A program made the position numbers and the translations under genes. The notes under the pieces were generated by a model. That model saw only the letters and a list, made by a program, of their open reading frames with translations. It was not told the origin of the DNA and searched no databases. This document shows, piece after piece, positions 1 through 64,000 of a stretch of 64,000 nt of DNA (the stretch's first letter is position 1; each line of letters starts with the position of its first letter). Origin of the DNA: Halomarina rubra (GTDB lineage: Archaea; Halobacteriota; Halobacteria; Halobacteriales; Haloarculaceae); the NCBI RefSeq assembly GCF_023699475.1, contig NZ_JALXFV010000005.1, positions 62,001 through 126,000 on the forward strand, read 5' to 3'.

Positions 1-33
1 GAGGGACCGTCGAACTCGGTGTCGGAACCGGCG

Positions 34-903
34 TCAGAACCCGCCGTTGAGGACGGTCCACGTGCCGAAGACGGCGAGCGCGCCGACGGTCGTCGAGGCG
101 ACGGCGTGGGTGCGCAGTCGGTCGAGCAGGTCGTGGTCGTGTTCGGTGATGCCCGCGACCTCGCTGACCTCGCTGCCGACCTCACACCGGGGCAGGAAGT
201 CGAGCGCGACGTGGAGGAAGATGCCCGCGGCGAACCCGAAGACGAACGCGTTCAGCGTCGCGACGTTCGGAAGCCCGACCGTCGCCGCCGGAATCGCGGC
301 GATACCGACGCCCGCGGCCGGCAGGAGGACGACCCACGGCGAGCGTCCCGACCGGACGAGTCGGCGGGCGGAGGCGTAGCCCGCCGGCCCCTTGTGCGAG
401 ACGATGGCGAGACCGAGCAACAGCCCCACGTCCTGCATCGACCCGTAGACGAGACCGATGACGAGCCCCGCCGACAGCGCGTGGGCCGTTATCTGGGCGG
501 CCGTGCTGTCGAACGGGAGGTCGAGGTGCGAGACGCGGTGGCCGAGCGTGTGGCCGCCGAAGCCGACGACGACGCCGGCCGCGATGCCGAAGCCGCCGAG
601 TTTGGGGTCGAGACCGATGGCCTGCGGGACGATGAACGCCGCGGCGCTGGTGAGCATCGCGCCGCTGGCGAGGCCGTACCCCCAGACGAGGCGTCGGGCG
701 TCGATGGCCCCCTCCGCGCGGACCCCGAGCGGGATGGCGACACCCATCGCCAGGAACGCGACCCACGAGATCACCAGCACCTTCCACAGACCCTCGACCG
801 CCGCGAGGGCCGTGGCACAGACCAACAGTGCGACGGCGGCGACCCCGACCCACGACGGGCGGCCGACCCCGGAGTTGCTATCGAACGTCTCGGCTACCCC
901 CAT
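34..903 (-). CDS. ZIP family divalent metal transporter
   Basis: A 289-residue integral membrane protein made almost entirely of hydrophobic segments. It fits the ZIP family, which moves zinc, iron or related divalent cations into the cytoplasm. A His-Lys-Gly-Pro-Ala-Gly sequence near residue 170 matches the HxxPEG-like metal-binding helix of ZIP transporters. Earlier histidines (GGHTLGHRVSH, around residue 115) and a late HVALDFLPRCE helix supply further potential ligands. The length is normal for the family. The ATG at 903 lies about 28 bp after a TATA element, so the transcript is probably leaderless. The substrate cannot be read from the sequence. The next gene upstream, an SDR on the same strand, has no clear functional link. 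Confidence 0.85.
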   Translation of the reverse strand: MGVAETFDSNSGVGRPSWVGVAAVALLVCATALAAVEGLWKVLVISWVAFLAMGVAIPLGVRAEGAIDARRLVWGYGLASGAMLTSAAAFIVPQAIGLDPKLGGFGIAAGVVVGFGGHTLGHRVSHLDLPFDSTAAQITAHALSAGLVIGLVYGSMQDVGLLLGLAIVSHKGPAGYASARRLVRSGRSPWVVLLPAAGVGIAAIPAATVGLPNVATLNAFVFGFAAGIFLHVALDFLPRCEVGSEVSEVAGITEHDHDLLDRLRTHAVASTTVGALAVFGTWTVLNGGF

Positions 904-927
904 ATGTTACTAACTCGATTGTGGTGG

Positions 928-935
928 TTAATAAA
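928..935 (-). promoter_or_regulatory. TATA element of the ZIP transporter gene
   Basis: On the minus strand this reads TTTATTAA. Its centre is about 28 bp before the ATG at 903, the spacing of an archaeal TATA box from a leaderless transcription start. Confidence 0.6.
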
Positions 936-949
936 CCCTCGGAGACGCC

Positions 950-1648
950 TCAGCGCGTCGCCTGCTTCCAGGTCTTCAGGTCCAGGCGGCCGCCGTCGAG
1001 GTCCTCTGCGGGGGCGTCGGTCGCCGCCCAGAGGAACTGGTCGGCGACGTCCGCGGGGTCGCGACCCCCACCGCCGGTGAGTTCGGTGGCGAGTTGGCCG
1101 GGGTCGACGACGCCGACCGTCGCGTCCAGTTCGACGGCGAACTGCCGGACCAGCGCCTCGGCGAACGCCTTCGAGGCGGCGTACGAGCCGAGACCGGGTT
1201 TCGCGTCGACCGCGACGCTCCCCGACGGGACGAGGACGCGGGCGTCGTCGTTCAGGTGCGGGAGCGCCTCCTTGACGGCGGCGAACACCCCGCGACCGTT
1301 CGTCTGGTAGTGCTGGTCGAAGGCGCTGTAGGCGTCGTCCGCCAGCGGCGTCTGGGCGGTCTCACCGTGGTAGACCCCGGCGTTCGCCACGACGACGTCG
1401 ATACCACCGTGCTCGCCCTCGCGGGCCGCCGTCTCCATCAGTCGCTCCATGTCGAACTCGTCGCGCACGTCCGAGCGCATCCCGGTCGCACTCCCGCCGT
1501 CGTCCCGAATCGAGTCGGTGACCGCCTTGATGGCGTCGGCCTCGCGGGCACAGCAGACGACGTGTGCGCCCGCCGCGGCGAACCGCCGTGCGACCGCTTC
1601 GCCGAGTCCGCGACTCGCACCCGTGACGACGACCGTGGTTCCGTCCAT
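950..1648 (-). CDS. Short-chain dehydrogenase/reductase (SDR)
   Basis: A 232-residue classical SDR, an NAD(P)-dependent oxidoreductase. The N-terminal TGASRGLG at residues 9-16 is the Rossmann dinucleotide-binding motif, and VVANAG near residue 88 is the NNAG-type motif. The catalytic Tyr and Lys are in SYAASK near residue 158, with the active-site Ser about 14 residues earlier. The substrate is unknown; these features define the superfamily only. It is divergent from the hydrolase gene at 1759, with about 110 bp between them that must hold both promoters. Confidence 0.9.
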   Translation of the reverse strand: MDGTTVVVTGASRGLGEAVARRFAAAGAHVVCCAREADAIKAVTDSIRDDGGSATGMRSDVRDEFDMERLMETAAREGEHGGIDVVVANAGVYHGETAQTPLADDAYSAFDQHYQTNGRGVFAAVKEALPHLNDDARVLVPSGSVAVDAKPGLGSYAASKAFAEALVRQFAVELDATVGVVDPGQLATELTGGGGRDPADVADQFLWAATDAPAEDLDGGRLDLKTWKQATR

Positions 1649-1758
1649 ACCGATTCCACTCGCGGCGGCCGCTTCGCCGTTTCGGAAGGAGAACCGACGA
1701 CCGGTCCGTCGTCCGGTGCTCCCACAGCTTTTTCGCCCCGGCCCGGGATGTCGGTTCG

Positions 1759-2376
1759 ATGAACGAATCGAGTGTCACGCTGGAAGCACACGGCGAGGAG
1801 TTCGGCGGCCGACTGGCGACGCCGGCCGAGGACACCGACCGCTGCGTGCTCGTGGTCCCCGGCGCGGGTCACGGCCCGTTCGGCGACGTGTTCGACCGGT
1901 TCACCGAGGCGGCCGTCGACCAGGGGGTCGCCGTCGCCCGATTCGAGACGTGGCGCGACCACGACGGGTTGCGCGCGAAGACCGACGCCGAGTTTGAGGC
2001 GGAACTCGACGCCGGCGTCGCGTTCCTCCGTGCTCGGGGCTGTTCGACCGTGGCGCTCGTCGCCAAGAGCTTCGGCGGCCGCCTCGCGCTCACCCACCGC
2101 CCCGACGTCGACCGACAGGTGTTGTGGGCACCCGCGATACTGTTCGGCGAGCACGACGACGCGCCGTCGGTGACCGCCGCGGAACTGGCGCGCGTCACCG
2201 CCCCCGTCCGCCTCCTGCAGGGTACCGACGACGAGGTCGTCAGCGTCGACACCGCCCGGGCAATCGACGACCACCTCCCGACCAGCGACCTGGTCGAACT
2301 GCCCGGCGAGGACCACTCGTTCCGTCACGACGAGCAGCGAGTCGTCGAGGAGACAGTGGCGTTCCTCTCCGAGTAG
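1759..2376 (+). CDS. Small alpha/beta hydrolase
   Basis: A 205-residue cytoplasmic protein with an alpha/beta-hydrolase fold, like the short dienelactone-hydrolase-type or KANL3/Tex30-type hydrolases. VVPGAGHG near residue 34 fits the oxyanion-hole loop, and AKSFGGR near residue 98 is the nucleophile elbow (G/A-x-S-x-G). LQGTDDEVVS supplies the acid and GEDHSF near residue 190 the catalytic His. All three triad residues are therefore visible. The substrate is unknown. The gene lies 77 bp upstream of crtD but has its own start signals. Confidence 0.8.
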   Translation: MNESSVTLEAHGEEFGGRLATPAEDTDRCVLVVPGAGHGPFGDVFDRFTEAAVDQGVAVARFETWRDHDGLRAKTDAEFEAELDAGVAFLRARGCSTVALVAKSFGGRLALTHRPDVDRQVLWAPAILFGEHDDAPSVTAAELARVTAPVRLLQGTDDEVVSVDTARAIDDHLPTSDLVELPGEDHSFRHDEQRVVEETVAFLSE

Positions 2377-2424
2377 GGGCGGTCGCCGCAATCGTGTGGT
2401 CCGGGGTCGGACCGAACAGCCCCC

Positions 2425-2430
2425 TTTTAG
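2425..2430 (+). promoter_or_regulatory. TATA element of the bacterioruberin operon
   Basis: TTTTAG centred about 27 bp before the crtD ATG at 2454 predicts a leaderless crtD transcript. It is the only good promoter-like element before the three tightly packed genes crtD, lyeJ and cruF. Confidence 0.55.
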
Positions 2431-2453
2431 GCGGTTCCGGGCGTCGAGTCGGT

Positions 2454-3977
2454 ATGAGCGAACGAGACGCCCTCCACGACCGCGAGGTGGTCGTGGTCGG
2501 CGGTGGGTTCGGTGGGTTGTCGGCGGCGTGTTTCCTCGCCCGCGACGGGGCCGACGTGACGGTGTTGGAGAAGAACGAGCAGGTCGGCGGGCGGGCCTCC
2601 CGCCTCGAAGCCGAGGGGTTCACCTTCGACATGGGACCCTCGTGGTACCTCATGCCCGACGTGTTCGAGCGCTTCTTCGCGCAGTTCGACCGCTCGCCGG
2701 GCGACTACTACGACCTCGAACGGCTGGACCCCCACTACCGCGTGTTCTGGAAGGACGGCGACCGGATGGACGTGCTCCCCGACGTCGAGGCGATGGTCGA
2801 GACCTTCGAGTCCTACGAGGACGGCGCGGGCGAGGCGCTCCTGAAGTACCTCGACACGAGCGAACTCCACTACGAGACGGCGATGGACGACTTCGTCTAC
2901 ACCGACCGCCCCCGCCTGCGCGACTGGGTCGACCCGGACGTGATGAGGGCCGCGCCCATCGGTCTGAAACTCGTCGGGACGATGGACGACTACGTGAACG
3001 ACTACTTCGACAGCCCGAAACTGCGCCAGATAATGCAGTACACCCTCGTCTTCCTCGGGGGCGCGCCGTCGAACACCCCGGCGCTCTACAACATCATGAG
3101 TCACGTCGACTTCAACATGGGCGTCTGGTACCCCGTCCGCAGGGAGGCCGACGAGCGCGACGGCGGGGGTATCGGCGTCGTCGTCGACGCCATCGTCGAG
3201 ATGGCGGAGGAACTCGGCGTCGAGTTCGTCACCGACAGCGAGGTCGTCGAGATAACCAAGCGAAAGTCCGGTATCCACGTCGAGACCGTCGACGGGACGG
3301 TGTACCGGCCCGACACGGTCGTCAGCGACGCCGACTACGCCCACGTCGAGCGCGAACTGTTACCCGAACACGAGCGCCAGTACGACGACGACTACTGGGA
3401 GCGCAAGACGTACTCGCCCTCTGCCTACCTGCTGTACCTCGGCGTCGAGGGCGACATCGACCCGCTGGCCCACCACACGCTCGTCTTGCCCCCGGAGTGG
3501 GACGGTCACTTCGAGCGCATCTTCGAGGACCCCGGCTGGCCCGAGGACCCCGCGTACTACGTCTGTGCGCCGAGTGCGACCGACGACACGGTCGCCCCGG
3601 AGGGCCACTCGAACCTGTTCGTGCTCGTCCCTATCGCGCCGGGTCTGGACGACACGCCCGAGATTCGCGAGCAGTACCGCGAACGGGTGCTCGACGACCT
3701 CGCCGACAACACGGGCGTCGACCTGCGCGAGCGCATCGTCTTCGAGGAGCAGTTCGCGGTGAACGACTTCGCCGAGCGGTACAACGCCTACGACGGCAAC
3801 GCGCTCGGCGGTATCGCCCACACGCTCCGCCAGACCGCGCTGTTGCGCCCGCGCCACCGCTCGAAGGCCCTGGACGGCCTCTACTACACCGGGGGCTACA
3901 CGACGCCCGGCATCGGCGTCCCGATGTGTCTCATCAGCGGTGAGCATACGGCGAGCGCGCTCGTAGAGGACACGTGA
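2454..3977 (+). CDS. crtD: Carotenoid 3,4-desaturase (CrtI/CrtD family)
   Basis: A 507-residue FAD-dependent phytoene-desaturase-family enzyme. The N-terminal VVVGGGFGGLSAACFLA (residues 11-27) is the FAD-binding dinucleotide fold, and GGYTTPGIGVPMCLISGE near the C-terminus is the family's carotenoid/FAD signature. In haloarchaea the copy directly upstream of lyeJ and cruF acts as the 3,4-desaturase of bacterioruberin synthesis (established in Haloarcula japonica). The subtype call rests on that gene order; the fold alone would also fit phytoene desaturase. A much earlier in-frame start is possible, but the ATG at 2454 sits exactly at the FAD domain and 27 bp after a TATA element. It overlaps lyeJ by one base (TGATG). 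Confidence 0.88.
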   Translation: MSERDALHDREVVVVGGGFGGLSAACFLARDGADVTVLEKNEQVGGRASRLEAEGFTFDMGPSWYLMPDVFERFFAQFDRSPGDYYDLERLDPHYRVFWKDGDRMDVLPDVEAMVETFESYEDGAGEALLKYLDTSELHYETAMDDFVYTDRPRLRDWVDPDVMRAAPIGLKLVGTMDDYVNDYFDSPKLRQIMQYTLVFLGGAPSNTPALYNIMSHVDFNMGVWYPVRREADERDGGGIGVVVDAIVEMAEELGVEFVTDSEVVEITKRKSGIHVETVDGTVYRPDTVVSDADYAHVERELLPEHERQYDDDYWERKTYSPSAYLLYLGVEGDIDPLAHHTLVLPPEWDGHFERIFEDPGWPEDPAYYVCAPSATDDTVAPEGHSNLFVLVPIAPGLDDTPEIREQYRERVLDDLADNTGVDLRERIVFEEQFAVNDFAERYNAYDGNALGGIAHTLRQTALLRPRHRSKALDGLYYTGGYTTPGIGVPMCLISGEHTASALVEDT

Positions 3978-4852
3978 TGGAACTGGCCCCGACCGTCCGC
4001 GACGCCCTCCCGTCCGAGGAGTCGCGACTGGGCTACCTCCTCAGACTGTCCCGCCCGCGGTTCTGGTTCTACCTCGCCGGGCCGGTCGTCGTCGGGGCGA
4101 CGTACGCCGCCAGCACGCCCGCGGAGCTGTTCTCGCCGGTCGCACTGGCGCTGTTCGCGTACTTCCTGCTCCCCGCGAACGTCCTGCTGTACGGTGTCAA
4201 CGACGTGTTCGACGCCGACGTCGACGCGTTCAACGAGAAGAAGGAGGGCCGCGAGGTGCGCTATCGGGGCGGGCGACTCGTCGTCGCGAGCGTCCTCCTC
4301 TGTGCGCTGCTCGCGCTCCCGTTCGCGCTGGTGTTGCCCGACACGGCGCTCGTCGCCTTCCTCGCGTGGGGGCTCCTCTCGATAGAGTACAGCGCGCCGC
4401 CGCTGCGGTTCAAGACGACACCGTTTCTCGACTCGGTGTCGAACGGCCTCTACATCTTGCCGGCAGTCGTCGCGTTCGCCGCGCTCGCCGGGGCGTTCCC
4501 GCCGCTGGCCGCCGTCGTCGGTGGCTGGCTCTGGGCGATGGGGATGCACACGTTCTCCGCGATTCCGGACATCGACCCGGACCGCGCGGCGGGCATCCGG
4601 ACCACCGCGACGGTGCTCGGCGAGCGCCGCACCTACGCCTACTGTGCGCTGTGCTGGGCTTTCGCCGCGGTCGCGTTCTGGTTCGTCCACCCCTTCTTCG
4701 CCGTCGTGCTCGGCGTCTACCCGGTCATCGTGTTCGGCATCGCCGCGTCGTCGGTCGACGTGAGCGACGCCTACTGGTGGTACCCCGCCATCAACACCGT
4801 CGTCGGCATGGTCGTGACGATGGCGGGGCTGTGGGTGATGCTGTATGGGTGA
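3977..4852 (+). CDS. lyeJ: Lycopene elongase / 1,2-hydratase (UbiA family)
   Basis: A 291-residue UbiA-family membrane prenyltransferase with about eight hydrophobic helices. NDVFDADVDAFNEKKEGRE near residue 75 is the first aspartate-rich motif that binds the Mg-diphosphate, and AIPDIDPDRAAGIRTT near residue 196 is the second. In bacterioruberin synthesis this enzyme adds C5 units to the ends of lycopene and hydrates the 1,2 bond. Position between crtD and cruF supports that role over quinone or heme prenylation. The ATG at 3977 uses the last base of the crtD stop codon, so the two are probably translationally coupled. A GTG three bases earlier is also in frame. Confidence 0.88.
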   Translation: MELAPTVRDALPSEESRLGYLLRLSRPRFWFYLAGPVVVGATYAASTPAELFSPVALALFAYFLLPANVLLYGVNDVFDADVDAFNEKKEGREVRYRGGRLVVASVLLCALLALPFALVLPDTALVAFLAWGLLSIEYSAPPLRFKTTPFLDSVSNGLYILPAVVAFAALAGAFPPLAAVVGGWLWAMGMHTFSAIPDIDPDRAAGIRTTATVLGERRTYAYCALCWAFAAVAFWFVHPFFAVVLGVYPVIVFGIAASSVDVSDAYWWYPAINTVVGMVVTMAGLWVMLYG

Positions 4853-4921
4853 GCGTCGAGCGCGTCGCCGACTCGCCGGACGGCGGCGGGGGGCGCGACC
4901 GGGCGTCACCGGAGGCGTGCG

Positions 4922-5800
4922 ATGACCGAGAGCGCGACCGCCACGCGCGAGTGGTCCCGCGACCGCGTCGAGGACCGACTGGACGCGCTGGTCCGCGAGA
5001 ACCGCTTCACCATCTCGGTCGTGTTCCCGCTCGTGGGCGCGCTGTCACTGGTCGCGAGCGCCGAGGGCTGGTTCCCGCCCGCGCTGTCGTTCCTCGAGTT
5101 CAACCCGTACTTCGTGCTGTTCGGCGTCGTCGTGATGCGCCTCCCGCTGGTGGCGGGGGTCGCACCGCTCGTCGGCCGGAAGGCGACCGTCGCGCTGCTC
5201 GCGCTGGCGGGCTACGCCTACGGCATCGAGTACCTCGGTGTCACGACGGGCCAACCGTACGGCGCGTTCGAGTACACCATCGAACTCGGACCGATGCTGT
5301 TCGGCGTCATCCCCGTCGCCCTGCCCGTGTTCTTCTTCCCGCTCGTGCTCAACAGCTACCTGCTCTGTCTGCTGTTGCTCGGCGACCGGGCCGACAGCGC
5401 GCTGGTGCGACTCCCCGTCGCCGTCGCCGCCGTGGTCGCGATGGACCTCGTGTTGGACCCCGCCGCCGTCGCCGTCCAGTTCTGGGCGTACGACGCGGGC
5501 GGCGTCTACTACGGCGTCCCCGTCTCGAACTACCTCGGGTGGGTCGTCTCCGCGACCGTCTCCGTGGCCGCGTTCGACTGGGGCTTTTCGAGGAGTGGCC
5601 TGCTCGACCGGGTGCGAGAGTGCGAGTTCATGCTCGACGACCTGGTGAGCTTCGTCATCCTCTGGGGAGTCATCAACCTGTTCTACGCGAACTGGGTGCC
5701 CGCGGCCGTCGCCGCGCTGTTCGGTCTCGGTCTGCTGGCGACCGACCGCTTCGACTTCGACGTGCGGGGGACGACGCCGCTTCGCTACATCGGGCGGTAA
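4922..5800 (+). CDS. cruF: Bisanhydrobacterioruberin hydratase (CruF)
   Basis: A 292-residue membrane protein with about seven hydrophobic helices, of the DUF422/CruF carotenoid hydratase family. The sequence around residue 105-120 (GVTTGQPYGAFEYTIELGP) carries the G-x-PYG-x-FEY-x-x-x-LGP signature. CruF hydrates the C50 carotenoid bisanhydrobacterioruberin to bacterioruberin, the red membrane pigment that stiffens the membrane and protects against light damage. It is the third gene of crtD-lyeJ-cruF, the order known in haloarchaea. A 69-bp gap separates it from lyeJ, and it follows on the same strand without an obvious new promoter. Confidence 0.88.
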   Translation: MTESATATREWSRDRVEDRLDALVRENRFTISVVFPLVGALSLVASAEGWFPPALSFLEFNPYFVLFGVVVMRLPLVAGVAPLVGRKATVALLALAGYAYGIEYLGVTTGQPYGAFEYTIELGPMLFGVIPVALPVFFFPLVLNSYLLCLLLLGDRADSALVRLPVAVAAVVAMDLVLDPAAVAVQFWAYDAGGVYYGVPVSNYLGWVVSATVSVAAFDWGFSRSGLLDRVRECEFMLDDLVSFVILWGVINLFYANWVPAAVAALFGLGLLATDRFDFDVRGTTPLRYIGR

Positions 5801-5866
5801 ACCCCGGGCCTCGACTCGCTCACCGCCACCACCACAACTTACCGCGTGGGCCGACGAACCACGACC

Positions 5867-6340
5867 ATGCTCACTGCACGCGACGTGATGACGCACGACG
5901 TGGAGACGGTCGAACCGGACGACGAGGTGGGCGACGTGCTCACGCGACTCGGGAAGGCGCAGTTCAACGGCTTCCCGGTCGTCGATTCGGAGCGTGGTGA
6001 CCTCGTCGGTATCGTCACGCAGGGCGACCTCGTGCGCCTGTTCAAGAAGACCGACCGCGCGTTCTGGATTCCCGTCGGCCTCCCGCCGTTCCTCGAGACC
6101 GTCACCTACTCCGTCGACGTCTCGGGGGACGACTTCGACGTCGACGTCGACAGACCCATCAGCGAGGTGATGACCACCGACGTGGTGACCGTCGCTCCCG
6201 ACGACGACCTCGACCGCCTGCTGGAGTTGCTGTCGGGGGAGATCAACCGCCTCCCGGTGCTCGACGGCGACACGCTCGTCGGCATCGTCACTCGCGAGGA
6301 CCTGATTCGAGCGGTCCGCGACGAACGGGCCGAGGCGTGA
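5867..6340 (+). CDS. Two-CBS-domain protein
   Basis: A 157-residue soluble protein consisting of two CBS domains (residues about 5-60 and 98-155). Each ends in the typical D-x-LVGIVT-x-x-D strand-helix, at residues about 43 and 139. Paired CBS domains bind adenine nucleotides or SAM and usually act as regulatory or sensor modules; no effector domain is attached. About 35 residues between the domains (a GLPPFLETVTYSVDVSG segment) are unlike CBS and may contact a partner. I chose the ATG at 5867 because MLTARDVMT is the normal beginning of such proteins. The gene is convergent with crtB, 36 bp away. Confidence 0.85.
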   Translation: MLTARDVMTHDVETVEPDDEVGDVLTRLGKAQFNGFPVVDSERGDLVGIVTQGDLVRLFKKTDRAFWIPVGLPPFLETVTYSVDVSGDDFDVDVDRPISEVMTTDVVTVAPDDDLDRLLELLSGEINRLPVLDGDTLVGIVTREDLIRAVRDERAEA

Positions 6341-6376
6341 GACGGGCGAGCGTCGCAGTCAGAGGCCCAGAGCGGG

Positions 6377-7339
6377 TTACTGGACGGGGCGTGGCTCGCC
6401 GGCTTCGCGGCCGGAGCGACGCTCTTCTGCCATCGGGATGGCGCTGACGCGGGCGAACACCGACTCGGGGTCCTTCGACAGCGCCCAGTACGCGCGGGTC
6501 CGGACGACCAGCGAGAGCTTCCGGCGCGTGCTCAACTGCGGCGTCGAGGAGAACACGTCGTAGTCCGCGTGCCGGATGGCGCGGTGGTGGTCGGCGTACA
6601 GCACCGCCGCGAGGAGGACGGCGAACTGGCAGTCCCGGGGCAGGAACTTGATGCCGGCGACGCCCTCGCGGTACAGTCCCTCGGCGCGTCGAAGCTCCTC
6701 TCGAACCGCGGCCTCGGCGTGCTCGTCGAACTCCGCGCGCTCGATCTGTTCGTCGGTGACGCCGTGGCGCTCGAGCGTGGTCTGGGGGAGGTAGATGCGC
6801 CCCCGGTCGCGGATGTCCTCGCGGACGTCGCGGACGAAGTTGGTCAACTGGAACGCCTCGCCGAGCGCCCGCGCGTGGGGGCGAGCGCGCTCGTCGTCCT
6901 CCGGCGTCGGGGACATGACGGTGGTCATCATCTCGCCGACGGCCGCGGCCGACCCGCGCATGTACGCCTCCAACTCCCCGTAGTCGGCGTAGCGGGTCTT
7001 CTCGACGTCGGTGAGCATGGCGTCGACGAACACGTTCACCTCCTCGTCGCTGATGCCGTTCTCCGCTTTGAGTTCCCGAAACGCCGAGAGCACCGGGTCG
7101 TCGGTCGGCTCCTCGCCGAGGACGGCCGCCCGAATCGCCTCCAGCCGGTCGCGTTGCTCGGCCGGCGTGAGCTGGTTCTCCTCGTCGTCGACCACCTCGT
7201 CGGCGATGCGGAAGAACGCGTAGAGGACGTACGTGGACTGGCGAACCCGTTCGGGCAGCACTCTCGTCGCGAAGTAGAAGGTCTTCCCAGTTCGCCGGTG
7301 AATCGACTTGCTCTGGGCTAACTGCGATTTGTTGACCAT
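6377..7339 (-). CDS. crtB: Phytoene synthase
   Basis: A 320-residue trans-isoprenyl-diphosphate synthase (head-to-head type). It condenses two geranylgeranyl diphosphates to phytoene, the first committed carotenoid step. The two aspartate-rich motifs are visible: ADEVVDDEE near residue 50 and VRDVREDIRDRGRIYLP near residue 172, the latter an almost exact phytoene/squalene synthase signature. YALSTYVLYAFFR-type N-terminal residues also match. I chose MVNKSQ (7339) because it lines up with the family; an upstream in-frame start would add 23 unlikely residues. Possible TATA elements lie at plus-strand 7354-7359 and 7376-7381. It supplies the pathway completed by crtD, lyeJ and cruF on the other strand. 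Confidence 0.92.
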   Translation of the reverse strand: MVNKSQLAQSKSIHRRTGKTFYFATRVLPERVRQSTYVLYAFFRIADEVVDDEENQLTPAEQRDRLEAIRAAVLGEEPTDDPVLSAFRELKAENGISDEEVNVFVDAMLTDVEKTRYADYGELEAYMRGSAAAVGEMMTTVMSPTPEDDERARPHARALGEAFQLTNFVRDVREDIRDRGRIYLPQTTLERHGVTDEQIERAEFDEHAEAAVREELRRAEGLYREGVAGIKFLPRDCQFAVLLAAVLYADHHRAIRHADYDVFSSTPQLSTRRKLSLVVRTRAYWALSKDPESVFARVSAIPMAEERRSGREAGEPRPVQ

Positions 7340-7475
7340 GGGGCCTCGTAGGGTATAAACTACGGCAGGGACCGGCTTATGCCTTTGTGCCACACACCCA
7401 GGTTGCACCTTCGGCGCACGGTTTTAGCCGTGAAGCACCAACTCCGTCCAGACAGCGACGAGACTGGCGGAGCGA

Positions 7476-8912
7476 CTACCGCAGGTAGCCCCACGCCGCC
7501 AGGCGGTCACCGTCGCCGGCGCGTTCGGTGTTGAGCGCGCGGGGCGTGCCTCCACCCTCGAACCACCGGTCGCCGATGTCGTCGCGGAAGTACGCCGAGG
7601 GGAGGACGACCTTCGAGACGCGTTCGTAGGCCTCGCGCTGGGCGGCCCGCATCGTCTCGCCACACCCGGCGACGGTCAACACGACGCCCGAGGAACCCTC
7701 GACGCGCCACTGGCCCCGCTCGCCGGGGTCGGTCGGAGTCCCGTCGGTAGCGACTCGCTTGACGTCCTCGATGTGGAGACCGTCGGGACGGGCGTCGACG
7801 TTCGACTCGTCCGTGTCCTCGCCGTCGGCACCGCCCGCCGTGACCGTCCCCCCGTCCGCGGCGCTCGCGGGGTCGTCGCGTGCCCAGGCGATGGCCGCGT
7901 CGTAGGAGGTCTCGCGGAACGTCTCCTCGTCGTCGAACGGGAACGGTGGCACGCACACCCGGACGCCGACCTGGTAGCCGGATTTCACCCGCAGTTCGGG
8001 AGCGTCGCCGGTCGCCAGTCCGTAGAAGAACTCCCCGAGGGGCGTCTCCATCCCGGCGGCCTGCACGAAGATGGAGGGGTAGCCGAATCGCGGGGTGAAC
8101 TCCAGCGGGTAGACGCCGTCGGGGGTGGCGATGCAGTTGAGGTCGATGCTCCCGACGTAGCCCTCCGCGGCCAGCAGGTCCTCACACCGGCCGAGCGTGC
8201 GGTCGAACAGGTCGACGCGCTCGGTCCAGAACATGCTGGTCCCCATCTCGCCGGTCGAAGGACCGACGTTGCCCGGGAACAGCTTCTTGTGCTCGAAGTT
8301 GACGTTCACCGGTTCGACGAACGACTCGCCGTCGAAGAAGCCCGTGACCGCCACCTCGACGCCGGTCGCACGGCGCTGAAGCTGGAACCCCGCCATGCGG
8401 TCGCCCCAGGCCTCTTCGTAGGCGTCGAGCACGTCGACGACGTCGCCACCGTCGGCGTCGCGTCCGACGTACACAAGCCGTTTGACGTTCTGGACCTCAC
8501 CCGAGGGTTTGACGACGTAGGGGGCGGGGTTCTCCCGGACCCACGCGCGGGCCGCGCCGAAGTCGGTGAACTCGCGGTGGGGGAGCACGTCCGCGCCCGC
8601 CTCGGCGAGCACCTCCTGGGCGAACCCCCGGTCGTCTTCGAGGCGGTCGGTGAGTTCGGTCCCGCCGACGACGGGGACGCCGTCGGCCCGGAGGCGTTCG
8701 GCCTCGGTGCCGAACCCCCAGACGTCGTCGAACACGACGAGGTCGGCCCACGACTCGTGGTCGCCCCAGTCGTCGACCTTCTCGACGAACCCGTCTGCGA
8801 CGTGTCGCTCGTGGTCGTTCTCGATGCAGTACCGGACGTCGTGGCCTTCGCGGCTCATCCGCCACGCGATGTCGCCGATGAGACCATCCTTGGAGGCGAA
8901 CAGGACGTTCAT
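7476..8912 (-). CDS. PurD-like ATP-grasp ligase
   Basis: A 478-residue ATP-grasp enzyme resembling phosphoribosylamine-glycine ligase (GAR synthetase). An N-terminal Rossmann-like domain (MNVLFASKDGLIGDIA) is followed by the ATP-grasp core, with VVKPSGEVQNVKRL near residue 138 and the metal-binding EFTPRFGYPS near residue 288. The tail AGCGETMRAAQREAYERVS...FRDDIGDRW resembles the PurD C-terminal domain. It lacks the GGGGREHA start of canonical PurD and has an acidic low-complexity insert near residues 365-395, so it may be a paralogue with another substrate. The 43 residues after the PurD-like core are extra. It is divergent from the UspA gene, with 51 bp between the two starts. Confidence 0.75.
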   Translation of the reverse strand: MNVLFASKDGLIGDIAWRMSREGHDVRYCIENDHERHVADGFVEKVDDWGDHESWADLVVFDDVWGFGTEAERLRADGVPVVGGTELTDRLEDDRGFAQEVLAEAGADVLPHREFTDFGAARAWVRENPAPYVVKPSGEVQNVKRLVYVGRDADGGDVVDVLDAYEEAWGDRMAGFQLQRRATGVEVAVTGFFDGESFVEPVNVNFEHKKLFPGNVGPSTGEMGTSMFWTERVDLFDRTLGRCEDLLAAEGYVGSIDLNCIATPDGVYPLEFTPRFGYPSIFVQAAGMETPLGEFFYGLATGDAPELRVKSGYQVGVRVCVPPFPFDDEETFRETSYDAAIAWARDDPASAADGGTVTAGGADGEDTDESNVDARPDGLHIEDVKRVATDGTPTDPGERGQWRVEGSSGVVLTVAGCGETMRAAQREAYERVSKVVLPSAYFRDDIGDRWFEGGGTPRALNTERAGDGDRLAAWGYLR

Positions 8913-8933
8913 ACCCCGCGCTCGGCGGGGACG

Positions 8934-8939
8934 TTTATG
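8934..8939 (+). promoter_or_regulatory. TATA element of the UspA gene
   Basis: TTTATG, centred 27 bp before the ATG at 8964, consistent with a leaderless transcript. Confidence 0.5.
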
Positions 8940-8963
8940 ACGGTACGGGGTGTGGGTCGTGGT

Positions 8964-9362
8964 ATGACAACGTTCATCGCGGCGACGAAGAACGTCGAGA
9001 CGAGCGACCGAATCAACGAGTACCTCGCCGGACGGACGACGGCGGACGACACCGTCTACGTCGTCAACTCCCAGGAGGGCGGCGAGCAGTCCAGTTCCGA
9101 CGACATCCGCGGCGGCACGGAGGCCATCGACACGCTCGTCGATGGCCTCGCCGCCACCGTCGAGACCCACCAGTTCGTCCGTGGCAACGACCCGGCCGAG
9201 GACATCCTCGCGGCCGCCGAGGAGTACGACGCCGACGAGATACTCATCGCCATCCGCAAGCGCAACCCGACGGGGAAGATCGTGTTCGGCTCGACGGCAC
9301 AGGACCTCCTGCTCTCGACGCGGCGGCCCGTGGTGGCGATTCCGCTCGAGACGGACCGCTAG
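8964..9362 (+). CDS. Universal stress protein (UspA) family protein
   Basis: A 132-residue single UspA domain. The C-terminal half has the family pattern: AAEEYDADEILIAIRKRNPTG near residue 84, then GSTAQDLLLSTRRPVVAIPLE, which is the end strand of the Usp fold. The ATP-binding G-x2-G-x9-G-S/T signature is present only in part (K-I-V-F-G-S-T), with fewer glycines than in ATP-binding Usps. Usp proteins are cytoplasmic and linked to stress responses; the exact role is unknown. A TATA box sits 27 bp upstream of the ATG. Confidence 0.8.
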   Translation: MTTFIAATKNVETSDRINEYLAGRTTADDTVYVVNSQEGGEQSSSDDIRGGTEAIDTLVDGLAATVETHQFVRGNDPAEDILAAAEEYDADEILIAIRKRNPTGKIVFGSTAQDLLLSTRRPVVAIPLETDR

Positions 9363-9404
9363 GCAGGGACTACCTTTAGGGGTCTCTCACAAATATTGCG
9401 CTAC

Positions 9405-9671
9405 ATGGAGGACACCCGTCACTACCTGCGACAGGCGAGCGAACAGCTAGACGCCAGTGCGGACGGCGTCCGAGACATGGGGACGAGAGCGACCATCTCG
9501 TTCCTCGCGAGCGAACTCTCGGACGTCGCACGTGACGGGCGGGGGGCGGATATCGAGCGCTTCGAACGCGCGCTCGACACACTGGAGAAAGACCTCTCGG
9601 GGTCGGCGGGGGTCTCGGTCCGCCGGGCGCGTCGGAACCTCGAACGCTACGACTCCTCGGCCAGCACGTAG
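9405..9671 (+). CDS. Small helical haloarchaeal protein
   Basis: An 88-residue charged protein (MEDTRHYLRQASEQLD at its start) predicted to be almost entirely alpha-helical. Alternating acidic and basic residues and short heptad-like leucines suggest a helical hairpin. It resembles small haloarchaeal proteins of unknown function, possibly the DUF7553 group. I recognise no catalytic motif. The last 25 bases overlap the 3' end of the convergent gene at 9647. A TTG nine bases upstream could extend it by three residues. Confidence 0.6.
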   Translation: MEDTRHYLRQASEQLDASADGVRDMGTRATISFLASELSDVARDGRGADIERFERALDTLEKDLSGSAGVSVRRARRNLERYDSSAST

Positions 9672-10933
9672 TCGGCCAGCGTCGGGACGAACGTCCCCAC
9701 GTCGGTCACCATCCCGACGGCCTGCGCGCTGCCCCGGTCGAGCAGTTGCGTCACCGTCGCGGGGTTGATGTCGACGCAGACGACCCGCGTCGTCGACGGG
9801 AGGCAGTTGCCGACCGCGACGGAGTGCAACAGCGTCGAGAGCATCATCACCATGTCGGCCTCGTGGGCCTGCCGGCGCAGCGCGTTCTGGGCCTCGATGG
9901 CGTCGGTGATGGTGTCGGGGAGCGGCCCGTCGTCGCGAATCGACCCCGCGAGCACGAACTCCACGTCGTTCTCGACGCACTCGTACATCACCCCGGAGTC
10001 GACCAGTCCCTCGGCGACGGCCTCGGGGATGCCGCCAGCGCGGATGACCTCGCTGATGGTGTAGATGTGGTGTTTGTGGCCTTTCCGGGGGTGGTCGAGC
10101 GTCTCGGTGTCCATACCCAGCGAGGTGCCGTAGCGGTCGCGTTCGATGTCGTGGACGGCGAAGCCGTTACCCGCCGACAGCATGTCGACGTACCCCTCCC
10201 GGACGAGTCGCGCGAGGGCCTCGCGTGCGCCGGTGTGGATGACCGCCGGGCCGGCGACGACGAGCACCTTCCCGCCGTCGGCTTTGACACGGCGGAGTTC
10301 CTCGGCGATCTGTGAGATGGTCGACTCGGAGGGGCGCTCGGCGGAGACCCCACCCTGCATGAACCCGAAGGCACGCTTCTCGCGCGGGCGTTCGGGCGGG
10401 TGGACCCGAATGCCTGTCTCGCCAGTGACGACGAGGTCGCCCGCCTCGATGGCGTTGAGCACCTTCGTCTCGGCCCACGGTCCCTCGCCGTCGGGCGCGT
10501 GGTTGAGAGCGGACCGCTCGGCACCACGGTCGCCGCCCTCGTCCGCCGGGTGGACGACGACCGCACAGTCCATCTCGATGCGCTCGACGGGGAGCCACTC
10601 GCCCTCGAAGCGGACCTCCGTCGGGTGGTTCGTCGTCGAGTAGAACCCCTCGGGGACGACCCGGTCGGCGCTCGCCGGGGTGAGGTGCGCGTCCTGTGGG
10701 TCGGCGGGGTTCGCCCCGTGCTGGTGGAGTTCGTGGACGATGGACTGGAGCGTCACCGGGTCCTCGGCGGTGACGGTCATCCGGCAGTACGACTCCTCGG
10801 TCTTCGAGCGACCGACGCGGAACTCCTCGACGTCGAACGCCCCGTCGAGGTCCATGACGATGCCGAAACACGCCTGCATCATCCCGGAGTCGATGATGTG
10901 ACCCTCCAGTTCGACCACGCGAGAGACTGACAT
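9647..10933 (-). CDS. LOR/SDH-domain protein, archaeal ornithine cyclodeaminase type (TIGR00300)
   Basis: A 428-residue cytoplasmic enzyme. The N-terminal 100 residues form the LOR/SDH bifunctional-enzyme domain (VVELEGHIIDSGMMQACF, with a Cys shared across the family). The C-terminal part (about 180-428) has a dinucleotide-binding region (KVLVVAGPAVIHTGAREAL near residue 217) and SAGNGFAVHDIE. Members from methanogens and cyanobacteria (AgrE/ArgZ C-terminal half) convert ornithine to proline with ammonia release, using bound NAD. That activity is inferred from the family. The ATG at 10933 fits the family start. It overlaps the convergent small gene at 9405 by 25 bp. Confidence 0.82.
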   Translation of the reverse strand: MSVSRVVELEGHIIDSGMMQACFGIVMDLDGAFDVEEFRVGRSKTEESYCRMTVTAEDPVTLQSIVHELHQHGANPADPQDAHLTPASADRVVPEGFYSTTNHPTEVRFEGEWLPVERIEMDCAVVVHPADEGGDRGAERSALNHAPDGEGPWAETKVLNAIEAGDLVVTGETGIRVHPPERPREKRAFGFMQGGVSAERPSESTISQIAEELRRVKADGGKVLVVAGPAVIHTGAREALARLVREGYVDMLSAGNGFAVHDIERDRYGTSLGMDTETLDHPRKGHKHHIYTISEVIRAGGIPEAVAEGLVDSGVMYECVENDVEFVLAGSIRDDGPLPDTITDAIEAQNALRRQAHEADMVMMLSTLLHSVAVGNCLPSTTRVVCVDINPATVTQLLDRGSAQAVGMVTDVGTFVPTLADYVLAEES

Positions 10934-11009
10934 ACCGGCGAGTCGGTGCGGGGGGAGAAAGCGGTTACCCGTCGGGCAAACCGTGTCGCTTCCCGACTAC
11001 CCTCCGTAC

Positions 11010-11402
11010 TCAGTCGCCTGCGGGGGCGTCCGAGCGACAGTCGACGGCCCACTCGTGGTCCGTCGTGGCGACGAGACGGTCGTACAGCGCCGCCAGCCCC
11101 GGCGGTTCGGTCGCCGGCAGGACGTGGAGTTCGATAGTGCCGTCTCGGATTCCCGCACGGAACGTGTCGCCGGTGACGTCGTCGTGGACGGTGTACAGCG
11201 GCATCGGGAGGTCGAACCAGTCGCCGTAACGGTAGGGACCGTCGTCGAGGACGCCGACGAGCAGGCCGTCAAGGTGGTCGTCGTCCACCTCGTGGCCCTC
11301 CGGCGTGAGTCCGAACACGACCGACCCCTCGTACTCGACGGTCGTCCGCGAGTAGTTGCGGGTGGGGCGGGTCGGTAGGTCGAACGTCGGGTCCCGTGAC
11401 AC
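11010..11402 (-). CDS. Hypothetical haloarchaeal protein
   Basis: A 130-residue acidic soluble protein starting with GTG (MSRDPTFDLP). It has alternating strands such as VEYEGSVVFGLTPEG and IELHVLPAT and no transmembrane segment. The residue make-up and high third-position GC are typical of real genes here. I do not recognise the family or any catalytic motif. Upstream (11403-11471) the DNA runs into a GC-rich tandem repeat. No function is proposed. Confidence 0.6.
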   Translation of the reverse strand: MSRDPTFDLPTRPTRNYSRTTVEYEGSVVFGLTPEGHEVDDDHLDGLLVGVLDDGPYRYGDWFDLPMPLYTVHDDVTGDTFRAGIRDGTIELHVLPATEPPGLAALYDRLVATTDHEWAVDCRSDAPAGD

Positions 11403-11471
11403 GTGCCCCCGTTACTCGTCATCGGAGATAAGTTCGCGGGCCGAGACGGTGTGTCACGCCCGGCCGTTCGC

Positions 11472-11516
11472 GGCCGGTGCGGCCGGTGCGGTCGGTGCGG
11501 TCGGTGCGGTCGGTGC
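11472..11516. repeat. Five tandem copies of a 9-bp unit (GGYCGGTGC)
   Basis: Five head-to-tail copies of GGCCGGTGC or GGTCGGTGC, followed by degenerate copies to about 11550. The array lies between the divergent genes at 11010 (minus) and 11631 (plus). Nine base pairs is a multiple of three, but no supported gene crosses it. Confidence 0.85.
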
Positions 11517-11630
11517 GGTCAGTCGGTCCGTTCGGTGCGGTCGGTGTGGCCGGCAACGACTCGCGCGGCGTCCGCCGTCCGTCAGACGCCGTCGTGCGGT
11601 TTTTTGTGTTCCCTGACGACCAGTTCGAGT

Positions 11631-12071
11631 ATGATGGGATATCCGCGGGTGTCGCCGGACCTCACCGAGGACGCCGTCGTGGGCCTCCGGGCGGCCGCGT
11701 TCTTCCTCGACGTGGCGCTCGTAACGCTGGCGGCGGGCGTCCTCGCGGTGGCGCTCTCCGTCGAGGGGTGGTCGACCGGTCCGACCGCGCTGTTCTGGCT
11801 CGTGGCGTGGTTCGGCTACGTCGTCGTGTCGCAGGGACGCTACGGCCAGACGCTCGGAAAGCGACTGGTCGGCGTCGTCGTGACGACTACCGAAGGAGGG
11901 CCCTGTGGGTATCGGGCGGCACTCGTCCGCGAACTCGTTCGCCTGGGCGACCTGCTGTCGCTGGGCGTCGTCGGGTCGCTCGTCCGCGTCGGGTCGCGAC
12001 GCCAGCGCCTCGGAGACCTCGCGGCCGGCACCGTCGTCGTCCCGGCGAACCGCGAGGCCCGCCGTCTGTAA
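11631..12071 (+). CDS. RDD family membrane protein
   Basis: A 146-residue integral membrane protein of the RDD family. RAAAFFLDVALVTLAAG near residue 17 carries the N-terminal Arg and Asp of the first RDD helix. GQTLGKRLVGVVV near residue 66 is the conserved loop between helices, and LVRELVRLGDLLSLGVVG near residue 93 is the third helix. A closing SRRQRLGDLAAGTVVV is also typical. Function is unknown across most of the family; some bacterial members are cation antiporters. I chose the first of two ATGs (11631). A run of six T residues at about 11600-11605 precedes the start. Confidence 0.8.
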   Translation: MMGYPRVSPDLTEDAVVGLRAAAFFLDVALVTLAAGVLAVALSVEGWSTGPTALFWLVAWFGYVVVSQGRYGQTLGKRLVGVVVTTTEGGPCGYRAALVRELVRLGDLLSLGVVGSLVRVGSRRQRLGDLAAGTVVVPANREARRL

Positions 12072-12187
12072 CGACGCCATCTGTGACGAGCCGTCGGTCG
12101 TCGTCCGCCGCGACTCGTCGCCGCTCGGACTGTCAGCGAGCCGGGGCGTAGCGAACCCTCTTGCCCGTGTCGCCCCTCCCCGACTGT

Positions 12188-12874
12188 ATGTGTGGACGCT
12201 ACAGTCTCTTCGTCGCCCCCGACGACCTCGAACGGCGGTTCGACGCCCGCCTCGACGTCGAGTACCGCCCCCGCTACAACGCTGCGCCCAGCCAGTCGTT
12301 GCCCGTGATTCGGGACGTCTCGCCCGACACCGTCACCGAGTCGCGCTGGGGACTCCTCCCGTCGTGGGCCGACGACGAGGGCGACGGCATCATCAACGCC
12401 CGCGCGGAGACGCTCGACGAGAAGCCGGCGTTCCGCGAGGCGTACCGCGAGCGACGCTGTCTCGTCCCCGCCGACGGGTTCTACGAGTGGAAAGAGGAGG
12501 CGGGCGGGAAGCAGCCCTACCGCATCACCCGGCGTGACGGCGAACCGTTCGCGCTGGCGGGGCTCTACCAGGAGTGGACGCCGAAACAGCAACAGACCGG
12601 TCTCGGCGAGTTCGCGAGCGGCGGGCCCGACACCGAGGCCGACCCCATCGAGACGTTCACCGTCGTCACTCGCGAGCCGACACCGTTCATGGCGCAGTAC
12701 CACCACCGGATGGCGCTCGTCCTCGACCCGGCCGACGAGGACGCGTGGCTGGAGGGCGCGAGCGTCACGGACGTCTCGGTACCGAGCGACGACGCCTTCC
12801 GCGCCTACCCGGTGTCGACGGCAGTGAACAACCCCGCGAACGATACGCCCGAGGTCGTTGAGGAACTGGCGTAG
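12188..12874 (+). CDS. SRAP family protein (YedK/HMCES-like)
   Basis: A 228-residue SOS-response-associated peptidase-type protein. These proteins crosslink through an N-terminal cysteine to abasic sites in single-stranded DNA and so shield them from cleavage. MCGRYS gives the essential Cys2 once Met is removed. YNAAPSQ, WGLLPSWA, INARAET, PADGFYEWK (catalytic Glu) and the HHRM histidine segment near residue 175 are all in place, so the enzyme should be intact. An Asp/Glu-rich insert near residue 150 is typical of halophiles. The ATG at 12188 is fixed by the need for Cys2. Confidence 0.9.
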   Translation: MCGRYSLFVAPDDLERRFDARLDVEYRPRYNAAPSQSLPVIRDVSPDTVTESRWGLLPSWADDEGDGIINARAETLDEKPAFREAYRERRCLVPADGFYEWKEEAGGKQPYRITRRDGEPFALAGLYQEWTPKQQQTGLGEFASGGPDTEADPIETFTVVTREPTPFMAQYHHRMALVLDPADEDAWLEGASVTDVSVPSDDAFRAYPVSTAVNNPANDTPEVVEELA

Positions 12875-12947
12875 TCGCCACTGACGACCCCGAGACACTC
12901 ACTCGAACAGCGCGGACCGGCGGGTCGCTGGCTCGACCTCGCTTCGC

Positions 12948-13460
12948 TCACTCGAACAACTCGCCGTGACGGGCCGCGAGGTCGGCGTACCCGCCCGAGG
13001 AGTAGTCGTCGAACACCTCCTCCGGGTTCACACCCGACTCCGAGAGCGGGACGTAGCTCGCGGGCGTCCCGAACGCGAACGACTCCGGTGGGATGTCGGT
13101 GCCCGGGAGGACGACGGTCCCCATCGCGACGATGCTGTCCGCGCCGACGGTGGCCTCCGAGACGGTCGCGTTGAACCCGACGAGCGCGCCGTCGTGGACG
13201 GCCGCCTCGTTGAGCACGGCCCCGTGGCCGACCATCACGCGCTCGCCGAGCGTCGAGGCGTGGAGCGTCGCGTTGTCCCCGACGTGGGAGGCCCGACCGA
13301 CCACGACCGGCCCCACGTCCCCACGGAGGACGACCCCCGGCCAGACGCTCGCGCTCGCGGCGACGTGAACGTCCCCGATGAGCGTCGACTCGCGGCTCAC
13401 GTACGCCTCCTCGTTGACGTCGGGGGTCTTCCCCCCGAACGGATACTGGCGACTGTCCAT
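12948..13460 (-). CDS. Gamma-carbonic-anhydrase-like left-handed beta-helix protein
   Basis: A 170-residue hexapeptide-repeat protein (repeated I/V-G-D/E-x-x patterns at residues 25-120) with a C-terminal helix, the fold of gamma-class carbonic anhydrases such as CamH and YrdA. The family binds zinc or iron with three histidines. Here His67 and His79 are present, but the position of the third (normally the His of GHGAVLH) is Asn84. The metal site may be incomplete and enzyme activity is doubtful, although related haloarchaeal proteins may share this change. The start ATG at 13460 is divergent from the dehydrogenase gene at 13537, with a 76-bp gap for both promoters. Confidence 0.82.
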   Translation of the reverse strand: MDSRQYPFGGKTPDVNEEAYVSRESTLIGDVHVAASASVWPGVVLRGDVGPVVVGRASHVGDNATLHASTLGERVMVGHGAVLNEAAVHDGALVGFNATVSEATVGADSIVAMGTVVLPGTDIPPESFAFGTPASYVPLSESGVNPEEVFDDYSSGGYADLAARHGELFE

Positions 13461-13536
13461 GGTGTATGTCAGCGATGTACAAGCAAATCGTTGGCGGACC
13501 CCGAGTATTGATGGTGGTCCCCGGCAATCCCGGGCT

Positions 13537-14490
13537 ATGGACCGCCTTCTACTCACGCACACCGTCTCGCGGTCCGCCGCGACGGACCTGCGTGAGGCCC
13601 TGGCCGACGAACTCCCGTCGGTGACGGTCGACTGCCCACGAACGGAGACCGAGTTCCGCGAGTCGGTCGGCGACGCCAGAGCCGTCGTCGCCGCCCGATT
13701 CCCGGCCGACCTGCTGGACGACGCCCCCGACCTGGAGTGGATACAGGCGCTATCCGCCGGCGTCGACCGCTACCCCCGCGAGGCGCTCGACGACCGCGAC
13801 GTCGCCCTGACCACGATGTCCGGCGTCCACGCCGAACCGATGGCCGAGCAGGTCGTCGGCTACCTGTTGGCGTTCGAGCGCGGCCTGCTCACCGGGATGC
13901 ACCACCAACAGCGCGGCGTCTGGGAGCGCTACTCGGGGGGTGAACTGATGAAGAAGACGCTCGGTATCGTCGGCCTCGGCGCGGTCGGCACCCGCGTCGC
14001 CGAACTCGCGAGCGCCTTCGAGATGAACCTGCTCGGCGTCAAACGCGACCCGAGTACGAACGCCGGCGTCGTCGACGAGTGTTTCGGCCCCGACGGCCTC
14101 CAGGAGGTCTGTGCACGGTCGGACTACCTGCTCGTGGCCTGCCCGCTCACCGACGAGACCCGCGAGATGGTCGGCCGCGAGGAGCTCCGGCTCCTCGGTG
14201 AGGACGGCGTGCTCGTCAACGTCGCGCGCGGCGCGGTCGTCGACCAGGACGCGCTCGTGAGCGCGCTCCAGTACCGCGTCATCGACGGGGCGGCGCTGGA
14301 CGTGTTCGAGACCGAACCACTGCCCGCCGACTCCCCGCTGTGGGACCTCTCGAACGTCCTCCTCACGCCACACATGGCCGGGTCGACGCCGAAGTACATG
14401 CAGCGCGCCGCGGGCATCATCGCAGCGAACTACCGCACCCTCTACGAGAACGGCGGGACGAAAGCCCACCTGCGGAACCTCGCGGACTGA
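13537..14490 (+). CDS. D-2-hydroxyacid dehydrogenase
   Basis: A 317-residue NAD(P)-dependent oxidoreductase of the D-isomer-specific 2-hydroxyacid dehydrogenase family. GIVGLGAVGTRVAELA near residue 147 is the dinucleotide-binding motif. LVNVARGAVVDQDAL near residue 228 contains the catalytic Arg, the segment near residue 258 (ALDVFETEPLP) the Glu, and LTPHMAGST near residue 281 the catalytic His. The substrate (glyoxylate, hydroxypyruvate or another 2-oxoacid) is not readable. The ATG at 13537 is preferred because the upstream in-frame sequence is antisense to the neighbouring gene. The following gene at 14587 is on the same strand, 96 bp away. Confidence 0.9.
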   Translation: MDRLLLTHTVSRSAATDLREALADELPSVTVDCPRTETEFRESVGDARAVVAARFPADLLDDAPDLEWIQALSAGVDRYPREALDDRDVALTTMSGVHAEPMAEQVVGYLLAFERGLLTGMHHQQRGVWERYSGGELMKKTLGIVGLGAVGTRVAELASAFEMNLLGVKRDPSTNAGVVDECFGPDGLQEVCARSDYLLVACPLTDETREMVGREELRLLGEDGVLVNVARGAVVDQDALVSALQYRVIDGAALDVFETEPLPADSPLWDLSNVLLTPHMAGSTPKYMQRAAGIIAANYRTLYENGGTKAHLRNLAD

Positions 14491-14586
14491 ACCGCGGGCA
14501 ACCCGGTTCGGACGGGGAGGTCGTGCCGCCCGACCCCTCCGTCCCGCGACACAACACCTACCTCGGAGCCGTGGCTCTGCGGGGAC

Positions 14587-15306
14587 GTGAAACTCGCACG
14601 CATCGCGACCGCAGACGGCGTCCGGAGCGGCCGCTACGAGGACGGCACCGTGACGACCGACGACGGCGACCGGTACGACGAGACGGAGTACGACCTGCTG
14701 GCACCGTGTGAACCGACCGCGCTCTACTGCGTCGGCCGGAACTTCGCGGCGACCGTCGAGCAGATGGGCTACGACACGCCCGAGGAGCCGGACTTCTTCA
14801 TCAAACCGCCGGTCTCCGTGCTCGCGCCGGGCGCGGACATCGAGTACCCCGATTTCACCGAGGAGTTCACCTACGCGGGCGAACTCGCCGCCGTCGTCGG
14901 CGAGGAGTGCCACGATATCACCGAGAGCGAGGTCGACGACGTGCTCCGGGGCTACACCGTGATGAACGACCTCGACGCGCTCGACCAGGTGGGCCGGACC
15001 GCGCGCAAGGCGTTCGACGGCTCCGCGCCGCTGGGACCGTACGTCGAGACCGACGTCGACCCCGACGACATCCGCATGGAGACGTACGTCGCGGGCGAGC
15101 AACGCCAGGACGCGACGACCGCACAGATGTTCTTCTCGCCCCGGGAACTGGTCGCGTACCTCTCGAAGCGGTTCACGTTCAAACCGGGCGACGTCGTCGC
15201 GTTCGGCAGCCCCGCCAACCCCGGCCTCCTCGAACCGGGCGACGAGGTCGAGATAACGTACGAGGGCGTCGGCACGCTCCGGAACACGGTCGTCGCCTCG
15301 GACTGA
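14587..15306 (+). CDS. Fumarylacetoacetate hydrolase family protein
   Basis: A 239-residue FAH-fold enzyme, the group that hydrolyses or decarboxylates 2-oxoacids formed in aromatic and sugar-acid catabolism. ALYCVGRNFAAT near residue 45 is the family's opening motif. A metal-binding acidic set follows: the Glu of FTYAGELAAVVGEE near residue 97 and the Asp of GYTVMNDLDALD. FKPGDVVAFGSP and a GDEVEI-type strand close the fold, as usual. It starts with GTG (14587). The exact substrate is unknown. It could work in series with the adjacent hydroxyacid dehydrogenase, but that is inference from position only. Confidence 0.85.
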   Translation: MKLARIATADGVRSGRYEDGTVTTDDGDRYDETEYDLLAPCEPTALYCVGRNFAATVEQMGYDTPEEPDFFIKPPVSVLAPGADIEYPDFTEEFTYAGELAAVVGEECHDITESEVDDVLRGYTVMNDLDALDQVGRTARKAFDGSAPLGPYVETDVDPDDIRMETYVAGEQRQDATTAQMFFSPRELVAYLSKRFTFKPGDVVAFGSPANPGLLEPGDEVEITYEGVGTLRNTVVASD

Positions 15307-15393
15307 CCGGCGACGAACCCCGTTCGTCGCGTCTTCACCGTGCCGACGCGAGGTTCATGTCATCTGCGCGCCAACAGCGGGTCGAACCGACGG

Positions 15394-16731
15394 ATGGCGA
15401 GCGAGTACTACCTGGTCAGCGACCTCCACATCGGCGGCGACGAGCAGTTGCGCCACTGCGAGTTCGAGGCCGAGTTCCTCGAGTTCCTGCGGGACCTCGA
15501 AGCTGAGTACACCGACGGCGAGGAGGACGCCGAACTGGTCGTCCTCGGCGACGCGTTCGGCCTCTGGGAGTTCACCGAAGTCGACGGCCTCGCGAAGTTC
15601 GACGTGCTCGTCGAGACGTACCCCGACCTGTTCGAGCAGTTGCGTGCGACCGGAGAGCACGTCCGCATCACGCTCATCCCGGGTAACCACGACTACGAGT
15701 TGGCGTGCTACCCCGAGTACCTCGACCGCCTGGCCGAGTACAACGTCACGCTCGAGCAGGAACTCCACCTCGTCCGGCACCTCGACGGGCGGAAGATCTG
15801 GATCGAACACGGGATGCAACAGGACCCGAACAACCGCATCCCGGACTTCGGGAACCCGTACGCGAACCCGCCGGGGTACTTCGTCAACCGCAACGTGACG
15901 AGCACCGCCGGCCGCCTGTCGAAACGCGGGCGGTACAACTGGCTGAAGGACATCCAGTCGGTCCAGCCGATGACCGAGATTCCCCGGTGGATGGCGTCGA
16001 ACTACTTCTACCGCGAGATGAACCCGTGGCTCCGGTACGCCGCACTCCCGTTTCTCGTGACCTTCTACGTCAGTCTCCTCGTGTTGGCCTCCGACGTCCT
16101 CGCCGAACTCACCGGCATCCGGGCGCTGGAACTGGAGACGTACCTCACCCCGCTCGGCGTCGTCGGCGAGGCGGTCAACGCCATCATCGCCATCAACATC
16201 CTGTTCGTGTTGCTGTCGCTGGTGTTCGCGATTCCGCTGTACTTCTACTACCGCGACGTCCGCAAGACGCTCCGGCGGTTCCGGGTCGTCCCCGACGAGG
16301 AGGAGGAACTCGTCGAGGACGAGGGCCCCGACGACCGGTACCTCGACGCCGCCCGCGCGGTGTTCGCCGACGACCCCGACGTGGTGGCGTTCGTCTACGG
16401 CCACACCCACCGCGCCTCGCTCACCGAACTCGACGGCCGGTACGTGCTCAACACCGGGACGTGGCTGAAGATACTCCAGCGCGTCGAGACGCCGTTCACG
16501 CCCCTTCCAGGTGTCTACCGACCGTCGTTCCGGCTCAACTACTTCCACCTCCACGAGGCCGACGGCGAGTTCGTCGTCGACTACCACGTCGTCCCGAAGG
16601 CGAACCCCCGCGAACTGTCGTGGCTCGAACGGCTGTTCTCGGTTCGCGCGCGGCCGTTCGACCCGATTCCCGAGCGGACGGTCGTCGACCGGGCGGCCGG
16701 CGTCGAGTCGGCGACCGCCGAGAGCGAGTGA
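15394..16731 (+). CDS. Metallophosphoesterase with inserted transmembrane hairpin
   Basis: A 445-residue calcineurin-like phosphoesterase. The metal-site motifs are complete: DLHIGG near residue 10, GDAFG near residue 52, GNHDYE near residue 98, and YGHTHRA near residue 336. Between the third and last motifs sit two hydrophobic segments (about residues 210-235 and 260-288), so the catalytic domain is interrupted by a membrane hairpin and the protein is membrane-anchored. This arrangement resembles archaeal and bacterial MPEs of unknown substrate. The ATG at 15394 begins MASEYYLVSDLH. The charged stretch DEEEELVEDEGPDD after the second span should be cytoplasmic. Confidence 0.85.
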   Translation: MASEYYLVSDLHIGGDEQLRHCEFEAEFLEFLRDLEAEYTDGEEDAELVVLGDAFGLWEFTEVDGLAKFDVLVETYPDLFEQLRATGEHVRITLIPGNHDYELACYPEYLDRLAEYNVTLEQELHLVRHLDGRKIWIEHGMQQDPNNRIPDFGNPYANPPGYFVNRNVTSTAGRLSKRGRYNWLKDIQSVQPMTEIPRWMASNYFYREMNPWLRYAALPFLVTFYVSLLVLASDVLAELTGIRALELETYLTPLGVVGEAVNAIIAINILFVLLSLVFAIPLYFYYRDVRKTLRRFRVVPDEEEELVEDEGPDDRYLDAARAVFADDPDVVAFVYGHTHRASLTELDGRYVLNTGTWLKILQRVETPFTPLPGVYRPSFRLNYFHLHEADGEFVVDYHVVPKANPRELSWLERLFSVRARPFDPIPERTVVDRAAGVESATAESE

Positions 16732-16813
16732 CCACCCACGAACGAGCATCCGCCGACTCCGGAAGTCGCCGGGCGCGGCGAACGCTTTTGTCCGGTGCGG
16801 CGGTCGCTCACAC

Positions 16814-18013
16814 ATGGCAACACGGCTCCCCGAGACGGAGTACGGCGAGCGACTCGCGACGGTCCGCGAGCGCATCGCCGACAGCGACGCGGACGCCGGC
16901 GTCTGGTTCGGCGCGACGAGCATCGAGTACCTCACCGGGTTCGCCCACATCCAGACCGAGCGGCCGGTCGTCCTCTGTGTCACGCCCGAGCGCGCCGAAC
17001 TGACCGTCCCGCGCCTAGAGGTCGAACGCGTCCAGGGTAACCCCCGAATCGACGCGATTCACCACTACTTCGACTACCCCGGTGGGCGACCCGTCGAGGC
17101 CGCCGCGTCGATGTGTCGCGAGATGGGTGCGGAGTCGGTGCTCGCGGACGCCGACGGCGCACCGGGGACGATGGGCTACACCGGCCCGCCGTTGAGCGAC
17201 TTCCTCGACGTGCGGAGTCAGTCGTGGGTCCCCCGGATGCGCTGGGCGAAGTCCGACGCCGAGGTCGCGCTCGTCCGCGAGTCCGCGAAGTGGGCCAACC
17301 TCGGCCATCGCTACCTCGCGGACCTGACCGAACCGGGTGCCCACCCCGCGACGGTGAGCCAGCAGGCGTCGACGGACGCCTCGCGGGCGATGCTCGACAC
17401 GCTCGGCGGCCGGTACGTCGAACGGGTCCGGGGGAGCGGCCCGGTCCACGCCGGCTACATCAGCGCCCACGAGACCGCACTGCCCCACGGCCACACGCCC
17501 AACCAGCGTCTCCGGGAGGGCGACGTGCTCGTGACGGGCGCGTCGGCGAACGTCGACGGCTACCACTCCGAACTCGAACGGACGATGTTCGTCGGCGAAC
17601 CGACCGACGAGCAGGTCCACTACTTCGAACTGATGCTCGAAGCCCAGAGCATCGCCATCGAGGCGCTCGGTCCGGACGTCCCGATTGCGGACGTCGACCG
17701 CGCCGTCTCGGACTACTTCGAGGAGCAGGGCGTTTCGGCGCTGGCCCAGCACCACGTCGGCCACAACATCGGGATGGACGGTCACGAACCGCCGTACATC
17801 GACCGCGGCTGGACGGCCCACTGCGAGAGCGACGACACCGAGTACGACCCCGAAGACGCCCGGATGGAGGTCGGTCACATCTACACCATCGAACCCGGCA
17901 TCTACACCGAGGACGCCGGCTATCGCCACTCCGACACCGTCGTCGTCACCGAGGACGGCTTCGAGATGCTGACGTACTTCCCGCGGGACCTGGAGTCGAA
18001 CGTCATCCGATAG
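16814..18013 (+). CDS. M24 (Xaa-Pro dipeptidase/creatinase) family protein with altered metal site
   Basis: A 399-residue pita-bread-fold protein. The N-terminal creatinase-like domain (MATRLPETEYGERLATVRERI) is followed by the catalytic domain from about residue 145. The HHVGHNIGMDGHEPPY histidine motif (near 313) and the VGHIYTIEPGIY glutamate (near 360) are normal. By eye alignment, the first metal aspartate (usual V/IDxG) is Gly, the second (usual SDxTRT) is Glu in SELERT, and the last glutamate (usual RxED) is Ser in RHSDT. The enzyme may therefore be metal-independent, like creatinase, or use another metal set. It starts with ATG at 16814, 82 bp after the phosphoesterase gene. Confidence 0.82.
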   Translation: MATRLPETEYGERLATVRERIADSDADAGVWFGATSIEYLTGFAHIQTERPVVLCVTPERAELTVPRLEVERVQGNPRIDAIHHYFDYPGGRPVEAAASMCREMGAESVLADADGAPGTMGYTGPPLSDFLDVRSQSWVPRMRWAKSDAEVALVRESAKWANLGHRYLADLTEPGAHPATVSQQASTDASRAMLDTLGGRYVERVRGSGPVHAGYISAHETALPHGHTPNQRLREGDVLVTGASANVDGYHSELERTMFVGEPTDEQVHYFELMLEAQSIAIEALGPDVPIADVDRAVSDYFEEQGVSALAQHHVGHNIGMDGHEPPYIDRGWTAHCESDDTEYDPEDARMEVGHIYTIEPGIYTEDAGYRHSDTVVVTEDGFEMLTYFPRDLESNVIR

Positions 18014-18043
18014 CTTCAGGCGGGTCGAACCGAACGTCGGGGC

Positions 18044-18694
18044 GTGAGCTACGAAGCGGTCGTCTTCGACAACGACGGGGTGCTCGTCGAGATAACCGAC
18101 TGGGACGTGCTTCGCGGCGCGGCCCGCGACACGTTCGCGAGCTTCGACGTCGACCCCAGCGACGAGGACCTCGCGACCGTCCTCTCCTCCGTCACGGTCG
18201 ACGGTCTCGAAGCGATGTGTGCCCGCCACGGCCTCGACCCCGAGGCGTTCTGGCACGAACGCGACACCAACTACACGACCGTCCAGCAACGCGAGGTCGT
18301 CGAGGGGCGCAAACCGATGTACGACGACGCGAGCGTGGTCCGTGACCTCGACGTCCCGCTCGGCATCGTCAGTTCGAACCAGCACGCCACCATCGAACGC
18401 ATCCTCGACCACTACGACCTGCGAGAGCACTTCGTGACGTACTACGGTCGCCAACCGACCGTCGAGGACGTCCGCCGGAAGAAACCCCACCCGCACTTCG
18501 TCGAACGCGCACTGGAGGACGTCGGGACGACGAACGCACTGTACGTCGGCGACAGCGAGACCGACGTGGAGGCCGCCCACGCCGCCGGCGTCGACAGCGT
18601 GTTCCTCCGCCGCGAGCACCGCGCGGACTACTCGCTGTCGGTCGAACCGACTTACGAGTTCGAGACGCTCGACCCGCTCGTCGACCTCGTCTGA
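18044..18694 (+). CDS. HAD-superfamily hydrolase (phosphatase type)
   Basis: A 216-residue haloacid-dehalogenase-like hydrolase, probably a small-molecule phosphatase. Motif I is FDNDGVL near residue 8, with the nucleophilic Asp followed by Asn-Asp. Motif II is the Ser of GIVSSNQ near residue 107, motif III the Lys of KKPHPH near residue 148, and motif IV GDSETD near residue 168. A four-helix cap lies between residues 16 and 85. The substrate is unknown (phosphoglycolate phosphatases are the nearest type by layout). It starts with GTG 30 bp after the M24 gene and may be co-transcribed with it. Confidence 0.85.
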   Translation: MSYEAVVFDNDGVLVEITDWDVLRGAARDTFASFDVDPSDEDLATVLSSVTVDGLEAMCARHGLDPEAFWHERDTNYTTVQQREVVEGRKPMYDDASVVRDLDVPLGIVSSNQHATIERILDHYDLREHFVTYYGRQPTVEDVRRKKPHPHFVERALEDVGTTNALYVGDSETDVEAAHAAGVDSVFLRREHRADYSLSVEPTYEFETLDPLVDLV

Positions 18695-18736
18695 GCGGTC
18701 GGGAGCTGTTTTCCCGGTCGCCGTGCGACGACGGGT

Positions 18737-19537
18737 ATGCCCACCCACTCGCTCCGCGTCGTCGTCTGTCCCGCAATCGGCCTCGAACTTCGCCCGTGGC
18801 TCGAGCGCTTCGATTTCGCGACCGAACTGTCGCTTCCGGGCCTGCGCGACCCGCTTCGCGTCACCGACGACGGCGTCGGCGTCGTCCCCACCGGTATCGG
18901 GAAGGCCGACGCCGCGACGACGCTCGCCGCGCTGTTCGCCTCCTCACGCGTCGACTGCTCGGAGGCGTACTTCTCGACCGTTGGCATCGCCGGTGGACCC
19001 CCCGAGACGGGACCGTTCGGGTCGGTCTGTGTGGGCGACTGCGTCGTCGACTGGGACAAGAAACACCGCGTCGACGACGACGACCCCGTCGACCTGCTGT
19101 ACTGGCGCGAACGCGACTACGTCTACGACCTCGACCCCACGCTCGCGGACCTCGCTGTCGACGCCGCCGAGGGCGTCGACCTCCGGACCGTCACGGACCC
19201 GCCGCAGGTCACGCGGGGGACGGTCGTCTCGGGCGACGAGTTCTGGCACGGCGCCTCGCTCGCCGAGCAGGCCGAGTGGCTGGTCGACGCCTACGACGCG
19301 GACCCGTACCGCGTCACCGAGATGGAGGCCGCCGGGGCCGTCGTGGCGCTCGACCGATTCGACGCGCTCGACCGGTACGTCGTCGTGCGTGGCCTCGCGA
19401 ACTACGACCGACCGCCGGCGACGAGCAGCGCACGCGAGAACCTGGACCTCGAAACTGGCGAGCACGCCAACCACGCGGCCGCGGAGAACGCCGCGCGCGT
19501 CGGACTGGCACTGGCCGAGCGACTGCTGGCGCGCTGA
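18737..19537 (+). CDS. Purine-nucleoside-permease-like nucleoside phosphorylase family protein
   Basis: A 266-residue soluble protein with the nucleoside phosphorylase fold. The pattern GIGKADAATT (near 54), GIAGGPPETGPFGSV (near 83), GDEFWHG (near 163), VTEMEAAGAVVAL (near 193) and ANYDRPP (near 220) matches the NUP family better than MTA/SAH nucleosidase. NUP proteins were named for nucleoside uptake, but the fold suggests phosphorolysis or nucleoside binding. There is no signal peptide, so a cytoplasmic role is more likely. The ATG at 18737 follows the HAD gene by 42 bp on the same strand; a nucleotide-salvage unit is possible but not shown. Confidence 0.75.
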   Translation: MPTHSLRVVVCPAIGLELRPWLERFDFATELSLPGLRDPLRVTDDGVGVVPTGIGKADAATTLAALFASSRVDCSEAYFSTVGIAGGPPETGPFGSVCVGDCVVDWDKKHRVDDDDPVDLLYWRERDYVYDLDPTLADLAVDAAEGVDLRTVTDPPQVTRGTVVSGDEFWHGASLAEQAEWLVDAYDADPYRVTEMEAAGAVVALDRFDALDRYVVVRGLANYDRPPATSSARENLDLETGEHANHAAAENAARVGLALAERLLAR

Positions 19538-19759
19538 CGCGGACGAGTCGCGTCGCATCGCGTCGCTGGCGCTCTCGGGGGGTGAAAGCGTGGGGACCGC
19601 GAGCCCCGATGAAATGACAGTAGCGGTGGTCTCCAGTGGTGTGCTAGAGTGTGTTTGTCACGACGCCGCTCACGACGAACCGTCGACCGCAGCGTCCGAT
19701 TCGTTCGGTGCGTCGGTGTCGGCCGGCTCGTTCGAGCGCGGCGGACGCGGTCGGCGGTG

Positions 19760-20050
19760 TTATCGGTTCGGGCGCGCCGCGAGGCTGACCTCGATCTGCG
19801 TGTCGAGACCAGGGACGCGGATGGCGGCCGTGCGGCCGTGCATCCGGCGGGCGGCGGCCGGGACGACGTACCGTGCGGAGAGGCCGAGTGCGACGAGCGT
19901 CGCACCGACCAGCGCGGCGGTCGCGGGGAACTCCACCGCGAAGATCGCGATGGGGACGAGCGTGGCGAGCGCGAGCGTCGCCACGAGCGACCGTGCGTCA
20001 CACGGCGTTCGGGGGTCAGTCCAGCCGTCAGAGCGGAGATGTCGTGACAT
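19760..20050 (-). CDS. Small two-span membrane protein
   Basis: A 96-residue protein with two adjacent hydrophobic segments (residues about 22-38 and 43-62), followed by a basic-amphipathic tail with strands (IRVPGLDTQIEVSLAA). I do not recognise a family. The predicted start ATG at 20050 follows about 85 bp of leader downstream of an AT-rich stretch containing TTTTTTATACCC on the minus strand (20137-20147), a plausible promoter. The 222 bp between this gene's stop and the nucleoside phosphorylase gene hold nothing I can identify. Confidence 0.6.
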   Translation of the reverse strand: MSRHLRSDGWTDPRTPCDARSLVATLALATLVPIAIFAVEFPATAALVGATLVALGLSARYVVPAAARRMHGRTAAIRVPGLDTQIEVSLAARPNR

Positions 20051-20361
20051 TGTGTTGGATTGGATGTGGTTTGCGAGCGGTTCGTCGGGCCGCCCGGAGG
20101 GGGCGTCCCGTCTACACTCTGTAGAATACGCCGAGGGTATAAAAAACATTCTGTATCGGTGATACGAATTGAGAATGGTTAGCACACGTCGCGAAGGATT
20201 TTGTAGTATCACGCCTCGAAACACCCTGTAAGAGTTGCCATGACAACCCGTCTGTCTCAACAACGACCGTGATGAATACCGACAGATAGGATGATTTTCG
20301 TCTCGAACTACCCGAAATCATCCGCACTATATAGATTTCGACCAGCTAGTGTGAGACGGTA
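20051..20361. other. AT-rich intergenic region with inverted repeats
   Basis: This 311-bp gap is clearly poorer in GC than the surrounding genes. It holds a TATA-like run (20137-20147, minus strand), GTATC-ggt-GATAC at 20153-20165, an 8-bp inverted repeat GATGATTT/AAATCATC at 20290-20297 and 20315-20322, and CTATATAG at 20327-20334. No gene is supported. These could be two promoters with operators for the gene at 19760 and an unseen transcript. Confidence 0.5.
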
Positions 20362-20772
20362 TCAGACGTCGTCGGGGTCGGTCGGGGCCTTCAGTTCGAC
20401 CCGGTACCCGAACGGGTCGCGGGCGTAGACCGCGGGTGCGGTCCCGGTCGCCCCCGTCGGCGCGTCGAGTTCCCGCTCGACGACGACGCCCGCCTCGTCG
20501 AGGCGTGCTCTCACCGTCTCGACGTCGTGGTCGACGACCAGCGCGAGGTGGTCGTAGCTCGTCCCGGTCGGCGGTTCGAACTCCTCGCTCGGCCAGAGGT
20601 GGACGACGTGTTCGGGTGCGAGGCGAATCGAGAAGAACGGCTTCTCACCGGCCTCGAACGCGTCCATCCGGTCGGCGTCGAACCCGAGTCGGTCGACGTA
20701 GAACGCCAGCGCCTCCTCGACGCCGTCGGCCGGGATGCGGAGGTTGACGTGGTCGATGTGTCGAACGTCCAT
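20362..20772 (-). CDS. VOC (glyoxalase/bleomycin-resistance/dioxygenase) family protein
   Basis: A 136-residue vicinal-oxygen-chelate protein: two beta-alpha-beta-beta-beta modules in one chain. HIDHVNLRIP near residue 5 supplies the first metal histidine, SYDHLALVVD near residue 72 the second, and YARDPFGYRVELKAP near residue 116 the Glu. A metal site is therefore likely. Members include glyoxalase I, dioxygenases and resistance proteins; which activity applies cannot be told. It is one of two VOC genes in the window (the other at 33869); they are not close copies. Confidence 0.82.
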   Translation of the reverse strand: MDVRHIDHVNLRIPADGVEEALAFYVDRLGFDADRMDAFEAGEKPFFSIRLAPEHVVHLWPSEEFEPPTGTSYDHLALVVDHDVETVRARLDEAGVVVERELDAPTGATGTAPAVYARDPFGYRVELKAPTDPDDV

Positions 20773-20941
20773 ACCACCGCTCCGAGCGCCCGCGCGAAGA
20801 GTCCGAGGACAGGGTGAGAACTCGAGTCGACCGTTCGGTCACGCTCGCTCCGAACGCAGTCCCGTCCACGAAACGCGTTCACACGGCGCGAAGCGGTTCG
20901 GAGTCGCAACGCCTTAGCGGCCCGCTCGCCGAACCCGCCCA

Positions 20942-22135
20942 ATGAGTTACAAAATCGGTCTCGTCGGCAAGCCGTCGGTCGGCAAGTCCTCCTTCTTCAA
21001 CGCCGCGACGATGAACGACGTGCCCGAGGGTGCCTACCCGTTCACGACCATCGACCCGAGCGTCGGCGAGGCGTACGTCCGCGTCGACTGTGCGGCCCCC
21101 GACTTCGGGGAGACCTGCACGCCCGAGACGGGCTACTGCGCGGACGGCACGCGGTTCGTCCCCGTCAAACTCGTCGACGTGGCGGGGTTGATTCCGGGCG
21201 CACACGAGGGGAAGGGCCTGGGCAACCAGTTCCTCTCGGACCTCAACGAGGCCGACGTGCTCGTCCACGTCGTCGACTTCTCCGGGAAGACCGACATCGA
21301 GGGCGAACCGACCGAGGGCCACGACCCCCGCGAGGACATCGCGTTCCTCGAAGAGGAACTCGACCAGTGGTACCTCGGCATCCTGGAGAAGGCCGTCGAC
21401 AAGTACGAGAACGCCTACGCGGGCACCGAACCGGCCATCGAGGAGTACGTCGCCGACCAGATGAACGCGTTCGGGACGAACAAGGACCAGGTGAAACAGG
21501 TCGTCCTCGCGCTCGGTCTCGACCTCGACCCCGACGAGTGGGACGCCGCCGACCGCCTCGAACTCGCCCGCGAGATGCGCATCCGAACGAAGCCGATGGT
21601 CATCGCCGCGAACAAGATGGACACCCCCGAGGCACAGGCGAACTACGAGGAGATAACGGCCGACCCCGACTACGAGCACCTCACGTTCACGCCCGCGAGC
21701 GCCCACGCGGAGAAAGCGCTGAAGAGCGCCGACGAGAAGGGCGTCGTCGACTACACGCCCGGCGAGGGCGAGTTCGACATCCTCGCGGACCTCTCGATGG
21801 AGCAGAAACAGGGGCTCGAACAGATCCGGGACTTCCTCCACGCGTTCGGCCAGACCGGCGTCCAGTCCGCCCTCGAAGCCGCCCTGTTCGAGGAGTTGGG
21901 TGTAAAAGCCATCTTCCCGGGGAGTTCCAACGGCGTCGTCACCGACGAGGGGAAGGTGCTCCGTGACTGCTTCCTGCTCCCGCCCGACGCGACGACCGAG
22001 GACTTCGCGTACTTCCTGCACTCCGACATCGGCGACGGCCTGCTCCACGGCGTCGACTGTCGTTCGAAGCGCCAGATCGGGTCGGACCACCCCCTCGAAC
22101 ACCGCGACGTCGTCGAGATCCTCTCGACGAACTGA
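20942..22135 (+). CDS. ychF: Obg-like GTPase/ATPase YchF (OLA1 family)
   Basis: A 397-residue P-loop NTPase of the Obg-HflX superfamily. G1 is GKPSVGKSSF (residues 9-18), G3 DVAGLIPGAHEGKGLG near residue 79, G4 ANKMD near residue 222, and the C-terminal TGS domain spans about 325-397. Bacterial and eukaryotic YchF/OLA1 have a non-canonical G4 (NxxE) and prefer ATP; the NKMD here is canonical and predicts GTP use. A helical insertion between G3 and G4 is present, as in archaeal members. The likely role is in ribosome-linked or stress regulation. It is a single-gene unit whose ATG is unambiguous. Confidence 0.93.
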   Translation: MSYKIGLVGKPSVGKSSFFNAATMNDVPEGAYPFTTIDPSVGEAYVRVDCAAPDFGETCTPETGYCADGTRFVPVKLVDVAGLIPGAHEGKGLGNQFLSDLNEADVLVHVVDFSGKTDIEGEPTEGHDPREDIAFLEEELDQWYLGILEKAVDKYENAYAGTEPAIEEYVADQMNAFGTNKDQVKQVVLALGLDLDPDEWDAADRLELAREMRIRTKPMVIAANKMDTPEAQANYEEITADPDYEHLTFTPASAHAEKALKSADEKGVVDYTPGEGEFDILADLSMEQKQGLEQIRDFLHAFGQTGVQSALEAALFEELGVKAIFPGSSNGVVTDEGKVLRDCFLLPPDATTEDFAYFLHSDIGDGLLHGVDCRSKRQIGSDHPLEHRDVVEILSTN

Positions 22136-22234
22136 GCGACCCGGCTATCACCCACCGCACCGTCCTCTGTCCCGTCGACCGCGCTCGCTTCCGCAGGCCA
22201 CACGCCTTTGGGCCGGCCGAGCGTACTTCGTGGC

Positions 22235-22597
22235 ATGGCCCGAGACGACGCCCAGGACCGTGCCGCAGAGCGCAAACACGAACGCGCCGAGAGCGTCGAA
22301 CGCATCCTCGACGAGGTCGAACGCGACCTCGGGGACGCGGAGTACCCCGTCCGCAACGAGGAGTTGGCCCAGCAGTACGCCAACCAGCCACTCGACATGC
22401 CCAACGAGACGGAGTCGCTCGGCAGCGTCTTCGACCGCATGAGCCAGCGCGAGGAGTACGACACGCCCGAAGAGGTCCGAGAGGCGCTGTACGGCGAACT
22501 CACCGGTCGGAGCGACGCCGACAGCTACGCCGAGTACAACGAGGAGCGGAACCTCGAAGAGATAGCCGACTCCGTCGACGAGACCGAGTCGCTGTAG
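22235..22597 (+). CDS. Haloarchaeal DUF5789-type protein
   Basis: A 120-residue, very acidic cytoplasmic protein. The pattern YPVRNEELAQQY (near 36), then PNETESLGSVFDRM (near 55) and YDTPEEVREALYGEL (near 75), matches my recollection of the DUF5789 domain. The N-terminal 30 residues are a charged helix rich in Glu and Arg. No catalytic residues are apparent and the function is unknown. The ATG at 22235 follows a 100-bp gap after ychF; co-transcription is possible. Confidence 0.65.
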   Translation: MARDDAQDRAAERKHERAESVERILDEVERDLGDAEYPVRNEELAQQYANQPLDMPNETESLGSVFDRMSQREEYDTPEEVREALYGELTGRSDADSYAEYNEERNLEEIADSVDETESL

Positions 22598-22735
22598 TCA
22601 CGACGTACACCCGGTTCGGCCGCCGTTCTCTCCTCGTACCGTCCACGACCGGTGAGTGTCCAGCGGGTCGGTCTCTCCTCTCGGACGGACACAGTCTCCG
22701 ACGCCTTCATGTCCTTGCGCTTCCGACACATTACT

Positions 22736-23401
22736 ATGCACGGAGACGTGTCACGCCGTCGGTTCCTCGGCGGCATGGGGACGGTCGTGGTGGTGGGGCT
22801 CGCGGGGTGTGCCGGACCGAGCGCGAACAACACGACCGACGGGGAGAACGGAACGACAGGCAACGGGACCGTCGGGGAGCCCACGACCGGAGACGAGACC
22901 ACGGGGAACGAGACCACGGGAGAGGAGACGACTGGCAACGAGACGACGGGTACCGACACCGCGGGCGGGACGGCGGGGGGTGAGACGCTCCCGGGCAGTG
23001 AGTACCCGGCCGTCGACGAGTGGCTGACCGAGACGAGCGTCGGCGCGGCCGACGAGACGTACGACGGGACGCTCCTCGACATGCGCGGCTCGACGGAGGT
23101 GACCGTCGAGGTCGGCGCGGCGGGCAACGGCGAGTTCTTCGCGTTCGCCCCCTCGGCGGTCGTCGTCTCGCCGGGGACGACCGTCGTCTGGACGTGGACC
23201 GGCGAGGGCGGCGCGCACAACGTCGAGGCCGAACCGGACGAACAGATCGGGGAGTCCGACTACGAGTTCAGTTCGGGCGAACCCATCGCGGAGGCGGGGA
23301 CCGAGTTCCGGGAGACGTTCGACGACGTCGGGGTCGCGCTGTACCACTGCGAGCCACACCTCTCGGTCGGGATGAAAGGCGGCGTCGCGATCTCGGAGTG
23401 A
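22736..23401 (+). CDS. Halocyanin-type blue copper lipoprotein
   Basis: A 221-residue exported copper protein. The start has a Tat twin-arginine signal (SRRRFLGG) and a lipobox (LAGC, Cys about residue 26), so it should be folded before export and anchored by a lipid on the outer face. A Thr/Gly/Asn-rich linker with ETTGNETTG repeats fills residues 30-85. The cupredoxin domain has the four type-1 copper ligands: His161, Cys205, His208 and Met213. Halocyanins carry electrons in the respiratory chain. I chose the ATG at 22736 because it places the RR motif near the N-terminus; an ATG at 22709 is also possible. Confidence 0.92.
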   Translation: MHGDVSRRRFLGGMGTVVVVGLAGCAGPSANNTTDGENGTTGNGTVGEPTTGDETTGNETTGEETTGNETTGTDTAGGTAGGETLPGSEYPAVDEWLTETSVGAADETYDGTLLDMRGSTEVTVEVGAAGNGEFFAFAPSAVVVSPGTTVVWTWTGEGGAHNVEAEPDEQIGESDYEFSSGEPIAEAGTEFRETFDDVGVALYHCEPHLSVGMKGGVAISE

Positions 23402-23506
23402 GCGACCCACCCGTCGTGGTGGGGACGCCCGTGCAAGCCACGGCCCCATCCGTCGGGCGGCAGTCGTCTCGGGTGTGAACCGACCGACCAGCGAGGCGGA
23501 TGAACG

Positions 23507-23941
23507 ATGAGCGACCGACCAGAGGACGACACCCTCGACAGTATCGACGACGGACTGGACGCGCTGGTGCTCGTCGACGTCGCCCGTGAACTCGTCGACG
23601 CCGTCGACTTCGAGGCGCTCCAGAACGGGGCGGCCTACGCGGAGGCGGTCGACCAGACGCAGCTCAGGCGCACGCTCGGTGGCCCCGTCGGCCGGGTCGT
23701 CGCCCGGCGTCTCGCCGACCGCGTGGTCGGCAGCGGCGTCACCGGACTGGTCGGCCGAGAGGTCGCCGGCCGCGCCGGCGCGTCACTCGTCGAGTACCTC
23801 GTCGAGCAGGTCGACCCCGAGACGATACTCGCCTCCCTCGAAGCGATGGCCGAGGAGTCGGCCGACGAGAGCGCGGTCCCGGCGGACGGCGGTACCGACG
23901 ACCCGACCGTCGTCGACGTCACGCCGGACGACGCGGAGTGA
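23507..23941 (+). CDS. Hypothetical Ala/Gly/Val-rich protein
   Basis: A 144-residue acidic protein with charged ends and a central region (residues about 45-105) rich in Ala, Gly, Val and Arg (GGPVGRVVARRLADRVVG and similar). That core looks like amphipathic helices rather than membrane spans. I recognise no family. It begins with ATG at 23507, 105 bp after the halocyanin gene. Third-position GC is as high as in neighbours, which supports it as a real gene. Confidence 0.55.
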   Translation: MSDRPEDDTLDSIDDGLDALVLVDVARELVDAVDFEALQNGAAYAEAVDQTQLRRTLGGPVGRVVARRLADRVVGSGVTGLVGREVAGRAGASLVEYLVEQVDPETILASLEAMAEESADESAVPADGGTDDPTVVDVTPDDAE

Positions 23942-24115
23942 GTGCGGTCGCCGAACGCCGACCGTACAGCCCGCTCGGGGGCGAGTGGGCCGGTTTAGCA
24001 GGCCTCCGGAGGTGCCACGGACGGGACGACGCGCGTGGTGGAGCGGGGTGGACCACGTGTGCCACGCTATCGCGTATATCGGATGACTTTACCGTGTCCC
24101 CACGAACTCGTTAGT

Positions 24116-24400
24116 ATGAGTGGCGAATCGGGCCGCCGGAACCTCCGGATGCCCAACGACGACGAACTGTTCGCGGTCGTGACAGAGCACAACGGTGGGA
24201 ACCACGTCCGCGTGCGCTGTTCGGACGGCAAGAACCGAATGGGCCGCATCCCCGGTCGAATGAAGTACCGGACCTGGATCAACGAGGGCGACGTCGTCCT
24301 CGTCGAACCGTGGTCCTGGCAGGACGAGAAAGCCAATGTCGAGTGGCGCTACACCGAGCAGGACGCCGAACAGCTCCGCCGCGAAGGCCACATCGAGTAG
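24116..24400 (+). CDS. eif1a: Translation initiation factor 1A (aIF-1A)
   Basis: A 94-residue OB-fold (S1-type) protein that binds the small ribosomal subunit A site and helps start-codon selection. The family motifs are clear: [12 protein letters not shown] near residue 12, [20 protein letters not shown] near residue 28, [15 protein letters not shown] near residue 52, and a basic/acidic tail. The ATG at 24116 is the family start; it follows an AT-richer leader. Most haloarchaea encode more than one aIF-1A, so this may be one of two copies. Confidence 0.93.
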
Positions 24401-24421
24401 ACCGGTTCTCCCCGCCCGTCG

Positions 24422-24652
24422 TCACCGCACCGTGGAGTGACGACCCTCGAACGCGACGAGGCGGGCACGCCCACCGACGTGAACGTCGAGACGGTCGACC
24501 ACCGACGCCGGTGGCGATTCGAGCGCCGGCGGCGTGACCGCCGCGAGAGCCGCGAGCACGAGGTCCGCGGACCCCGTCGGCGGCGGCGCCGGACGCGACA
24601 CCCTCTCTCCGAGACGACTGTCGGCCAGTACAGACAAGTCAGCGCCGGACAC
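24422..24652 (-). CDS. Candidate small protein, possibly a divergent HalOD1-like domain
   Basis: A 76-residue reading frame starting with GTG in the gap between aIF-1A and the metalloprotease. Codon third positions are mostly G or C, as in real genes here. The part SADLVLAALAAVTPPALESPPASVVDRLD... with a final strand RARLVAFEGR loosely follows the layout of HalOD1 output domains (helix, L-x-PPL-x-x-VVD, then a strand carrying a Gly). The resemblance is weak and there is no clear promoter. It may be a decayed or spurious frame. If real, it and the HalOD1 gene at 25770 flank the protease gene. Confidence 0.35.
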   Translation of the reverse strand: MSGADLSVLADSRLGERVSRPAPPPTGSADLVLAALAAVTPPALESPPASVVDRLDVHVGGRARLVAFEGRHSTVR

Positions 24653-24728
24653 ATCGCGAGTATGGCCCGACCGGGGAGGTGGACGCAGGTCGACGGCCGT
24701 CGCTGTCGCGGTCGCCGAGCGCTGCGTG

Positions 24729-25583
24729 ATGCGACGACGTGAGTTCCTCCTCGGCGGCGGCGTGGTGGGGACCCTCGGCGCGGTCGGTGTCGTCACCACC
24801 CTCGTCGGTGAACTGGAGGTCCGGTGGTGGGCGACACCGCGTGCGGCCCAGTACGAGGCGTTGCGCGAGCGCGTCACCGGCTACCTCGAACGCGGCCTCG
24901 ACGGCCTCGCCCTCTCAGTCGACGTCAGCCACGGTGGGGTCGTCTCGGTCCCGACCGAGAACGCTCACCGACTCGTCGCCGACGGTGCGTGGCCGCGACG
25001 GCTCCTCACCGGCGGCGTCGGAGGGACGGTCGACCCCGCTACCGACGTCAACCTCCTCGTCACCGACAGTTCGATGCGCCGGTCACCGACCGGTGCGGGC
25101 ATCCCCTACGTCGCCGCCGTCGGCGGTGCACGCCACGTCGCCCGTGCCCCACCGGCCACGGACGTCGAGGACGTCGTCCCCGACCGGTTCACCTTCCGGA
25201 CCATCCAGATTCTCGTCCACGAGTGTGGGCACGCTCTCGGGCTACGCCACGACCACGGCACCATCCGCGACGACGGGGCGGTGGCGGTCGTCAGCCCGAT
25301 GGTCAGCGGCTACGCGTGGGCCGACGGCCCGCTGAGACGCGAGCAGTTCGACTTCGACCGGAACCGCTGTGGCCGCCCCTACCCCTCCGTCCGTGGCCGG
25401 GAGCCACGGCTCCGTCTGGGGTTCGACGACTGCGAGCGCCACGGCGTGACCCGATTCCGTCGACCGGGCCTCCCGACGCTCCCGGTCGGCGAGAGCGCCG
25501 TCGACGACCTGCTCGCGCTGGCGCGGTCACTCCCGACGTGTGCGACGTGTCTCGATGACGGTGAACGTTCCGACCAGGGGTGA
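24729..25583 (+). CDS. Exported zinc metalloprotease (metzincin-like)
   Basis: A 284-residue protein with a Tat-like start (MRRREFLLGGGVVGTLGAVGVV), so it is probably exported and membrane-tethered or released. The zinc-binding motif is VHECGHALGLRHDHG near residue 160, giving HExxHxxGxxH with an extra Asp. That is the signature of metzincin peptidases; SPMVSGYAW about 20 residues later fits the Met-turn. Four cysteines in the last quarter (CGRPY, DDCERHG, CATC) could form disulfides. Archaeal proteins of this type are annotated only as peptidases and the substrate is unknown. I chose the ATG at 24729 to keep the RR motif at the N-terminus. Confidence 0.75.
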   Translation: MRRREFLLGGGVVGTLGAVGVVTTLVGELEVRWWATPRAAQYEALRERVTGYLERGLDGLALSVDVSHGGVVSVPTENAHRLVADGAWPRRLLTGGVGGTVDPATDVNLLVTDSSMRRSPTGAGIPYVAAVGGARHVARAPPATDVEDVVPDRFTFRTIQILVHECGHALGLRHDHGTIRDDGAVAVVSPMVSGYAWADGPLRREQFDFDRNRCGRPYPSVRGREPRLRLGFDDCERHGVTRFRRPGLPTLPVGESAVDDLLALARSLPTCATCLDDGERSDQG

Positions 25584-25769
25584 GTCGGCGGTCGGGGGGT
25601 GTCCGCTCGGCGTAGAGTCGGAGACGGCCTCGGCACTCATAGAGGTCGTCACCACCGGGAGCCTACTCCGGTTCGGTGGGAGTGCGTCGTCATCGGCCAG
25701 CGTGCGGTTCGACCACCGTCGAGTTGTGCCTGTCGGTGTGACGGGCCCTCGCCGGTCGTGACGCGTCGC

Positions 25770-26087
25770 TCACTCCTCGACGGCGTAGATACGGACGCGA
25801 CCGTCACCGTGGACGGCGACGACGTACCCCTCGTAGACGAACTCGACGTAGTGGACCGGCGCGCTGTCGTCGGGCTGTCGGTCGAGGAGTCGTTCGAGTG
25901 CGTCCCACGCCGCGACGGTCGCCAGCGGCGGTTCGAGGGACTCCGGGTCGGTGTCCAGTAGCTCCGCGAGGCCCTCGCTGACGACCCGGAGCAGCGACGG
26001 GCCGCGGTCGGGGTCGACCGTCGCGCGATGTCGCAGTTCTCGTCGGTCCTCGTCCGGTGTGTCCCACGCGCTCGGTTCCCCCTCCAT
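25770..26087 (-). CDS. HalOD1 output-domain protein
   Basis: A 105-residue haloarchaeal protein. After a charged N-terminus, LLRVVSEGLAELLDTDPESLEPPLATV (residues about 31-57) and VHYVEFVYEGYVVAVHGDGRVRIY near the end match the HalOD1 domain, which is found as an output module in haloarchaeal signalling proteins and as a free-standing protein. The function is unknown. The ATG at 26087 has a strong Shine-Dalgarno sequence (GGAGGGAGGAG) 3-13 bases upstream, unusual here and decisive for this start over a GTG at 26102. Confidence 0.72.
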   Translation of the reverse strand: MEGEPSAWDTPDEDRRELRHRATVDPDRGPSLLRVVSEGLAELLDTDPESLEPPLATVAAWDALERLLDRQPDDSAPVHYVEFVYEGYVVAVHGDGRVRIYAVEE

Positions 26088-26182
26088 ATCTCCTCCCTCC
26101 ACGCCGCTTGACTAAAGAAGGTATGGAAGCGGAGAACGAGTGCGGAGGGAAGAACCATGGTGGGCGGTAGTCAATAACATTC

Positions 26183-26326
26183 ATGAACGACGACTGGTGG
26201 CGTCTCGTCTGTGCCCAGTGCGAGTTTCGCGGGCGCGCCGCCGAAGCGGACCTGGCGGAGCGGCTCGCGGCGGTCCACGCCGACGCCGCCGGCCACGAGG
26301 TCGAGGTGGTTCCACCGCGTGGGTGA
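26183..26326 (+). CDS. C2H2-type zinc-finger microprotein
   Basis: A 47-residue protein (MNDDWWRLVCAQCEFRGRA...) with Cys10-x2-Cys13 and His32-x5-His38, a C2H2-like zinc-binding arrangement with an 18-residue spacer. Third-position GC is high and codon use is normal. Small zinc-finger microproteins are common in haloarchaea and several affect stress responses or swarming in Haloferax. No paralogue is in this window, although the 56-residue protein at 36360 has a similar Cys/His layout. It lies divergently from the HalOD1 gene (96 bp between starts). Confidence 0.6.
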   Translation: MNDDWWRLVCAQCEFRGRAAEADLAERLAAVHADAAGHEVEVVPPRG

Positions 26327-26568
26327 GCGGTCGCTCGGCGGGCGTCGAGTCGGAGAGGAGCAGGGAGCGGACATGGATTCGGAGGCTCCCCGGCGTTCGG
26401 GTGCGATACCACACGGGCCACCACCGTCACTGCGAGCCGCACACCCTCGTCGAGTGGTCGGACGCCGACCCGTACGAATCGGACGCCGGGGGCGCTGTTG
26501 GCTCCGCCACCAAAACAGATAGGCGGCGGGCCGGAAGAATCGGAAGAATCGGAAACGACCCCATTTCG

Positions 26569-26574
26569 TTTAAG
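26569..26574 (+). promoter_or_regulatory. TATA element of the orc1/cdc6-like gene
   Basis: TTTAAG, centred about 28 bp before the ATG at 26600, consistent with a leaderless transcript. Just upstream CGGAAGAAT is directly repeated (26532-26550) and followed by CGGAAA. Confidence 0.6.
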
Positions 26575-26599
26575 CTCCTGCCGGGGAAACCAATCGGGT

Positions 26600-27604
26600 A
26601 TGATACGCGATGCCCGGGTCCTGCAACCGGAGTTCGTCCCGCGTGAGGTCCAGCATCGCGACGCCGAGGTCAACCAGTTGACCCACGCGCTCGACCCCAT
26701 CGTCGACGGCGAACGCGGGGATACGACGTTCCTGTTCGGCCCCTCCGGCGTCGGCAAGACCTGTATCGCGCAGTACACCGTCGAACAGCTGCGGGAGGCC
26801 GTCGTCGACATCGAACACCAGTACGTCAACTGCTGGCAGAACTACTCGCGGTTCCGAGCACTGTATCGCATCCTCGAGGGCCTCGACGGCACCGTCGACG
26901 TCCACCGCGGGTCGACCCCTCACGACGAACTGCTCAGACGGGTGCGCGAGTACGACGGCCCCCCGTACGTCGTCGTCCTCGACGAGGTCGACCAGCTCCA
27001 GGACTCGGCGGTGCTGTACGACCTGTATCGCGTCCCGAAGCTGTCGATGATACTCATCGCCAACCGCGAGGAGGAGCTGTTCGTCGACCTCGACGACCGG
27101 GTCGCGAGCCGTCTCCAGAGCGCCCGGCGCATCCGCTTCGACCACTACACCGAGGCCGAACTGGTCGCCATCATGCGCGACCGGGTCGACTGGGGCCTCG
27201 AACCGGGGGCGGTGTCGGACGCGCTGTTACGACGCATCGCGGACGCGGCGGCCGGCGACGCCCGGGTCGCGCTGGGTATCCTCCGGAACGCCGCCCGCGA
27301 CGCGGCACGGGCGGGCCACGACAGCGTCGACCCCAGCACCGTAACGGGGGCCATCCCCGACGCCCGTCGCGAGATCCGCCAGACGACCGTCGAGAACCTC
27401 ACGCCACACCAGCGCGTGCTGTACGACCTGCTCGACGAGCACGGCCGTCAGCACGCCGGCGAACTGTACGAGCGGTACCGCGAGGCGGTCGACGACCCTC
27501 GGACGAAACGGACGGTGCGGAACTACCTCTCGAAGCTCGTCCAGTACGACCTCGTCGTCGCGGAGGGCGAGAACCGTGCGCGGACGTACCGCCTCACGGG
27601 GTGA
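26600..27604 (+). CDS. Orc1/Cdc6 family AAA+ replication protein (short paralogue)
   Basis: A 334-residue AAA+ ATPase. Walker A is GPSGVGKT (residues 47-54), Walker B VVVLDEVDQL near residue 139, sensor 1 the segment ILIANREEE near residue 155, and a sensor 2-type Arg lies in DARVALGILR near residue 216. The C-terminal 65 residues form a winged helix for DNA binding. Orc1/Cdc6 proteins mark and open archaeal origins. This copy is shorter than the usual haloarchaeal Orc1 (about 400 residues or more), so it may be a secondary initiator or regulator. No origin recognition boxes could be picked out next to it. Confidence 0.85.
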   Translation: MIRDARVLQPEFVPREVQHRDAEVNQLTHALDPIVDGERGDTTFLFGPSGVGKTCIAQYTVEQLREAVVDIEHQYVNCWQNYSRFRALYRILEGLDGTVDVHRGSTPHDELLRRVREYDGPPYVVVLDEVDQLQDSAVLYDLYRVPKLSMILIANREEELFVDLDDRVASRLQSARRIRFDHYTEAELVAIMRDRVDWGLEPGAVSDALLRRIADAAAGDARVALGILRNAARDAARAGHDSVDPSTVTGAIPDARREIRQTTVENLTPHQRVLYDLLDEHGRQHAGELYERYREAVDDPRTKRTVRNYLSKLVQYDLVVAEGENRARTYRLTG

Positions 27605-27637
27605 GTCGAACGTGTCGGCCCCGCCTCGTCGCCCCGC

Positions 27638-29095
27638 TCAGTCGTCGGCGGGGGTCGCTCCCGGCCGGTAGCCCCGACTGACGCGCTTCCAGACGTTCGA
27701 GCGCATCCGGTAGTAGTTGAGCGCGGCCGGGATGGCCGTCTCGGCGACGAACGCGAGGTACAACCCGGCGATACCGAGCGAGGTGGTCGCCCCGAGGTAC
27801 GCCACCGGGATGGAACAACAGAACATCCCGACGAACTGGCTGGCGAACGGCCAGCGGGTGTCGCCGCTGGCGTCGAGCGGCCCCGCAGCCCCGCCCGAGA
27901 TGCCCTGGAAGACGATAGCGAGACACGCCACCCGGACGAGGTCGGTGGCGACGGGCACCGACGGCGCGGTCGGGTCGTCGACGAACGCGAGGACGACGGG
28001 GTCGGCGAGCACGAACACGATGGCTCCCGAGAGGACGTACACCGCGACCGCGAACCGGATTATCTCACGGGCGTACGACTCGGCGCTGTCCTCGTCGCCC
28101 CGGCCGAGTTCCTGGCCGACGAGACTGCTGGCGGCGAGGCCGAACCCCCACCCGGGCGTGTTCATGATACCCCAGATGCGGCGTGCGATGACGAACGCCG
28201 GGAGGACGCCCGGACCGAACAGGCCCGCGATGGCGAGCATCGGGAACTCCGCGACCGTCCAGACGCCGTTGCGCCCGATGACGGGCAGACCGATGCTGAC
28301 CAACTGCCCGACGACGTCGCGGTCGAGGTAGGTGCCGAACGGGTCGACCTGCACGGGGAACTCCCCGACGCCGGGGAGGCGGCCGTTGGCGAGTGTGCCC
28401 GCGAACACCGCGGTCACGAGCGCGTTCGAGAGGACGGTGCCGAGGGCGGCCCCCACGACGCCGAGGTCGAACCCGAAGATGAGGACGGCGTTGATGGCGA
28501 TGTTCGAGAGTGCCCCGCCCGCCCGGAGCACCATCGGCGTCCAGGCGTCGTCGACGCCGATGAACACCCGGGAGCCGATGAGGTTGAGCGCGGCGAACGG
28601 GACGCCGAGCGAGACGACCCGGAGGTAGTCCGCCCCGTAGGCGACGACCGGTGCCTCGCTGCTCAGCAGGCCGACGAGGTCGGGTGCGAACGTCCAGAAG
28701 ACGACGACCAGCGGGAGCGTCAGGAGCACGACCACCGCGGCGCTGGAGCGGACCGCCTGGCCGACACCGTCGAGCGAGTCGCCGCCGAAGCGCTGGGAGA
28801 CCAGCGCGATGGTGCCCGCCGCGATTCCGCCGCCGACCGAGAACGCCAGTCCCCAGTAGGGACCGGCGAGACCCACTCCGCCGATGGCGGCCCCGCCGAG
28901 GGCGATACCGACCATCGCGACGTCGACGGCGTTCTTCGACATCCGCGCGATGCCCGTGACGATGCGGGGCCACGCGAGGTCGGTCGTGCGGCGTGCGCGC
29001 TCGCGGTCGAGGACGCCGAACCGGACGAGGAGGAGACCGACGGCGGCGACGAGGAGACGAATCGGGTTCGGGAGGGAGGGCACGGAGATACTCAC
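27638..29095 (-). CDS. MATE family efflux transporter
   Basis: A 485-residue membrane protein with about twelve hydrophobic helices in two similar halves, as in the MATE family of cation-coupled multidrug or toxin exporters. LAWPRIVTGIARMSKNAVDVAMVG near residue 42 and SLVGQELGRGDEDSAESYARE near residue 345 match the conserved starts of the two halves. Substrates cannot be deduced. The first ATG would remove part of the N-terminal amphipathic helix, so GTG at 29095 is preferred. It is convergent with the orc1/cdc6-like gene, 33 bp apart. Confidence 0.9.
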   Translation of the reverse strand: MSISVPSLPNPIRLLVAAVGLLLVRFGVLDRERARRTTDLAWPRIVTGIARMSKNAVDVAMVGIALGGAAIGGVGLAGPYWGLAFSVGGGIAAGTIALVSQRFGGDSLDGVGQAVRSSAAVVVLLTLPLVVVFWTFAPDLVGLLSSEAPVVAYGADYLRVVSLGVPFAALNLIGSRVFIGVDDAWTPMVLRAGGALSNIAINAVLIFGFDLGVVGAALGTVLSNALVTAVFAGTLANGRLPGVGEFPVQVDPFGTYLDRDVVGQLVSIGLPVIGRNGVWTVAEFPMLAIAGLFGPGVLPAFVIARRIWGIMNTPGWGFGLAASSLVGQELGRGDEDSAESYAREIIRFAVAVYVLSGAIVFVLADPVVLAFVDDPTAPSVPVATDLVRVACLAIVFQGISGGAAGPLDASGDTRWPFASQFVGMFCCSIPVAYLGATTSLGIAGLYLAFVAETAIPAALNYYRMRSNVWKRVSRGYRPGATPADD

Positions 29096-30427
29096 CGTAG
29101 GCGACGACCGACGGATATCCTCTTCGTTCCCGGAGCCTGCGGCCGGAAGCTATGGCTGGCAGGGTCACACACGGCTGTTTTCGGTTAGAACGGCCCCCGG
29201 GTAATCGGTCGTACCGAGCAGGTCGCCGCGCGTGACCGGAGCTCTCGGGAGCGCTATGTAACGGTTGTTCACAACCCCTCCGTTTCGTCTGGAACGTCCG
29301 GACGGACCGCGCGACGAGAGGGTCACTCCCGAGTGAACGGGTGGGCTCGGGAGTCGAACAGTCGGTCGACGTCGGTGCGAGGTGGTCGGCGTAGTCGGCG
29401 ACCAGCAGGGGACGTCGCCCGTCCACTGGAGACACCGTGGAGTGTGAGCGACCTCCACGGCCCGCGTGCGCGACGGCCGTGGTACGTAGTGTACCTCGTG
29501 AGTGCCGCCCGACGAGGACGACGCGCCGCGACGCAGGTCGTTAAGCGTCAGACAGTCACCTCCCGGCCACTACTCGACTCGCGTGTCGGGACGGGGCCGC
29601 CCGCTGTCGATTTCCGTCGGACTCCCGAACCGTTTCGGTCACCCTTATACTCGTCTTCGGGGCCAGGTCGCTGCGGGTCGGTGAGCCGCCGAGCGCGACC
29701 CGGTGGCCCCGGAACATAGGCGGAGCATAAACGTCGCCATCGTCCACCGCGTCAGAACACTCACGCGAAAATCGGACACTATCTAAGTACGTACCCGTCG
29801 AGATTCGAGACACGCACGGCTCCAGACGGACCACCAGCCCCTCGAAACCGAGGGACGAACGATTCCGCATCCCCACATCGGAACCACCCACCTGTGGTCG
29901 GACGCTGGAGCCGAGCGTGTAATCTTACTGAGAGGTCGACGTGCATAAGGCTAGTGGCACCTATCGGCGACCGATTGAGTCGACCGCCGTCCGTCGATTC
30001 GAGGAGGCAGGTCGCCGGATTACCGGCCCGAATCCGGCCGACGGCGCGGGCCGGAGTCCGACCCGAGAGTCGTCACCTAAGGACGACCCGCTCTCTCGTG
30101 AGGCGCACGCGGCGACCGCTCGGTGGTGAGACGGTGACGAACCACGTCCCGAGGGGACGAACCGCGCGCCGAGTGGAGTGCGGGCGAGAAGCGAGGACCG
30201 GTGGACGCGCCTCTGACAGTCGCGACGGCAGTGGAGAATCGGTCACCGAGCTGTTATGTGTTGTGGTTAAGTAGTTAACGGGGTCCGGACGGGACGACAC
30301 CGTGAGACGGGTCCGGTCGTCGTGGGAACGGCGCGGTCGCTCTCCGGTGTGTAGTTCGTCCGAGATTGGTTGGCTGGGGAGGTCAGCGCCCACGTCGCAG
30401 TCGGACACCGAACGAGTGGTGACCGGA
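29096..30427. other. 1.3-kb region without recognisable genes
   Basis: No open frame here has a composition like the proteins of this genome: the longer frames are rich in Arg, Ser and Pro, unlike the acidic proteome. Structures seen are a 9-bp inverted repeat ACTCCCGAG/CTCGGGAGT (29325-29333 and 29346-29354) and a larger hairpin at 29659-29710. TATA-like elements lie at 29645 (plus strand) and about 29730 (minus strand, TTTATG). The region could hold an untranslated RNA or be the remains of lost genes. I found no SRP RNA, RNase P RNA or rRNA signature. Confidence 0.5.
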
Positions 30428-30501
30428 TGGGTCGACACGGATTTGAACCGCGGACCTCCCGGTTATCAGCCGAGCGCTCAACCTAACTGAGCTATCGACC
30501 C
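30428..30501 (-). tRNA. tRNA-Ile (GAT anticodon)
   Basis: A 74-nt cloverleaf on the minus strand. The acceptor stem GGGTCGA pairs with its 3' partner before discriminator A. The D arm contains AGCTCAGTTAGGTTGAGC, the anticodon loop reads CTGATAA with GAT, and the T arm is CGCGGTTCAAATCCGTG-like. No intron is present and CCA is not encoded. A TTAATTGTA element about 35 bp upstream on the minus strand (30529-30541) is a likely promoter. Confidence 0.93.
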
Positions 30502-30583
30502 ATTCGGGCGCATCTTCGAGTACCGGTGAGATACAATTAAGCGTGTCGCTTCGGCAGCGCCGACTGCCGTTCGGTACCGTGGT

Positions 30584-31075
30584 TCAGTTGTCGCTTCTGC
30601 TCCCTCGACCCATCTCGTACTCGTCGTCGTCGAGGTCGTAGGGGTCCTCGTCGGGGAACCCCCGCGTGTACACCTGGCCGGTGGCGAACCCACCGGTCTT
30701 CGCGTCGACGTAGGGGCGGACGACCCACCGCCGGACGGCGACGCGGACGGGGTAGCGCGTCGGCGGCAACACGAGGACGAATCCGAGGAGGTCGGTCACC
30801 AGCCCCGGCGTGAGCAGGAACGCGCCGGCGGCGACGAGCAACGCGCCGTCGATGAGTTCGTCCTCGGGCAGCGACCCGCGAGCGAGTTTGCGCTGGATAC
30901 GCCGGGCGGTGTGTCGGCCCTCAGCGCGGACGAGCAGGAGACCGACGAGACCCGTCAGCACGACGAGCGCGACGGTCGCCGGCAGGCCGAGGTTCGGCAA
31001 CACGCCGACGAGCAACACCAGCACGTCGAACAGCGGAATGAGCAACAGCAACCCGACGATACGCAGCATTCCCAT
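30584..31075 (-). CDS. fxsA: FxsA family membrane protein
   Basis: A 163-residue membrane protein with four hydrophobic segments in the first 110 residues and an acidic cytoplasmic tail ending GRGSRSDN. The order IPLFDVLVLL (near 14), GLLLVRAEGRHT (near 45), ELIDGALLVAAGAFLLTPGLVTDLLGFVLVLPPTR (72-107) matches the FxsA family, whose founding member relieves phage T7 exclusion by the F plasmid in E. coli. The physiological role in archaea is unknown. Either of two close ATG codons (31075, 31069) could be the start. Confidence 0.85.
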   Translation of the reverse strand: MGMLRIVGLLLLIPLFDVLVLLVGVLPNLGLPATVALVVLTGLVGLLLVRAEGRHTARRIQRKLARGSLPEDELIDGALLVAAGAFLLTPGLVTDLLGFVLVLPPTRYPVRVAVRRWVVRPYVDAKTGGFATGQVYTRGFPDEDPYDLDDDEYEMGRGSRSDN

Positions 31076-31231
31076 GCCTCACGCTAGTCCGCCCGGGCCC
31101 AAACGTGTTCCGGCCTCCCAGCAGTGAACGACTGCATCCGGTGGGCGAACGACACCGACCGTCGTTCGCACGGCGACGGAGCGTCGACGCCGAGTCAGAA
31201 CCCTTTCGACGGCCGACGCCCGACTCCGACC

Positions 31232-32917
31232 ATGACCGACGAGTCGCTCGTGGAGTGGCGCGAGTGGGGACCCGAGGCGTTCGCGGAGGCCGAAGAACGC
31301 GACGCGCCGCTGTTGGTGTTCCTGACCGCGCCGTGGTGTACCTGGTGTGCGCAGATGGAGCGGGAGGGGTTCGGCAGTCCCATGATCGCCGCGAACGTCC
31401 GCGAGGGGTTCGTCCCCGTCCGCGTCGACGCCGACCGTCTGCCGGCGGTCCGCGAACGCTACCAGATGGGTGGGTTCCCCTCCACGGTGTTCCTGACGCC
31501 GGACGGCCGCCTCATCAGCGGCGCGACGTACCTCGACCCCGAGGCGCTGCGCTCGGTCGTCGAGCGCGTCCGGGAGGCGTACGACGACCGCGGGACCGAC
31601 GCCGGACGCATCCCGCGGGCGCTCCGGGACCCCGACCCCCCGCGCGGCGACCTCGACTCGCGCGTCGAGGCGCACATGGCCGGCCAGTTGGAGGTCGCGT
31701 TCGACGAGGAGCACGCCGGGTGGGGCACCGACGCGAAGTTCCCGCTGCCCCGGACCGTCGAGTTCGCGTTGAAACGCGACCGGTCGCGGGCGCTCCGAAC
31801 GCTCGACGCCGTCGCCACGCACCTCGCGGACCCCGACGGCGGGTTCTACCGCTACGCGACGACCCGCAACTGGGCCGACCCTCACCACGAACGACTGCTC
31901 GACGAGAACGCAGCGCTCGTCCGGGCGTTCGCCAACGCCTACCTCCACACCGGCGAGGAGCGCTACCGCGACGTCGCCGACGACGCCATCGACTTCCTCA
32001 CGACGACGCTGTGGGTCGACGCCGACGACGGGGCGACGGACCCGGAAGAGAGAGCCGACGCGGACGACGCCCCCACGGGCGCGTTCGCGGGGAGTCAGGC
32101 CGGCGAGGAGGCGTACTTCGAGCACCCGCTCGAGGAGCGCGGGGCGGCCCCCCACGTCGACGAGACGGTGTTCGCCGACCGCAACGGCCTCGCCGTCGAC
32201 GCCCTGCTCACCTACCACGCCTACACCGACGACGAGACCGCTCGCACGTACGCGACGGCGGCGCTCGACACGCTCCTCGGCAGAGTCGAAGCCGACGGCA
32301 CGGTCGCGCACTTCGAGGGCGGTCCGACGGGACTGCTCGGCGACCAGGCCCGACTGCTCCGGGCGCTCACGACCGCCACGCAGGTGCTCGGCGACGACCG
32401 GTACCGGACGGCCGCGACCCGCGTCGCCGACCGGACCGTCGAGACGTTGTTCGTCGACGGGACGGTGCTCGACCGCCCGCCAGAAGACGACGCGCTCGGC
32501 CTGCTCGACCGCCCGCTCCGGCCCATCGACACGACCGTCGAACTCGCCGAGGCGCTCACCGACCTGTCGGTGCTGTCCGGCGAGGAGCGCTACCGCGACG
32601 TCGCCCGCGAGAGCCTCGCGGCGTTCGCCGACGCACGCGACCGCATGGGCGTCGACGTCGCGAGCTACGCGAGCGCCACCGCACGTCTCGTCGACCGGCC
32701 GCTGACCGTCGAGGTGTCGGGGGTGGCCGGCAGCGACCTCCACCGCGCGGCGCTCCGAATCGCGGACCACGAGAAGGTCGTGGTCCCCGACGCCGACCTC
32801 CCCGAAGCGGTCGAATCGAGCGGCTCCGAGACCGTCGCTCGCGTGACGCTCGGGGCCGAGAGCGCGACGGCACGCACGCCCGAGGAGCTCCAGCGGCGTG
32901 TCTCGGAGCTGAACTAA
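31232..32917 (+). CDS. YyaL/SSP411-like protein with thioredoxin-fold N-terminus (DUF255)
   Basis: A 561-residue soluble protein. The N-terminal 110 residues are a thioredoxin-like DUF255 domain with APWCTWCAQMEREGF near residue 31 (CxxC, where most relatives have C-H-W-C) and GGFPSTVFLTPDG near residue 79. The remainder is an (alpha/alpha) toroid like N-acylglucosamine epimerases and cellulases, with repeated LLDENAALVRAFANAY-type helices. Family proteins are typically near 700 residues, so this one is compact. The activity is unknown. The ATG at 31232 is chosen over an upstream one because the DUF255 domain begins there. The TrmB gene follows after 42 bp. Confidence 0.82.
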   Translation: MTDESLVEWREWGPEAFAEAEERDAPLLVFLTAPWCTWCAQMEREGFGSPMIAANVREGFVPVRVDADRLPAVRERYQMGGFPSTVFLTPDGRLISGATYLDPEALRSVVERVREAYDDRGTDAGRIPRALRDPDPPRGDLDSRVEAHMAGQLEVAFDEEHAGWGTDAKFPLPRTVEFALKRDRSRALRTLDAVATHLADPDGGFYRYATTRNWADPHHERLLDENAALVRAFANAYLHTGEERYRDVADDAIDFLTTTLWVDADDGATDPEERADADDAPTGAFAGSQAGEEAYFEHPLEERGAAPHVDETVFADRNGLAVDALLTYHAYTDDETARTYATAALDTLLGRVEADGTVAHFEGGPTGLLGDQARLLRALTTATQVLGDDRYRTAATRVADRTVETLFVDGTVLDRPPEDDALGLLDRPLRPIDTTVELAEALTDLSVLSGEERYRDVARESLAAFADARDRMGVDVASYASATARLVDRPLTVEVSGVAGSDLHRAALRIADHEKVVVPDADLPEAVESSGSETVARVTLGAESATARTPEELQRRVSELN

Positions 32918-32959
32918 ACTCCCGAATCGTTTTTGGTTTCCCGGTCCCAGCGAACGGTA

Positions 32960-33763
32960 ATGGCTAGCCTCCGCGACCTCGGCCTCTCGGAGTACGAGGC
33001 ACGAGCCTATCGCGCGCTGCTGACGACGGGCCCGACAACCGCCAAGGAGTTGTCACAGGTCAGTGACGTGCCGATGGGGCGCATCTACGACGTACTCAAC
33101 AGCATCGAGCAGTACAACCTCGTCCGCTCTCAGAGTGCCTCGCGGCCGAAGAAGTACGTCGCCGTCGAACCCGACACCGCACTCGACCGCCTGCTCGAGG
33201 ACAAGAAACGCGAACTCAACGAGAAGGAACGGCAGTACGAGGGCATCGTCGACGAACTCGTCGGCAGCCTCGACACGACCGACACCGTCGAGGAGCGCTT
33301 CTGGACGGCCGCCGTCGGGCCGGCGGAGACGACCGACCTGATGGTCGAACGCATCGCCGCCGCCGACGAGCGCGTCTCAATGGTCGCCTCGACGTTCTCT
33401 CAGAGCTTCGACATGGACGACCTCGGCGAGCGCGTCGCGCGCGAACTCGAACGCGCGCTCGACCGCGGCGTCGAGGTGTCGCTGCTCATGCGCCCCCAAC
33501 TCGTCGACGACCTCCCGGAGTCCGTGGGTCGGCGCTACCGCGAGTCGCTCGCACCTCACGACCTGTTCGACTGTCGCACCAGCGACGACGTGACGGGGAG
33601 TTTCACCGTCGTCGACGGTGGCGAGGTCTGCATCGAGGTCCCCCACCCGCTCCACGCCGAGGACACGTTCGCGATGATCGACCTCAAGGACCGGGAGTTC
33701 GCCGGCGAGATCCGCGAGGAGTTCGAACCGCGCTGGGCCGCGGCGACACCGCTGTCCTTCTGA
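32960..33763 (+). CDS. TrmB family transcriptional regulator
   Basis: A 267-residue regulator. Residues about 1-75 form a winged helix (LGLSEYEARAYRALLTTGPTTAKEL...MGRIYDVLNSIEQYNLV), the characteristic TrmB DNA-binding domain. A short coiled coil (residues 80-105, KKRELNEKERQYEGIVDEL) leads to a C-terminal domain with a phospholipase-D-like fold, as in TrmB-like regulators of sugar metabolism. Those sense maltose, trehalose or other sugars; the ligand here is unknown. The ATG at 32960 is 42 bp downstream of the preceding gene. A TTTTTGG run just before it is a possible own promoter. Confidence 0.87.
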   Translation: MASLRDLGLSEYEARAYRALLTTGPTTAKELSQVSDVPMGRIYDVLNSIEQYNLVRSQSASRPKKYVAVEPDTALDRLLEDKKRELNEKERQYEGIVDELVGSLDTTDTVEERFWTAAVGPAETTDLMVERIAAADERVSMVASTFSQSFDMDDLGERVARELERALDRGVEVSLLMRPQLVDDLPESVGRRYRESLAPHDLFDCRTSDDVTGSFTVVDGGEVCIEVPHPLHAEDTFAMIDLKDREFAGEIREEFEPRWAAATPLSF

Positions 33764-33868
33764 GCACTCCCGACGGTCGCGCTCGGCGAACCGTGCTCGC
33801 CCCGCTCGGACGGCCCGTGGCGAGGCGACGAGGGTCGACCGCTCCGGTACTCCGGACCGGGACCGGCC

Positions 33869-34264
33869 TCACTCCATCGCCATCAGGCCGACGCGGTTGC
33901 CCTCGGTGTCCCGAATCAGCGCGTAGTGGAGCGTCTCGGTGATGGCCGTCGTTCCGACCAGCACGGTACCGCCCGCGGTCTCGACACGGTCGAGGGCTGC
34001 GTCGATGGAGTCGTCGACGGTGAGGTAGACCGTGGGGCCGGCCTCGCCGGTCGGGAACGGCATCGTCTCGCCGGAGTCGAAGTCGTGCTCGCCGGCCTCG
34101 AACAGGCCGCCGCCGACCTCGCCGTCCCCCGTCTCGAACAGCAGGTACGGCTCGTCGGTGTCCTCGGCGGCGACGAGGCCGCGGTCGAGGACGGTCGTGT
34201 AGAACTCGCGGGCGCGCTCCAGGTCGGTGGCGGGAATCTCGAACCAGCTGATTGCGTGTGTCAT
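33869..34264 (-). CDS. VOC family protein
   Basis: A 131-residue glyoxalase/dioxygenase-fold protein. HAISWFEIPATDLERAREFYTTVL near the N-terminus is the typical first helix-strand module, and HYALIRDTEGNRVGLMAME closes the second. The metal positions appear degenerate: the second module has His only in the last helix, so it may be a non-enzymatic binding protein, as in many VOC members. It lies in the same orientation as mptA, 104 bp after it. Confidence 0.78.
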   Translation of the reverse strand: MTHAISWFEIPATDLERAREFYTTVLDRGLVAAEDTDEPYLLFETGDGEVGGGLFEAGEHDFDSGETMPFPTGEAGPTVYLTVDDSIDAALDRVETAGGTVLVGTTAITETLHYALIRDTEGNRVGLMAME

Positions 34265-34368
34265 GGTGGGTCGGCGGAGCGGGTGCTCCGACACGGTGTC
34301 GTTGCGTGGAGGACCTAATGAACGCTCGGCCGGCCGACACCACGGGAGTGGTGCGTGGCGGGTGCGGC

Positions 34369-35304
34369 TTACTCGTCGTGGCCGTTGACCTCGCCGCGCA
34401 GGGTCGACATCTCGGCGACGCGCTCGGCGTGGGCGTTGTGCTGGTGGATGGACTCGTCGTTGGACTGCTTCATCGTCACGACGGCGGAGTCGGGCAGGTG
34501 GTCGAACTGTTCGACGACGCCGTCGGCCATCGCGCGGACGCAGTCCTCGACGAACTTCGCGTCGGCGTGGCTCTGGTAGGTCATGTGGTCCTCGTCGGGG
34601 CGCTTCGCGAGGTTGTAGATGCGCGCGCTCATCGAGTTCCGGGCGACGTCGATGAGGTCGGTGAGTTCGACGTCGGGCGACCCGTCGGCTTCGATGGTGA
34701 GCGTCGCGTGCCCGCGCTGGGAGTGCCCCGGCTGGGGGACCTGTTCGAGGAACTCGTCGATGGTGTCGCGCTCGACGCCGAGGTCCTCCAGCGTCGTCCG
34801 GGCGCGGGTCTCGGACATCCCCTGCGAGCACGGACAGACCGTCATCCCGACGACCTTCGCGCCGATGGTCTCGCGGGTGCCCTCGTCGGTGGCCGTCGCC
34901 GCGGCGATGATGTCGGCGGTCGACTGCGTGACGCGGTCGGACGCAGGCGTCCGGTCGTGGGTGACGTACGTCGCTTCCATCCGGACCTCCGCCTCGGTCG
35001 TGTAGTTGTGCTTGTTCAGCAAGCGTTCGGCGGCGTCGCCACAGACGTCCTCTGGTCGGTAGGCGGTCTCGCTGACTGCCTGTTCGAGCGTCTCGTCGAT
35101 GACCTCCATGTTCCGGCTCATATCCGCGCCCTTGCGCCACGACGGCAGGTCGACGAACACCTCGAACTCCGCCATCAGGACGATGGGTCGCTCCTCCGCA
35201 CGGTCCAGTTTCACGAGTTTCTCGACGCCGGTCACACCGACTCGGTTGAGCCCAACCGTGACGTCCGGGCTGGAAGCCTGCACGTCCGGCAGCTGTTTGC
35301 TCAT
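34369..35304 (-). CDS. mptA: GTP cyclohydrolase MptA (FolE2 type)
   Basis: A 311-residue metal-dependent GTP cyclohydrolase IB-type enzyme that opens GTP to 7,8-dihydro-D-neopterin 2',3'-cyclic phosphate. It is the first step towards pterin cofactors and, in Haloferax, archaeosine. [22 protein letters not shown] near the N-terminus, [18 protein letters not shown] near residue 150 (metal Cys) and [11 protein letters not shown] near residue 194 are the family motifs. The start is MSKQ at 35304, as in relatives; a further ATG twelve bases upstream is possible. nadK lies upstream on the same strand, 95 bp away. Confidence 0.93.
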
Positions 35305-35399
35305 TGGTATAGCCATGGCTTGCCAGTCGGTTATGGGTTCCGGAACTGCCGCCGAATCGCCTCTGTCGGCGCTCACACGTCGGAATTCGCGTTTGGCTG

Positions 35400-36212
35400 T
35401 CAGTCGAGTTTTCCGAGCGCCGCGAAGAAGTCGAGGTCCGGCCCCGCGATGCGGACCGGGGTCGCCGAGCGCCGGACCGTCACGTCCGTCGGCGTCGTGA
35501 CCTCCTGGACGCGCCGGCCGTCGCTGACCACGACCGCCCGCTCCGGGCCGTCGACGCGGACGACCACCTCGCTGTCGGGACCGACGACCAGCGGTGGCAT
35601 CCCCTCGCTCGCGCACATCTCGGTGACGACGAGACCCGCCGCGTTCGGGTGGACCAGCGGCCCGCCCTCGCTGAGGTTGTAGGCGGTGCTGCCCGTCGGG
35701 GTCGCGACGAGCACGCCGTCGGCCGACCCGCCGGAGTACAGCGACCCGTCGACCCTGATCTCGACCTCGCACCCCCCGCCGTGACCGCGCTGTTCGCCCA
35801 TCACGACGACCTCGTTGAGCGCCGACGGGAGCGACCAGTCCGCGCCGGTCGCCCGGACCCGGGGGAGGTCCTGGACGGGCAGGGCGTCGCTGTGGTACTG
35901 CTCGACGGCCGTCGTGACGGCCCCGACGGCGTCCTCGGGGGCGGTGACGTTGAGGAACCCGACCTCGCCGAGGTTGACGCCCATGATGGGAGTCGCACCC
36001 GCACCGCGGGCGGTGAACAGGAACGTCCCGTCGCCACCGATGCTCACCACGAGGTCGCAGGCGTCCATCTCGTCGACGGCGACGCCGGGTGCGCCGGCGG
36101 CGTCCGCGGTCGCATCGTCCACGACGACGTCGGCGTCGACCGCGTCGCGGATGTCGCCCGCGAGCGACGCCGCACGCGGGTTGTCCTGCTGTGCGACGAT
36201 GCCTAGCTGCAT
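35400..36212 (-). CDS. nadK: NAD kinase
   Basis: A 270-residue ATP-NAD kinase, which makes NADP from NAD and ATP. GGDGTFL near residue 60 is the diphosphate-binding motif. The conserved NE dipeptide follows in [10 protein letters not shown] near residue 134, and the segment around residue 172 ([12 protein letters not shown]) is the second family signature. The N-terminal 50 residues ([14 protein letters not shown]) are shorter than in bacterial NadK but normal for archaea. The start ATG at 36212 is unambiguous. Confidence 0.93.
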
Positions 36213-36359
36213 GGCTCCGAATCGGTCGCCGCGGGTGATAACAGCGGGGGGTCCGCCGCCGACCCCCCGCCCACCTCCGAACCCAGGTCGGAACGACCCC
36301 GTGACCCGTGGTGACTCGCGACAGCGTTATGACAGCGGAGAACCAATCACTGGCGCATC

Positions 36360-36530
36360 ATGTCGAAGCGATTGGAGTGCATCATGGAGGGGTGTGACGC
36401 GACCATCGAGGGCGAGAGCGAACAGGAGGTGATGGCGCAGGTCGAGACGCACGTCCAGGAGGCCCACCCGGACCTGGACCTCGACGACGAGACGGTCGAA
36501 CTCGTCCGCTCGAACGTCAAGACCGTCTGA
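36360..36530 (+). CDS. DUF1059 family small protein
   Basis: A 56-residue protein, below the size many gene finders report. Cys7-x4-Cys12 and His31-x4-His36 form a possible metal site, and MSKRLECIMEGCDATIEGE is the usual start of DUF1059 proteins, which are about this size. The function is unknown. It is divergent from nadK (147 bp between the starts). Codon third positions are nearly all G or C. Confidence 0.75.
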   Translation: MSKRLECIMEGCDATIEGESEQEVMAQVETHVQEAHPDLDLDDETVELVRSNVKTV

Positions 36531-36601
36531 GTCGGTTCGGTCGGTCACGGGACGGACGGGCGGCGGACGCGGCCACCCGCGACTCGGAGCCGTGTCGACG
36601 C

Positions 36602-37591
36602 TCAGTCCATGAACGAGACGCTCTTGGCCGACTGGAGGCGCTCGAACTGGTCGTCGGAGAGCGACACGGTGTCGGCCGCGAGGTTCTCGTCTAGCTGGTC
36701 GACCGTCCGCGCGCCGACGATAGGCGCGGAGACCTGCGGGTGGTGCTGGAGGTACGCGAGGCTCACCTGTGCCGGCGAGGCGTCGACCTCCCCGGCGACC
36801 TCGCGGACGACGTCGAGCGCGTCGAAGTTCGTCTCGCTGAGGTAACGGTCGGCGAACCGACTGGACTCCGCGCCGCGGGTGCCCTCGGGCATATCCGCCT
36901 CGCGGGTGTACTTGCCCGTCAGGAACCCGCCCGCAAGCGGCGACCACGGGCAGATGCCGACGTCGTACGTCTCGCACATGTCGACGTAGTCGTACTCTAT
37001 CTCCCGGTTGACGAGGTTGTAGCGCGGCTGAGCGACCGTGAACGGTTCGTACCCCCGCCGGTCGGCGATCTCGTTGGCGCGGGCGACCTCCCAGGCGTTC
37101 GGTTCGAACGTCGAGGCACCGAGGTAGTTCACCCGCCCGTCGTCGACGAACCCGTCGAGCGTTCGCATGAACTCCTCGGGGGGCGTCTGGTCGTCGAACC
37201 GGTGGCAGTACAGGACGTCGAGGTAGTCGGTGCCGACTCGCTCCAGAATCTTGCGAATCTGGCGACGGAGGTGTTTGCGACCGATGCCTCGGCCGTTGGG
37301 GTCGTCCTCGCGGGTCGGCCAGAACACCTTCGAGGCGACGACGAAGTCCTCGCGGTCGCGGTTGGCGAGCCAGTCGCCGATCCACTCCTCGCTGCGGCCG
37401 TCGCCGTACATGTCGGCGGTGTCGATGAAGTTGCCGCCGCGGTCGGCGTAGGCGTCGAGTAACTCGAAGGCGCGATCCTTGTCGACCTCCACGTCGCCGG
37501 CGTCGGTCTCGCGCCCGAACCGCCAGGTGCCGAAGGAGAGACTGGAGACGGTCGTACCGGTGCGGCCGAGCGGTACCGTGTCGAGTTCCAT
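36602..37591 (-). CDS. Aldo/keto reductase
   Basis: A 329-residue NADP-dependent (alpha/beta)8-barrel oxidoreductase. The catalytic tetrad is complete: Asp and Tyr in FIDTADMYGDGRSE near residue 56, Lys in VVASKVFW near residue 86, and His in LDVLYCHRFD near residue 129. The C-terminal GARTVDQLDENL is the NADP-binding loop. It resembles the YajO/Gcy1-type general reductases. The substrate is unknown. The ATG at 37591 is clear. The downstream gap contains a G-rich degenerate tandem repeat. Confidence 0.9.
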   Translation of the reverse strand: MELDTVPLGRTGTTVSSLSFGTWRFGRETDAGDVEVDKDRAFELLDAYADRGGNFIDTADMYGDGRSEEWIGDWLANRDREDFVVASKVFWPTREDDPNGRGIGRKHLRRQIRKILERVGTDYLDVLYCHRFDDQTPPEEFMRTLDGFVDDGRVNYLGASTFEPNAWEVARANEIADRRGYEPFTVAQPRYNLVNREIEYDYVDMCETYDVGICPWSPLAGGFLTGKYTREADMPEGTRGAESSRFADRYLSETNFDALDVVREVAGEVDASPAQVSLAYLQHHPQVSAPIVGARTVDQLDENLAADTVSLSDDQFERLQSAKSVSFMD

Positions 37592-37696
37592 ACCGCCGGC
37601 GTCGCGGGGACGGGCCTTAGTCGCCGCGGTGCGGTCCGGCGGTGTCGTGCGACGGCGCGGAGCAGTGCGGCGACGGTGTGTTCGAGTCGGTGTGTC

Positions 37697-37775
37697 GGGG
37701 ACCGGTGCGTCGGGACCTTCGTGTGGGGACCGGTTGTGGTGGGACCGATGTAGTTGGGGCAGGTGTAGTGGGAGA
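37697..37775. repeat. Degenerate 14-15-bp tandem repeat (GGGACC-led)
   Basis: GGGACC recurs at 37698, 37712, 37726 and 37741, then degenerates (GGGGCAGG, GGAGACCGG) to about 37775. The period is 14-15 bp and the units are clearly related (for example GGGACCGGTTGTGGT and GGGACCGATGTAGTT). It is G-rich on the plus strand and lies in the 231-bp gap between two minus-strand genes. Confidence 0.65.
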
Positions 37776-37822
37776 CCGGAGCGAGGAGGACCAGCCAGAC
37801 GGGGACGGAGGGGTGACGGGCG

Positions 37823-38065
37823 TCAGTCGTCGCGGTGGGCGTGACCGACGACGAGACACAGCGCGTTCAGCGCGAGGAGGCCGCCGAACGCGCTCAGTCG
37901 GGTCGTGGTGTGGAGACCGGCCACGAGCATCGGGAGGTAACAGAACGGGAGCGCCACCGCCAGCCAGAAGGCGACGGCGGCGACCGTCTGCTGGGTCGTT
38001 CGCGCGAGACGAGTGGGGAGGGAGGGGGCGGTCGTTCGGTCGGAACGGAGGGTTTTCGTTGACAT
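37823..38065 (-). CDS. Small two-span membrane protein
   Basis: An 80-residue protein with a basic N-terminus (MSTKTLRSDRTTAPSLPTRLAR) and two hydrophobic segments (residues about 30-50 and 57-74), ending GHAHRDD. I recognise no family. The minus-strand TATA element GGGTATAAG (plus-strand 38101-38106) lies about 38 bp upstream of the ATG at 38065, which supports real expression. Confidence 0.6.
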   Translation of the reverse strand: MSTKTLRSDRTTAPSLPTRLARTTQQTVAAVAFWLAVALPFCYLPMLVAGLHTTTRLSAFGGLLALNALCLVVGHAHRDD

Positions 38066-38167
38066 ACGGGGACGACGTTCTCACCTCATCCTACGGGGGC
38101 TTATACCCGTCAGAGCTTTCATCGGGTTTCGTGACCTTTCACCCCGGATGAACTCGGTGCTCGGACG

Positions 38168-38209
38168 TTTTATCGAGCCACGAGAGACGGTTAGAACTTT
38201 TATCGAGCC
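38168..38209. repeat. Direct repeat of TTTTATCGAGCC
   Basis: Two exact 12-bp copies at 38168-38179 and 38198-38209, 30 bp apart start to start (about three helical turns). They lie upstream of the small membrane protein gene at 37823 and in the gap to 38354. AT content is locally raised. Paired operators or duplicated TATA elements would fit. Confidence 0.6.
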
Positions 38210-38353
38210 GTCTCGTCGTTCGCTACCGGAACGCTGTGTCGGGCGTCGAGTCGCCGCGCGAACGACGGTGTTCGAGGTCCGGAGCGCTCTATCGCCCGCC
38301 GGAGTCGACCGGTCGCGAACCGAGACGAGCACCCGCCCAGCGGTCACCGGAGG

Positions 38354-38797
38354 TCAGTCGAGCCAACCGATGCGGACGCGCCGCGTCCCGTCGGCCGTCC
38401 GGACGCGGGCCTCTTCGCGGCGATGGCGGCGAATTGCGCGTCGCCAGGCCGCGACGGCCGTCGCGTGGTAGTCGTGGTGGGCGTCCGTCGAGAACGGACG
38501 GTCGCCGGCGCGCAGGCGGTCCTCGGTGTCGGCGGGCGTCGGGTACGGTGGCGCGTCGGCGTCGAACAGCGCCCAGGGGTCGAGGTGGACAGCGTGGGGA
38601 TCCCGGACCGTCCACCCGTCCGCACCGCCCGGTGGGTCGCTGCGCTCGGGTGTCGCGACGTGGAGGCGCGCACGCATCCGGCCGTGGAACGGCGGCGTCG
38701 CACGCAACACGACCGGCCGACCCGCCCGCCGCGCCTCCGCGGCGCTGACGACGTCGTCGAACGTCACCACGAGCGACCGGACGGCGCTGGGGTCCAC
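38354..38797 (-). CDS. Hypothetical haloarchaeal protein
   Basis: A 147-residue soluble protein, starting with GTG (MDPSAVRSLVVTFDDVVSAAEARRAG). It is rich in Arg, Asp and Ala; His clusters near residue 105 (DAHHDYHATAV) stand out and could bind a metal. I do not recognise a family. A terminal strand pair (RVRTADGTRRVRIGWLD) suggests a small mixed fold. It is divergent from the LD-carboxypeptidase gene (131 bp between starts). Codon composition supports it as a gene. Confidence 0.55.
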   Translation of the reverse strand: MDPSAVRSLVVTFDDVVSAAEARRAGRPVVLRATPPFHGRMRARLHVATPERSDPPGGADGWTVRDPHAVHLDPWALFDADAPPYPTPADTEDRLRAGDRPFSTDAHHDYHATAVAAWRRAIRRHRREEARVRTADGTRRVRIGWLD

Positions 38798-38927
38798 GGG
38801 TCCAGACGCGCCCCCGAGTGGCTTAACGACGGCGGCGCGAGCGACGGAGCCACCGCACTAGGACGAAGCGTGTCACGGCAGCCCACGGCGACGGAACGCT
38901 CTTACGGGCGGCGGCCGGCGCGCCGGT

Positions 38928-39977
38928 ATGGAGTTCCTCACCCCGCCGTCGCTCTCCCCGGGGGACCGCGTCGCCGTCGTCGCTCCCTCCAGTGGCGGCG
39001 CACGGGCCGCCCCGCACGTCCTCTCGCTGGCGCTCGACCGATTGCGCGACCGGTTCGACCTCGACCCGGTCGTCCACCCGACCGCCCGGCAGGGCGACGC
39101 GTTCCTCCGGGCCCACCCGCGGGCGCGGGCGGCGGCCATCCACGAGGCGTTTCGCGACCCCGAGGTTCGAGGCGTGTTCGCCACCATCGGCGGCGACGAC
39201 CAACTGCGCGTCCTTCGTCACCTCGACCCCGAGGTCCTGCGGGCGAACCCCACGCGCTTCTACGGGATGAGCGACAACACGAACCTCCAGTTGCTCCTCT
39301 GGCGGGCGGGCGTCGTCTCGTACAACGGCGGCCAACTGCTGAATCAGGTCGGGACGCCCGGCCGACTCCCCGCGTTCAGCGAACGCTACCTCCGCCGGGC
39401 ACTGTTCGAGGAGACGCTCGGTGACCTCGACAGCGCCCCGCGCTGGACCGACGACACCATCGAGTGGACGAACGACGACTACGCCGAGACGACCCCCGAG
39501 TACGAACCAGCGCCGGGGTGGACGTGGGCCGGCGGTGACGAGAGCGTCACCGGGCGCGTCTGGGGTGGCTGTCTCGCCATCGTCGACTGGCACCTCGCGA
39601 CCGACCGCTACCTGCCCGCTCCCGAGCGCCTCGACGGAGCCATCCTCGCCATCGAGACGTCCGAGGAACGCCCGAGCGCCGACGAGGTTCGCCGGACGCT
39701 GATGTGCATGGGCGAGCGCGGTCTGCTCTCGCGGTTCGACGCGGTGGTCGTCGGTCGCCCCCAGACGCGCAACCGGTTCGAACGCCCCGGTGAAGCGGCC
39801 CGCGAACGGTACCGCCGCGACCAGCGCGAGGCCGTCTTGGGCCAACTCGACCGGTACAACCCCGACGCGCCGGTCGTCTTCGACCTCGACTTCGGCCACA
39901 CCAACCCGACGGTCCCCCTCCCGGTCGGCGGGCGCGTCGAACTCGACCCCGCCGCGGAGACGATACGGTTCGGCTGA
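38928..39977 (+). CDS. LD-carboxypeptidase family protein (S66)
   Basis: A 349-residue serine peptidase-fold protein. The S66 triad is visible: the nucleophile Ser115 in YGMSDNTNLQ, the Glu in LAIETSEERPS near residue 241, and the His in DFGHTNPTVP near residue 323. Family members are bacterial LD-carboxypeptidases (murein recycling) and MccF-type immunity proteins that destroy microcin C. Archaea have no murein, so a role in peptide or toxin-adduct removal is more plausible, but not shown. The ATG at 38928 begins MEFLTPPSLSPGDRVAVVAPS, a typical start. Confidence 0.85.
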   Translation: MEFLTPPSLSPGDRVAVVAPSSGGARAAPHVLSLALDRLRDRFDLDPVVHPTARQGDAFLRAHPRARAAAIHEAFRDPEVRGVFATIGGDDQLRVLRHLDPEVLRANPTRFYGMSDNTNLQLLLWRAGVVSYNGGQLLNQVGTPGRLPAFSERYLRRALFEETLGDLDSAPRWTDDTIEWTNDDYAETTPEYEPAPGWTWAGGDESVTGRVWGGCLAIVDWHLATDRYLPAPERLDGAILAIETSEERPSADEVRRTLMCMGERGLLSRFDAVVVGRPQTRNRFERPGEAARERYRRDQREAVLGQLDRYNPDAPVVFDLDFGHTNPTVPLPVGGRVELDPAAETIRFG

Positions 39978-40157
39978 GGTCGAGTCGCAGCCACCAGCGG
40001 CCCCGGTTCTCGTCAACCCGGCAACCGTTGCCGGTGAAACGGCAGGAGGGAACCGCCGTCATAGGCACCCCCACACCGTCCGTTCCGGTTCCGTTTCGTC
40101 CGGCGTTGACAGCTAAACGGCTGTGTAACGAAGCCCTTGCTCGGTGGAGTGCCGACG

Positions 40158-41642
40158 ATGACAGCATCGCACAGGCACCGCGTCGCCACCGTGGCGCTCG
40201 TGGTCGCCCTCATCGCGGTTCCCGCCGCCTCGGCCGCCGTGGCCGCCCAGTCGAGCGGCGACATCGACTCCTGTACGACCATCGACCAGTCCGGCACGTA
40301 CACGCTCACCGGCGACGTCGGCGCGAACGCGTCGGGCCAGGCGTGTCTCACCATCGCCGCGAGCGACGTGACGCTCGACGGGAACGGTAACGCCATCGAG
40401 AACACTGGTGGCGAGGCCGACACCGGCGTCCTCGTCCGCGGGCAGAACGCGGTCGTCCGCGACGTCACCGTCTCCGGGTGGGTCGACGGGGTCCGCCTCG
40501 TCGACGCCTACGCCGCGAGCGTCGAGGGTGCGACGCTGACCGGCAACCAGAACGGCGTCAGCCTCGACCGGACCGCCGACGCGACGGTCACGGACACCGC
40601 GCTGACCGGCAACGACGTCGGTCTCGGCGCGAGTGACAGCGGCGTCACACTCAGTAACGTCGACGTGACGAGCAACGCCGTCGGCGTCCAGGCGCTGTAC
40701 GCGAACGTCGGCGTCGAGCGCAGCACCGTCTCGAACAACGACGGGAACGGTATCAGCGTCGACTCGGGCACCTCCGTCAGCGTCGACCGCACGGCCGTCG
40801 AGAACAACGGTAACCACGGCGTCCGCGTCGTCTCCGTCGACTCCGCGACGATTCGCTACAGCGTCTTCGGAGGCAACGGTGGCGACGGCGTCCACGCCGA
40901 AGGTGGACAGGTCGACGCCCGCGAGAACTGGTGGGGCGCGGAGAACGGCCCCTCCGGGAACGTCGAAGACCCTGCGACCGGTCGCCTCGCCGACGGCGAC
41001 GGTGACAGCGTGAGCGAAGGGCAGACCGCGGGCGTCTCGAACGTCCGGTTCGACCCGTACTACGTCACCGACCCGCAGACCGGCGACGGCACGCTCGTCG
41101 GCGAGGAACCGACCGAGACGCCGACCCCGGAACCGACCGAGGAGCCCACAGAGGAACCGACTGAAGAGCCGACCGACCAGCCCACTGCCGAACCGACCGA
41201 CACCGAGGACGGTGCCGGCGACGACGGTGACGCTGGCACCGGCGACGACGACGCCGGGACTGGTGACGACGATGCAGGAACCGGTGACGGCGACGCCGGT
41301 GGCTCGGACACCGTGACGACGACCGACGACTCGGACGACGCAACGAGCGACCCGACGACGACCGATTCGTCGGCGACCGACGGTGACGACACGACCACGA
41401 GCGACACGTCCGCGACGACCGACGACTCGGCGACCACGACGAGCGAGAACGGCACCGACGCGGCCGCCGGACCCGCCGCTCCGGTCAACGACACCGAGGC
41501 GACGGCCGGCGAGAACGGAACGCTGACCAGTCGCGTCGTCGGTGGCGAGACGACGACGTCGAGCGGGAGCGGTCCCGGCTTCGGCGTCGCCGCCGCACTG
41601 GTCGCGCTCGGAGCGAGCGCCCTCCTCGCGCGACGGTACTGA
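40158..41642 (+). CDS. Surface beta-helix protein with PGF-CTERM anchor
   Basis: A 494-residue secreted protein. A Sec signal peptide (hydrophobic to about residue 28, ending SAAVAAQ) is followed by parallel beta-helix repeats (residues about 35-290; NosD/polygalacturonase-like coils with DVTLDGNGNAIE and many SNNDGNG turns). A long acidic Thr/Pro/Asp-rich spacer (about 315-465) carries TEEPTEEPTEEP and GDDDAGTG repeats. The tail is SGPGFGVAAALVALGASALLARRY: a PGF-CTERM signal, so archaeosortase A should cut it and attach a lipid. It may be a polysaccharide-binding or cell-surface-integrity protein. The ATG at 40158 gives the normal signal peptide. Confidence 0.85.
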   Translation: MTASHRHRVATVALVVALIAVPAASAAVAAQSSGDIDSCTTIDQSGTYTLTGDVGANASGQACLTIAASDVTLDGNGNAIENTGGEADTGVLVRGQNAVVRDVTVSGWVDGVRLVDAYAASVEGATLTGNQNGVSLDRTADATVTDTALTGNDVGLGASDSGVTLSNVDVTSNAVGVQALYANVGVERSTVSNNDGNGISVDSGTSVSVDRTAVENNGNHGVRVVSVDSATIRYSVFGGNGGDGVHAEGGQVDARENWWGAENGPSGNVEDPATGRLADGDGDSVSEGQTAGVSNVRFDPYYVTDPQTGDGTLVGEEPTETPTPEPTEEPTEEPTEEPTDQPTAEPTDTEDGAGDDGDAGTGDDDAGTGDDDAGTGDGDAGGSDTVTTTDDSDDATSDPTTTDSSATDGDDTTTSDTSATTDDSATTTSENGTDAAAGPAAPVNDTEATAGENGTLTSRVVGGETTTSSGSGPGFGVAAALVALGASALLARRY

Positions 41643-41738
41643 CCCGACCACGCGACCGCGACACACGTTTTCGACAACACCGACGACGAGCGCGTGCGCT
41701 GTCGGCGACCGGCGACACCAGAAGACGAAGACCGCGGT

Positions 41739-42653
41739 TCAGTCGTCCGCGGACTGGGAGATGCGCTGGGTCGCGAGTTCGCCGTCGAGGTCGACGTCGA
41801 GGCCGCCGACGACCTCCACGTAGGGGTACGGCATGTCGATTCCCTCGGCGTCACAGCGCTCTTTGACCGCCTGGACGAAGTCCGAACGGATGGCCGTGAA
41901 CCCCGAGCGAGAGGGGTTGCCCATCCAGAAGCGCGTCTGGAGACCGACGTAGGAGTCGGCGAGTTCGGTGACGCGCACGTCGGGTGCGGGGTCGCTCAGG
42001 ATCTCGTCTTGCTTGCTCGCCTCGTCGAGGATGACTCGCTTCGCGTGGTCGATGTCGTCCTCGTAGCCGATGCCGAAGACGAACTTCTGGCGGAGCGTGT
42101 CGTAGGCGACGGGGTTCTTCAACGGGTTGTTGGCGAGTTCGGAGTTCGGGACGGTGATCTTCTCGTTGTCGAACGTCTTGACCGTCGTCACTCGGAGGTC
42201 GATGTCGACGACACGGCCGACGACGTCGTCCTGTTCGATCCAGTCGCCCACCTCGAACGGTTTGTCCTTGAGGATGAAGATGCCCGCGACGAAGTTGCTC
42301 ATGAGGTCCTGTGCGGCGAAGCCGACGGCGAGCGCGAGCGCACCGCCGAGGGTGGCGAACGCCGCGAGGAACGCCCCGAACCCCGCGAGCGTCAGCGCGA
42401 TAGCGAGCGCCGCGAACAGCGCGAGCGCCCCGAGCACGCCGTCGGCGAGGCTCCGGATGGTCTCGTTGTACCCGCGAGCCTTCATCGCCCGCTTGACGAG
42501 CGGGACGGCGATCAGTCGCCCGAGGAGGTAGACGACGACGAACGCGACGACGAACGTCGCGACCGCCGCGAGCACCCCGGGGTACGCTTCGAGGAGTCCC
42601 TCGAAGTCCTGTGGAATCACCGGTTCGTCCTGCAAGAGGAGGGTCGGTGTCAT
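41739..42653 (-). CDS. mscS: MscS family mechanosensitive channel
   Basis: A 304-residue small-conductance mechanosensitive channel. Three membrane helices span about 28-130; the pore-lining third helix is Gly/Ala rich (GAFLAAFATLGGALALAVGFAAQDLMSNFVAG). The cytoplasmic vestibule follows, with FEVGDWIEQDDVVGRVVDIDLRVTTVKTFDNEKITVPN (near 138-175), the MscS hallmark. It releases solutes on hypo-osmotic shock, important for an organism with salt-in physiology. The ATG at 42653 overlaps the stop of a 28-codon upstream reading frame in an ATGA arrangement, so expression may be coupled to it. Confidence 0.92.
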   Translation of the reverse strand: MTPTLLLQDEPVIPQDFEGLLEAYPGVLAAVATFVVAFVVVYLLGRLIAVPLVKRAMKARGYNETIRSLADGVLGALALFAALAIALTLAGFGAFLAAFATLGGALALAVGFAAQDLMSNFVAGIFILKDKPFEVGDWIEQDDVVGRVVDIDLRVTTVKTFDNEKITVPNSELANNPLKNPVAYDTLRQKFVFGIGYEDDIDHAKRVILDEASKQDEILSDPAPDVRVTELADSYVGLQTRFWMGNPSRSGFTAIRSDFVQAVKERCDAEGIDMPYPYVEVVGGLDVDLDGELATQRISQSADD

Positions 42654-42736
42654 CCGCACACCACCCCGTCGGCCACCGTCGCGGGAGTGTGGTCGACCCG
42701 GCCGTTGCGACAACCGCGCACACCTGTCGTCAGCAT
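42650..42736 (-). CDS. Candidate 28-residue leader peptide upstream of mscS
   Basis: ATG at 42736 opens a 28-codon frame (MLTTGVRGCRNGRVDHTPAT...) whose TGA overlaps the mscS ATG by four bases (ATGA). The TATA box at 42764-42770 puts the predicted transcript start 0-5 bases before this ATG, making it the first start codon on the mRNA. Coding composition is weak for so short a frame. It may regulate mscS by translational coupling; it is not supported as a functional protein. Confidence 0.35.
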   Translation of the reverse strand: MLTTGVRGCRNGRVDHTPATVADGVVCG

Positions 42737-42763
42737 GTGGTGACACTCCACTCACGGCAGTGG

Positions 42764-42770
42764 TATAAAT
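42764..42770 (-). promoter_or_regulatory. TATA element upstream of mscS
   Basis: ATTTATA on the minus strand. A start about 27 bp downstream lies at the upstream ATG (42736), 83 bp before the mscS ATG. Confidence 0.6.
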
Positions 42771-42833
42771 CCAGACGCGGAGAGACGGGAGAGCCACCCG
42801 GAGCGGCGGGTTCTGGCCCGTGTCTGACGTTAG

Positions 42834-42840
42834 TTATTTA
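42834..42840 (+). promoter_or_regulatory. TATA element of the DUF7504-type gene
   Basis: TTATTTA, centred 27 bp before the GTG at 42864, predicts a leaderless transcript for the first gene of the CHAT module. Confidence 0.6.
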
Positions 42841-42863
42841 CTACTCACCGTTGGATTAAGTGC

Positions 42864-43562
42864 GTGGACGATACGACACGAGGGGGCGACGGTGGGTCGC
42901 CGCGGTTCGCCGCGGCGCTCCGTCGCCTCAAGCGTGAGGGGGCCCGACTGCTCGTCACCGGGGAGGTGAACGCGGCGGTCCACGCACGACAGACCCGTCT
43001 CCTCCTCGGGTCGCCGCGCGAGGAGCGCGTTCGCGTCCTCGCGCTCGTCGGCGGCTCGTCCCCGTCCCGGTTCCTCCCCGACGGTGTCGCCCCGACGGAC
43101 GACGACGTCGCGGTCGTCACCCACGGTGACACCCGTTCGACCGCCGCCGACGTCTCCTCTACGGACGCCGACGTCTCCCCCTCCTCGGCAGGTGAGTTCC
43201 CGACCGACCGTCTCGACGGGTTCTCCGCCGCGGTGCAGTCCGCCGTCGACTGCCAGCGAACGGTACACGGACCGCTGTCCCCGGCCGAACTCCGTGTCGG
43301 CGTGGTCGGGGCGGGTGGACTGCTCGACGGTACGGGCGTCGACCGGGTCACACGGACCCTCGACGCGCTCGGAGAGTGCGTCGTCGACCGTCGCGGGATG
43401 TTCCACTGTCACGTCTCCGGGCCGGTCGACGCCCCCGAGACCGCCGCGCTCGGCGCAGCGTTCGACGCCCGCATCGACCTCCGGCAGCGCGACGGCCTCC
43501 CACCCGAACAGCGCTGGACGCTCCCGGCGCTCGACGAGTCGAGCGAGTGGATGTTGTTATAA
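42864..43562 (+). CDS. DUF7504-type haloarchaeal protein, partner of CHAT protease
   Basis: A 232-residue acidic soluble protein. The N-terminal third (ARLLVTGEVNAAVHARQTRLLLG near 27) has a strand-helix-strand layout with rows of hydrophobic residues. The centre carries ELRVGVVGAGGLLDGTGVDRVTRTLDAL, and the C-terminus FDARIDLRQRDGLPPEQRW, which I associate with DUF7504 proteins. No catalytic motif is evident. It starts with GTG, 27 bp after a TATA box. Only 21 bp separate its stop from the CHAT gene, and the stop codon TAA overlaps a second TATA-like element. The function is unknown; it may be a sensor or regulator of the protease. Confidence 0.65.
   Translation: MDDTTRGGDGGSPRFAAALRRLKREGARLLVTGEVNAAVHARQTRLLLGSPREERVRVLALVGGSSPSRFLPDGVAPTDDDVAVVTHGDTRSTAADVSSTDADVSPSSAGEFPTDRLDGFSAAVQSAVDCQRTVHGPLSPAELRVGVVGAGGLLDGTGVDRVTRTLDALGECVVDRRGMFHCHVSGPVDAPETAALGAAFDARIDLRQRDGLPPEQRWTLPALDESSEWMLL
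43557..43562 (+). promoter_or_regulatory. TATA element at the end of the DUF7504-type gene, for the CHAT gene
   Basis: TTATAA, overlapping the TAA stop of the preceding gene. Its centre is about 25 bp before the CHAT GTG at 43584, so the protease could be transcribed separately and leaderless. Confidence 0.5.
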
Positions 43563-43583
43563 TCGCCCAGTCGAATAGCCAGT

Positions 43584-45701
43584 GTGAGCGCTCGTTACCT
43601 GACCATCGCCGCCATCGACGACCCCGTCGGTGTCGAGATCGCCGACGACATCCAGGGAGTCACCACGCGCCTGGAGACGGCGACCCCGGTCAGTCCCGAG
43701 CCGACAGAACCCGACAACTTCGTCTTCCCCGTCGACGTGGCGGCGCGTCTCGACACGACCGCCCTCCGTATCCCACAGCACGTCAACCTCATCGTCCGGA
43801 CGATGGACGGGCGGGTCGTCGCCGAGGGGGCCAACCGCAACGAGATGCGCGTCCCCGACGGCGAGTACGTCGTCGAGATAACGTCACTGGCCGTCAAGAC
43901 CTACCTCGCCGTCGAGGGGTCGCTCCGGTCGACGACCGACGACGTGGGCCGCCGACTACTGCTCGATGACACCGACGACGTCCGTCTCGGCGTGCGCTCG
44001 ATGCACGAGTTCCCCGCGACGACGGTGACGACGACCGACCGACCCGCTGACCTCGCCCGAGCGCTCTCCTGTCTCGGGTCGGCGCTGAAGACGGACTCGC
44101 CCGAGCGGTCGTGGCCGACGCTCCGTGGGCACCCGCCGTTGCTCGAACTCGGCGACGACTTCGACGCGCCGCCGGGGTTCGAACGGACCGACGGGCCGAT
44201 TCGCATCGAGGTGCCCCCGAACGTCGGGTTCCTGTTCCCGGTCGCGCCGCTGGCGTACTACCTCGGTGCGCAGGTGATGCTCGGCGACCGCCCCAGACTC
44301 GTCGCCGGCGGCGAGTCCTACCCGCTCGACGCCGCCGACGGGTTCGAACGGACCGTCCACCGGACGCTCGAACGGCTGTTCACGCTGGACTGTATCGTCC
44401 GGACCGAAGGGCTCTACCCCGTCGACCTCGACGCCCGCAGTCGCGTCGAAGCCGACCTCCCGTTCGACCCGGCGGCGCTGTACGACGCCTCGCTCGTCGA
44501 GCAGGTGCGAACCTTCCTCGACACCCCACACCGCGTCGTCGAGCCGGTGATCCCGACGTGGAAGTCGACGGTCGACCTCGCGCCGACGGCCGAGAACCTC
44601 GTCCACGTCCCGTTCGCTGCCGCCGACCTCGCGCGGGTCCGCTGTCCTCGACCGGCGACCGCCGACGCCACGACCGAGCCGCTGGCGGCCATCGAGGACT
44701 TCTACCGCGCCGACGGGGGAGTCGTCCGCGGCGTGACCCGGCAGCCGGAGTCGCCGGACCCGCCGACGTCGCCGTTCGGCGAGGACGTCACCGTCGTCCA
44801 GCCCGAGCCGACGGACACCATCGAACACGTCTGGGTCGGCGACGGCGTCCCGATGGGGGCGTCGAAGCCGACGCTCGAGGCGTGCAAGCGCCGTCTCGAA
44901 GCCCAGCCCAGCGGTGCCATCGAGGTGGCTGTCGTCTCGAACTCCCCCGAGATGCGCGCCGAACTCGACGTCCGGGACCTCTACGGGTTGCGCGAACTGG
45001 TCGCGTTCGACATCGACATCTACGAGGACCTCACCGGGACCGAGTTGGCGTCCGTGCTCGCCGACGACTACGACTTCGTCCACTACGTCGGCCACGTCGA
45101 CGGCGACGGGATGCAGTGCGCCGACGGCCCGCTGGACGCGACGACGCTCGACACCGTCGGTGCGCGCGCGTTCGTCCTCAACGCGTGTCGCTCCTACGAG
45201 CAGGGGGTGGAACTCGTCGAGAAGGGAGCGACGGCGGGCGTCGTCACGCTCGCGGAGGTCGCTAACGAACCGGCGACCCGGGTCGGCCGGACGCTGGCGC
45301 GCCTGCTCAACGCCGGGTTCTCGATGGCCGGCGCGCTCGACATCCTCCGGAAGGACTCCATTACCGGGCGACAGTACACCGTGGTCGGGGACGCACAGGT
45401 CCAGATCGCGAGCAGCAGGGGCGGGACACCCATCTACACGACGATAGCGGAGCGAGACTCCGAGTACCTCGCGTCGCTCTACGCGTACCCGACGTCTCGG
45501 ACGAAACTCGGGTCGATATGCGTCCCGTACATCGCGGACAACGACACGTACTACCTCAACTCGGGTGCGGTCGGCGAGTTCCTCGTCGACGAGGACGAAC
45601 TCCACGACTACCTGGGCCGGAGCCAACTTCCCGTGAGAATCGACGGTCGACTCCGGTGGCGCAACGAAGTCCTCGCGGAGATGCGAGAGAACGACCGCTG
45701 A
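43584..45701 (+). CDS. CHAT/caspase-like protease domain protein
   Basis: A 705-residue haloarchaeal protein. The C-terminal part has a caspase-family (clan CD, CHAT-type) site: YDFVHYVGHVDGDGM with His504 as likely catalytic His, then ARAFVLNACRSYEQG with Cys535 as nucleophile. The rest of the core (GATAGVVTLAEVANEP, GRTLARLLNAGFSMAGALDILRK) also follows CHAT proteins. The His-Cys spacing of 31 is short. Residues 1-460 (IAAIDDPVGVEIADDIQG and further acidic domains) are unrecognised and probably sense or bind a partner. There is no signal or membrane segment. Start is GTG (43584). It lies between a DUF7504-type gene and a small membrane peptide gene. Bacterial CHAT proteases activate cell-death effectors such as gasdermins; the role here is unproven. 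Confidence 0.82.
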   Translation: MSARYLTIAAIDDPVGVEIADDIQGVTTRLETATPVSPEPTEPDNFVFPVDVAARLDTTALRIPQHVNLIVRTMDGRVVAEGANRNEMRVPDGEYVVEITSLAVKTYLAVEGSLRSTTDDVGRRLLLDDTDDVRLGVRSMHEFPATTVTTTDRPADLARALSCLGSALKTDSPERSWPTLRGHPPLLELGDDFDAPPGFERTDGPIRIEVPPNVGFLFPVAPLAYYLGAQVMLGDRPRLVAGGESYPLDAADGFERTVHRTLERLFTLDCIVRTEGLYPVDLDARSRVEADLPFDPAALYDASLVEQVRTFLDTPHRVVEPVIPTWKSTVDLAPTAENLVHVPFAAADLARVRCPRPATADATTEPLAAIEDFYRADGGVVRGVTRQPESPDPPTSPFGEDVTVVQPEPTDTIEHVWVGDGVPMGASKPTLEACKRRLEAQPSGAIEVAVVSNSPEMRAELDVRDLYGLRELVAFDIDIYEDLTGTELASVLADDYDFVHYVGHVDGDGMQCADGPLDATTLDTVGARAFVLNACRSYEQGVELVEKGATAGVVTLAEVANEPATRVGRTLARLLNAGFSMAGALDILRKDSITGRQYTVVGDAQVQIASSRGGTPIYTTIAERDSEYLASLYAYPTSRTKLGSICVPYIADNDTYYLNSGAVGEFLVDEDELHDYLGRSQLPVRIDGRLRWRNEVLAEMRENDR

Positions 45702-45702
45702 A

Positions 45703-45834
45703 CTACGGTCCGACGATGGTTCCAGCGGACGCTGCGGCCGACCCGGCCTGAGTCAGCATGAGCAGCATGGTGAACAGGACGCCGGCCATCTTTGGGTGCT
45801 CTGCAACGTAGGTCGAAACGGTCGAGTCGGACAT
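45703..45834 (-). CDS. DUF7503-type single-span membrane peptide
   Basis: A 43-residue peptide (MSDSTVSTYVAEHPKMAGVLFTMLLMLTQAG..., ending GTIVGP). Residues about 17-28 are strongly hydrophobic and flanked by Ala/Gly/Ser; an AEHPKM sequence precedes them. It fits the haloarchaeal DUF7503 group of about 43-45 residues, found next to CHAT and DUF7504 genes as I recall. The gene is convergent with the CHAT gene: its stop codon is one base past the CHAT stop. The DNA directly upstream is about 18% GC. It could be a membrane-active effector cut or controlled by the protease, or a signal peptide. Function unknown. Confidence 0.7.
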   Translation of the reverse strand: MSDSTVSTYVAEHPKMAGVLFTMLLMLTQAGSAAASAGTIVGP

Positions 45835-45854
45835 GACAGTTGCACCCATGCGCC

Positions 45855-45915
45855 ATGAAACAATCAATTTTACTGAATAGATTTTAGAAATTTAATCTTA
45901 AATTAATCTTGAAAG
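45855..45915. promoter_or_regulatory. AT-rich upstream region of the DUF7503-type gene with a direct repeat
   Basis: Only 11 of 61 bases are G or C. TTAATCTT occurs twice, at 45892-45899 and 45903-45910, 11 bp apart (one helical turn). On the minus strand several TATA-like runs precede the DUF7503-type ATG at 45834. The rest of the gap to 46121 holds no recognisable gene. Confidence 0.65.
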
Positions 45916-46121
45916 TTCCGACGGGTCGTCGAAACTCCACGACGGGGCGGCCGTCGAGTCCTTCGGCGCGCTGTCGCCCGTCGGCGGAGCCTGCCATCTG
46001 CCGGCGGCAACGTCATACGACGTGCGTGCGTCTGTCGTATTCCATCGATGACACCACATCACCACCACATCGAGTGCGGGACGGGACGAGGTCGAGCCAC
46101 GACGGACGGCGGTGAGCGGCG

Positions 46122-46523
46122 GTGACGGTGCTCCAGTCCGTCCTCCAGGCCGGCGGCGAGGCCGACCTGGCGAACACGCTCGTCGCGTTCACCATCAACC
46201 TGGTCGTCGGGACGGGAGCCATCCACCTCGGCGCGTTGCTGGTCGTCGACGTCGACACCGGCTACGGCCGGGCGGCGCTCACGGCGCTCCTCGGGGCGCT
46301 CGCGTGGGCGGCCATCCTGTTCTTCCTCCCGGCGGTGCCGGTGCTGGCCCCGCTGCTCGGTCTCGTCGTCTGGGTCACGCTCATCAACTGGCTGTACCCC
46401 GGAAACTGGGTCACCGCGGCGGCCATCGGCGTCGTCGCGTGGTTCGTCGCCGTCGTCCTGCTGTGGGTGCTGGCGTCGGCCGGCCTCGTCGGCGTCGAGG
46501 CGCTGGGCGTCCCCGGTGCCTGA
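46122..46523 (+). CDS. Four-span membrane protein
   Basis: A 133-residue protein of four hydrophobic helices (about residues 20-40, 50-72, 73-92, 98-122) with very short loops. No family is recognised. It begins with GTG at 46122 (a second GTG two codons later is possible). The gene sits between the CHAT module and tRNA-Met but is separated from the former by 287 bp and faces away from it; no link is implied. Confidence 0.65.
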   Translation: MTVLQSVLQAGGEADLANTLVAFTINLVVGTGAIHLGALLVVDVDTGYGRAALTALLGALAWAAILFFLPAVPVLAPLLGLVVWVTLINWLYPGNWVTAAAIGVVAWFVAVVLLWVLASAGLVGVEALGVPGA

Positions 46524-46574
46524 GTCGCTCGGAGAGACGACGCTGGCGCTCCGCGAGGAGTCCCGAAAGAAGTA

Positions 46575-46714
46575 TGGCCGGGGTGGGCTCCGAACCCACG
46601 ATCTCCGCATATCCCAGGTGTGAGGTCGGCGAAGACCTCACGGGATGCAGGCAAGTTGCCGCGCGAGTGTGAACCCTATGAGTGCGGCGCTATGTCCAGC
46701 TAAGCCACCCGGCC
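46575..46714 (-). tRNA. Elongator tRNA-Met (CAT) with a 66-nt intron
   Basis: Exon 1 is 46714-46677 (38 nt) and exon 2 46610-46575 (36 nt). The acceptor stem GGCCGGG pairs perfectly with CCCGGCC before discriminator A. Anticodon stem CCGCA/TGCGG closes a loop CTCATAA with CAT. The T arm is GTGGG-TTCGGAG-CCCAC. The intron 46676-46611 sits one base 3' of the anticodon, the canonical archaeal place, and contains a self-complementary GTGAGGTC...GACCTCAC hairpin. An intron in elongator tRNA-Met is established in Haloferax. Confidence 0.93.
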
Positions 46715-46767
46715 GCATCTGCTGATTTCGCGGTTTCGCACTTGACTCTTCTCATCTTCTCCCGGGG

Positions 46768-46775
46768 TTTTATGA
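46768..46775 (+). promoter_or_regulatory. TATA element of the DUF7115-type gene
   Basis: TTTTATGA, centred 27 bp before the ATG at 46798: a leaderless promoter. Confidence 0.6.
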
Positions 46776-46797
46776 GACGATAGACAGACCGCGTGGC

Positions 46798-47739
46798 ATG
46801 GAAACCCCCAGCCTGCTCGCGTCGGCGGTGGCCGACGACCCCGTCGAGGCGGCCGTGCCGCTCGGCGGCGACGACCGCCTCGTCGTCACGCCCTCGCGAA
46901 CGTACGTCTACCGCGCGGAGGGGCTGTTGCGCGACGAGGCCGTCGAGACCATCGGTCACGACGTCGACCGCGTCGCGGTCACCGAGGGCCGGCGCAAGAC
47001 GACCATCACGACGAGCACGATGGCCGGCGAGGAGGAGTTCACCGTCCCCACCAAGCGCCTCGACGACGTGCTCGCGCCGCTGTTGAGCGGCGTCCTCCGC
47101 GAGACGGGCGAGACGGCGGACGGCGAGGCCGTGCTGGCGGTCTACCGGTTCAGCGAACTCACCCTCGTCGTCACCGAAGGGCGGGTCGTCAAGCACGTCG
47201 GAACCGCGCTGTGGGACGCCGAGTACGAGTCGTTCCCGTTCGCGGACGTGACGGACTTCGACGTCGAGGAGGGGAGCGTCGCGACCCAACTCGTCCTCAC
47301 CGTCGGCGGGCGACCCCAGCGGGTCAAAGCCCCCAGCGAACGCGCCGGCGAGGTCAGACAGACCCTCCAGCGCGCGCTGCTCGACTACCACGGCGTGAAC
47401 TCCCTGGCCGCGTTGCGAGCCCAGACCGCCGACGAGGACGACGGGGACGAGGCGGTCACCGCGGACGAAGCGACGGCCACGACGCCCGACGACGAGCCGA
47501 CCCGAACGGTCGCACCGCTGCTCGACGACGCCGCGGAGGACGAGAGCACCACGAGCGCTTCGACGGCAGCCCCGACGACCGGGACGACCGGGACGGCCGA
47601 CGAGACTCCGGCCGCCCCCGACGAGGTGCTCCAGCGTCTCGACGCGTTGGAGGCGACCGTCGACCACCAGACCGACCTCATCGAACGCCAGCAGGAGACC
47701 CTCCAGGTGCTCATCGAGGAGTTGCGACAGGGTCGCTGA
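46798..47739 (+). CDS. Haloarchaeal DUF7115-type protein
   Basis: A 313-residue soluble protein. Two similar PH-like modules form the first 200 residues: GGDDRLVVTPSRTYVYRAEG (near 22) and FSELTLVVTEGRVVKHVGTALWDAEYESFPFADVTDFDVEEGSVATQLVLTVGG (near 117-170). A Thr/Asp/Ala-rich linker spans about 215-275, and a coiled coil (ALEATVDHQTDLIERQQETLQVLIEELRQ) ends it. The layout matches my recollection of DUF7115. Function unknown; oligomerisation through the C-terminal helix is likely. It sits next to tRNA-Met, divergent, with an 83-bp shared promoter region. Confidence 0.7.
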   Translation: METPSLLASAVADDPVEAAVPLGGDDRLVVTPSRTYVYRAEGLLRDEAVETIGHDVDRVAVTEGRRKTTITTSTMAGEEEFTVPTKRLDDVLAPLLSGVLRETGETADGEAVLAVYRFSELTLVVTEGRVVKHVGTALWDAEYESFPFADVTDFDVEEGSVATQLVLTVGGRPQRVKAPSERAGEVRQTLQRALLDYHGVNSLAALRAQTADEDDGDEAVTADEATATTPDDEPTRTVAPLLDDAAEDESTTSASTAAPTTGTTGTADETPAAPDEVLQRLDALEATVDHQTDLIERQQETLQVLIEELRQGR

Positions 47740-47782
47740 GGTCGAGGAGGCACGGTGGCTGGGCTCTCGGCCGGTCACCGCG

Positions 47783-48142
47783 TCAGGACTCTCGACCGGT
47801 CACCTTCCGGATGCACGACGAGCCGAACGGCCCGTGCTCGCCCGCCTGGAGGCGCATGAAGTAGCCCGTCGAGATGGACGCCCCACAGCGCTTACACTGG
47901 AAGTCGCCCTGTTTCTCGACGACCTCGCTCTGGAACGAGAGGAAGCTCCCCCCGTTCGGGCGGATGATGCCGTCCTCGCGGTCGATGACGCCGCGCTTCT
48001 CGGCGGTGTCGAGGATGGTCCGCGTCGTGGTCGGGTTGCTGGTGATGGTCTCGAGACGGTCGACGGCGTCGGCGAGCGACAGCTCCTCGTGTTCGAGGCG
48101 TTCGAGCAGTTGGACACCGAGTTCGACCGTCTCGTCGCTCAC
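47783..48142 (-). CDS. DUF5830-type zinc-ribbon protein
   Basis: A 119-residue protein starting with GTG (48142). The N-terminal 65 residues are helical (ELGVQLLERLEHEELSLADAVDRLETIT), like a small helix-turn-helix. The C-terminus has a four-Cys-like site: CKRCG near residue 82, and GPFGSSCIRKVTGRES near residue 105 with one Cys; three cysteines are clear and the fourth ligand may be the His of GEHG. It resembles DUF5830 of haloarchaea. An upstream ATG would add 28 unlikely residues. Function unknown, possibly DNA binding. Confidence 0.72.
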   Translation of the reverse strand: MSDETVELGVQLLERLEHEELSLADAVDRLETITSNPTTTRTILDTAEKRGVIDREDGIIRPNGGSFLSFQSEVVEKQGDFQCKRCGASISTGYFMRLQAGEHGPFGSSCIRKVTGRES

Positions 48143-48271
48143 GCCCGGCGCTACAGAGTGTGAGGGCTTAAACGGTACGCCACGACGGGAGAGAGGCGAC
48201 CGAAACGGGGCCGACGGACCCATCACTCCGACGACCAGAAGGGACTTACCGCGTCCGTGGAACCCGATGGT

Positions 48272-48928
48272 ATGGAACGCGCGACGCGACGACAGCTGAG
48301 CGGACTGGCGCTCGCGGTCGGTGTCGTCGCCGTCGCCTCGCTGGCCGTCTCGCCCGAGCGCGTCCTCCGGGCGATGGCGGCCGTCGCCGCCGACCCGCTC
48401 GTGTTCGCGGGGGTGGTGCTCGGCGCGGCGCTCCTCCGGCCGGTCGTCGCCTGGCCGATGACGCCCCTGGTCGGCGTCGTCGGCTACGTCCTCGGCGTGA
48501 CGCCGCTCGCACTCGCGCTGGGGCTGGCCGTCGCCACCGGCACCGCCGCCATCCCGTACCTCCTCGCGCGTCGCTACCGACCCAGCGAGGGGGTGTTGGG
48601 CTGGCTGGCGGACGCCGGCGCGGACTGCTTCGAGACGGCCGGCGACACCCGCGGCGTCGTCGCCGCCCGCCTCGCGCCGCTGCCGACCGACGTGGTCTCG
48701 TACGGCGCGGGCCTCTCGAACGTCTCGGCTCGACCGTACGTCCTCGGGACCGCACTCGGGGAAGCGCCGTGGGTCGTCGCCGCACTCCTCGCGGGCAGTT
48801 CGATGGAGACGCTGACGACCGAGGGACTGTCCGCGGGGCTCCCCCTCGTCGTCGCCGGACTCGCCGTCGGATCGCTGCTCCTCAGCGGCCCGCTGTACCG
48901 ACAGCTCTCGACGGGGACGGTGGAGTAG
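48272..48928 (+). CDS. TVP38/TMEM64 (VTT domain) family membrane protein
   Basis: A 218-residue membrane protein with about six hydrophobic segments. The VTT/SNARE-associated core is RPVVAWPMTPLVGVVGYVLGVTPLALALGLAVATGTAAIPYLLARRY (residues about 54-100), followed by VVAARLAPLPTDVVSYGAGLSNVSARPYVLGTALGEAP near 130, with the re-entrant Pro/Asp loop typical of DedA-like proteins. These take part in membrane lipid and envelope balance; the exact substrate is unknown. The ATG at 48272 is preferred to an upstream in-frame ATG five codons earlier. Confidence 0.82.
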   Translation: MERATRRQLSGLALAVGVVAVASLAVSPERVLRAMAAVAADPLVFAGVVLGAALLRPVVAWPMTPLVGVVGYVLGVTPLALALGLAVATGTAAIPYLLARRYRPSEGVLGWLADAGADCFETAGDTRGVVAARLAPLPTDVVSYGAGLSNVSARPYVLGTALGEAPWVVAALLAGSSMETLTTEGLSAGLPLVVAGLAVGSLLLSGPLYRQLSTGTVE

Positions 48929-48979
48929 ACCGAAGAACTCGGAGGGCCGACGACGGGAACAGACCGGGCGACGTGGTAC

Positions 48980-49126
48980 TCAGACGAACGGGTCCGAGCA
49001 GTCGACGACGACGCCGTGGTTCGGACAGACGTACTTGCAGTGGCGCTTGTACATCGACGCCTCGCAGTAGGGACACGGCCGCCCTCGACGCTCGGGACGG
49101 TCGGGGTGCTCGTCCGACTCGCTCAT
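48980..49126 (-). CDS. HVO_2523-family zinc-finger microprotein
   Basis: A 48-residue protein. An acidic/basic N-terminus (MSESDEHPDRPERRGR) is followed by CPYCEASMYKRHCKYVCPNH and ending VVVDCSDPFV. The Cys18-x2-Cys21 and Cys31-x4-Cys35 (with neighbouring His) pattern resembles the small haloarchaeal zinc-finger proteins related to Haloferax HVO_2523. It is well under 60 residues, so it is easily missed. An ATG two codons upstream (49132) is an alternative. The gene is divergent from the sulfite-oxidase-like gene (101 bp between starts). Confidence 0.8.
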   Translation of the reverse strand: MSESDEHPDRPERRGRPCPYCEASMYKRHCKYVCPNHGVVVDCSDPFV

Positions 49127-49227
49127 GCGCATCGGTTCGTCGCCGACCGCTTCACCGTTGGGATTCGGGAGAGATTCTAGAACCAGTTCGGACAACCCGT
49201 TTACCCGCGGTTCGTCTCCGGTCGCGT

Positions 49228-50715
49228 ATGGACAGCTATCGAACACGCGCACGGACGGCGCTCCCGGCGGTCGGCGTCGCGCTGGCGGCGGGCGTCGCCG
49301 CGGTCGCGGGGTCGTACGCCGTCGCCGGGTCGACCACCGGCTACGTCGTCGCCCCCGTCGAGTCGGGCCTCTCGCGGGCGATGCCCGGAGCGGTCGTCAC
49401 GTTCGCCATCACCGTCCTCGGCAGTCTCGGGCAGCAGTTGAGCCTGCTCACGGCGACGCTGCTCGTCGTCGGCGTCGTCGCCAGCGTCGCCCTCGCCGGC
49501 GTGGTCGTCGCCCGACGCGCACCACCCCTGGTCGGGGCCGTCGGTGCGGGCGTCGTCGTCGGCGCACTCGCCCTCCTCGTGACGGGCGAACCACTGGCGG
49601 CGCTCGGTGCCGGGACGCCGGTGGTCGTCGTCCTCGATGCGGTCGACCTGTTCGGGCGGCGGGTCGCCGACGCCGGGACGCGCGTCGACCCCGGCCGCCG
49701 GAGCGCGCTCGGTACGCTCGCCGCGGCGTTCGCCTTCGGCGTGCTGGGCATCGACGTCGGCAGTCGCCTCGGCGACGAGTCGGGCGGGGCGGCCGCCCCG
49801 GCACCCCAGCGCGCCGACACCCAGCGCCTCCTCGCGCAGGCCAGCGAGCAGTCCCTCGACGTCGAGGGCCTCGAACCGCTGGTGAGCGACTCGTTCTACC
49901 AGGTCGACATCAACGCCGTCGACCCGTCGGTCGACGCCGACTCGTGGTCGATGGCCGTCACCGGGAACGTCGACCGCGAGGTGACCTACAGCTACGACGA
50001 CCTGCGCGCGATGGAGTCCCGGCCGGAGTTCGTCACGCTACGCTGTGTCGGCGAGTCGCTCAACGGCAAGAAGATGGACACCGCGCTGTGGGAGACAGTA
50101 CCCGTCGCCCCCCTGCTGGACGAGGCGGGGGTCGGCGACGCGAACTGCTGTGTGATGGCTCGCGCCGCGGACGGCTTCTACGAGGAGTTCCCGCTGTCGG
50201 TGCTCCGCACCGCCCGCATCGCCTACGGGATGAACGGCGAGGCACTGCCTCGCGCGCACGGCGCGCCCGCCCGCCTGCTCGTCCCCGGCCACTGGGGGGA
50301 GATCAACGTCAAGTGGCTCACCGAACTCGAGATTCTGACCGAGGAGGTCGACGGCTACTGGGAGGAACGCGGCTGGCACGGCACCGGTCCGGTAAACACC
50401 GTCGCGAAACTCCACGTCCTCGACCAACGCGAGGGGAGCGTCGTGGTGGCGGGCCACGCCTACGCCGGGACGCGGGGCATCTCCCGCGTCGAAGTCTCGA
50501 CCGACGGCGGTGAGACGTGGACCGACGCGGAGCTATCGGAGGAGTTGCCGGGCGAGGACGTCTGGCGACAGTGGGCCTACGAGTACGACCACCCCGATAC
50601 GGAACACGAGGTCGTCGTCCGCGCGTACGACGGCGACGGGACCCGCCAACCCCAGGAGGAGCGTGAGGCGTTCCCCAGCGGCCCCTCGGGATGGGTGTCC
50701 CGGACGGTGTCGTGA
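49228..50715 (+). CDS. Membrane-anchored sulfite-oxidase-like molybdopterin protein
   Basis: A 495-residue protein. The first 175 residues form four to five membrane helices (AVGVALAAGVAAVAGSYAV and others). Then comes a molybdopterin domain of the sulfite oxidase family: RPEFVTLRCVGESLNG near residue 268 with the Mo-coordinating Cys273, and GAPARLLVPGHWGEINVKW near residue 344 (cofactor pocket). The C-terminal 100 residues are a Mo-co dimerisation-type beta domain (RGISRVEVSTDGGETWTDAEL). Related proteins include sulfite oxidase and YedY/MsrP; the donor is unknown. It has no Tat motif; the membrane helices replace it. The ATG is at 49228. Confidence 0.85.
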   Translation: MDSYRTRARTALPAVGVALAAGVAAVAGSYAVAGSTTGYVVAPVESGLSRAMPGAVVTFAITVLGSLGQQLSLLTATLLVVGVVASVALAGVVVARRAPPLVGAVGAGVVVGALALLVTGEPLAALGAGTPVVVVLDAVDLFGRRVADAGTRVDPGRRSALGTLAAAFAFGVLGIDVGSRLGDESGGAAAPAPQRADTQRLLAQASEQSLDVEGLEPLVSDSFYQVDINAVDPSVDADSWSMAVTGNVDREVTYSYDDLRAMESRPEFVTLRCVGESLNGKKMDTALWETVPVAPLLDEAGVGDANCCVMARAADGFYEEFPLSVLRTARIAYGMNGEALPRAHGAPARLLVPGHWGEINVKWLTELEILTEEVDGYWEERGWHGTGPVNTVAKLHVLDQREGSVVVAGHAYAGTRGISRVEVSTDGGETWTDAELSEELPGEDVWRQWAYEYDHPDTEHEVVVRAYDGDGTRQPQEEREAFPSGPSGWVSRTVS

Positions 50716-50779
50716 TGGTTCGCCGAGCAGTCTCGGCGACCGATGGAGTTACCACACCACACGAACCCCCTACTGACGG

Positions 50780-51052
50780 ATGGAGAAGGCACTCTGGTAC
50801 CTGCTCGTCGGGACGCGGGGCGGGGCGAACAGGGCGCGCATCATCCGCGCGCTCTCGGAGCGCCCGCGCAACGCCAACCAGCTCTCGGAGTGCCTCGACG
50901 TGGACTACAACACCGTCCGACACCACCTGGACATGCTACTAGAACACGACGTCGTCGAGACCGGCGGCGGTGAGTACGGCAAGCTGTACTTCCTCACCGA
51001 CCGCTTCGAGCACCACCGCGAACAGTTCGAGACCATCGCGGAGCACCTCTGA
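50780..51052 (+). CDS. ArsR-like winged-helix regulator
   Basis: A 90-residue DNA-binding protein: winged helix with NRARIIRALSERPRNANQLSECLDVDYNTVRHHLDMLLEHDVV (residues about 17-60), the recognition helix being YNTVRHHLDML, and a wing with GGEYGKLYFLT. There are no metal-binding Cys. It overlaps the next gene by one base (its TGA ends at the A of that gene's ATG), so the pair is translationally coupled. A winged-helix protein followed by a small three-span protein is a recurring pair in haloarchaea, as I recall. Confidence 0.8.
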   Translation: MEKALWYLLVGTRGGANRARIIRALSERPRNANQLSECLDVDYNTVRHHLDMLLEHDVVETGGGEYGKLYFLTDRFEHHREQFETIAEHL

Positions 51053-51351
51053 TGGCCGCCATGGGACCCTGGGTGATGGTCGCCAGCGCCCTCGCGACGG
51101 TCAACCTGCTCTTGCTGGGCGTGCTGACCGCCGTCTGGCTGCGCAACTACCGGACGTTCCGCTCGGGGATGGTCGCCGGTCTCGTCGCGTTCGGCGCGGT
51201 GATGCTCGTCGAGAACGCCGTCGCCATCTACTTCTTCTTCAGCATGCAGTCGCTGTACTCGATGGACCCCGGCGTCCAGCAGGTCGTCGCCGTGTTGCGC
51301 GGGCTACAGGCGCTCGCACTGGTGTTCCTGACCTACGTGACGGTGAAGTAG
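51052..51351 (+). CDS. Three-span membrane protein, partner of the winged-helix regulator
   Basis: A 99-residue protein with three hydrophobic helices (residues about 4-27, 38-62, 78-97). Charged residues are few (RNYRTFRSG between the first two spans). It resembles the DUF7521 group of small haloarchaeal membrane proteins. The start ATG overlaps the stop of the winged-helix gene (TGATG). A membrane sensor that controls the regulator is one reading; function unknown. Confidence 0.7.
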   Translation: MAAMGPWVMVASALATVNLLLLGVLTAVWLRNYRTFRSGMVAGLVAFGAVMLVENAVAIYFFFSMQSLYSMDPGVQQVVAVLRGLQALALVFLTYVTVK

Positions 51352-51459
51352 AGCCACCGAGGACACGGACGGCGGCCGGCGGTCGAGTGCGTATCGGAGA
51401 GTGAGAGTCGAAGAGCGTCGGAGAGAGACCGAAAGGGAGAGAGCGCCGTCTAGTTCAGC

Positions 51460-54400
51460 TTACGAGCACTCGGACCAGCCACACGACTGGCAGGTCTTAC
51501 AGCCCTCGCTCATGTACAGCGACATCGAGCCACAGGTCGGACACTCGGGGCTCTCGCCCGCCGCGATGAGGTCCTGGGTGATGTCGGCGTTCTCGTCGGT
51601 CGCGGTGCCGTTCCCCGACTGAGGAGGCGTGTCGGCCTCCGCGGCCAGCCCACCGTCGGGTTCGGGGGCGTCCTCGCCCTCCGCGAGTTCCGTCAGGTTC
51701 TGCTGTTTGGGGTACGGCTTGTCGATCTCGTCGTCGAGGTAGCGGCGCATCGCCGTGCCGATGGCGTCGGGGATGGACTGGATCTGCTCGCCCTTGTCCC
51801 ACGCGACCTTCGGGGAGCGCGTGCCCTGCAGTTCGTCGACGATCTCCTCGGGGTCGACGCCGGAGCGCAGCGCAGTCGATATGACCTTCGCCAGCGCCTC
51901 GGTGAAGGAGTTGGTGAACCCACCGGAGTGACCGATGTTCGCGAACAGTTCGAACGGCCGGCCGTGGTCGTCCTCGTTGATGTTGACGTACACCTTGCCG
52001 TAGCCGGTGTCGATGCGCTGGGTGACGCCGTGGAGCACGTCGGGGCGGGCCTGCTTCTCGGCGTAGTCCGGGGCGGCCGCGCCGCCGATGACGGCGTCGA
52101 TTTCGGTGTCGAGCGCCGCACGGACGTTCTCGTCGTCGAGGAACCCGTCGAGACCACCGAACACCTCCTCGATCTGAGAGACGATGGCCGCGGCGGCCTC
52201 CTCCTCGTCTGCGAACTCGGCGTTGTCCGCACGCGTGGTGAGCACCTGCTTCGAGCGGGTGCCGTCGCGGTAGACGGTGACGCCCTTTCCACCGTGGTCG
52301 TAGATGTAGCGGTACACCTCGTCCATGTCCTCCTTACTGGCCGAGTTCGGGAAGTTACAGGTCTTCGAGATAGCGGAGTCGACGCCCTGCTGGCAGGCCG
52401 TCTGGACGCCCGCGTGGTCGATGCCCGAGAGGTCGGAGGTGACGACGAACAGTTCGCCGATGGCGTCGGGGACGGTCTCCAGCCCCGTCACGCCGTCGAA
52501 CTCGTTGGTCGCCATCTGCTCTTGGGCCTCGCGCTTGGCGGCTTCGACGTCGATGTCGTTGGCCTCCAGCGTACGCAGGAAGTAGTCGTCGAACTCGACG
52601 AGCATCTCGTCGCCCTGCACGTCGTCGCTAACGTTCTTGTAGTACGCGACGTTGAAGATGGGCTCACAGCCACCCGTTGTGTTCCCGACCATCGAGGTCG
52701 TGCCCGTCGGGGCGATGGTGGTCGTGTTGTGGTTGCGCATCGGGTAGCCGTCGGCCCAGTCGTCTGCGGACTCGCCGGTCTGGTGTTCGAACCACTCGCG
52801 GTACTCCGTGGGGTTCGCGTACTTCGAGTCGTCCCAGTCCTCGAACGAGCCACGCGCTTCGGCGAGGTCGTGGGAGGCCGACTTCGAGTCGTGGTTGATC
52901 TGCATCATCAGCTGGCGGGCGACCTCGTTGCCCTCCTCGCTCCCGTAGCGGATGCCCAACTGGATGTAGAGCTGTGCCAGCCCCATGACGCCGAGACCGA
53001 TCTTGCGCATCGCACGGACCTTCTCCTCGATCTTCTTCACCGGGAAGTCGCTCATCGTGACGACGTTCTCCAGGAAGCGCGTGCCGAGTTCGATGCGGCG
53101 GTCGAACTCGTCGGTGGCGATGGCCTCCTCCAGGAACGCCTCGACGGCGGCCTCGGTGTCACCGTCGAACTCCTCGCGGAAGACGCGCCAGTCGGGGGCG
53201 TCCTCGGCGACGATGGTCGAGAGGTTGATGTGCCCGAGGTTGCACGCCTCGTACTCCTCCAGCGGCTGTTCGCCACACGGGTTCGTCGCGAGGATGCGGT
53301 GGTCGGGGTGCTCCTCGACGTCGAAGGAGTGCTCCTTGTTGATGCGTTCGAGGTAGACGACGCCGGGTTCGCCGTTCTCGTGTGCGCCCGAGACGATGCG
53401 GTCCCAGAGCACGTCGGCGGGAATCGACATGACCTCGCCCGGTTCGATGTACTCGCCGAGACCGTAGCGGGAGTACATTTCCCTGGTCTCCTCGGTGGCG
53501 ATGTGCGGTTCCTCGGTGCGCGGGTTCTCGAAGACGTACTCCTCGCCCTCGTACAGCGCGTCCATGAACCCGTCCGTCACGCCGACGGAGATGTTGAAGT
53601 TCGACAGGTGACCCTCGACGGCGTTGCGGAGGTGTTTGGGGACGCGACCGTCCTCGTCGATGAGGCCCCGTGCCTCTTCGAGCGCCTCGGAGAACGACGT
53701 GTAGGTGTAGTCGTCGGGGTCGTTGAGCCGTAGACAGTGTGCGAGGCTCACGTCTTTGTTCTTCGCGTGGATGAACTCGATGACGTCCGGGTGGCTGATG
53801 CGCATGACGCCCATCTGTGCGCCGCGGCGGGTGCCGCCCTGCGCGATGGTCTCGCACATCTGGTCGAACGTCCGCATGAACGTGATGGGGCCGCTGGCGA
53901 TGCCACCGGTCGAACCGACGGCGTCGCCGAACGGACGGAGTCGCCAGAACGCGTAGCCCATCCCGCCGCCGGACTGGAACACCTCGGCGGCCTCCTTGGC
54001 GGTCTGGTGGATGTCGGTGAGGTCGTCCTCGGGCGAGTCGACGAAACAGGCGGAGAGCTGCTGGAGTTCGCCGCCCGCGTTCATCAGCGTCGGCGAGTTC
54101 GGGATGAACGAGAGTCGCGACATCGCCTCCTCGAACTCCTCGCGTACGTCCTCGACGTGTGTGCGGAGGTCGTCGTCGAGGTCGGGGACGACGGTGTCGT
54201 AGGCGAACTTCGAGACGTTGTAGACGGAGAGGTCGGTCTCGACGTCGTCCTCGACGGTCGTCCCGGCTCCGAACACTTCGGCGGCGAGTTCGTCGCGCCG
54301 GGGGTGGTCGGGCTTGAGCTGGTCGGGCGTGACGGTGACGGTCTCGTCGCGCTTGCCCGCCTCGAAGACGACCTCGGCGAGGGCGACGTTCTTGGCGACG

Positions 54401-54576
54401 CGCGGGAAGAGGTCCTCCTGGCTCTCGATCAGTTCGCCGTCTGCGTCGCGCTTGAGGTAGCGCGCGGGGAGGATGTTGTCGTAGGCGTTGCTCGTCATGC
54501 GGTCGGCGAGCGTCTCGCCGTCGGTGCGCTTGACGGGCAGGACGAGTTCGTCCGCGGTGAGGTCTGCCTCGCTCAT
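51460..54576 (-). CDS. nrdJ: Adenosylcobalamin-dependent (class II) ribonucleotide reductase
   Basis: A 1038-residue enzyme that makes deoxyribonucleoside diphosphates or triphosphates without oxygen, using vitamin B12. PNSPTLMNAGGELQQLSACFVDSPED near residue 158 carries the first active-site Cys. NPCGEQPLEEYEACNLGHINLS near residue 435 holds the cysteine-glutamate-cysteine radical site, and APTGTTSMVGNTTGGCEPI near residue 640 the phosphate loop. The C-terminal tail CPTCGSMSLYMSEGCKTCQSCGWSEC contains the shuttle cysteines and looks like a zinc site. No intein interrupts it. The start ATG (54576) is followed by an acidic N-terminal segment. Confidence 0.95.
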   Translation of the reverse strand: MSEADLTADELVLPVKRTDGETLADRMTSNAYDNILPARYLKRDADGELIESQEDLFPRVAKNVALAEVVFEAGKRDETVTVTPDQLKPDHPRRDELAAEVFGAGTTVEDDVETDLSVYNVSKFAYDTVVPDLDDDLRTHVEDVREEFEEAMSRLSFIPNSPTLMNAGGELQQLSACFVDSPEDDLTDIHQTAKEAAEVFQSGGGMGYAFWRLRPFGDAVGSTGGIASGPITFMRTFDQMCETIAQGGTRRGAQMGVMRISHPDVIEFIHAKNKDVSLAHCLRLNDPDDYTYTSFSEALEEARGLIDEDGRVPKHLRNAVEGHLSNFNISVGVTDGFMDALYEGEEYVFENPRTEEPHIATEETREMYSRYGLGEYIEPGEVMSIPADVLWDRIVSGAHENGEPGVVYLERINKEHSFDVEEHPDHRILATNPCGEQPLEEYEACNLGHINLSTIVAEDAPDWRVFREEFDGDTEAAVEAFLEEAIATDEFDRRIELGTRFLENVVTMSDFPVKKIEEKVRAMRKIGLGVMGLAQLYIQLGIRYGSEEGNEVARQLMMQINHDSKSASHDLAEARGSFEDWDDSKYANPTEYREWFEHQTGESADDWADGYPMRNHNTTTIAPTGTTSMVGNTTGGCEPIFNVAYYKNVSDDVQGDEMLVEFDDYFLRTLEANDIDVEAAKREAQEQMATNEFDGVTGLETVPDAIGELFVVTSDLSGIDHAGVQTACQQGVDSAISKTCNFPNSASKEDMDEVYRYIYDHGGKGVTVYRDGTRSKQVLTTRADNAEFADEEEAAAAIVSQIEEVFGGLDGFLDDENVRAALDTEIDAVIGGAAAPDYAEKQARPDVLHGVTQRIDTGYGKVYVNINEDDHGRPFELFANIGHSGGFTNSFTEALAKVISTALRSGVDPEEIVDELQGTRSPKVAWDKGEQIQSIPDAIGTAMRRYLDDEIDKPYPKQQNLTELAEGEDAPEPDGGLAAEADTPPQSGNGTATDENADITQDLIAAGESPECPTCGSMSLYMSEGCKTCQSCGWSECS

Positions 54577-54648
54577 AGCCCCTCCGTGGGGGTCGATGCT
54601 CGGGTCGTGGTGGTGGTGGGTCCAGTCATCGGTAACGACGAGTGCTTA

Positions 54649-54695
54649 CCGTCCAGCAAGTTCAACCCATCGGGTCCGGAGATTTTGCTGGACGG
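54649..54695. promoter_or_regulatory. Perfect 11-bp inverted repeat upstream of nrdJ
   Basis: CCGTCCAGCAA (54649-54659) and its exact reverse complement TTGCTGGACGG (54685-54695) flank 25 bp, 70-120 bp upstream of nrdJ. Together with 54577-54923 this 347-bp gap holds no gene. An operator for a nucleotide-synthesis regulator or an RNA hairpin in the nrdJ leader are both possible. Confidence 0.65.
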
Positions 54696-54893
54696 GTTAG
54701 TGTCTGATTTCCGAGCCGTCGGACGATTCCAGCCGCCCCACGGCGTCCAACTGGAGACAGGTATGGCCCGAGTATAATGGTTGCCGGACCGCAGTGAAAG
54801 TGCGACGTGGTCACGAGAACCGTGCGCCTGCGACGCCTTTCGAGTCGAAGAGAGAGGGTGTTCGACAGACGATCACACTGGAGAGGCCGACGG

Positions 54894-54899
54894 TTTTAT
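54894..54899 (+). promoter_or_regulatory. TATA element of the small membrane protein gene at 54924
   Basis: TTTTAT, centred 27 bp before the ATG: a leaderless promoter. Confidence 0.55.
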
Positions 54900-54923
54900 C
54901 GCCCTCGTGAGCGATGAGGTACC

Positions 54924-55109
54924 ATGGTCGTCTCGTCGGTCGGACAGGTCGTCGCCCCCGACCTTCTCGTCGCGCTGGTAGGGTTGGTCGTCGTCCTGTT
55001 CGTCGCTCGACTGGTCCTGCGTGTCGTCTGGAAGGTCGCCCTCCTCGCCCTCGTCGTCTTCGGTGTCCTGTGGGTCGCCGGGATGCCACAGGCCGTCGCG
55101 CTCCTGTAG
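54924..55109 (+). CDS. Small two-span membrane protein
   Basis: A 61-residue protein with two hydrophobic helices (residues about 13-31 and 34-54) linked by a short RVVWK turn. No family is recognised. The clear TATA box and codon composition support real expression. It could be co-transcribed with the lipoprotein gene 67 bp downstream. Confidence 0.6.
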   Translation: MVVSSVGQVVAPDLLVALVGLVVVLFVARLVLRVVWKVALLALVVFGVLWVAGMPQAVALL

Positions 55110-55176
55110 CCGCGCACCGTTCGACGGCTGTTTGACCCTCCACAAGACATCTATCACTACGGGGATAGCTTCGAGT

Positions 55177-55608
55177 ATGCGAACGACAGCCCTCCTCGTC
55201 GCAGGACTCGTCGTCCTCGCCGTGCTCGGTGGGTGTCTGTCGGGACCACCGACCGGTACCGATACGACGACCGAGACACCGACGGCGACGCCAGCATCCA
55301 CCACGACCGACACGACGACCGGAGCGGCGACACCCACCCCGTCGACCGGTGAGACGACACACACGGAACGCTCCTTCCAGGAGTGCGGGTACGGTCTGAC
55401 CGTCGACGTAGCGAGCCAGGAGCAACAGACCCGCGTCGACCGAACGGTGAACTACACCGCCCTCGCACCAGAGCGACAGACGGAGTTCCAGAAGGCGCGA
55501 GAAGACGGGAGTACCGACCTCGGCGACGACCTGCCCGACCGGTGGGGTAGTCCGGTCATCGTCCGCTTCGAGGAGTACGACTACTACGTGGTCGCGTCGA
55601 CCTGCTGA
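55177..55608 (+). CDS. Small lipoprotein, Thr-rich
   Basis: A 143-residue exported protein. Hydrophobic signal peptide with lipobox GGC (Cys about residue 20) is followed by a Thr/Pro/Asp linker (about 22-62). The remaining 80 residues contain a Cys pair (RSFQECGYGL and a final STC), suggesting a disulfide. The mature domain has an NYTALAPERQTEFQKAREDG segment and a final strand VIVRFEEYDYYVVAST. I do not recognise the domain. The ATG at 55177 gives the standard signal. Confidence 0.7.
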   Translation: MRTTALLVAGLVVLAVLGGCLSGPPTGTDTTTETPTATPASTTTDTTTGAATPTPSTGETTHTERSFQECGYGLTVDVASQEQQTRVDRTVNYTALAPERQTEFQKAREDGSTDLGDDLPDRWGSPVIVRFEEYDYYVVASTC

Positions 55609-55636
55609 GCCTTCGTAACGCCTCACTCAGCCGACG

Positions 55637-56263
55637 TCACGCCGTCGCCAGTCGCAGGAAGTTCGCCACCACGTCGTGTCCGCGTTCGGTGAGCACGCTC
55701 TCGGGGTGGAACTGGACGCACTCGATGGGAAACTCGCGGTGGCGCACACCCATCACGAGACCGTCGTCGGTGCGCGCGCTCACCGTGAAGCAGTCGGGGA
55801 CGTCGGTCGCCACGAGCGAGTGGTACCGCCCCGCGCGCAGCGGGGAAGGGAGGTCCGCGAACACGCCCTCGCCGTCGTGGTCGACGGCGTGGGCCTTCCC
55901 GTGGACCGGGTCCGGCGCACGGCCGACGCTCCCGCCGTAGGCGTAGACGGCCGCTTCGAGACCGAGGCAGACCCCGAGCGTCGGCACCTCGGGACTCACT
56001 TCTCGCAGGACGGCCATCGTCACGCCCACGTCGCGGGCGTTCTCGGGGTGACCCGGCCCCGGCGAGAGCACGACGGCGTCGGGGTCGTAGTCGCGCACGT
56101 CGGCGAGCGAGGCGGTGTTGCGGACGACCTCGGTGTCGGCGTAGTCGCCCACGTACTCCACGAGGTTGTACGTGAACGAGTCGAAGTTGTCGACGAACAG
56201 CACGCGCGGGCGGTCGACGACGCTCACACCGGGCGCTGCGGGTCGGTGACTCGGTTCGCTCAC
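55637..56263 (-). CDS. trpG: Anthranilate synthase glutamine amidotransferase subunit
   Basis: A 208-residue class I glutamine amidotransferase that supplies ammonia to TrpE. FVDNFDSFTYNLVEYV near residue 22 and VLSPGPGHP near residue 60 are family motifs. The nucleophile Cys lies in LGVCLGLEAAV near residue 90, and the His-Glu pair in CVQFHPESVLTERG near residue 185. The start is GTG at 56263, overlapping the trpE stop by four bases (GTGA), so the two are translationally coupled. It is the last gene of the trp operon seen here. Confidence 0.93.
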   Translation of the reverse strand: MSEPSHRPAAPGVSVVDRPRVLFVDNFDSFTYNLVEYVGDYADTEVVRNTASLADVRDYDPDAVVLSPGPGHPENARDVGVTMAVLREVSPEVPTLGVCLGLEAAVYAYGGSVGRAPDPVHGKAHAVDHDGEGVFADLPSPLRAGRYHSLVATDVPDCFTVSARTDDGLVMGVRHREFPIECVQFHPESVLTERGHDVVANFLRLATA

Positions 56264-58014
56264 TGCGACACCTCCGGCGCGTCGGGGTCGTCCGACCGGT
56301 CGGGACCGTCCGACCCGTCGTCGAGGACGACGTCGGTCTCCTCGATGGCCTCCAGCGCGGCGAGCACGCCCCGCATCTTCGATTCGGTCTCCTCGTACTC
56401 GCTGGCGGGGTCGGAGTCGGCGACGATGCCCGCGCCTGCCCGGACGGTCACGCGCTCGCCCTCGTCGCACTCCTCGACCGTCGCCGAGCGGATGACGATG
56501 GCGACGTCGGCGTCGCCGGTCCAGGAGTAGTAGCCGACGCCGCCGCCGTACAGCCCCCGTGGGGTGTCCTCTAGCTCGTCGACGAGTTCCATCGCCCGCA
56601 CCTTCGGCGCGCCCGAGAGCGTCCCGGCGGGGAACGACGCGCGGGTCGCGTCGAAGGCATCACACTCCGGCGCGAGTGTCCCCGTCACGGTCGACTCGAT
56701 GTGCTGGACGTGGCTGTACTTCAGGACGTTCATGAACTCCTCGACGCGGACGCTCCCCTGCTCCGAGACGACACGCACGTCGTTGCGCGCGAGGTCGACG
56801 AGCATCGTGTGTTCGGCACGCTCCTTCTCGTCGGCGAGCAACTCGCCGGCGAGGCGGCGGTCCTCGACGGGCGACGCCCCCCTGGGACAGGTGCCGGCGA
56901 TGGGGTTTGCGACGACGCGGTCGCCGCCGACCGAGACGAGCGTCTCGGGACTCGCCCCGACCAGACGGCGCTCGCCGAAGTCGAGTGCGAACATGTACGG
57001 CGAGGGGTTGACCTCGCGCAGGGAGGCGTACAGCCCGAGCGGGTCGATTTCCCCCGTCAGCTCCCGTTCCCGGGAGACGACCGCCTGATAGATGTCGCCG
57101 TCGAGGACATGCTCCTTGGCGGCACGGACGGCCTCCTCGTAGTCGTCCCGTGCTCCCGCGCGTTCGTCGGTCCGGACGAACCCGCCCAACTCGGGCGGCG
57201 TCGCGTCGGTCAGGACGGCCTCGACGCGCGCGGCCTCGGCGACCAGTGCGTCGTACAGTGCGTCGGCGTCCTCGTCGGGAGCCACGAGCGGCGTGAACAC
57301 GAGTTCGAGCGTGTCGGTCGCGTGGTCGAACGCCAGTACGCGGTCGGCCAGCACGAACTGCGCGTCGGGCGTGTCGGTGTCCGGGCGGTCGACGCCCACC
57401 TCCGCGAGGTGGAGGTCGTAGACGGCCTCGTAGGCGAGAAACCCGACCAGCCCGCCGGTGAGTCGCTGGCGGTCGCCCTCGGGGAACCCGCGGGTCGGCA
57501 CGTCCGGGAGCGCCCCGCGGAGTTCGTCCAGCGAGTCCGCCTCCGGGCCGTCGTCGAGCGCGAGGTCGGCGTAGCGGTCGTCGAACACCTCGACACCGCT
57601 CGCCGGTCCACGGTCACCCTCACGTTCGTCACCGGCAGCGTCGCCGGTCTCCAGCGGGACCTCTGGTCCCGCCCGGTTCGCGTGACCCACCGTCGCCACC
57701 GCCGCCGGGTCGACACAGACGTACGAGTAGCGGGCGTGGCGCTCGGCCTCGGCGTCGGTCGTCTCGGCGAGGTCCGCTGACGGCGCGAACGCGCCGTTCG
57801 GGTCGGAGGAGGCGACCTTCTCGGCACTCTCCAGCAGGAAGCCGTAGTCGGTCGTCGCCGCGTCGCGGAGCGTCGCGTACGCGGTCAGGGGTTCGACGGC
57901 CACGTCGAGAGTGGCCGTCGCGTGAACGACCGCTCGTCCCTCGTCGTCGCCGTCGACCTGTTCGCGAAAGCGCTCGCGCGAGCAGTCGAGCGCCCGGTCG
58001 GCAGAGCCACTCAC
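56260..58014 (-). CDS. trpE: Anthranilate synthase component I
   Basis: A 584-residue chorismate-using enzyme. The motif LLESAEK near residue 60 is the Trp feedback-binding LLES element. NPIAGTCPRG near residue 365 and FPAGTLSGAPKVRAMELVDELE near residue 462 are the chorismate-binding signatures, so the enzyme should be active and inhibited by Trp. An acidic stretch around 120-155 and a DDGSDGPDRSDDPD tail are halophilic additions. It starts with GTG overlapping the trpF stop (GTGA). Order trpD-trpF-trpE-trpG is common in haloarchaea. Confidence 0.95.
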   Translation of the reverse strand: MSGSADRALDCSRERFREQVDGDDEGRAVVHATATLDVAVEPLTAYATLRDAATTDYGFLLESAEKVASSDPNGAFAPSADLAETTDAEAERHARYSYVCVDPAAVATVGHANRAGPEVPLETGDAAGDEREGDRGPASGVEVFDDRYADLALDDGPEADSLDELRGALPDVPTRGFPEGDRQRLTGGLVGFLAYEAVYDLHLAEVGVDRPDTDTPDAQFVLADRVLAFDHATDTLELVFTPLVAPDEDADALYDALVAEAARVEAVLTDATPPELGGFVRTDERAGARDDYEEAVRAAKEHVLDGDIYQAVVSRERELTGEIDPLGLYASLREVNPSPYMFALDFGERRLVGASPETLVSVGGDRVVANPIAGTCPRGASPVEDRRLAGELLADEKERAEHTMLVDLARNDVRVVSEQGSVRVEEFMNVLKYSHVQHIESTVTGTLAPECDAFDATRASFPAGTLSGAPKVRAMELVDELEDTPRGLYGGGVGYYSWTGDADVAIVIRSATVEECDEGERVTVRAGAGIVADSDPASEYEETESKMRGVLAALEAIEETDVVLDDGSDGPDRSDDPDAPEVSQ

Positions 58015-58640
58015 GAGTCGACCCTCCGAACGCGGCGAACGAACCTCGCCATCGCGTCGGCGTCCTTCTCGCCGGGGGCCGCCTCGATGCCGCTGGCGAC
58101 GTCTACGGCGAACGGACCGACCGTCGTGACGGCTTCGGCGACGTTCTCGGGGGTCAACCCACCCGCGAGCACGACGGGTGCGTCGAGCGTCTCAACCAGC
58201 TCTCGGGTACGCGACCAGTCGTGTGTCTCGCCGGTGCCGCCCGCGCCGTCGGCGTCCGTCGAGTCCACGAGGACGGCGTCGGCCGCGGTGGCGTAGGCGG
58301 CGTGGTCGCCCGCGAGGTCCGTCGCGGCGACGACCCGGGCGTCGGTGGTCGCCGCGAGGTCCGACACCGCGGCGGGGTCGAGACCGTGGACCTGGACGAC
58401 GTCCGTCCCTACGCGGTCGGCCAGTGTGGCCGCCTCGGCGGGACCGTCGGGCATCGTCACCAGCACCGTCGTGACGAACGGCGGGACGTCCTCGACGAGC
58501 GTGGCCGCCGCGTCGGGAGCGAGTTCGCGTGGCGTGTCGACGGGGACGTCGACGACGAACCCGAGCGCGTCCGCGCCGGCGGCGACGGCCGCGTCGCGTT
58601 CGCCCGCTCACGTGATGCCACAGAGTTTGGCGCGCGTCAT
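58011..58640 (-). pseudogene. trpF: Phosphoribosylanthranilate isomerase, interrupted by an in-frame stop
   Basis: The frame from ATG 58640 to the TGA at 58013-58011 is 210 codons, the normal size of TrpF. It begins M-T-R-A-K-L-C-G-I-T and then meets TGA at codon 11 (58610-58608). After that AGERDAAVAAGADALGFVVDVP, then PPFVTTVLVTMPDG and the C-terminal GGLTPENV and DVASGIE phosphate-binding motifs are intact. One base change (CGA Arg to TGA) would explain it. The catalytic Cys is in the KLCG motif before the stop, so restart downstream would lack it. Either a recent loss or a sequencing error. Start ATG abuts the trpD stop. Confidence 0.85.
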
Positions 58641-59648
58641 CTACGCGGAGACCGTGACGCCACACAGAGCGTCGAGTTTCTCGGCGGCCGCCCCCGAGTC
58701 GATGGCCTCGCGGGCGCGGTCGACGGCGTCGGCGAGCGTCTCGGCCTCGCCCGCGACGTAGATGGCCGCTCCGGCGTTCGCGAGGATGATGTCTCGCTTG
58801 GGGCCGGTCACCTCGCCGGTGACGATGCCACGCAGGTCGGCGGCGTTCTCTGCGGGGGTGCCACCCGCGACGGCGGAGACCGGCGCGCTGTCGAGTCCGA
58901 GGTCGGCGGGCGTGACGGTGAACTCCTCGATGTCGTCACCGCGGACCTCGGCGGCGACCGTCTCGCCGTGGAGGCAGATCTCGTCCATCCCGTCGCCGTG
59001 GACGACGAGTGCCCGCTCGACGGGGAGGTTCGCGAGCGCACGCGCGAGCACGGGGACGAGGTCGGGGTCGTAGACGCCCACGACCTGCGCGTCCGCCCCG
59101 GCGGGGTTCGTCAGCGGCCCGAGGACGTTGAACACCGTGCGAATCCCGAGTTCGCGTCGCGGACCGATGACGGCCTCCATCGCCGGGTGGAACACCGGCG
59201 CGAGCATGAACCCGATGCCGCGCTCCTCGATGGCGCGTTCGACGGCCGGCGGTTCGGCGGCCACGTCGACGCCCACCTCGTCGAGCACGTCCGCGCTCCC
59301 GGAGTTCGAGGAGACCGAGTAGTTGCCGTGTTTGGCGACGGCGATACCCGCGCCCGCGGCGACGACGGCGCTGGTCGTCGAGACGTTGATCGTGTCGTAG
59401 TCGTCGCCGCCCGTCCCGCAGGTGTCGACCAGCGGCGTCCGGTCGGGGTCGATGGTCCGCGCGGCGTCGCGCATCCCCTCGGCGAACCCGGCGATCTCCG
59501 TCTCGGTCTCGCCTTTCGCGCGCAGCGCCGTCAGCAACGCACCGATCTGGGCCTCGCTCGCCCCGTCGAACACCGCCGTCGACGCTTCGCGCGCTTCCGC
59601 CTGGGTCAGGTCCGCGCCGTCCGTGACGCGCTCGATGTAGTTCATCAT
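58641..59648 (-). CDS. trpD: Anthranilate phosphoribosyltransferase
   Basis: A 335-residue enzyme that joins anthranilate to PRPP, the second step of Trp synthesis. DTCGTGGDDYDTINVST near residue 78 is the PRPP-binding Gly-rich loop, and KHGNYSVSSNSGSADVLDEVGV near residue 106 the anthranilate and Mg site. ARALANLPVERALVVHGDGMDE near residue 205 is also typical. It is the first gene of the operon, with two adjacent ATG codons (59648, 59645). Its promoter contains two TGTACA boxes. Confidence 0.95.
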   Translation of the reverse strand: MMNYIERVTDGADLTQAEAREASTAVFDGASEAQIGALLTALRAKGETETEIAGFAEGMRDAARTIDPDRTPLVDTCGTGGDDYDTINVSTTSAVVAAGAGIAVAKHGNYSVSSNSGSADVLDEVGVDVAAEPPAVERAIEERGIGFMLAPVFHPAMEAVIGPRRELGIRTVFNVLGPLTNPAGADAQVVGVYDPDLVPVLARALANLPVERALVVHGDGMDEICLHGETVAAEVRGDDIEEFTVTPADLGLDSAPVSAVAGGTPAENAADLRGIVTGEVTGPKRDIILANAGAAIYVAGEAETLADAVDRAREAIDSGAAAEKLDALCGVTVSA

Positions 59649-59678
59649 GGTTGGTAGATGAGCGTAGTTGGCTTATGA

Positions 59679-59703
59679 TGTACAACTGTGTACACCGACT
59701 TAA
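59679..59703 (-). promoter_or_regulatory. trp promoter: TATA element and two TGTACA (TRP-box) palindromes
   Basis: TGTACA occurs at 59679-59684 and 59689-59694, 10 bp apart. A TTAAGT element on the minus strand (59698-59703) is upstream of them; a start about 27 bp further would fall near 59674. The boxes thus lie between TATA and transcript start, where a repressor would block transcription. TGTACA is the TRP box of TrpY in Methanothermobacter. Confidence 0.7.
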
Positions 59704-59832
59704 CCCTGTTGTCGTCGGTTCGGGGACGGATTCGGGCGGCGCGCTGGCGTGAAACCGTCCCACGGGACGGGGAAGCACCGTCGGAGCGTTCGGAAAGGTT
59801 CAAGTACCATCGCGGGATACTCGATAATGCGA

Positions 59833-59907
59833 GGGTTGGTGGTCTAGGCTGGTTATGACACCTCCTTGACATGGAGGAGGTCGGCAGTTCAAATCTGCCC
59901 CAACCCA
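59833..59907 (+). tRNA. tRNA-Val (GAC anticodon)
   Basis: A 75-nt cloverleaf. The acceptor GGGTTGG pairs with CCAACCC before discriminator A. The D arm contains GTCTAGGCTGGTTATGAC, the anticodon loop TTGACAT carries GAC, and the T arm is GGCAGTTCAAATCTGCC. No intron is present and CCA is not encoded. Its 3' end is repeated downstream. Confidence 0.94.
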
Positions 59908-60042
59908 CTTTTCGACGGCGTTACACGACGAGCGGAGCGAGGAGGCTCGCCGTCGAAATGGAGTACCAGATTTGAACCAGGGAGGTCGCGCGCAGCGAAG
60001 TGAGCACGTCCGACCGGGGTTCAAATCTGCCCCAACCCACTT
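59887..60042. repeat. Direct repeat of the tRNA-Val 3' end (candidate attachment sites)
   Basis: The 24 bases GTTCAAATCTGCCCCAACCC-ACTT at 59887-59910 recur exactly at 60019-60042, 132 bp downstream. An 11-bp inverted copy of the T-loop part (CAGATTTGAAC) lies at 59967-59977. Such 3'-end copies are typical of att sites left by integrases at tRNA genes. No integrase gene is in the window. The rest of the 59908-60307 gap holds no gene. Confidence 0.7.
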
Positions 60043-60307
60043 CTCACGTCGTTCTCGGGAGAACGGGCCGGTACTCCGAGCGTCGACTGCGCTAGTTCGG
60101 ACCGAGGGGACGCGACCATCGTTCGACTCTCCAGCCACGGTTCGTACTCTCTCGTGAGGAGGAGCGCGCAACGAACTCGAGAGACGGGTTGACTACCCCG
60201 CGATGACGAGAATCCCTCGGGGTTCGGACCGTCCGTGAGCGGTGAGGACAGGGATATCGTGTCCAGCACCCTACAGTTCCTACTGGACTACCAGTGAGAG
60301 ATAGGAG

Positions 60308-62215
60308 ATGGGAACTGCAACGCAGAGTATCGAAGACTCGTCCTTGCCGGCCGGTGAGTGTGGTTACGTGACCGCCGACGACGGGAGGCCACTCGACGAC
60401 GAGAACTGGTCACCGGGGACTGATTCGGCCGTACTGATCTGTCGTCGGCCGAAGTGGAACGACACCGGCCACTGTGTGTGGCATGCAGACGAGGAACAGA
60501 AGCCGGCCAGCGAACTCCTCGCTTCGCGGAGTGAGCTGCCAGAGAGACTCGACGGAGCCGTTCTCCGAGGTGTCTCGTTCGACACCAACGTCTCGTTCGC
60601 CGACTGTAGTCTCGTCGAGGCAGACTTCTGTAACGCGAGGTTGTGGGGCGTTGATTTCTCGGACGCGACGCTTACCGGGGCCAAGTTACACACCGCAGAC
60701 TTCCACCAGGCGACGCTGGACCGAGCGGATTTCGAAAGTGCAGATCTCACGAGGGCCTACCTCGTGGAGGCGGATGCGACGGGAGCGACCTTTCGGTACG
60801 CGACTCTCGACGACACGATACTCCGAGAGGCGACGTTCGACGAGTCGTCGTTCGCCTATGCGACCGGTGTGAACACCGACATGAGCAAGTCGTCGTTCGA
60901 GAACACCGACTTCTGGCGGGCGGAGCTACGGTTCGCGACGTTTCGGAAGGCGACCCTCGAAGGGGCGGAGTTCGCAAAGGCCAACCTCAAGCGAGCGAGC
61001 ATGTGGAAGGCCGATCTCTCGAAGACGTCGTTCTGGCAGGCGAATCTCAGGGGAGGCGACCTCTGGCAGACGGGACTGGCGGGGACGGATTTCTCGGAGG
61101 CGGACCTGTCGTGGGCACGGCTCTCGTACCAGAACCTCGACGGGGTCGACTTATCCGGCGCGAAACTCCGCTGGACAGATTTCCGGGAGTCTCGTGTCAC
61201 CGGGGCGCGGTTCCGACGTGCAGACCACACGGGCAGGGTACAGGTCGCAGATACCCACCGAGCGAACTTCGAACTGGCGGACTTCAGCGGTGGTCTCTTC
61301 CGAGCCGATTCGTTTGCGAAGGCCCGACTCGACCGAGCGAACTTCACGGACGCGGACCTCACGCGTGTCGACTTCACGGACGCGTCACTTCGCCGGGCCG
61401 ACTTCACCGGAGCGACGCTCTTCGAGACGACGTTCACCGGAGCGGACGCGCAGAATGCCTCGTTCTCGACGGCGAACTGCCGCCGCACACGGTTCGACGA
61501 CGCTACGATTCACGCCGCCGAGTTCGGCGAGACGCTCGTCGATGCGGCGACCGACGTATCGGTTCACTACCCCGAAACCGACCCGTGGATAGGTCTCGGA
61601 GAAGCCGAGCAGGCCGAACGATGGTTGCAGTCGGCTTCGACACATCGAATCGTCCACTCGTTGCTCATGCGGAGTGGTCGAGTCGAGGATGCTCGACGCG
61701 AGAAGCACTACCTCGCCGAACAACGGGCGAGAATCGAACACGCAAAACTGACCGACGCGAGGAATCGCTGGACGCTCGAACTGACCAACGCCGCGATGGT
61801 TCTGGGCGAACGGCCGATTCTGTTAGTTCCGGTCGTCGCGGTGGTTTCCGTCGCGTTCCTCGTCCTGTACTCCCTCGTCGGCTATCCGAGAGCGACCCCC
61901 TTGAACGAGCTTCCAGCGCTCTGGCTGTTCAGCCTCGGCGTACTCCTCGACGGCCCGTACTCCATCGTTCAGGACCTGGACCCGTCCGGACTGGCCGAAG
62001 CAGCCCGCTCGCTGTTCGTGGCAGTGGGACAAGAGGTGGGTGTCCCCACGACGAGGCCGTCAGACGGAATCGGCGTGACGATCGAGATGACTGAGCGACT
62101 GGTCGGCGGCCTTCTCGTCGTCCCGTTCGTACTGTTGTTCCTCCAGCGACTGCGCACATACCTCAGTGTCAAGGAACAAGGCGCAGGGTTTGTCTCCTGG
62201 CTACGCGGCCGATAA
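60308..62215 (+). CDS. Pentapeptide-repeat protein with membrane C-terminus
   Basis: A 635-residue protein. The N-terminus has a small Cys/His module (ECGYV near 17, ICRRP near 44, HCVWH near 55) seen in haloarchaeal pentapeptide proteins. Residues about 75-400 are A(D/N)LxX-type pentapeptide repeats forming a right-handed quadrilateral beta-helix. A helical region follows (GEAEQAERWLQSAS...HYLAEQRARIEHAKLTDARNRW). Two membrane spans (about 502-524 and 597-615) flank a hydrophobic loop, a layout like an ion channel pore but without a K+ filter signature. Codons use more A and T than in neighbours. It sits right after the tRNA-Val repeat, suggesting horizontal transfer. Function unknown, perhaps a membrane effector. 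Confidence 0.82.
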   Translation: MGTATQSIEDSSLPAGECGYVTADDGRPLDDENWSPGTDSAVLICRRPKWNDTGHCVWHADEEQKPASELLASRSELPERLDGAVLRGVSFDTNVSFADCSLVEADFCNARLWGVDFSDATLTGAKLHTADFHQATLDRADFESADLTRAYLVEADATGATFRYATLDDTILREATFDESSFAYATGVNTDMSKSSFENTDFWRAELRFATFRKATLEGAEFAKANLKRASMWKADLSKTSFWQANLRGGDLWQTGLAGTDFSEADLSWARLSYQNLDGVDLSGAKLRWTDFRESRVTGARFRRADHTGRVQVADTHRANFELADFSGGLFRADSFAKARLDRANFTDADLTRVDFTDASLRRADFTGATLFETTFTGADAQNASFSTANCRRTRFDDATIHAAEFGETLVDAATDVSVHYPETDPWIGLGEAEQAERWLQSASTHRIVHSLLMRSGRVEDARREKHYLAEQRARIEHAKLTDARNRWTLELTNAAMVLGERPILLVPVVAVVSVAFLVLYSLVGYPRATPLNELPALWLFSLGVLLDGPYSIVQDLDPSGLAEAARSLFVAVGQEVGVPTTRPSDGIGVTIEMTERLVGGLLVVPFVLLFLQRLRTYLSVKEQGAGFVSWLRGR

Positions 62216-62670
62216 CGTGGTACGAGGAGCGCACCCTGCAGGCCGACCTGAACGACCCTCTGTACGGCACCTCTACCGAATCGGGAGTCGTTCACTTTTC
62301 GACCAATTTTGTCCGATTATAACCACCAAAGATATACAAATTCACAGCTGTTCGGACAACGAATGACGCTAAAGTAACCTATAAGTGAACATGGCGGCTC
62401 GGTGATATCGAGGCGCGTCATCGAAACTCGAGGCGGTCGAACGAATGGCCCGTCCTCCGCGTGCTCAGGCGGATGACGCACCTCCGACCGACGGGGCCGA
62501 GCGAGTTCCCAGTCGCAGTCCACCCCGTGGGTGCCAGTTCCCTCGGCGGGCTGGCACCACTTCGTCCGACACCACCCGACAGCGACGCGGTCGCGCTCGC
62601 CGCGGGCCGGTGACGCGAACCGACGCATCGAACGAACAGTCCTTTGCTTGCCCACGCTGTAGTGAGTGCA
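62216..62670. other. AT-rich 455-bp gap with nested inverted repeats
   Basis: Outer pair GTTCACTT (62290-62297)/AAGTGAAC (62383-62390) encloses an inner pair TTGTCCGA (62309-62316)/TCGGACAA (62352-62359). The interior is far richer in A+T than the flanks. From about 62400 to 62670 the DNA returns to high GC but no frame has haloarchaeal composition. The promoter of the glucoamylase gene must lie here. Confidence 0.6.
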
Positions 62671-64000
62671 ATGGAGTACCGTTCGATCGAATCCTACGGC
62701 GTCGTCGGCAACCGGGAGACGTGCGCTCTCGTCGGCCCCGACGGAGCCGTCGACTGGTTACCGTTCCCGAACCTGTATTCGTCGAGCGTCTTCGCCCGTA
62801 TCCTCGACATCGACGCCGGGGGGTGGTTCAGCCTCTGTCCGGTCGGCGACTTCGAGTCCGGGCACGCGTACCTCGATGACACGCCAGTCCTCCGGACGAC
62901 GTTCCGAGGTCACGACGGGACGCTGGAACTGACCGACTTCATGCCGCCGCGGGACGTCGAACTTCCCGAGACGGTCACCGCTCGGTCGCTCGTCCGACGG
63001 GTCACCTGTACCGAGGACGAGGAGAGCCTGCACGTCGCGTTCCACCCCCGGTTCGACTTCGCGGGGACGCCGACCACCGTCGAGAGCGTCTCGGAGTCCC
63101 GAAGCGCCGACGGGCGAGTCCCCGACGGCGGTATCGTCGGCTACCGGGTGAGCGGCGGCGACCAGACGCTGACGCTCTGGACCGACGCCCGCCTCGACGT
63201 CGCCCGCGACGGCGAGAACGACGGCGCGACGGGGACGGTGACGTTGGCCGAAGGGGAGTCGCGCTGGTTCGTCCTGACCGCGGGCGACAGCCCCCGACCC
63301 ACCCGCGAGGACTGCCGACGGGTGCTGGACGCGACGACGACCCACTGGCGTGGCTGGGTCGACGGCCTCGCCAACGTCGAGGGCGAACACCGCGACCTGC
63401 TGGTCCGCTCGGCGGTGACGATGCGACTGCTGTCGAACGCGGAGTCGGGAGCCATCGCGGCCGCACCGACGACCTCTCTGCCCGAGGACGTCGGCGGCGT
63501 CAGGAACTGGGACTACCGGTTCCACTGGGTGCGCGACTCCTCCATCGTCGCCCGGTCGCTGGCCCGTCTGGGCGGGACGGTCGCCGCGCGTGCGAACCTG
63601 AACTGGTGGCTCGACTACCTCCGAGAGCATGGCCCCGCGAACGACGAGGTGCTGTTCCACCCGCTGTACGACCTCGCGGCGCTCGACGGTGACGACGCGA
63701 GCACCGACCGGACCACCGAACGGACCCTGGCGCACCTCTCGGGGTACCGCGACTCCGCGCCGGTCCGCGTCGGCAACGCCGCCTACGACCAGAAGCAACT
63801 GGACGTCTACGGCGAGTTGCTGTTGAGCGCGAGCGAACTCGTCGCCGCCGGCGTGTCGCTCACCGACACGGAGTGGACCCAGCTTCGCCGCGTCGTCGAA
63901 CACGTCTGTGCGGTCTGGGACCAGCCGGACTACGGCATCTGGGAGGTCCGCAGCAACCCCGAGCAGTTCGTCCACTCGAAGGTGATGTGCTGGGCGGCCG
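62671..64000 (+). CDS. GH15-type glucoamylase (partial, cut by window end)
   Basis: 443 residues are visible, without a stop codon. MEYRSIESYGVVGNRETCALVGPDGAVDWLPFP is the usual start of the trehalase/glucoamylase-like GH15 proteins of archaea. The N-terminal beta-sandwich domain (residues about 1-240) is followed by the start of the (alpha/alpha)6 catalytic domain: VGGVRNWDYRFHWVRDSSIVARSL near residue 270 is the signature with the catalytic-site Arg-Asp. Such enzymes release glucose from starch or trehalose; there is no signal peptide, so it may act on intracellular glycogen-like stores. The ATG at 62671 is clear. Confidence 0.9.
   Translation, partial: MEYRSIESYGVVGNRETCALVGPDGAVDWLPFPNLYSSSVFARILDIDAGGWFSLCPVGDFESGHAYLDDTPVLRTTFRGHDGTLELTDFMPPRDVELPETVTARSLVRRVTCTEDEESLHVAFHPRFDFAGTPTTVESVSESRSADGRVPDGGIVGYRVSGGDQTLTLWTDARLDVARDGENDGATGTVTLAEGESRWFVLTAGDSPRPTREDCRRVLDATTTHWRGWVDGLANVEGEHRDLLVRSAVTMRLLSNAESGAIAAAPTTSLPEDVGGVRNWDYRFHWVRDSSIVARSLARLGGTVAARANLNWWLDYLREHGPANDEVLFHPLYDLAALDGDDASTDRTTERTLAHLSGYRDSAPVRVGNAAYDQKQLDVYGELLLSASELVAAGVSLTDTEWTQLRRVVEHVCAVWDQPDYGIWEVRSNPEQFVHSKVMCWAA

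Follow-up and report, generated by a model that had tools for sequence, protein, structure and literature searches.

The tryptophan biosynthesis genes trpD, trpF, trpE and trpG of Halomarina rubra lie on the minus strand of the window analyzed here (the whole stretch of 64,000 nucleotides from contig NZ_JALXFV010000005.1; Table 1). It had been predicted that two TGTACA palindromes, separated by a 10-bp step, are located between a TATA-like element and the start of trpD, and this arrangement was confirmed at 59679-59694, where TGTACAACTGTGTACA has the form TGTACA-N4-TGTACA with box starts 10 bp apart. On the minus strand, TTAAG is followed by TGTACA, CAGT, the second TGTACA, 30 nt and the trpD ATG (59648), and the region upstream of the gene reads CGACGACAACAGGGTTAAGTCGG-TGTACA-CAGT-TGTACA-TCATAAGCCAACTACGCTCATCTACCAACC-ATG. 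Together, the two boxes make up the best-preserved half of an element with four positions in a 10-bp register. Genome-wide statements in this study are based on sequence-model and pattern searches. Across the genome (4.07 Mb), TGTACA pairs within 16 bp were detected just twice; one of these pairs (TGTACATGTACA, contig C9) is inside a transporter ORF, and the pair in the trpD promoter is the sole intergenic one. When 2 mismatches were allowed in TGTACA-N4-TGTACA, 29 places were found versus 17 for the reversed control, and these matches are mostly noise.

Table 1. Features of the trpDFEG operon and its upstream region (window coordinates)
Feature	Position	Strand	Remark
TATA-like element TTAAG, preceded by BRE-like CGACAACAG	59699..59703	-	CGACAcgcTTAAg conserved in 80 loci
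TRP-box-like site 1, TGTACA, directly downstream of TATA-like element	59689..59694	-	TGTAC conserved, with equal spacing to TATA, in most of the 80 haloarchaeal loci
TRP-box-like site 2, TGTACA, next 10-bp step	59679..59684	-	TGTNCA kept in relatives
Register position 3, degenerate, AAGCCA	59669..59674	-	Only C and A match the box; C of alignment column 27 invariant in 38 relatives
Register position 4, degenerate, CGCTCA	59659..59664	-	cGTaCA in most relatives
trpD, anthranilate phosphoribosyltransferase	58641..59648	-	First gene of the operon
trpF	58011..58640	-	In-frame TGA at 58608-58610 (codon 11)
trpE, anthranilate synthase component I	56260..58014	-	
trpG, anthranilate synthase component II	55637..56262	-	Start approximate

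Two other observations were made in this part of the window. The TGA in trpF (MTRAKLCGIT*AGERD...) stands where close relatives carry a Ser codon (TCG). Either a genuine nonsense mutation or an error in the sequence may account for it, and in the former case the strain may be a tryptophan auxotroph. On the other side of the trpD promoter, the 3' end of a tRNA-Val (GTTCAAATCTGCCCCAACCCACTT, 59888-59911) is repeated about 130 bp downstream (about 60017-60042), as at the integration site of a mobile element, and next to the tRNA a protein of 635 aa is encoded that resembles pentapeptide-repeat proteins and has membrane segments at its C terminus (60308-62215).

We aligned 80 haloarchaeal trpD loci upstream of the start. 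Boxes of the TGTAC-N5-TGTNCA type at the 10-bp register were present in all 80 promoters, and the element, CGACAcgcTTAAgtcga-TGTACnnATTTGTnCATtacAAgaCgaaaacgTaCATtGGTG, had no internal gaps in any of them except L004. In 69 of the 80 loci, box 1 was located 9 nt after the start of TTA. Invariant or near-invariant bases recurred every 10 bp, with the C of the box in columns 7, 17, 27 and 37. The expectation that the boxes would recur upstream of trp genes in other haloarchaea thus held for the boxes themselves, but not for the perfect TGTACA pair, which occurred in only 15 of 81 haloarchaeal trpD promoters; the exact pair therefore represents the well-preserved version of an operator that is otherwise more degenerate. 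Boxes 1 and 2 match TGTACA fully or almost fully in H. rubra and the genomes closest to it, in which positions 3 and 4, like a GGTG in front of the start codon, have decayed. A sequence model of this operator (R1) was also run over 30 related genomes. Its top match was the trpD promoter in 24 of these genomes, and no other recurrent site was found among the 30.

A second operator was found at the trpCBA operon. In 26 relatives, including H. rubra, the trpCBA promoters carry three boxes with an exact 10-bp period, following the pattern CGCAAGnCTTA-TGTACAnatn-aGTcCaTtan-tGTACAata-ATG; the array of H. rubra reads CGCAAGCCTTA-CGTACAGACT-AGTCCATCGA-AGTACAATG-ATG. Of 194 near-complete haloarchaeal genomes, 182 had exactly one match (E <= 0.05) to a model of this array (R2), which was trained on trpC promoters only. 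Because the training sequences came from the 30 relatives, matches there are partly circular, and we used held-out genomes with known trpC position instead (G031-G034, G036, G038, G040, G041 and G043-G046); the match was located just upstream of trpC in all 12 that were checked. In the 30 relatives, R2 also recovered several trpD operators as weak secondary matches despite its trpC-only training. No other recurrent significant targets of R1 or R2 were found in the searched genomes, and the boxes are thus restricted to the two trp operons. In two divergent haloarchaea in which trpC and trpB are apart (G025 and G027), the array precedes trpB instead. The trpD promoter of G025 has three consecutive boxes, TGTACACCAA-AGTACAGAGT-TGTACA.

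TGTACA boxes over trp promoters are known from Methanothermobacter thermautotrophicus, in which TrpY binds TRP boxes and represses trp when tryptophan is present (PMC6737238). A TrpY homologue had been called for in the H. rubra genome, and one was indeed identified by an ACT-domain search of the genome: a single-copy protein of 167 aa (G000:C12:412322-412822) that matches NCBIfam NF053754 (TrpY_fam) with 242 bits, above the cut-off of 180 (E 2.7e-72). Pfam DUF5612 (PF18462), which had been guessed to be a marker of TrpY, gave no match in the genome search, and Pfam ACT matches of the protein were below cut-off. The best of five AlphaFold models had a mean pLDDT of 86 (55-68 for the others). 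It predicts helices at residues 13-25, 44-50 and 55-67, which form a helix-turn-helix (HTH) region of about residues 13-67, and a C-terminal beta-alpha-beta-beta-alpha-beta arrangement at 94-166 with the ACT fold. The nearest PDB structures are amino-acid-binding ACT domains, e.g., those of IlvN and PGDH. The predicted fold thus combines an HTH with an amino-acid-sensing domain. The family is present in 29 of the 30 relatives, in all 194 haloarchaea and, across the phylum, in 127 of 128 sampled genomes (126 above the cut-off). The H. rubra gene is on the contig of trpD, at a distance of about 290 kb, and has no trp genes beside it. In upstream regions of haloarchaeal trpY genes no box array was found, with the exception of one weak case in a single haloarchaeon (L162 of G026), in which TGTACAGATATGTTC overlaps the trpY start codon; this site is possibly an isolated case of autoregulation or a chance occurrence.

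The boxes were then followed over the phylum with a three-box matrix that was trained on haloarchaea only and slid over 40 trp loci (7-17 kb) of non-haloarchaeal families. The trp promoter region was the best site of the locus in 26 of the 40 genomes, and 10-bp steps outscored steps of 8, 9, 11 and 12 in all 26, clearly so in most. With these, arrays at trp operons extend to 13 further families of the phylum and to classes other than that of the haloarchaea; for example, the trp promoter of G304 reads TATGTACGTATTTGTACATTACAGAACATAAGTG and is close to the haloarchaeal trpD operator. Among complete trp operons, 26 of the 28 genomes whose TrpY is canonical (VDRRVVD or close variants) had arrays, versus none of 8 in which TrpY is missing (L283 and L284, family f24) or divergent, with VDRKVV and other HTH changes (L280, L281 and L310-L313, families f19 and f22). 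Four loci in which trpC is apart from the operon (L282, L296, L315 and L316) were uninformative and were left out of this contrast. The association between array and TrpY type gave a Fisher p of 1.5e-6 by genome and 0.006 by family, the latter being the fairer figure because genomes of one family are not independent; it reflects 0 of 3 versus 13 of 14 families, hence few independent lineages, and the grouping by TrpY motif was noticed after the arrays had been scored. TrpY is near-universal in the phylum, including lineages that have no arrays, and family f32 has canonical TrpY and no clear array. In family f22 (L280 and L281), trpY is divergent from and adjoins trpC, much like the arrangement in Methanothermobacter, its HTH motif is VDRKVVVSAI, and there is no TGTACA array; TrpY of this family may recognize a different box.

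The haloarchaeal arrangement resembles that of M. thermautotrophicus in having TGTACA boxes over trp promoters, trp biosynthesis genes as the target, and a TrpY-family protein with an HTH and a predicted ACT domain. There are also clear differences. In Methanothermobacter, trpY faces trpE and is autoregulated through the boxes; in haloarchaea, by contrast, trpY is not linked to trp genes, and nearly all genomes examined have no boxes at the trpY promoter. In addition, haloarchaeal boxes cover two separate trp operons and occur as 3-4 degenerate repeats with strict 10-bp spacing. Since H. rubra lacks the linked, divergent and autoregulated trpY of the founding example, its system is best described as TrpY/TRP-box-like and not as identical to that example. 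Haloarchaeal homologues of TrpY have been listed, without study (PMC6737238), and the open-access literature searched yielded no account of a trp operator in haloarchaea. The same two operons, trpCBA and trpDFEG, are known to respond together: both are induced in Halobacterium salinarum without aromatic amino acids (PMC4162585), and both depend, indirectly, on TrmB in Haloarcula hispanica (PMC10817205). No operator is described in either paper.

Several other explanations of the TGTACA pair were considered. That it arose by chance has practically no probability left. TGTACA is slightly more frequent than expected in the window (7 versus 2.7), which would make an accidental pair somewhat easier, but none of 100 dinucleotide shuffles contained a pair within 20 bp, of which the window has one, and conservation of the same position in 80 relatives rules this origin out. 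It is also very improbable that the element consists only of core promoter and ribosome-binding sequences (BRE, TATA, initiator, and GGTG before the ATG) that no regulator reads. The conserved sequence does sit between TATA and ATG, the boundary of the boxes overlaps the presumed core promoter, so that part of the conservation may reflect promoter function, and the GGTG, which is lost in H. rubra while the boxes persist, could presumably pair with the 3' end of 16S rRNA. However, boxes with the same 10-bp period are found in the otherwise different trpCBA promoters, where they begin near the ATG. They also recur at trp operons over the phylum, and the models gave no further recurrent significant location in the genomes; in addition, Halobacterium regulates its trp operons in vivo (PMC4162585). 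We therefore rejected the core promoter as the sole explanation.

A genuine trp operator could also be recognized by a protein other than TrpY, for instance an Lrp-family member like LrpA2 or a TrmB homologue; we consider this unlikely, although less so than the preceding explanations. Induction of LrpA2 in H. salinarum reaches 14.9-fold when aromatic amino acids are missing, and the protein was suggested, though only suggested, as a regulator (PMC4162585), and TrmB affects both Haloarcula trp operons. Moreover, TK1227 of Thermococcus kodakarensis, a TrpY-family protein like the haloarchaeal one and 42% identical to M. thermautotrophicus TrpY, neither binds nor regulates the trp promoter of that organism, whose trp operon is controlled by activation through Tar (TK0271) (PMC6737238); membership in the TrpY family alone therefore proves nothing. 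On the other hand, neither TrmB binding nor a TrmB motif was detected in the vicinity of the Haloarcula trp operons, which calls for a further factor there (PMC10817205), the box is the known TrpY box, and the arrays co-vary with the presence of TrpY and with its HTH type. The same co-occurrence of box and regulator family over the phylum disfavors a convergent solution, which the original prediction had offered as the alternative to TrpY-type control.

The reading that we prefer, with a probability of roughly 0.78, is a TrpY-type, tryptophan-responsive repressor system whose candidate regulator is unlinked to the trp genes and apparently not autoregulated. The earlier interpretation as TrpY-type control is thereby supported; the binding of TrpY to the boxes, tryptophan as the effector and the negative sign of regulation are what we infer by analogy with Methanothermobacter and from the Halobacterium expression data. 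The TGTACA pair would then be the upstream half of the trpDFEG operator, working together with an independent trpCBA operator, and in both cases the row of boxes would follow the TATA element directly and cover the presumed transcription start. Spaced every 10 bp, the boxes should be on one face of the helix. They are most likely bound by the TrpY-family protein, whose gene is located elsewhere in the genome. At high tryptophan levels, the amino acid may be bound by the ACT domain and favor cooperative binding of TrpY along the boxes, with dimers on successive boxes between TATA and the start site, and tryptophan-bound TrpY may in this way obstruct RNA polymerase or TFB/TBP. At low tryptophan levels, both promoters would be open. 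More broadly, and with somewhat less confidence, we think it probable that one ancestral TrpY/TRP-box regulon, with cooperative binding to 10-bp tandem boxes on one DNA face, controls tryptophan synthesis throughout the phylum that comprises haloarchaea and their methanogen relatives, that it was lost or rewired where the recognition helix of TrpY changed (the VDRK lineages), and that in haloarchaea TrpY became a repressor that acts in trans on two operons and is not autoregulated.

Control of trp genes in haloarchaea has been described as a response to aromatic amino acids in Halobacterium, and the factor acting at the Haloarcula promoters was reported as unknown. Our analysis identifies an operator for each of the two operons, together with a candidate regulator that is encoded in single copy and occurs in all haloarchaea tested, and the question of the regulator thereby becomes a simple genetic test in model organisms. 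A further implication is that a repressor system that is among the few well studied in archaea may be old and shared by the whole phylum.
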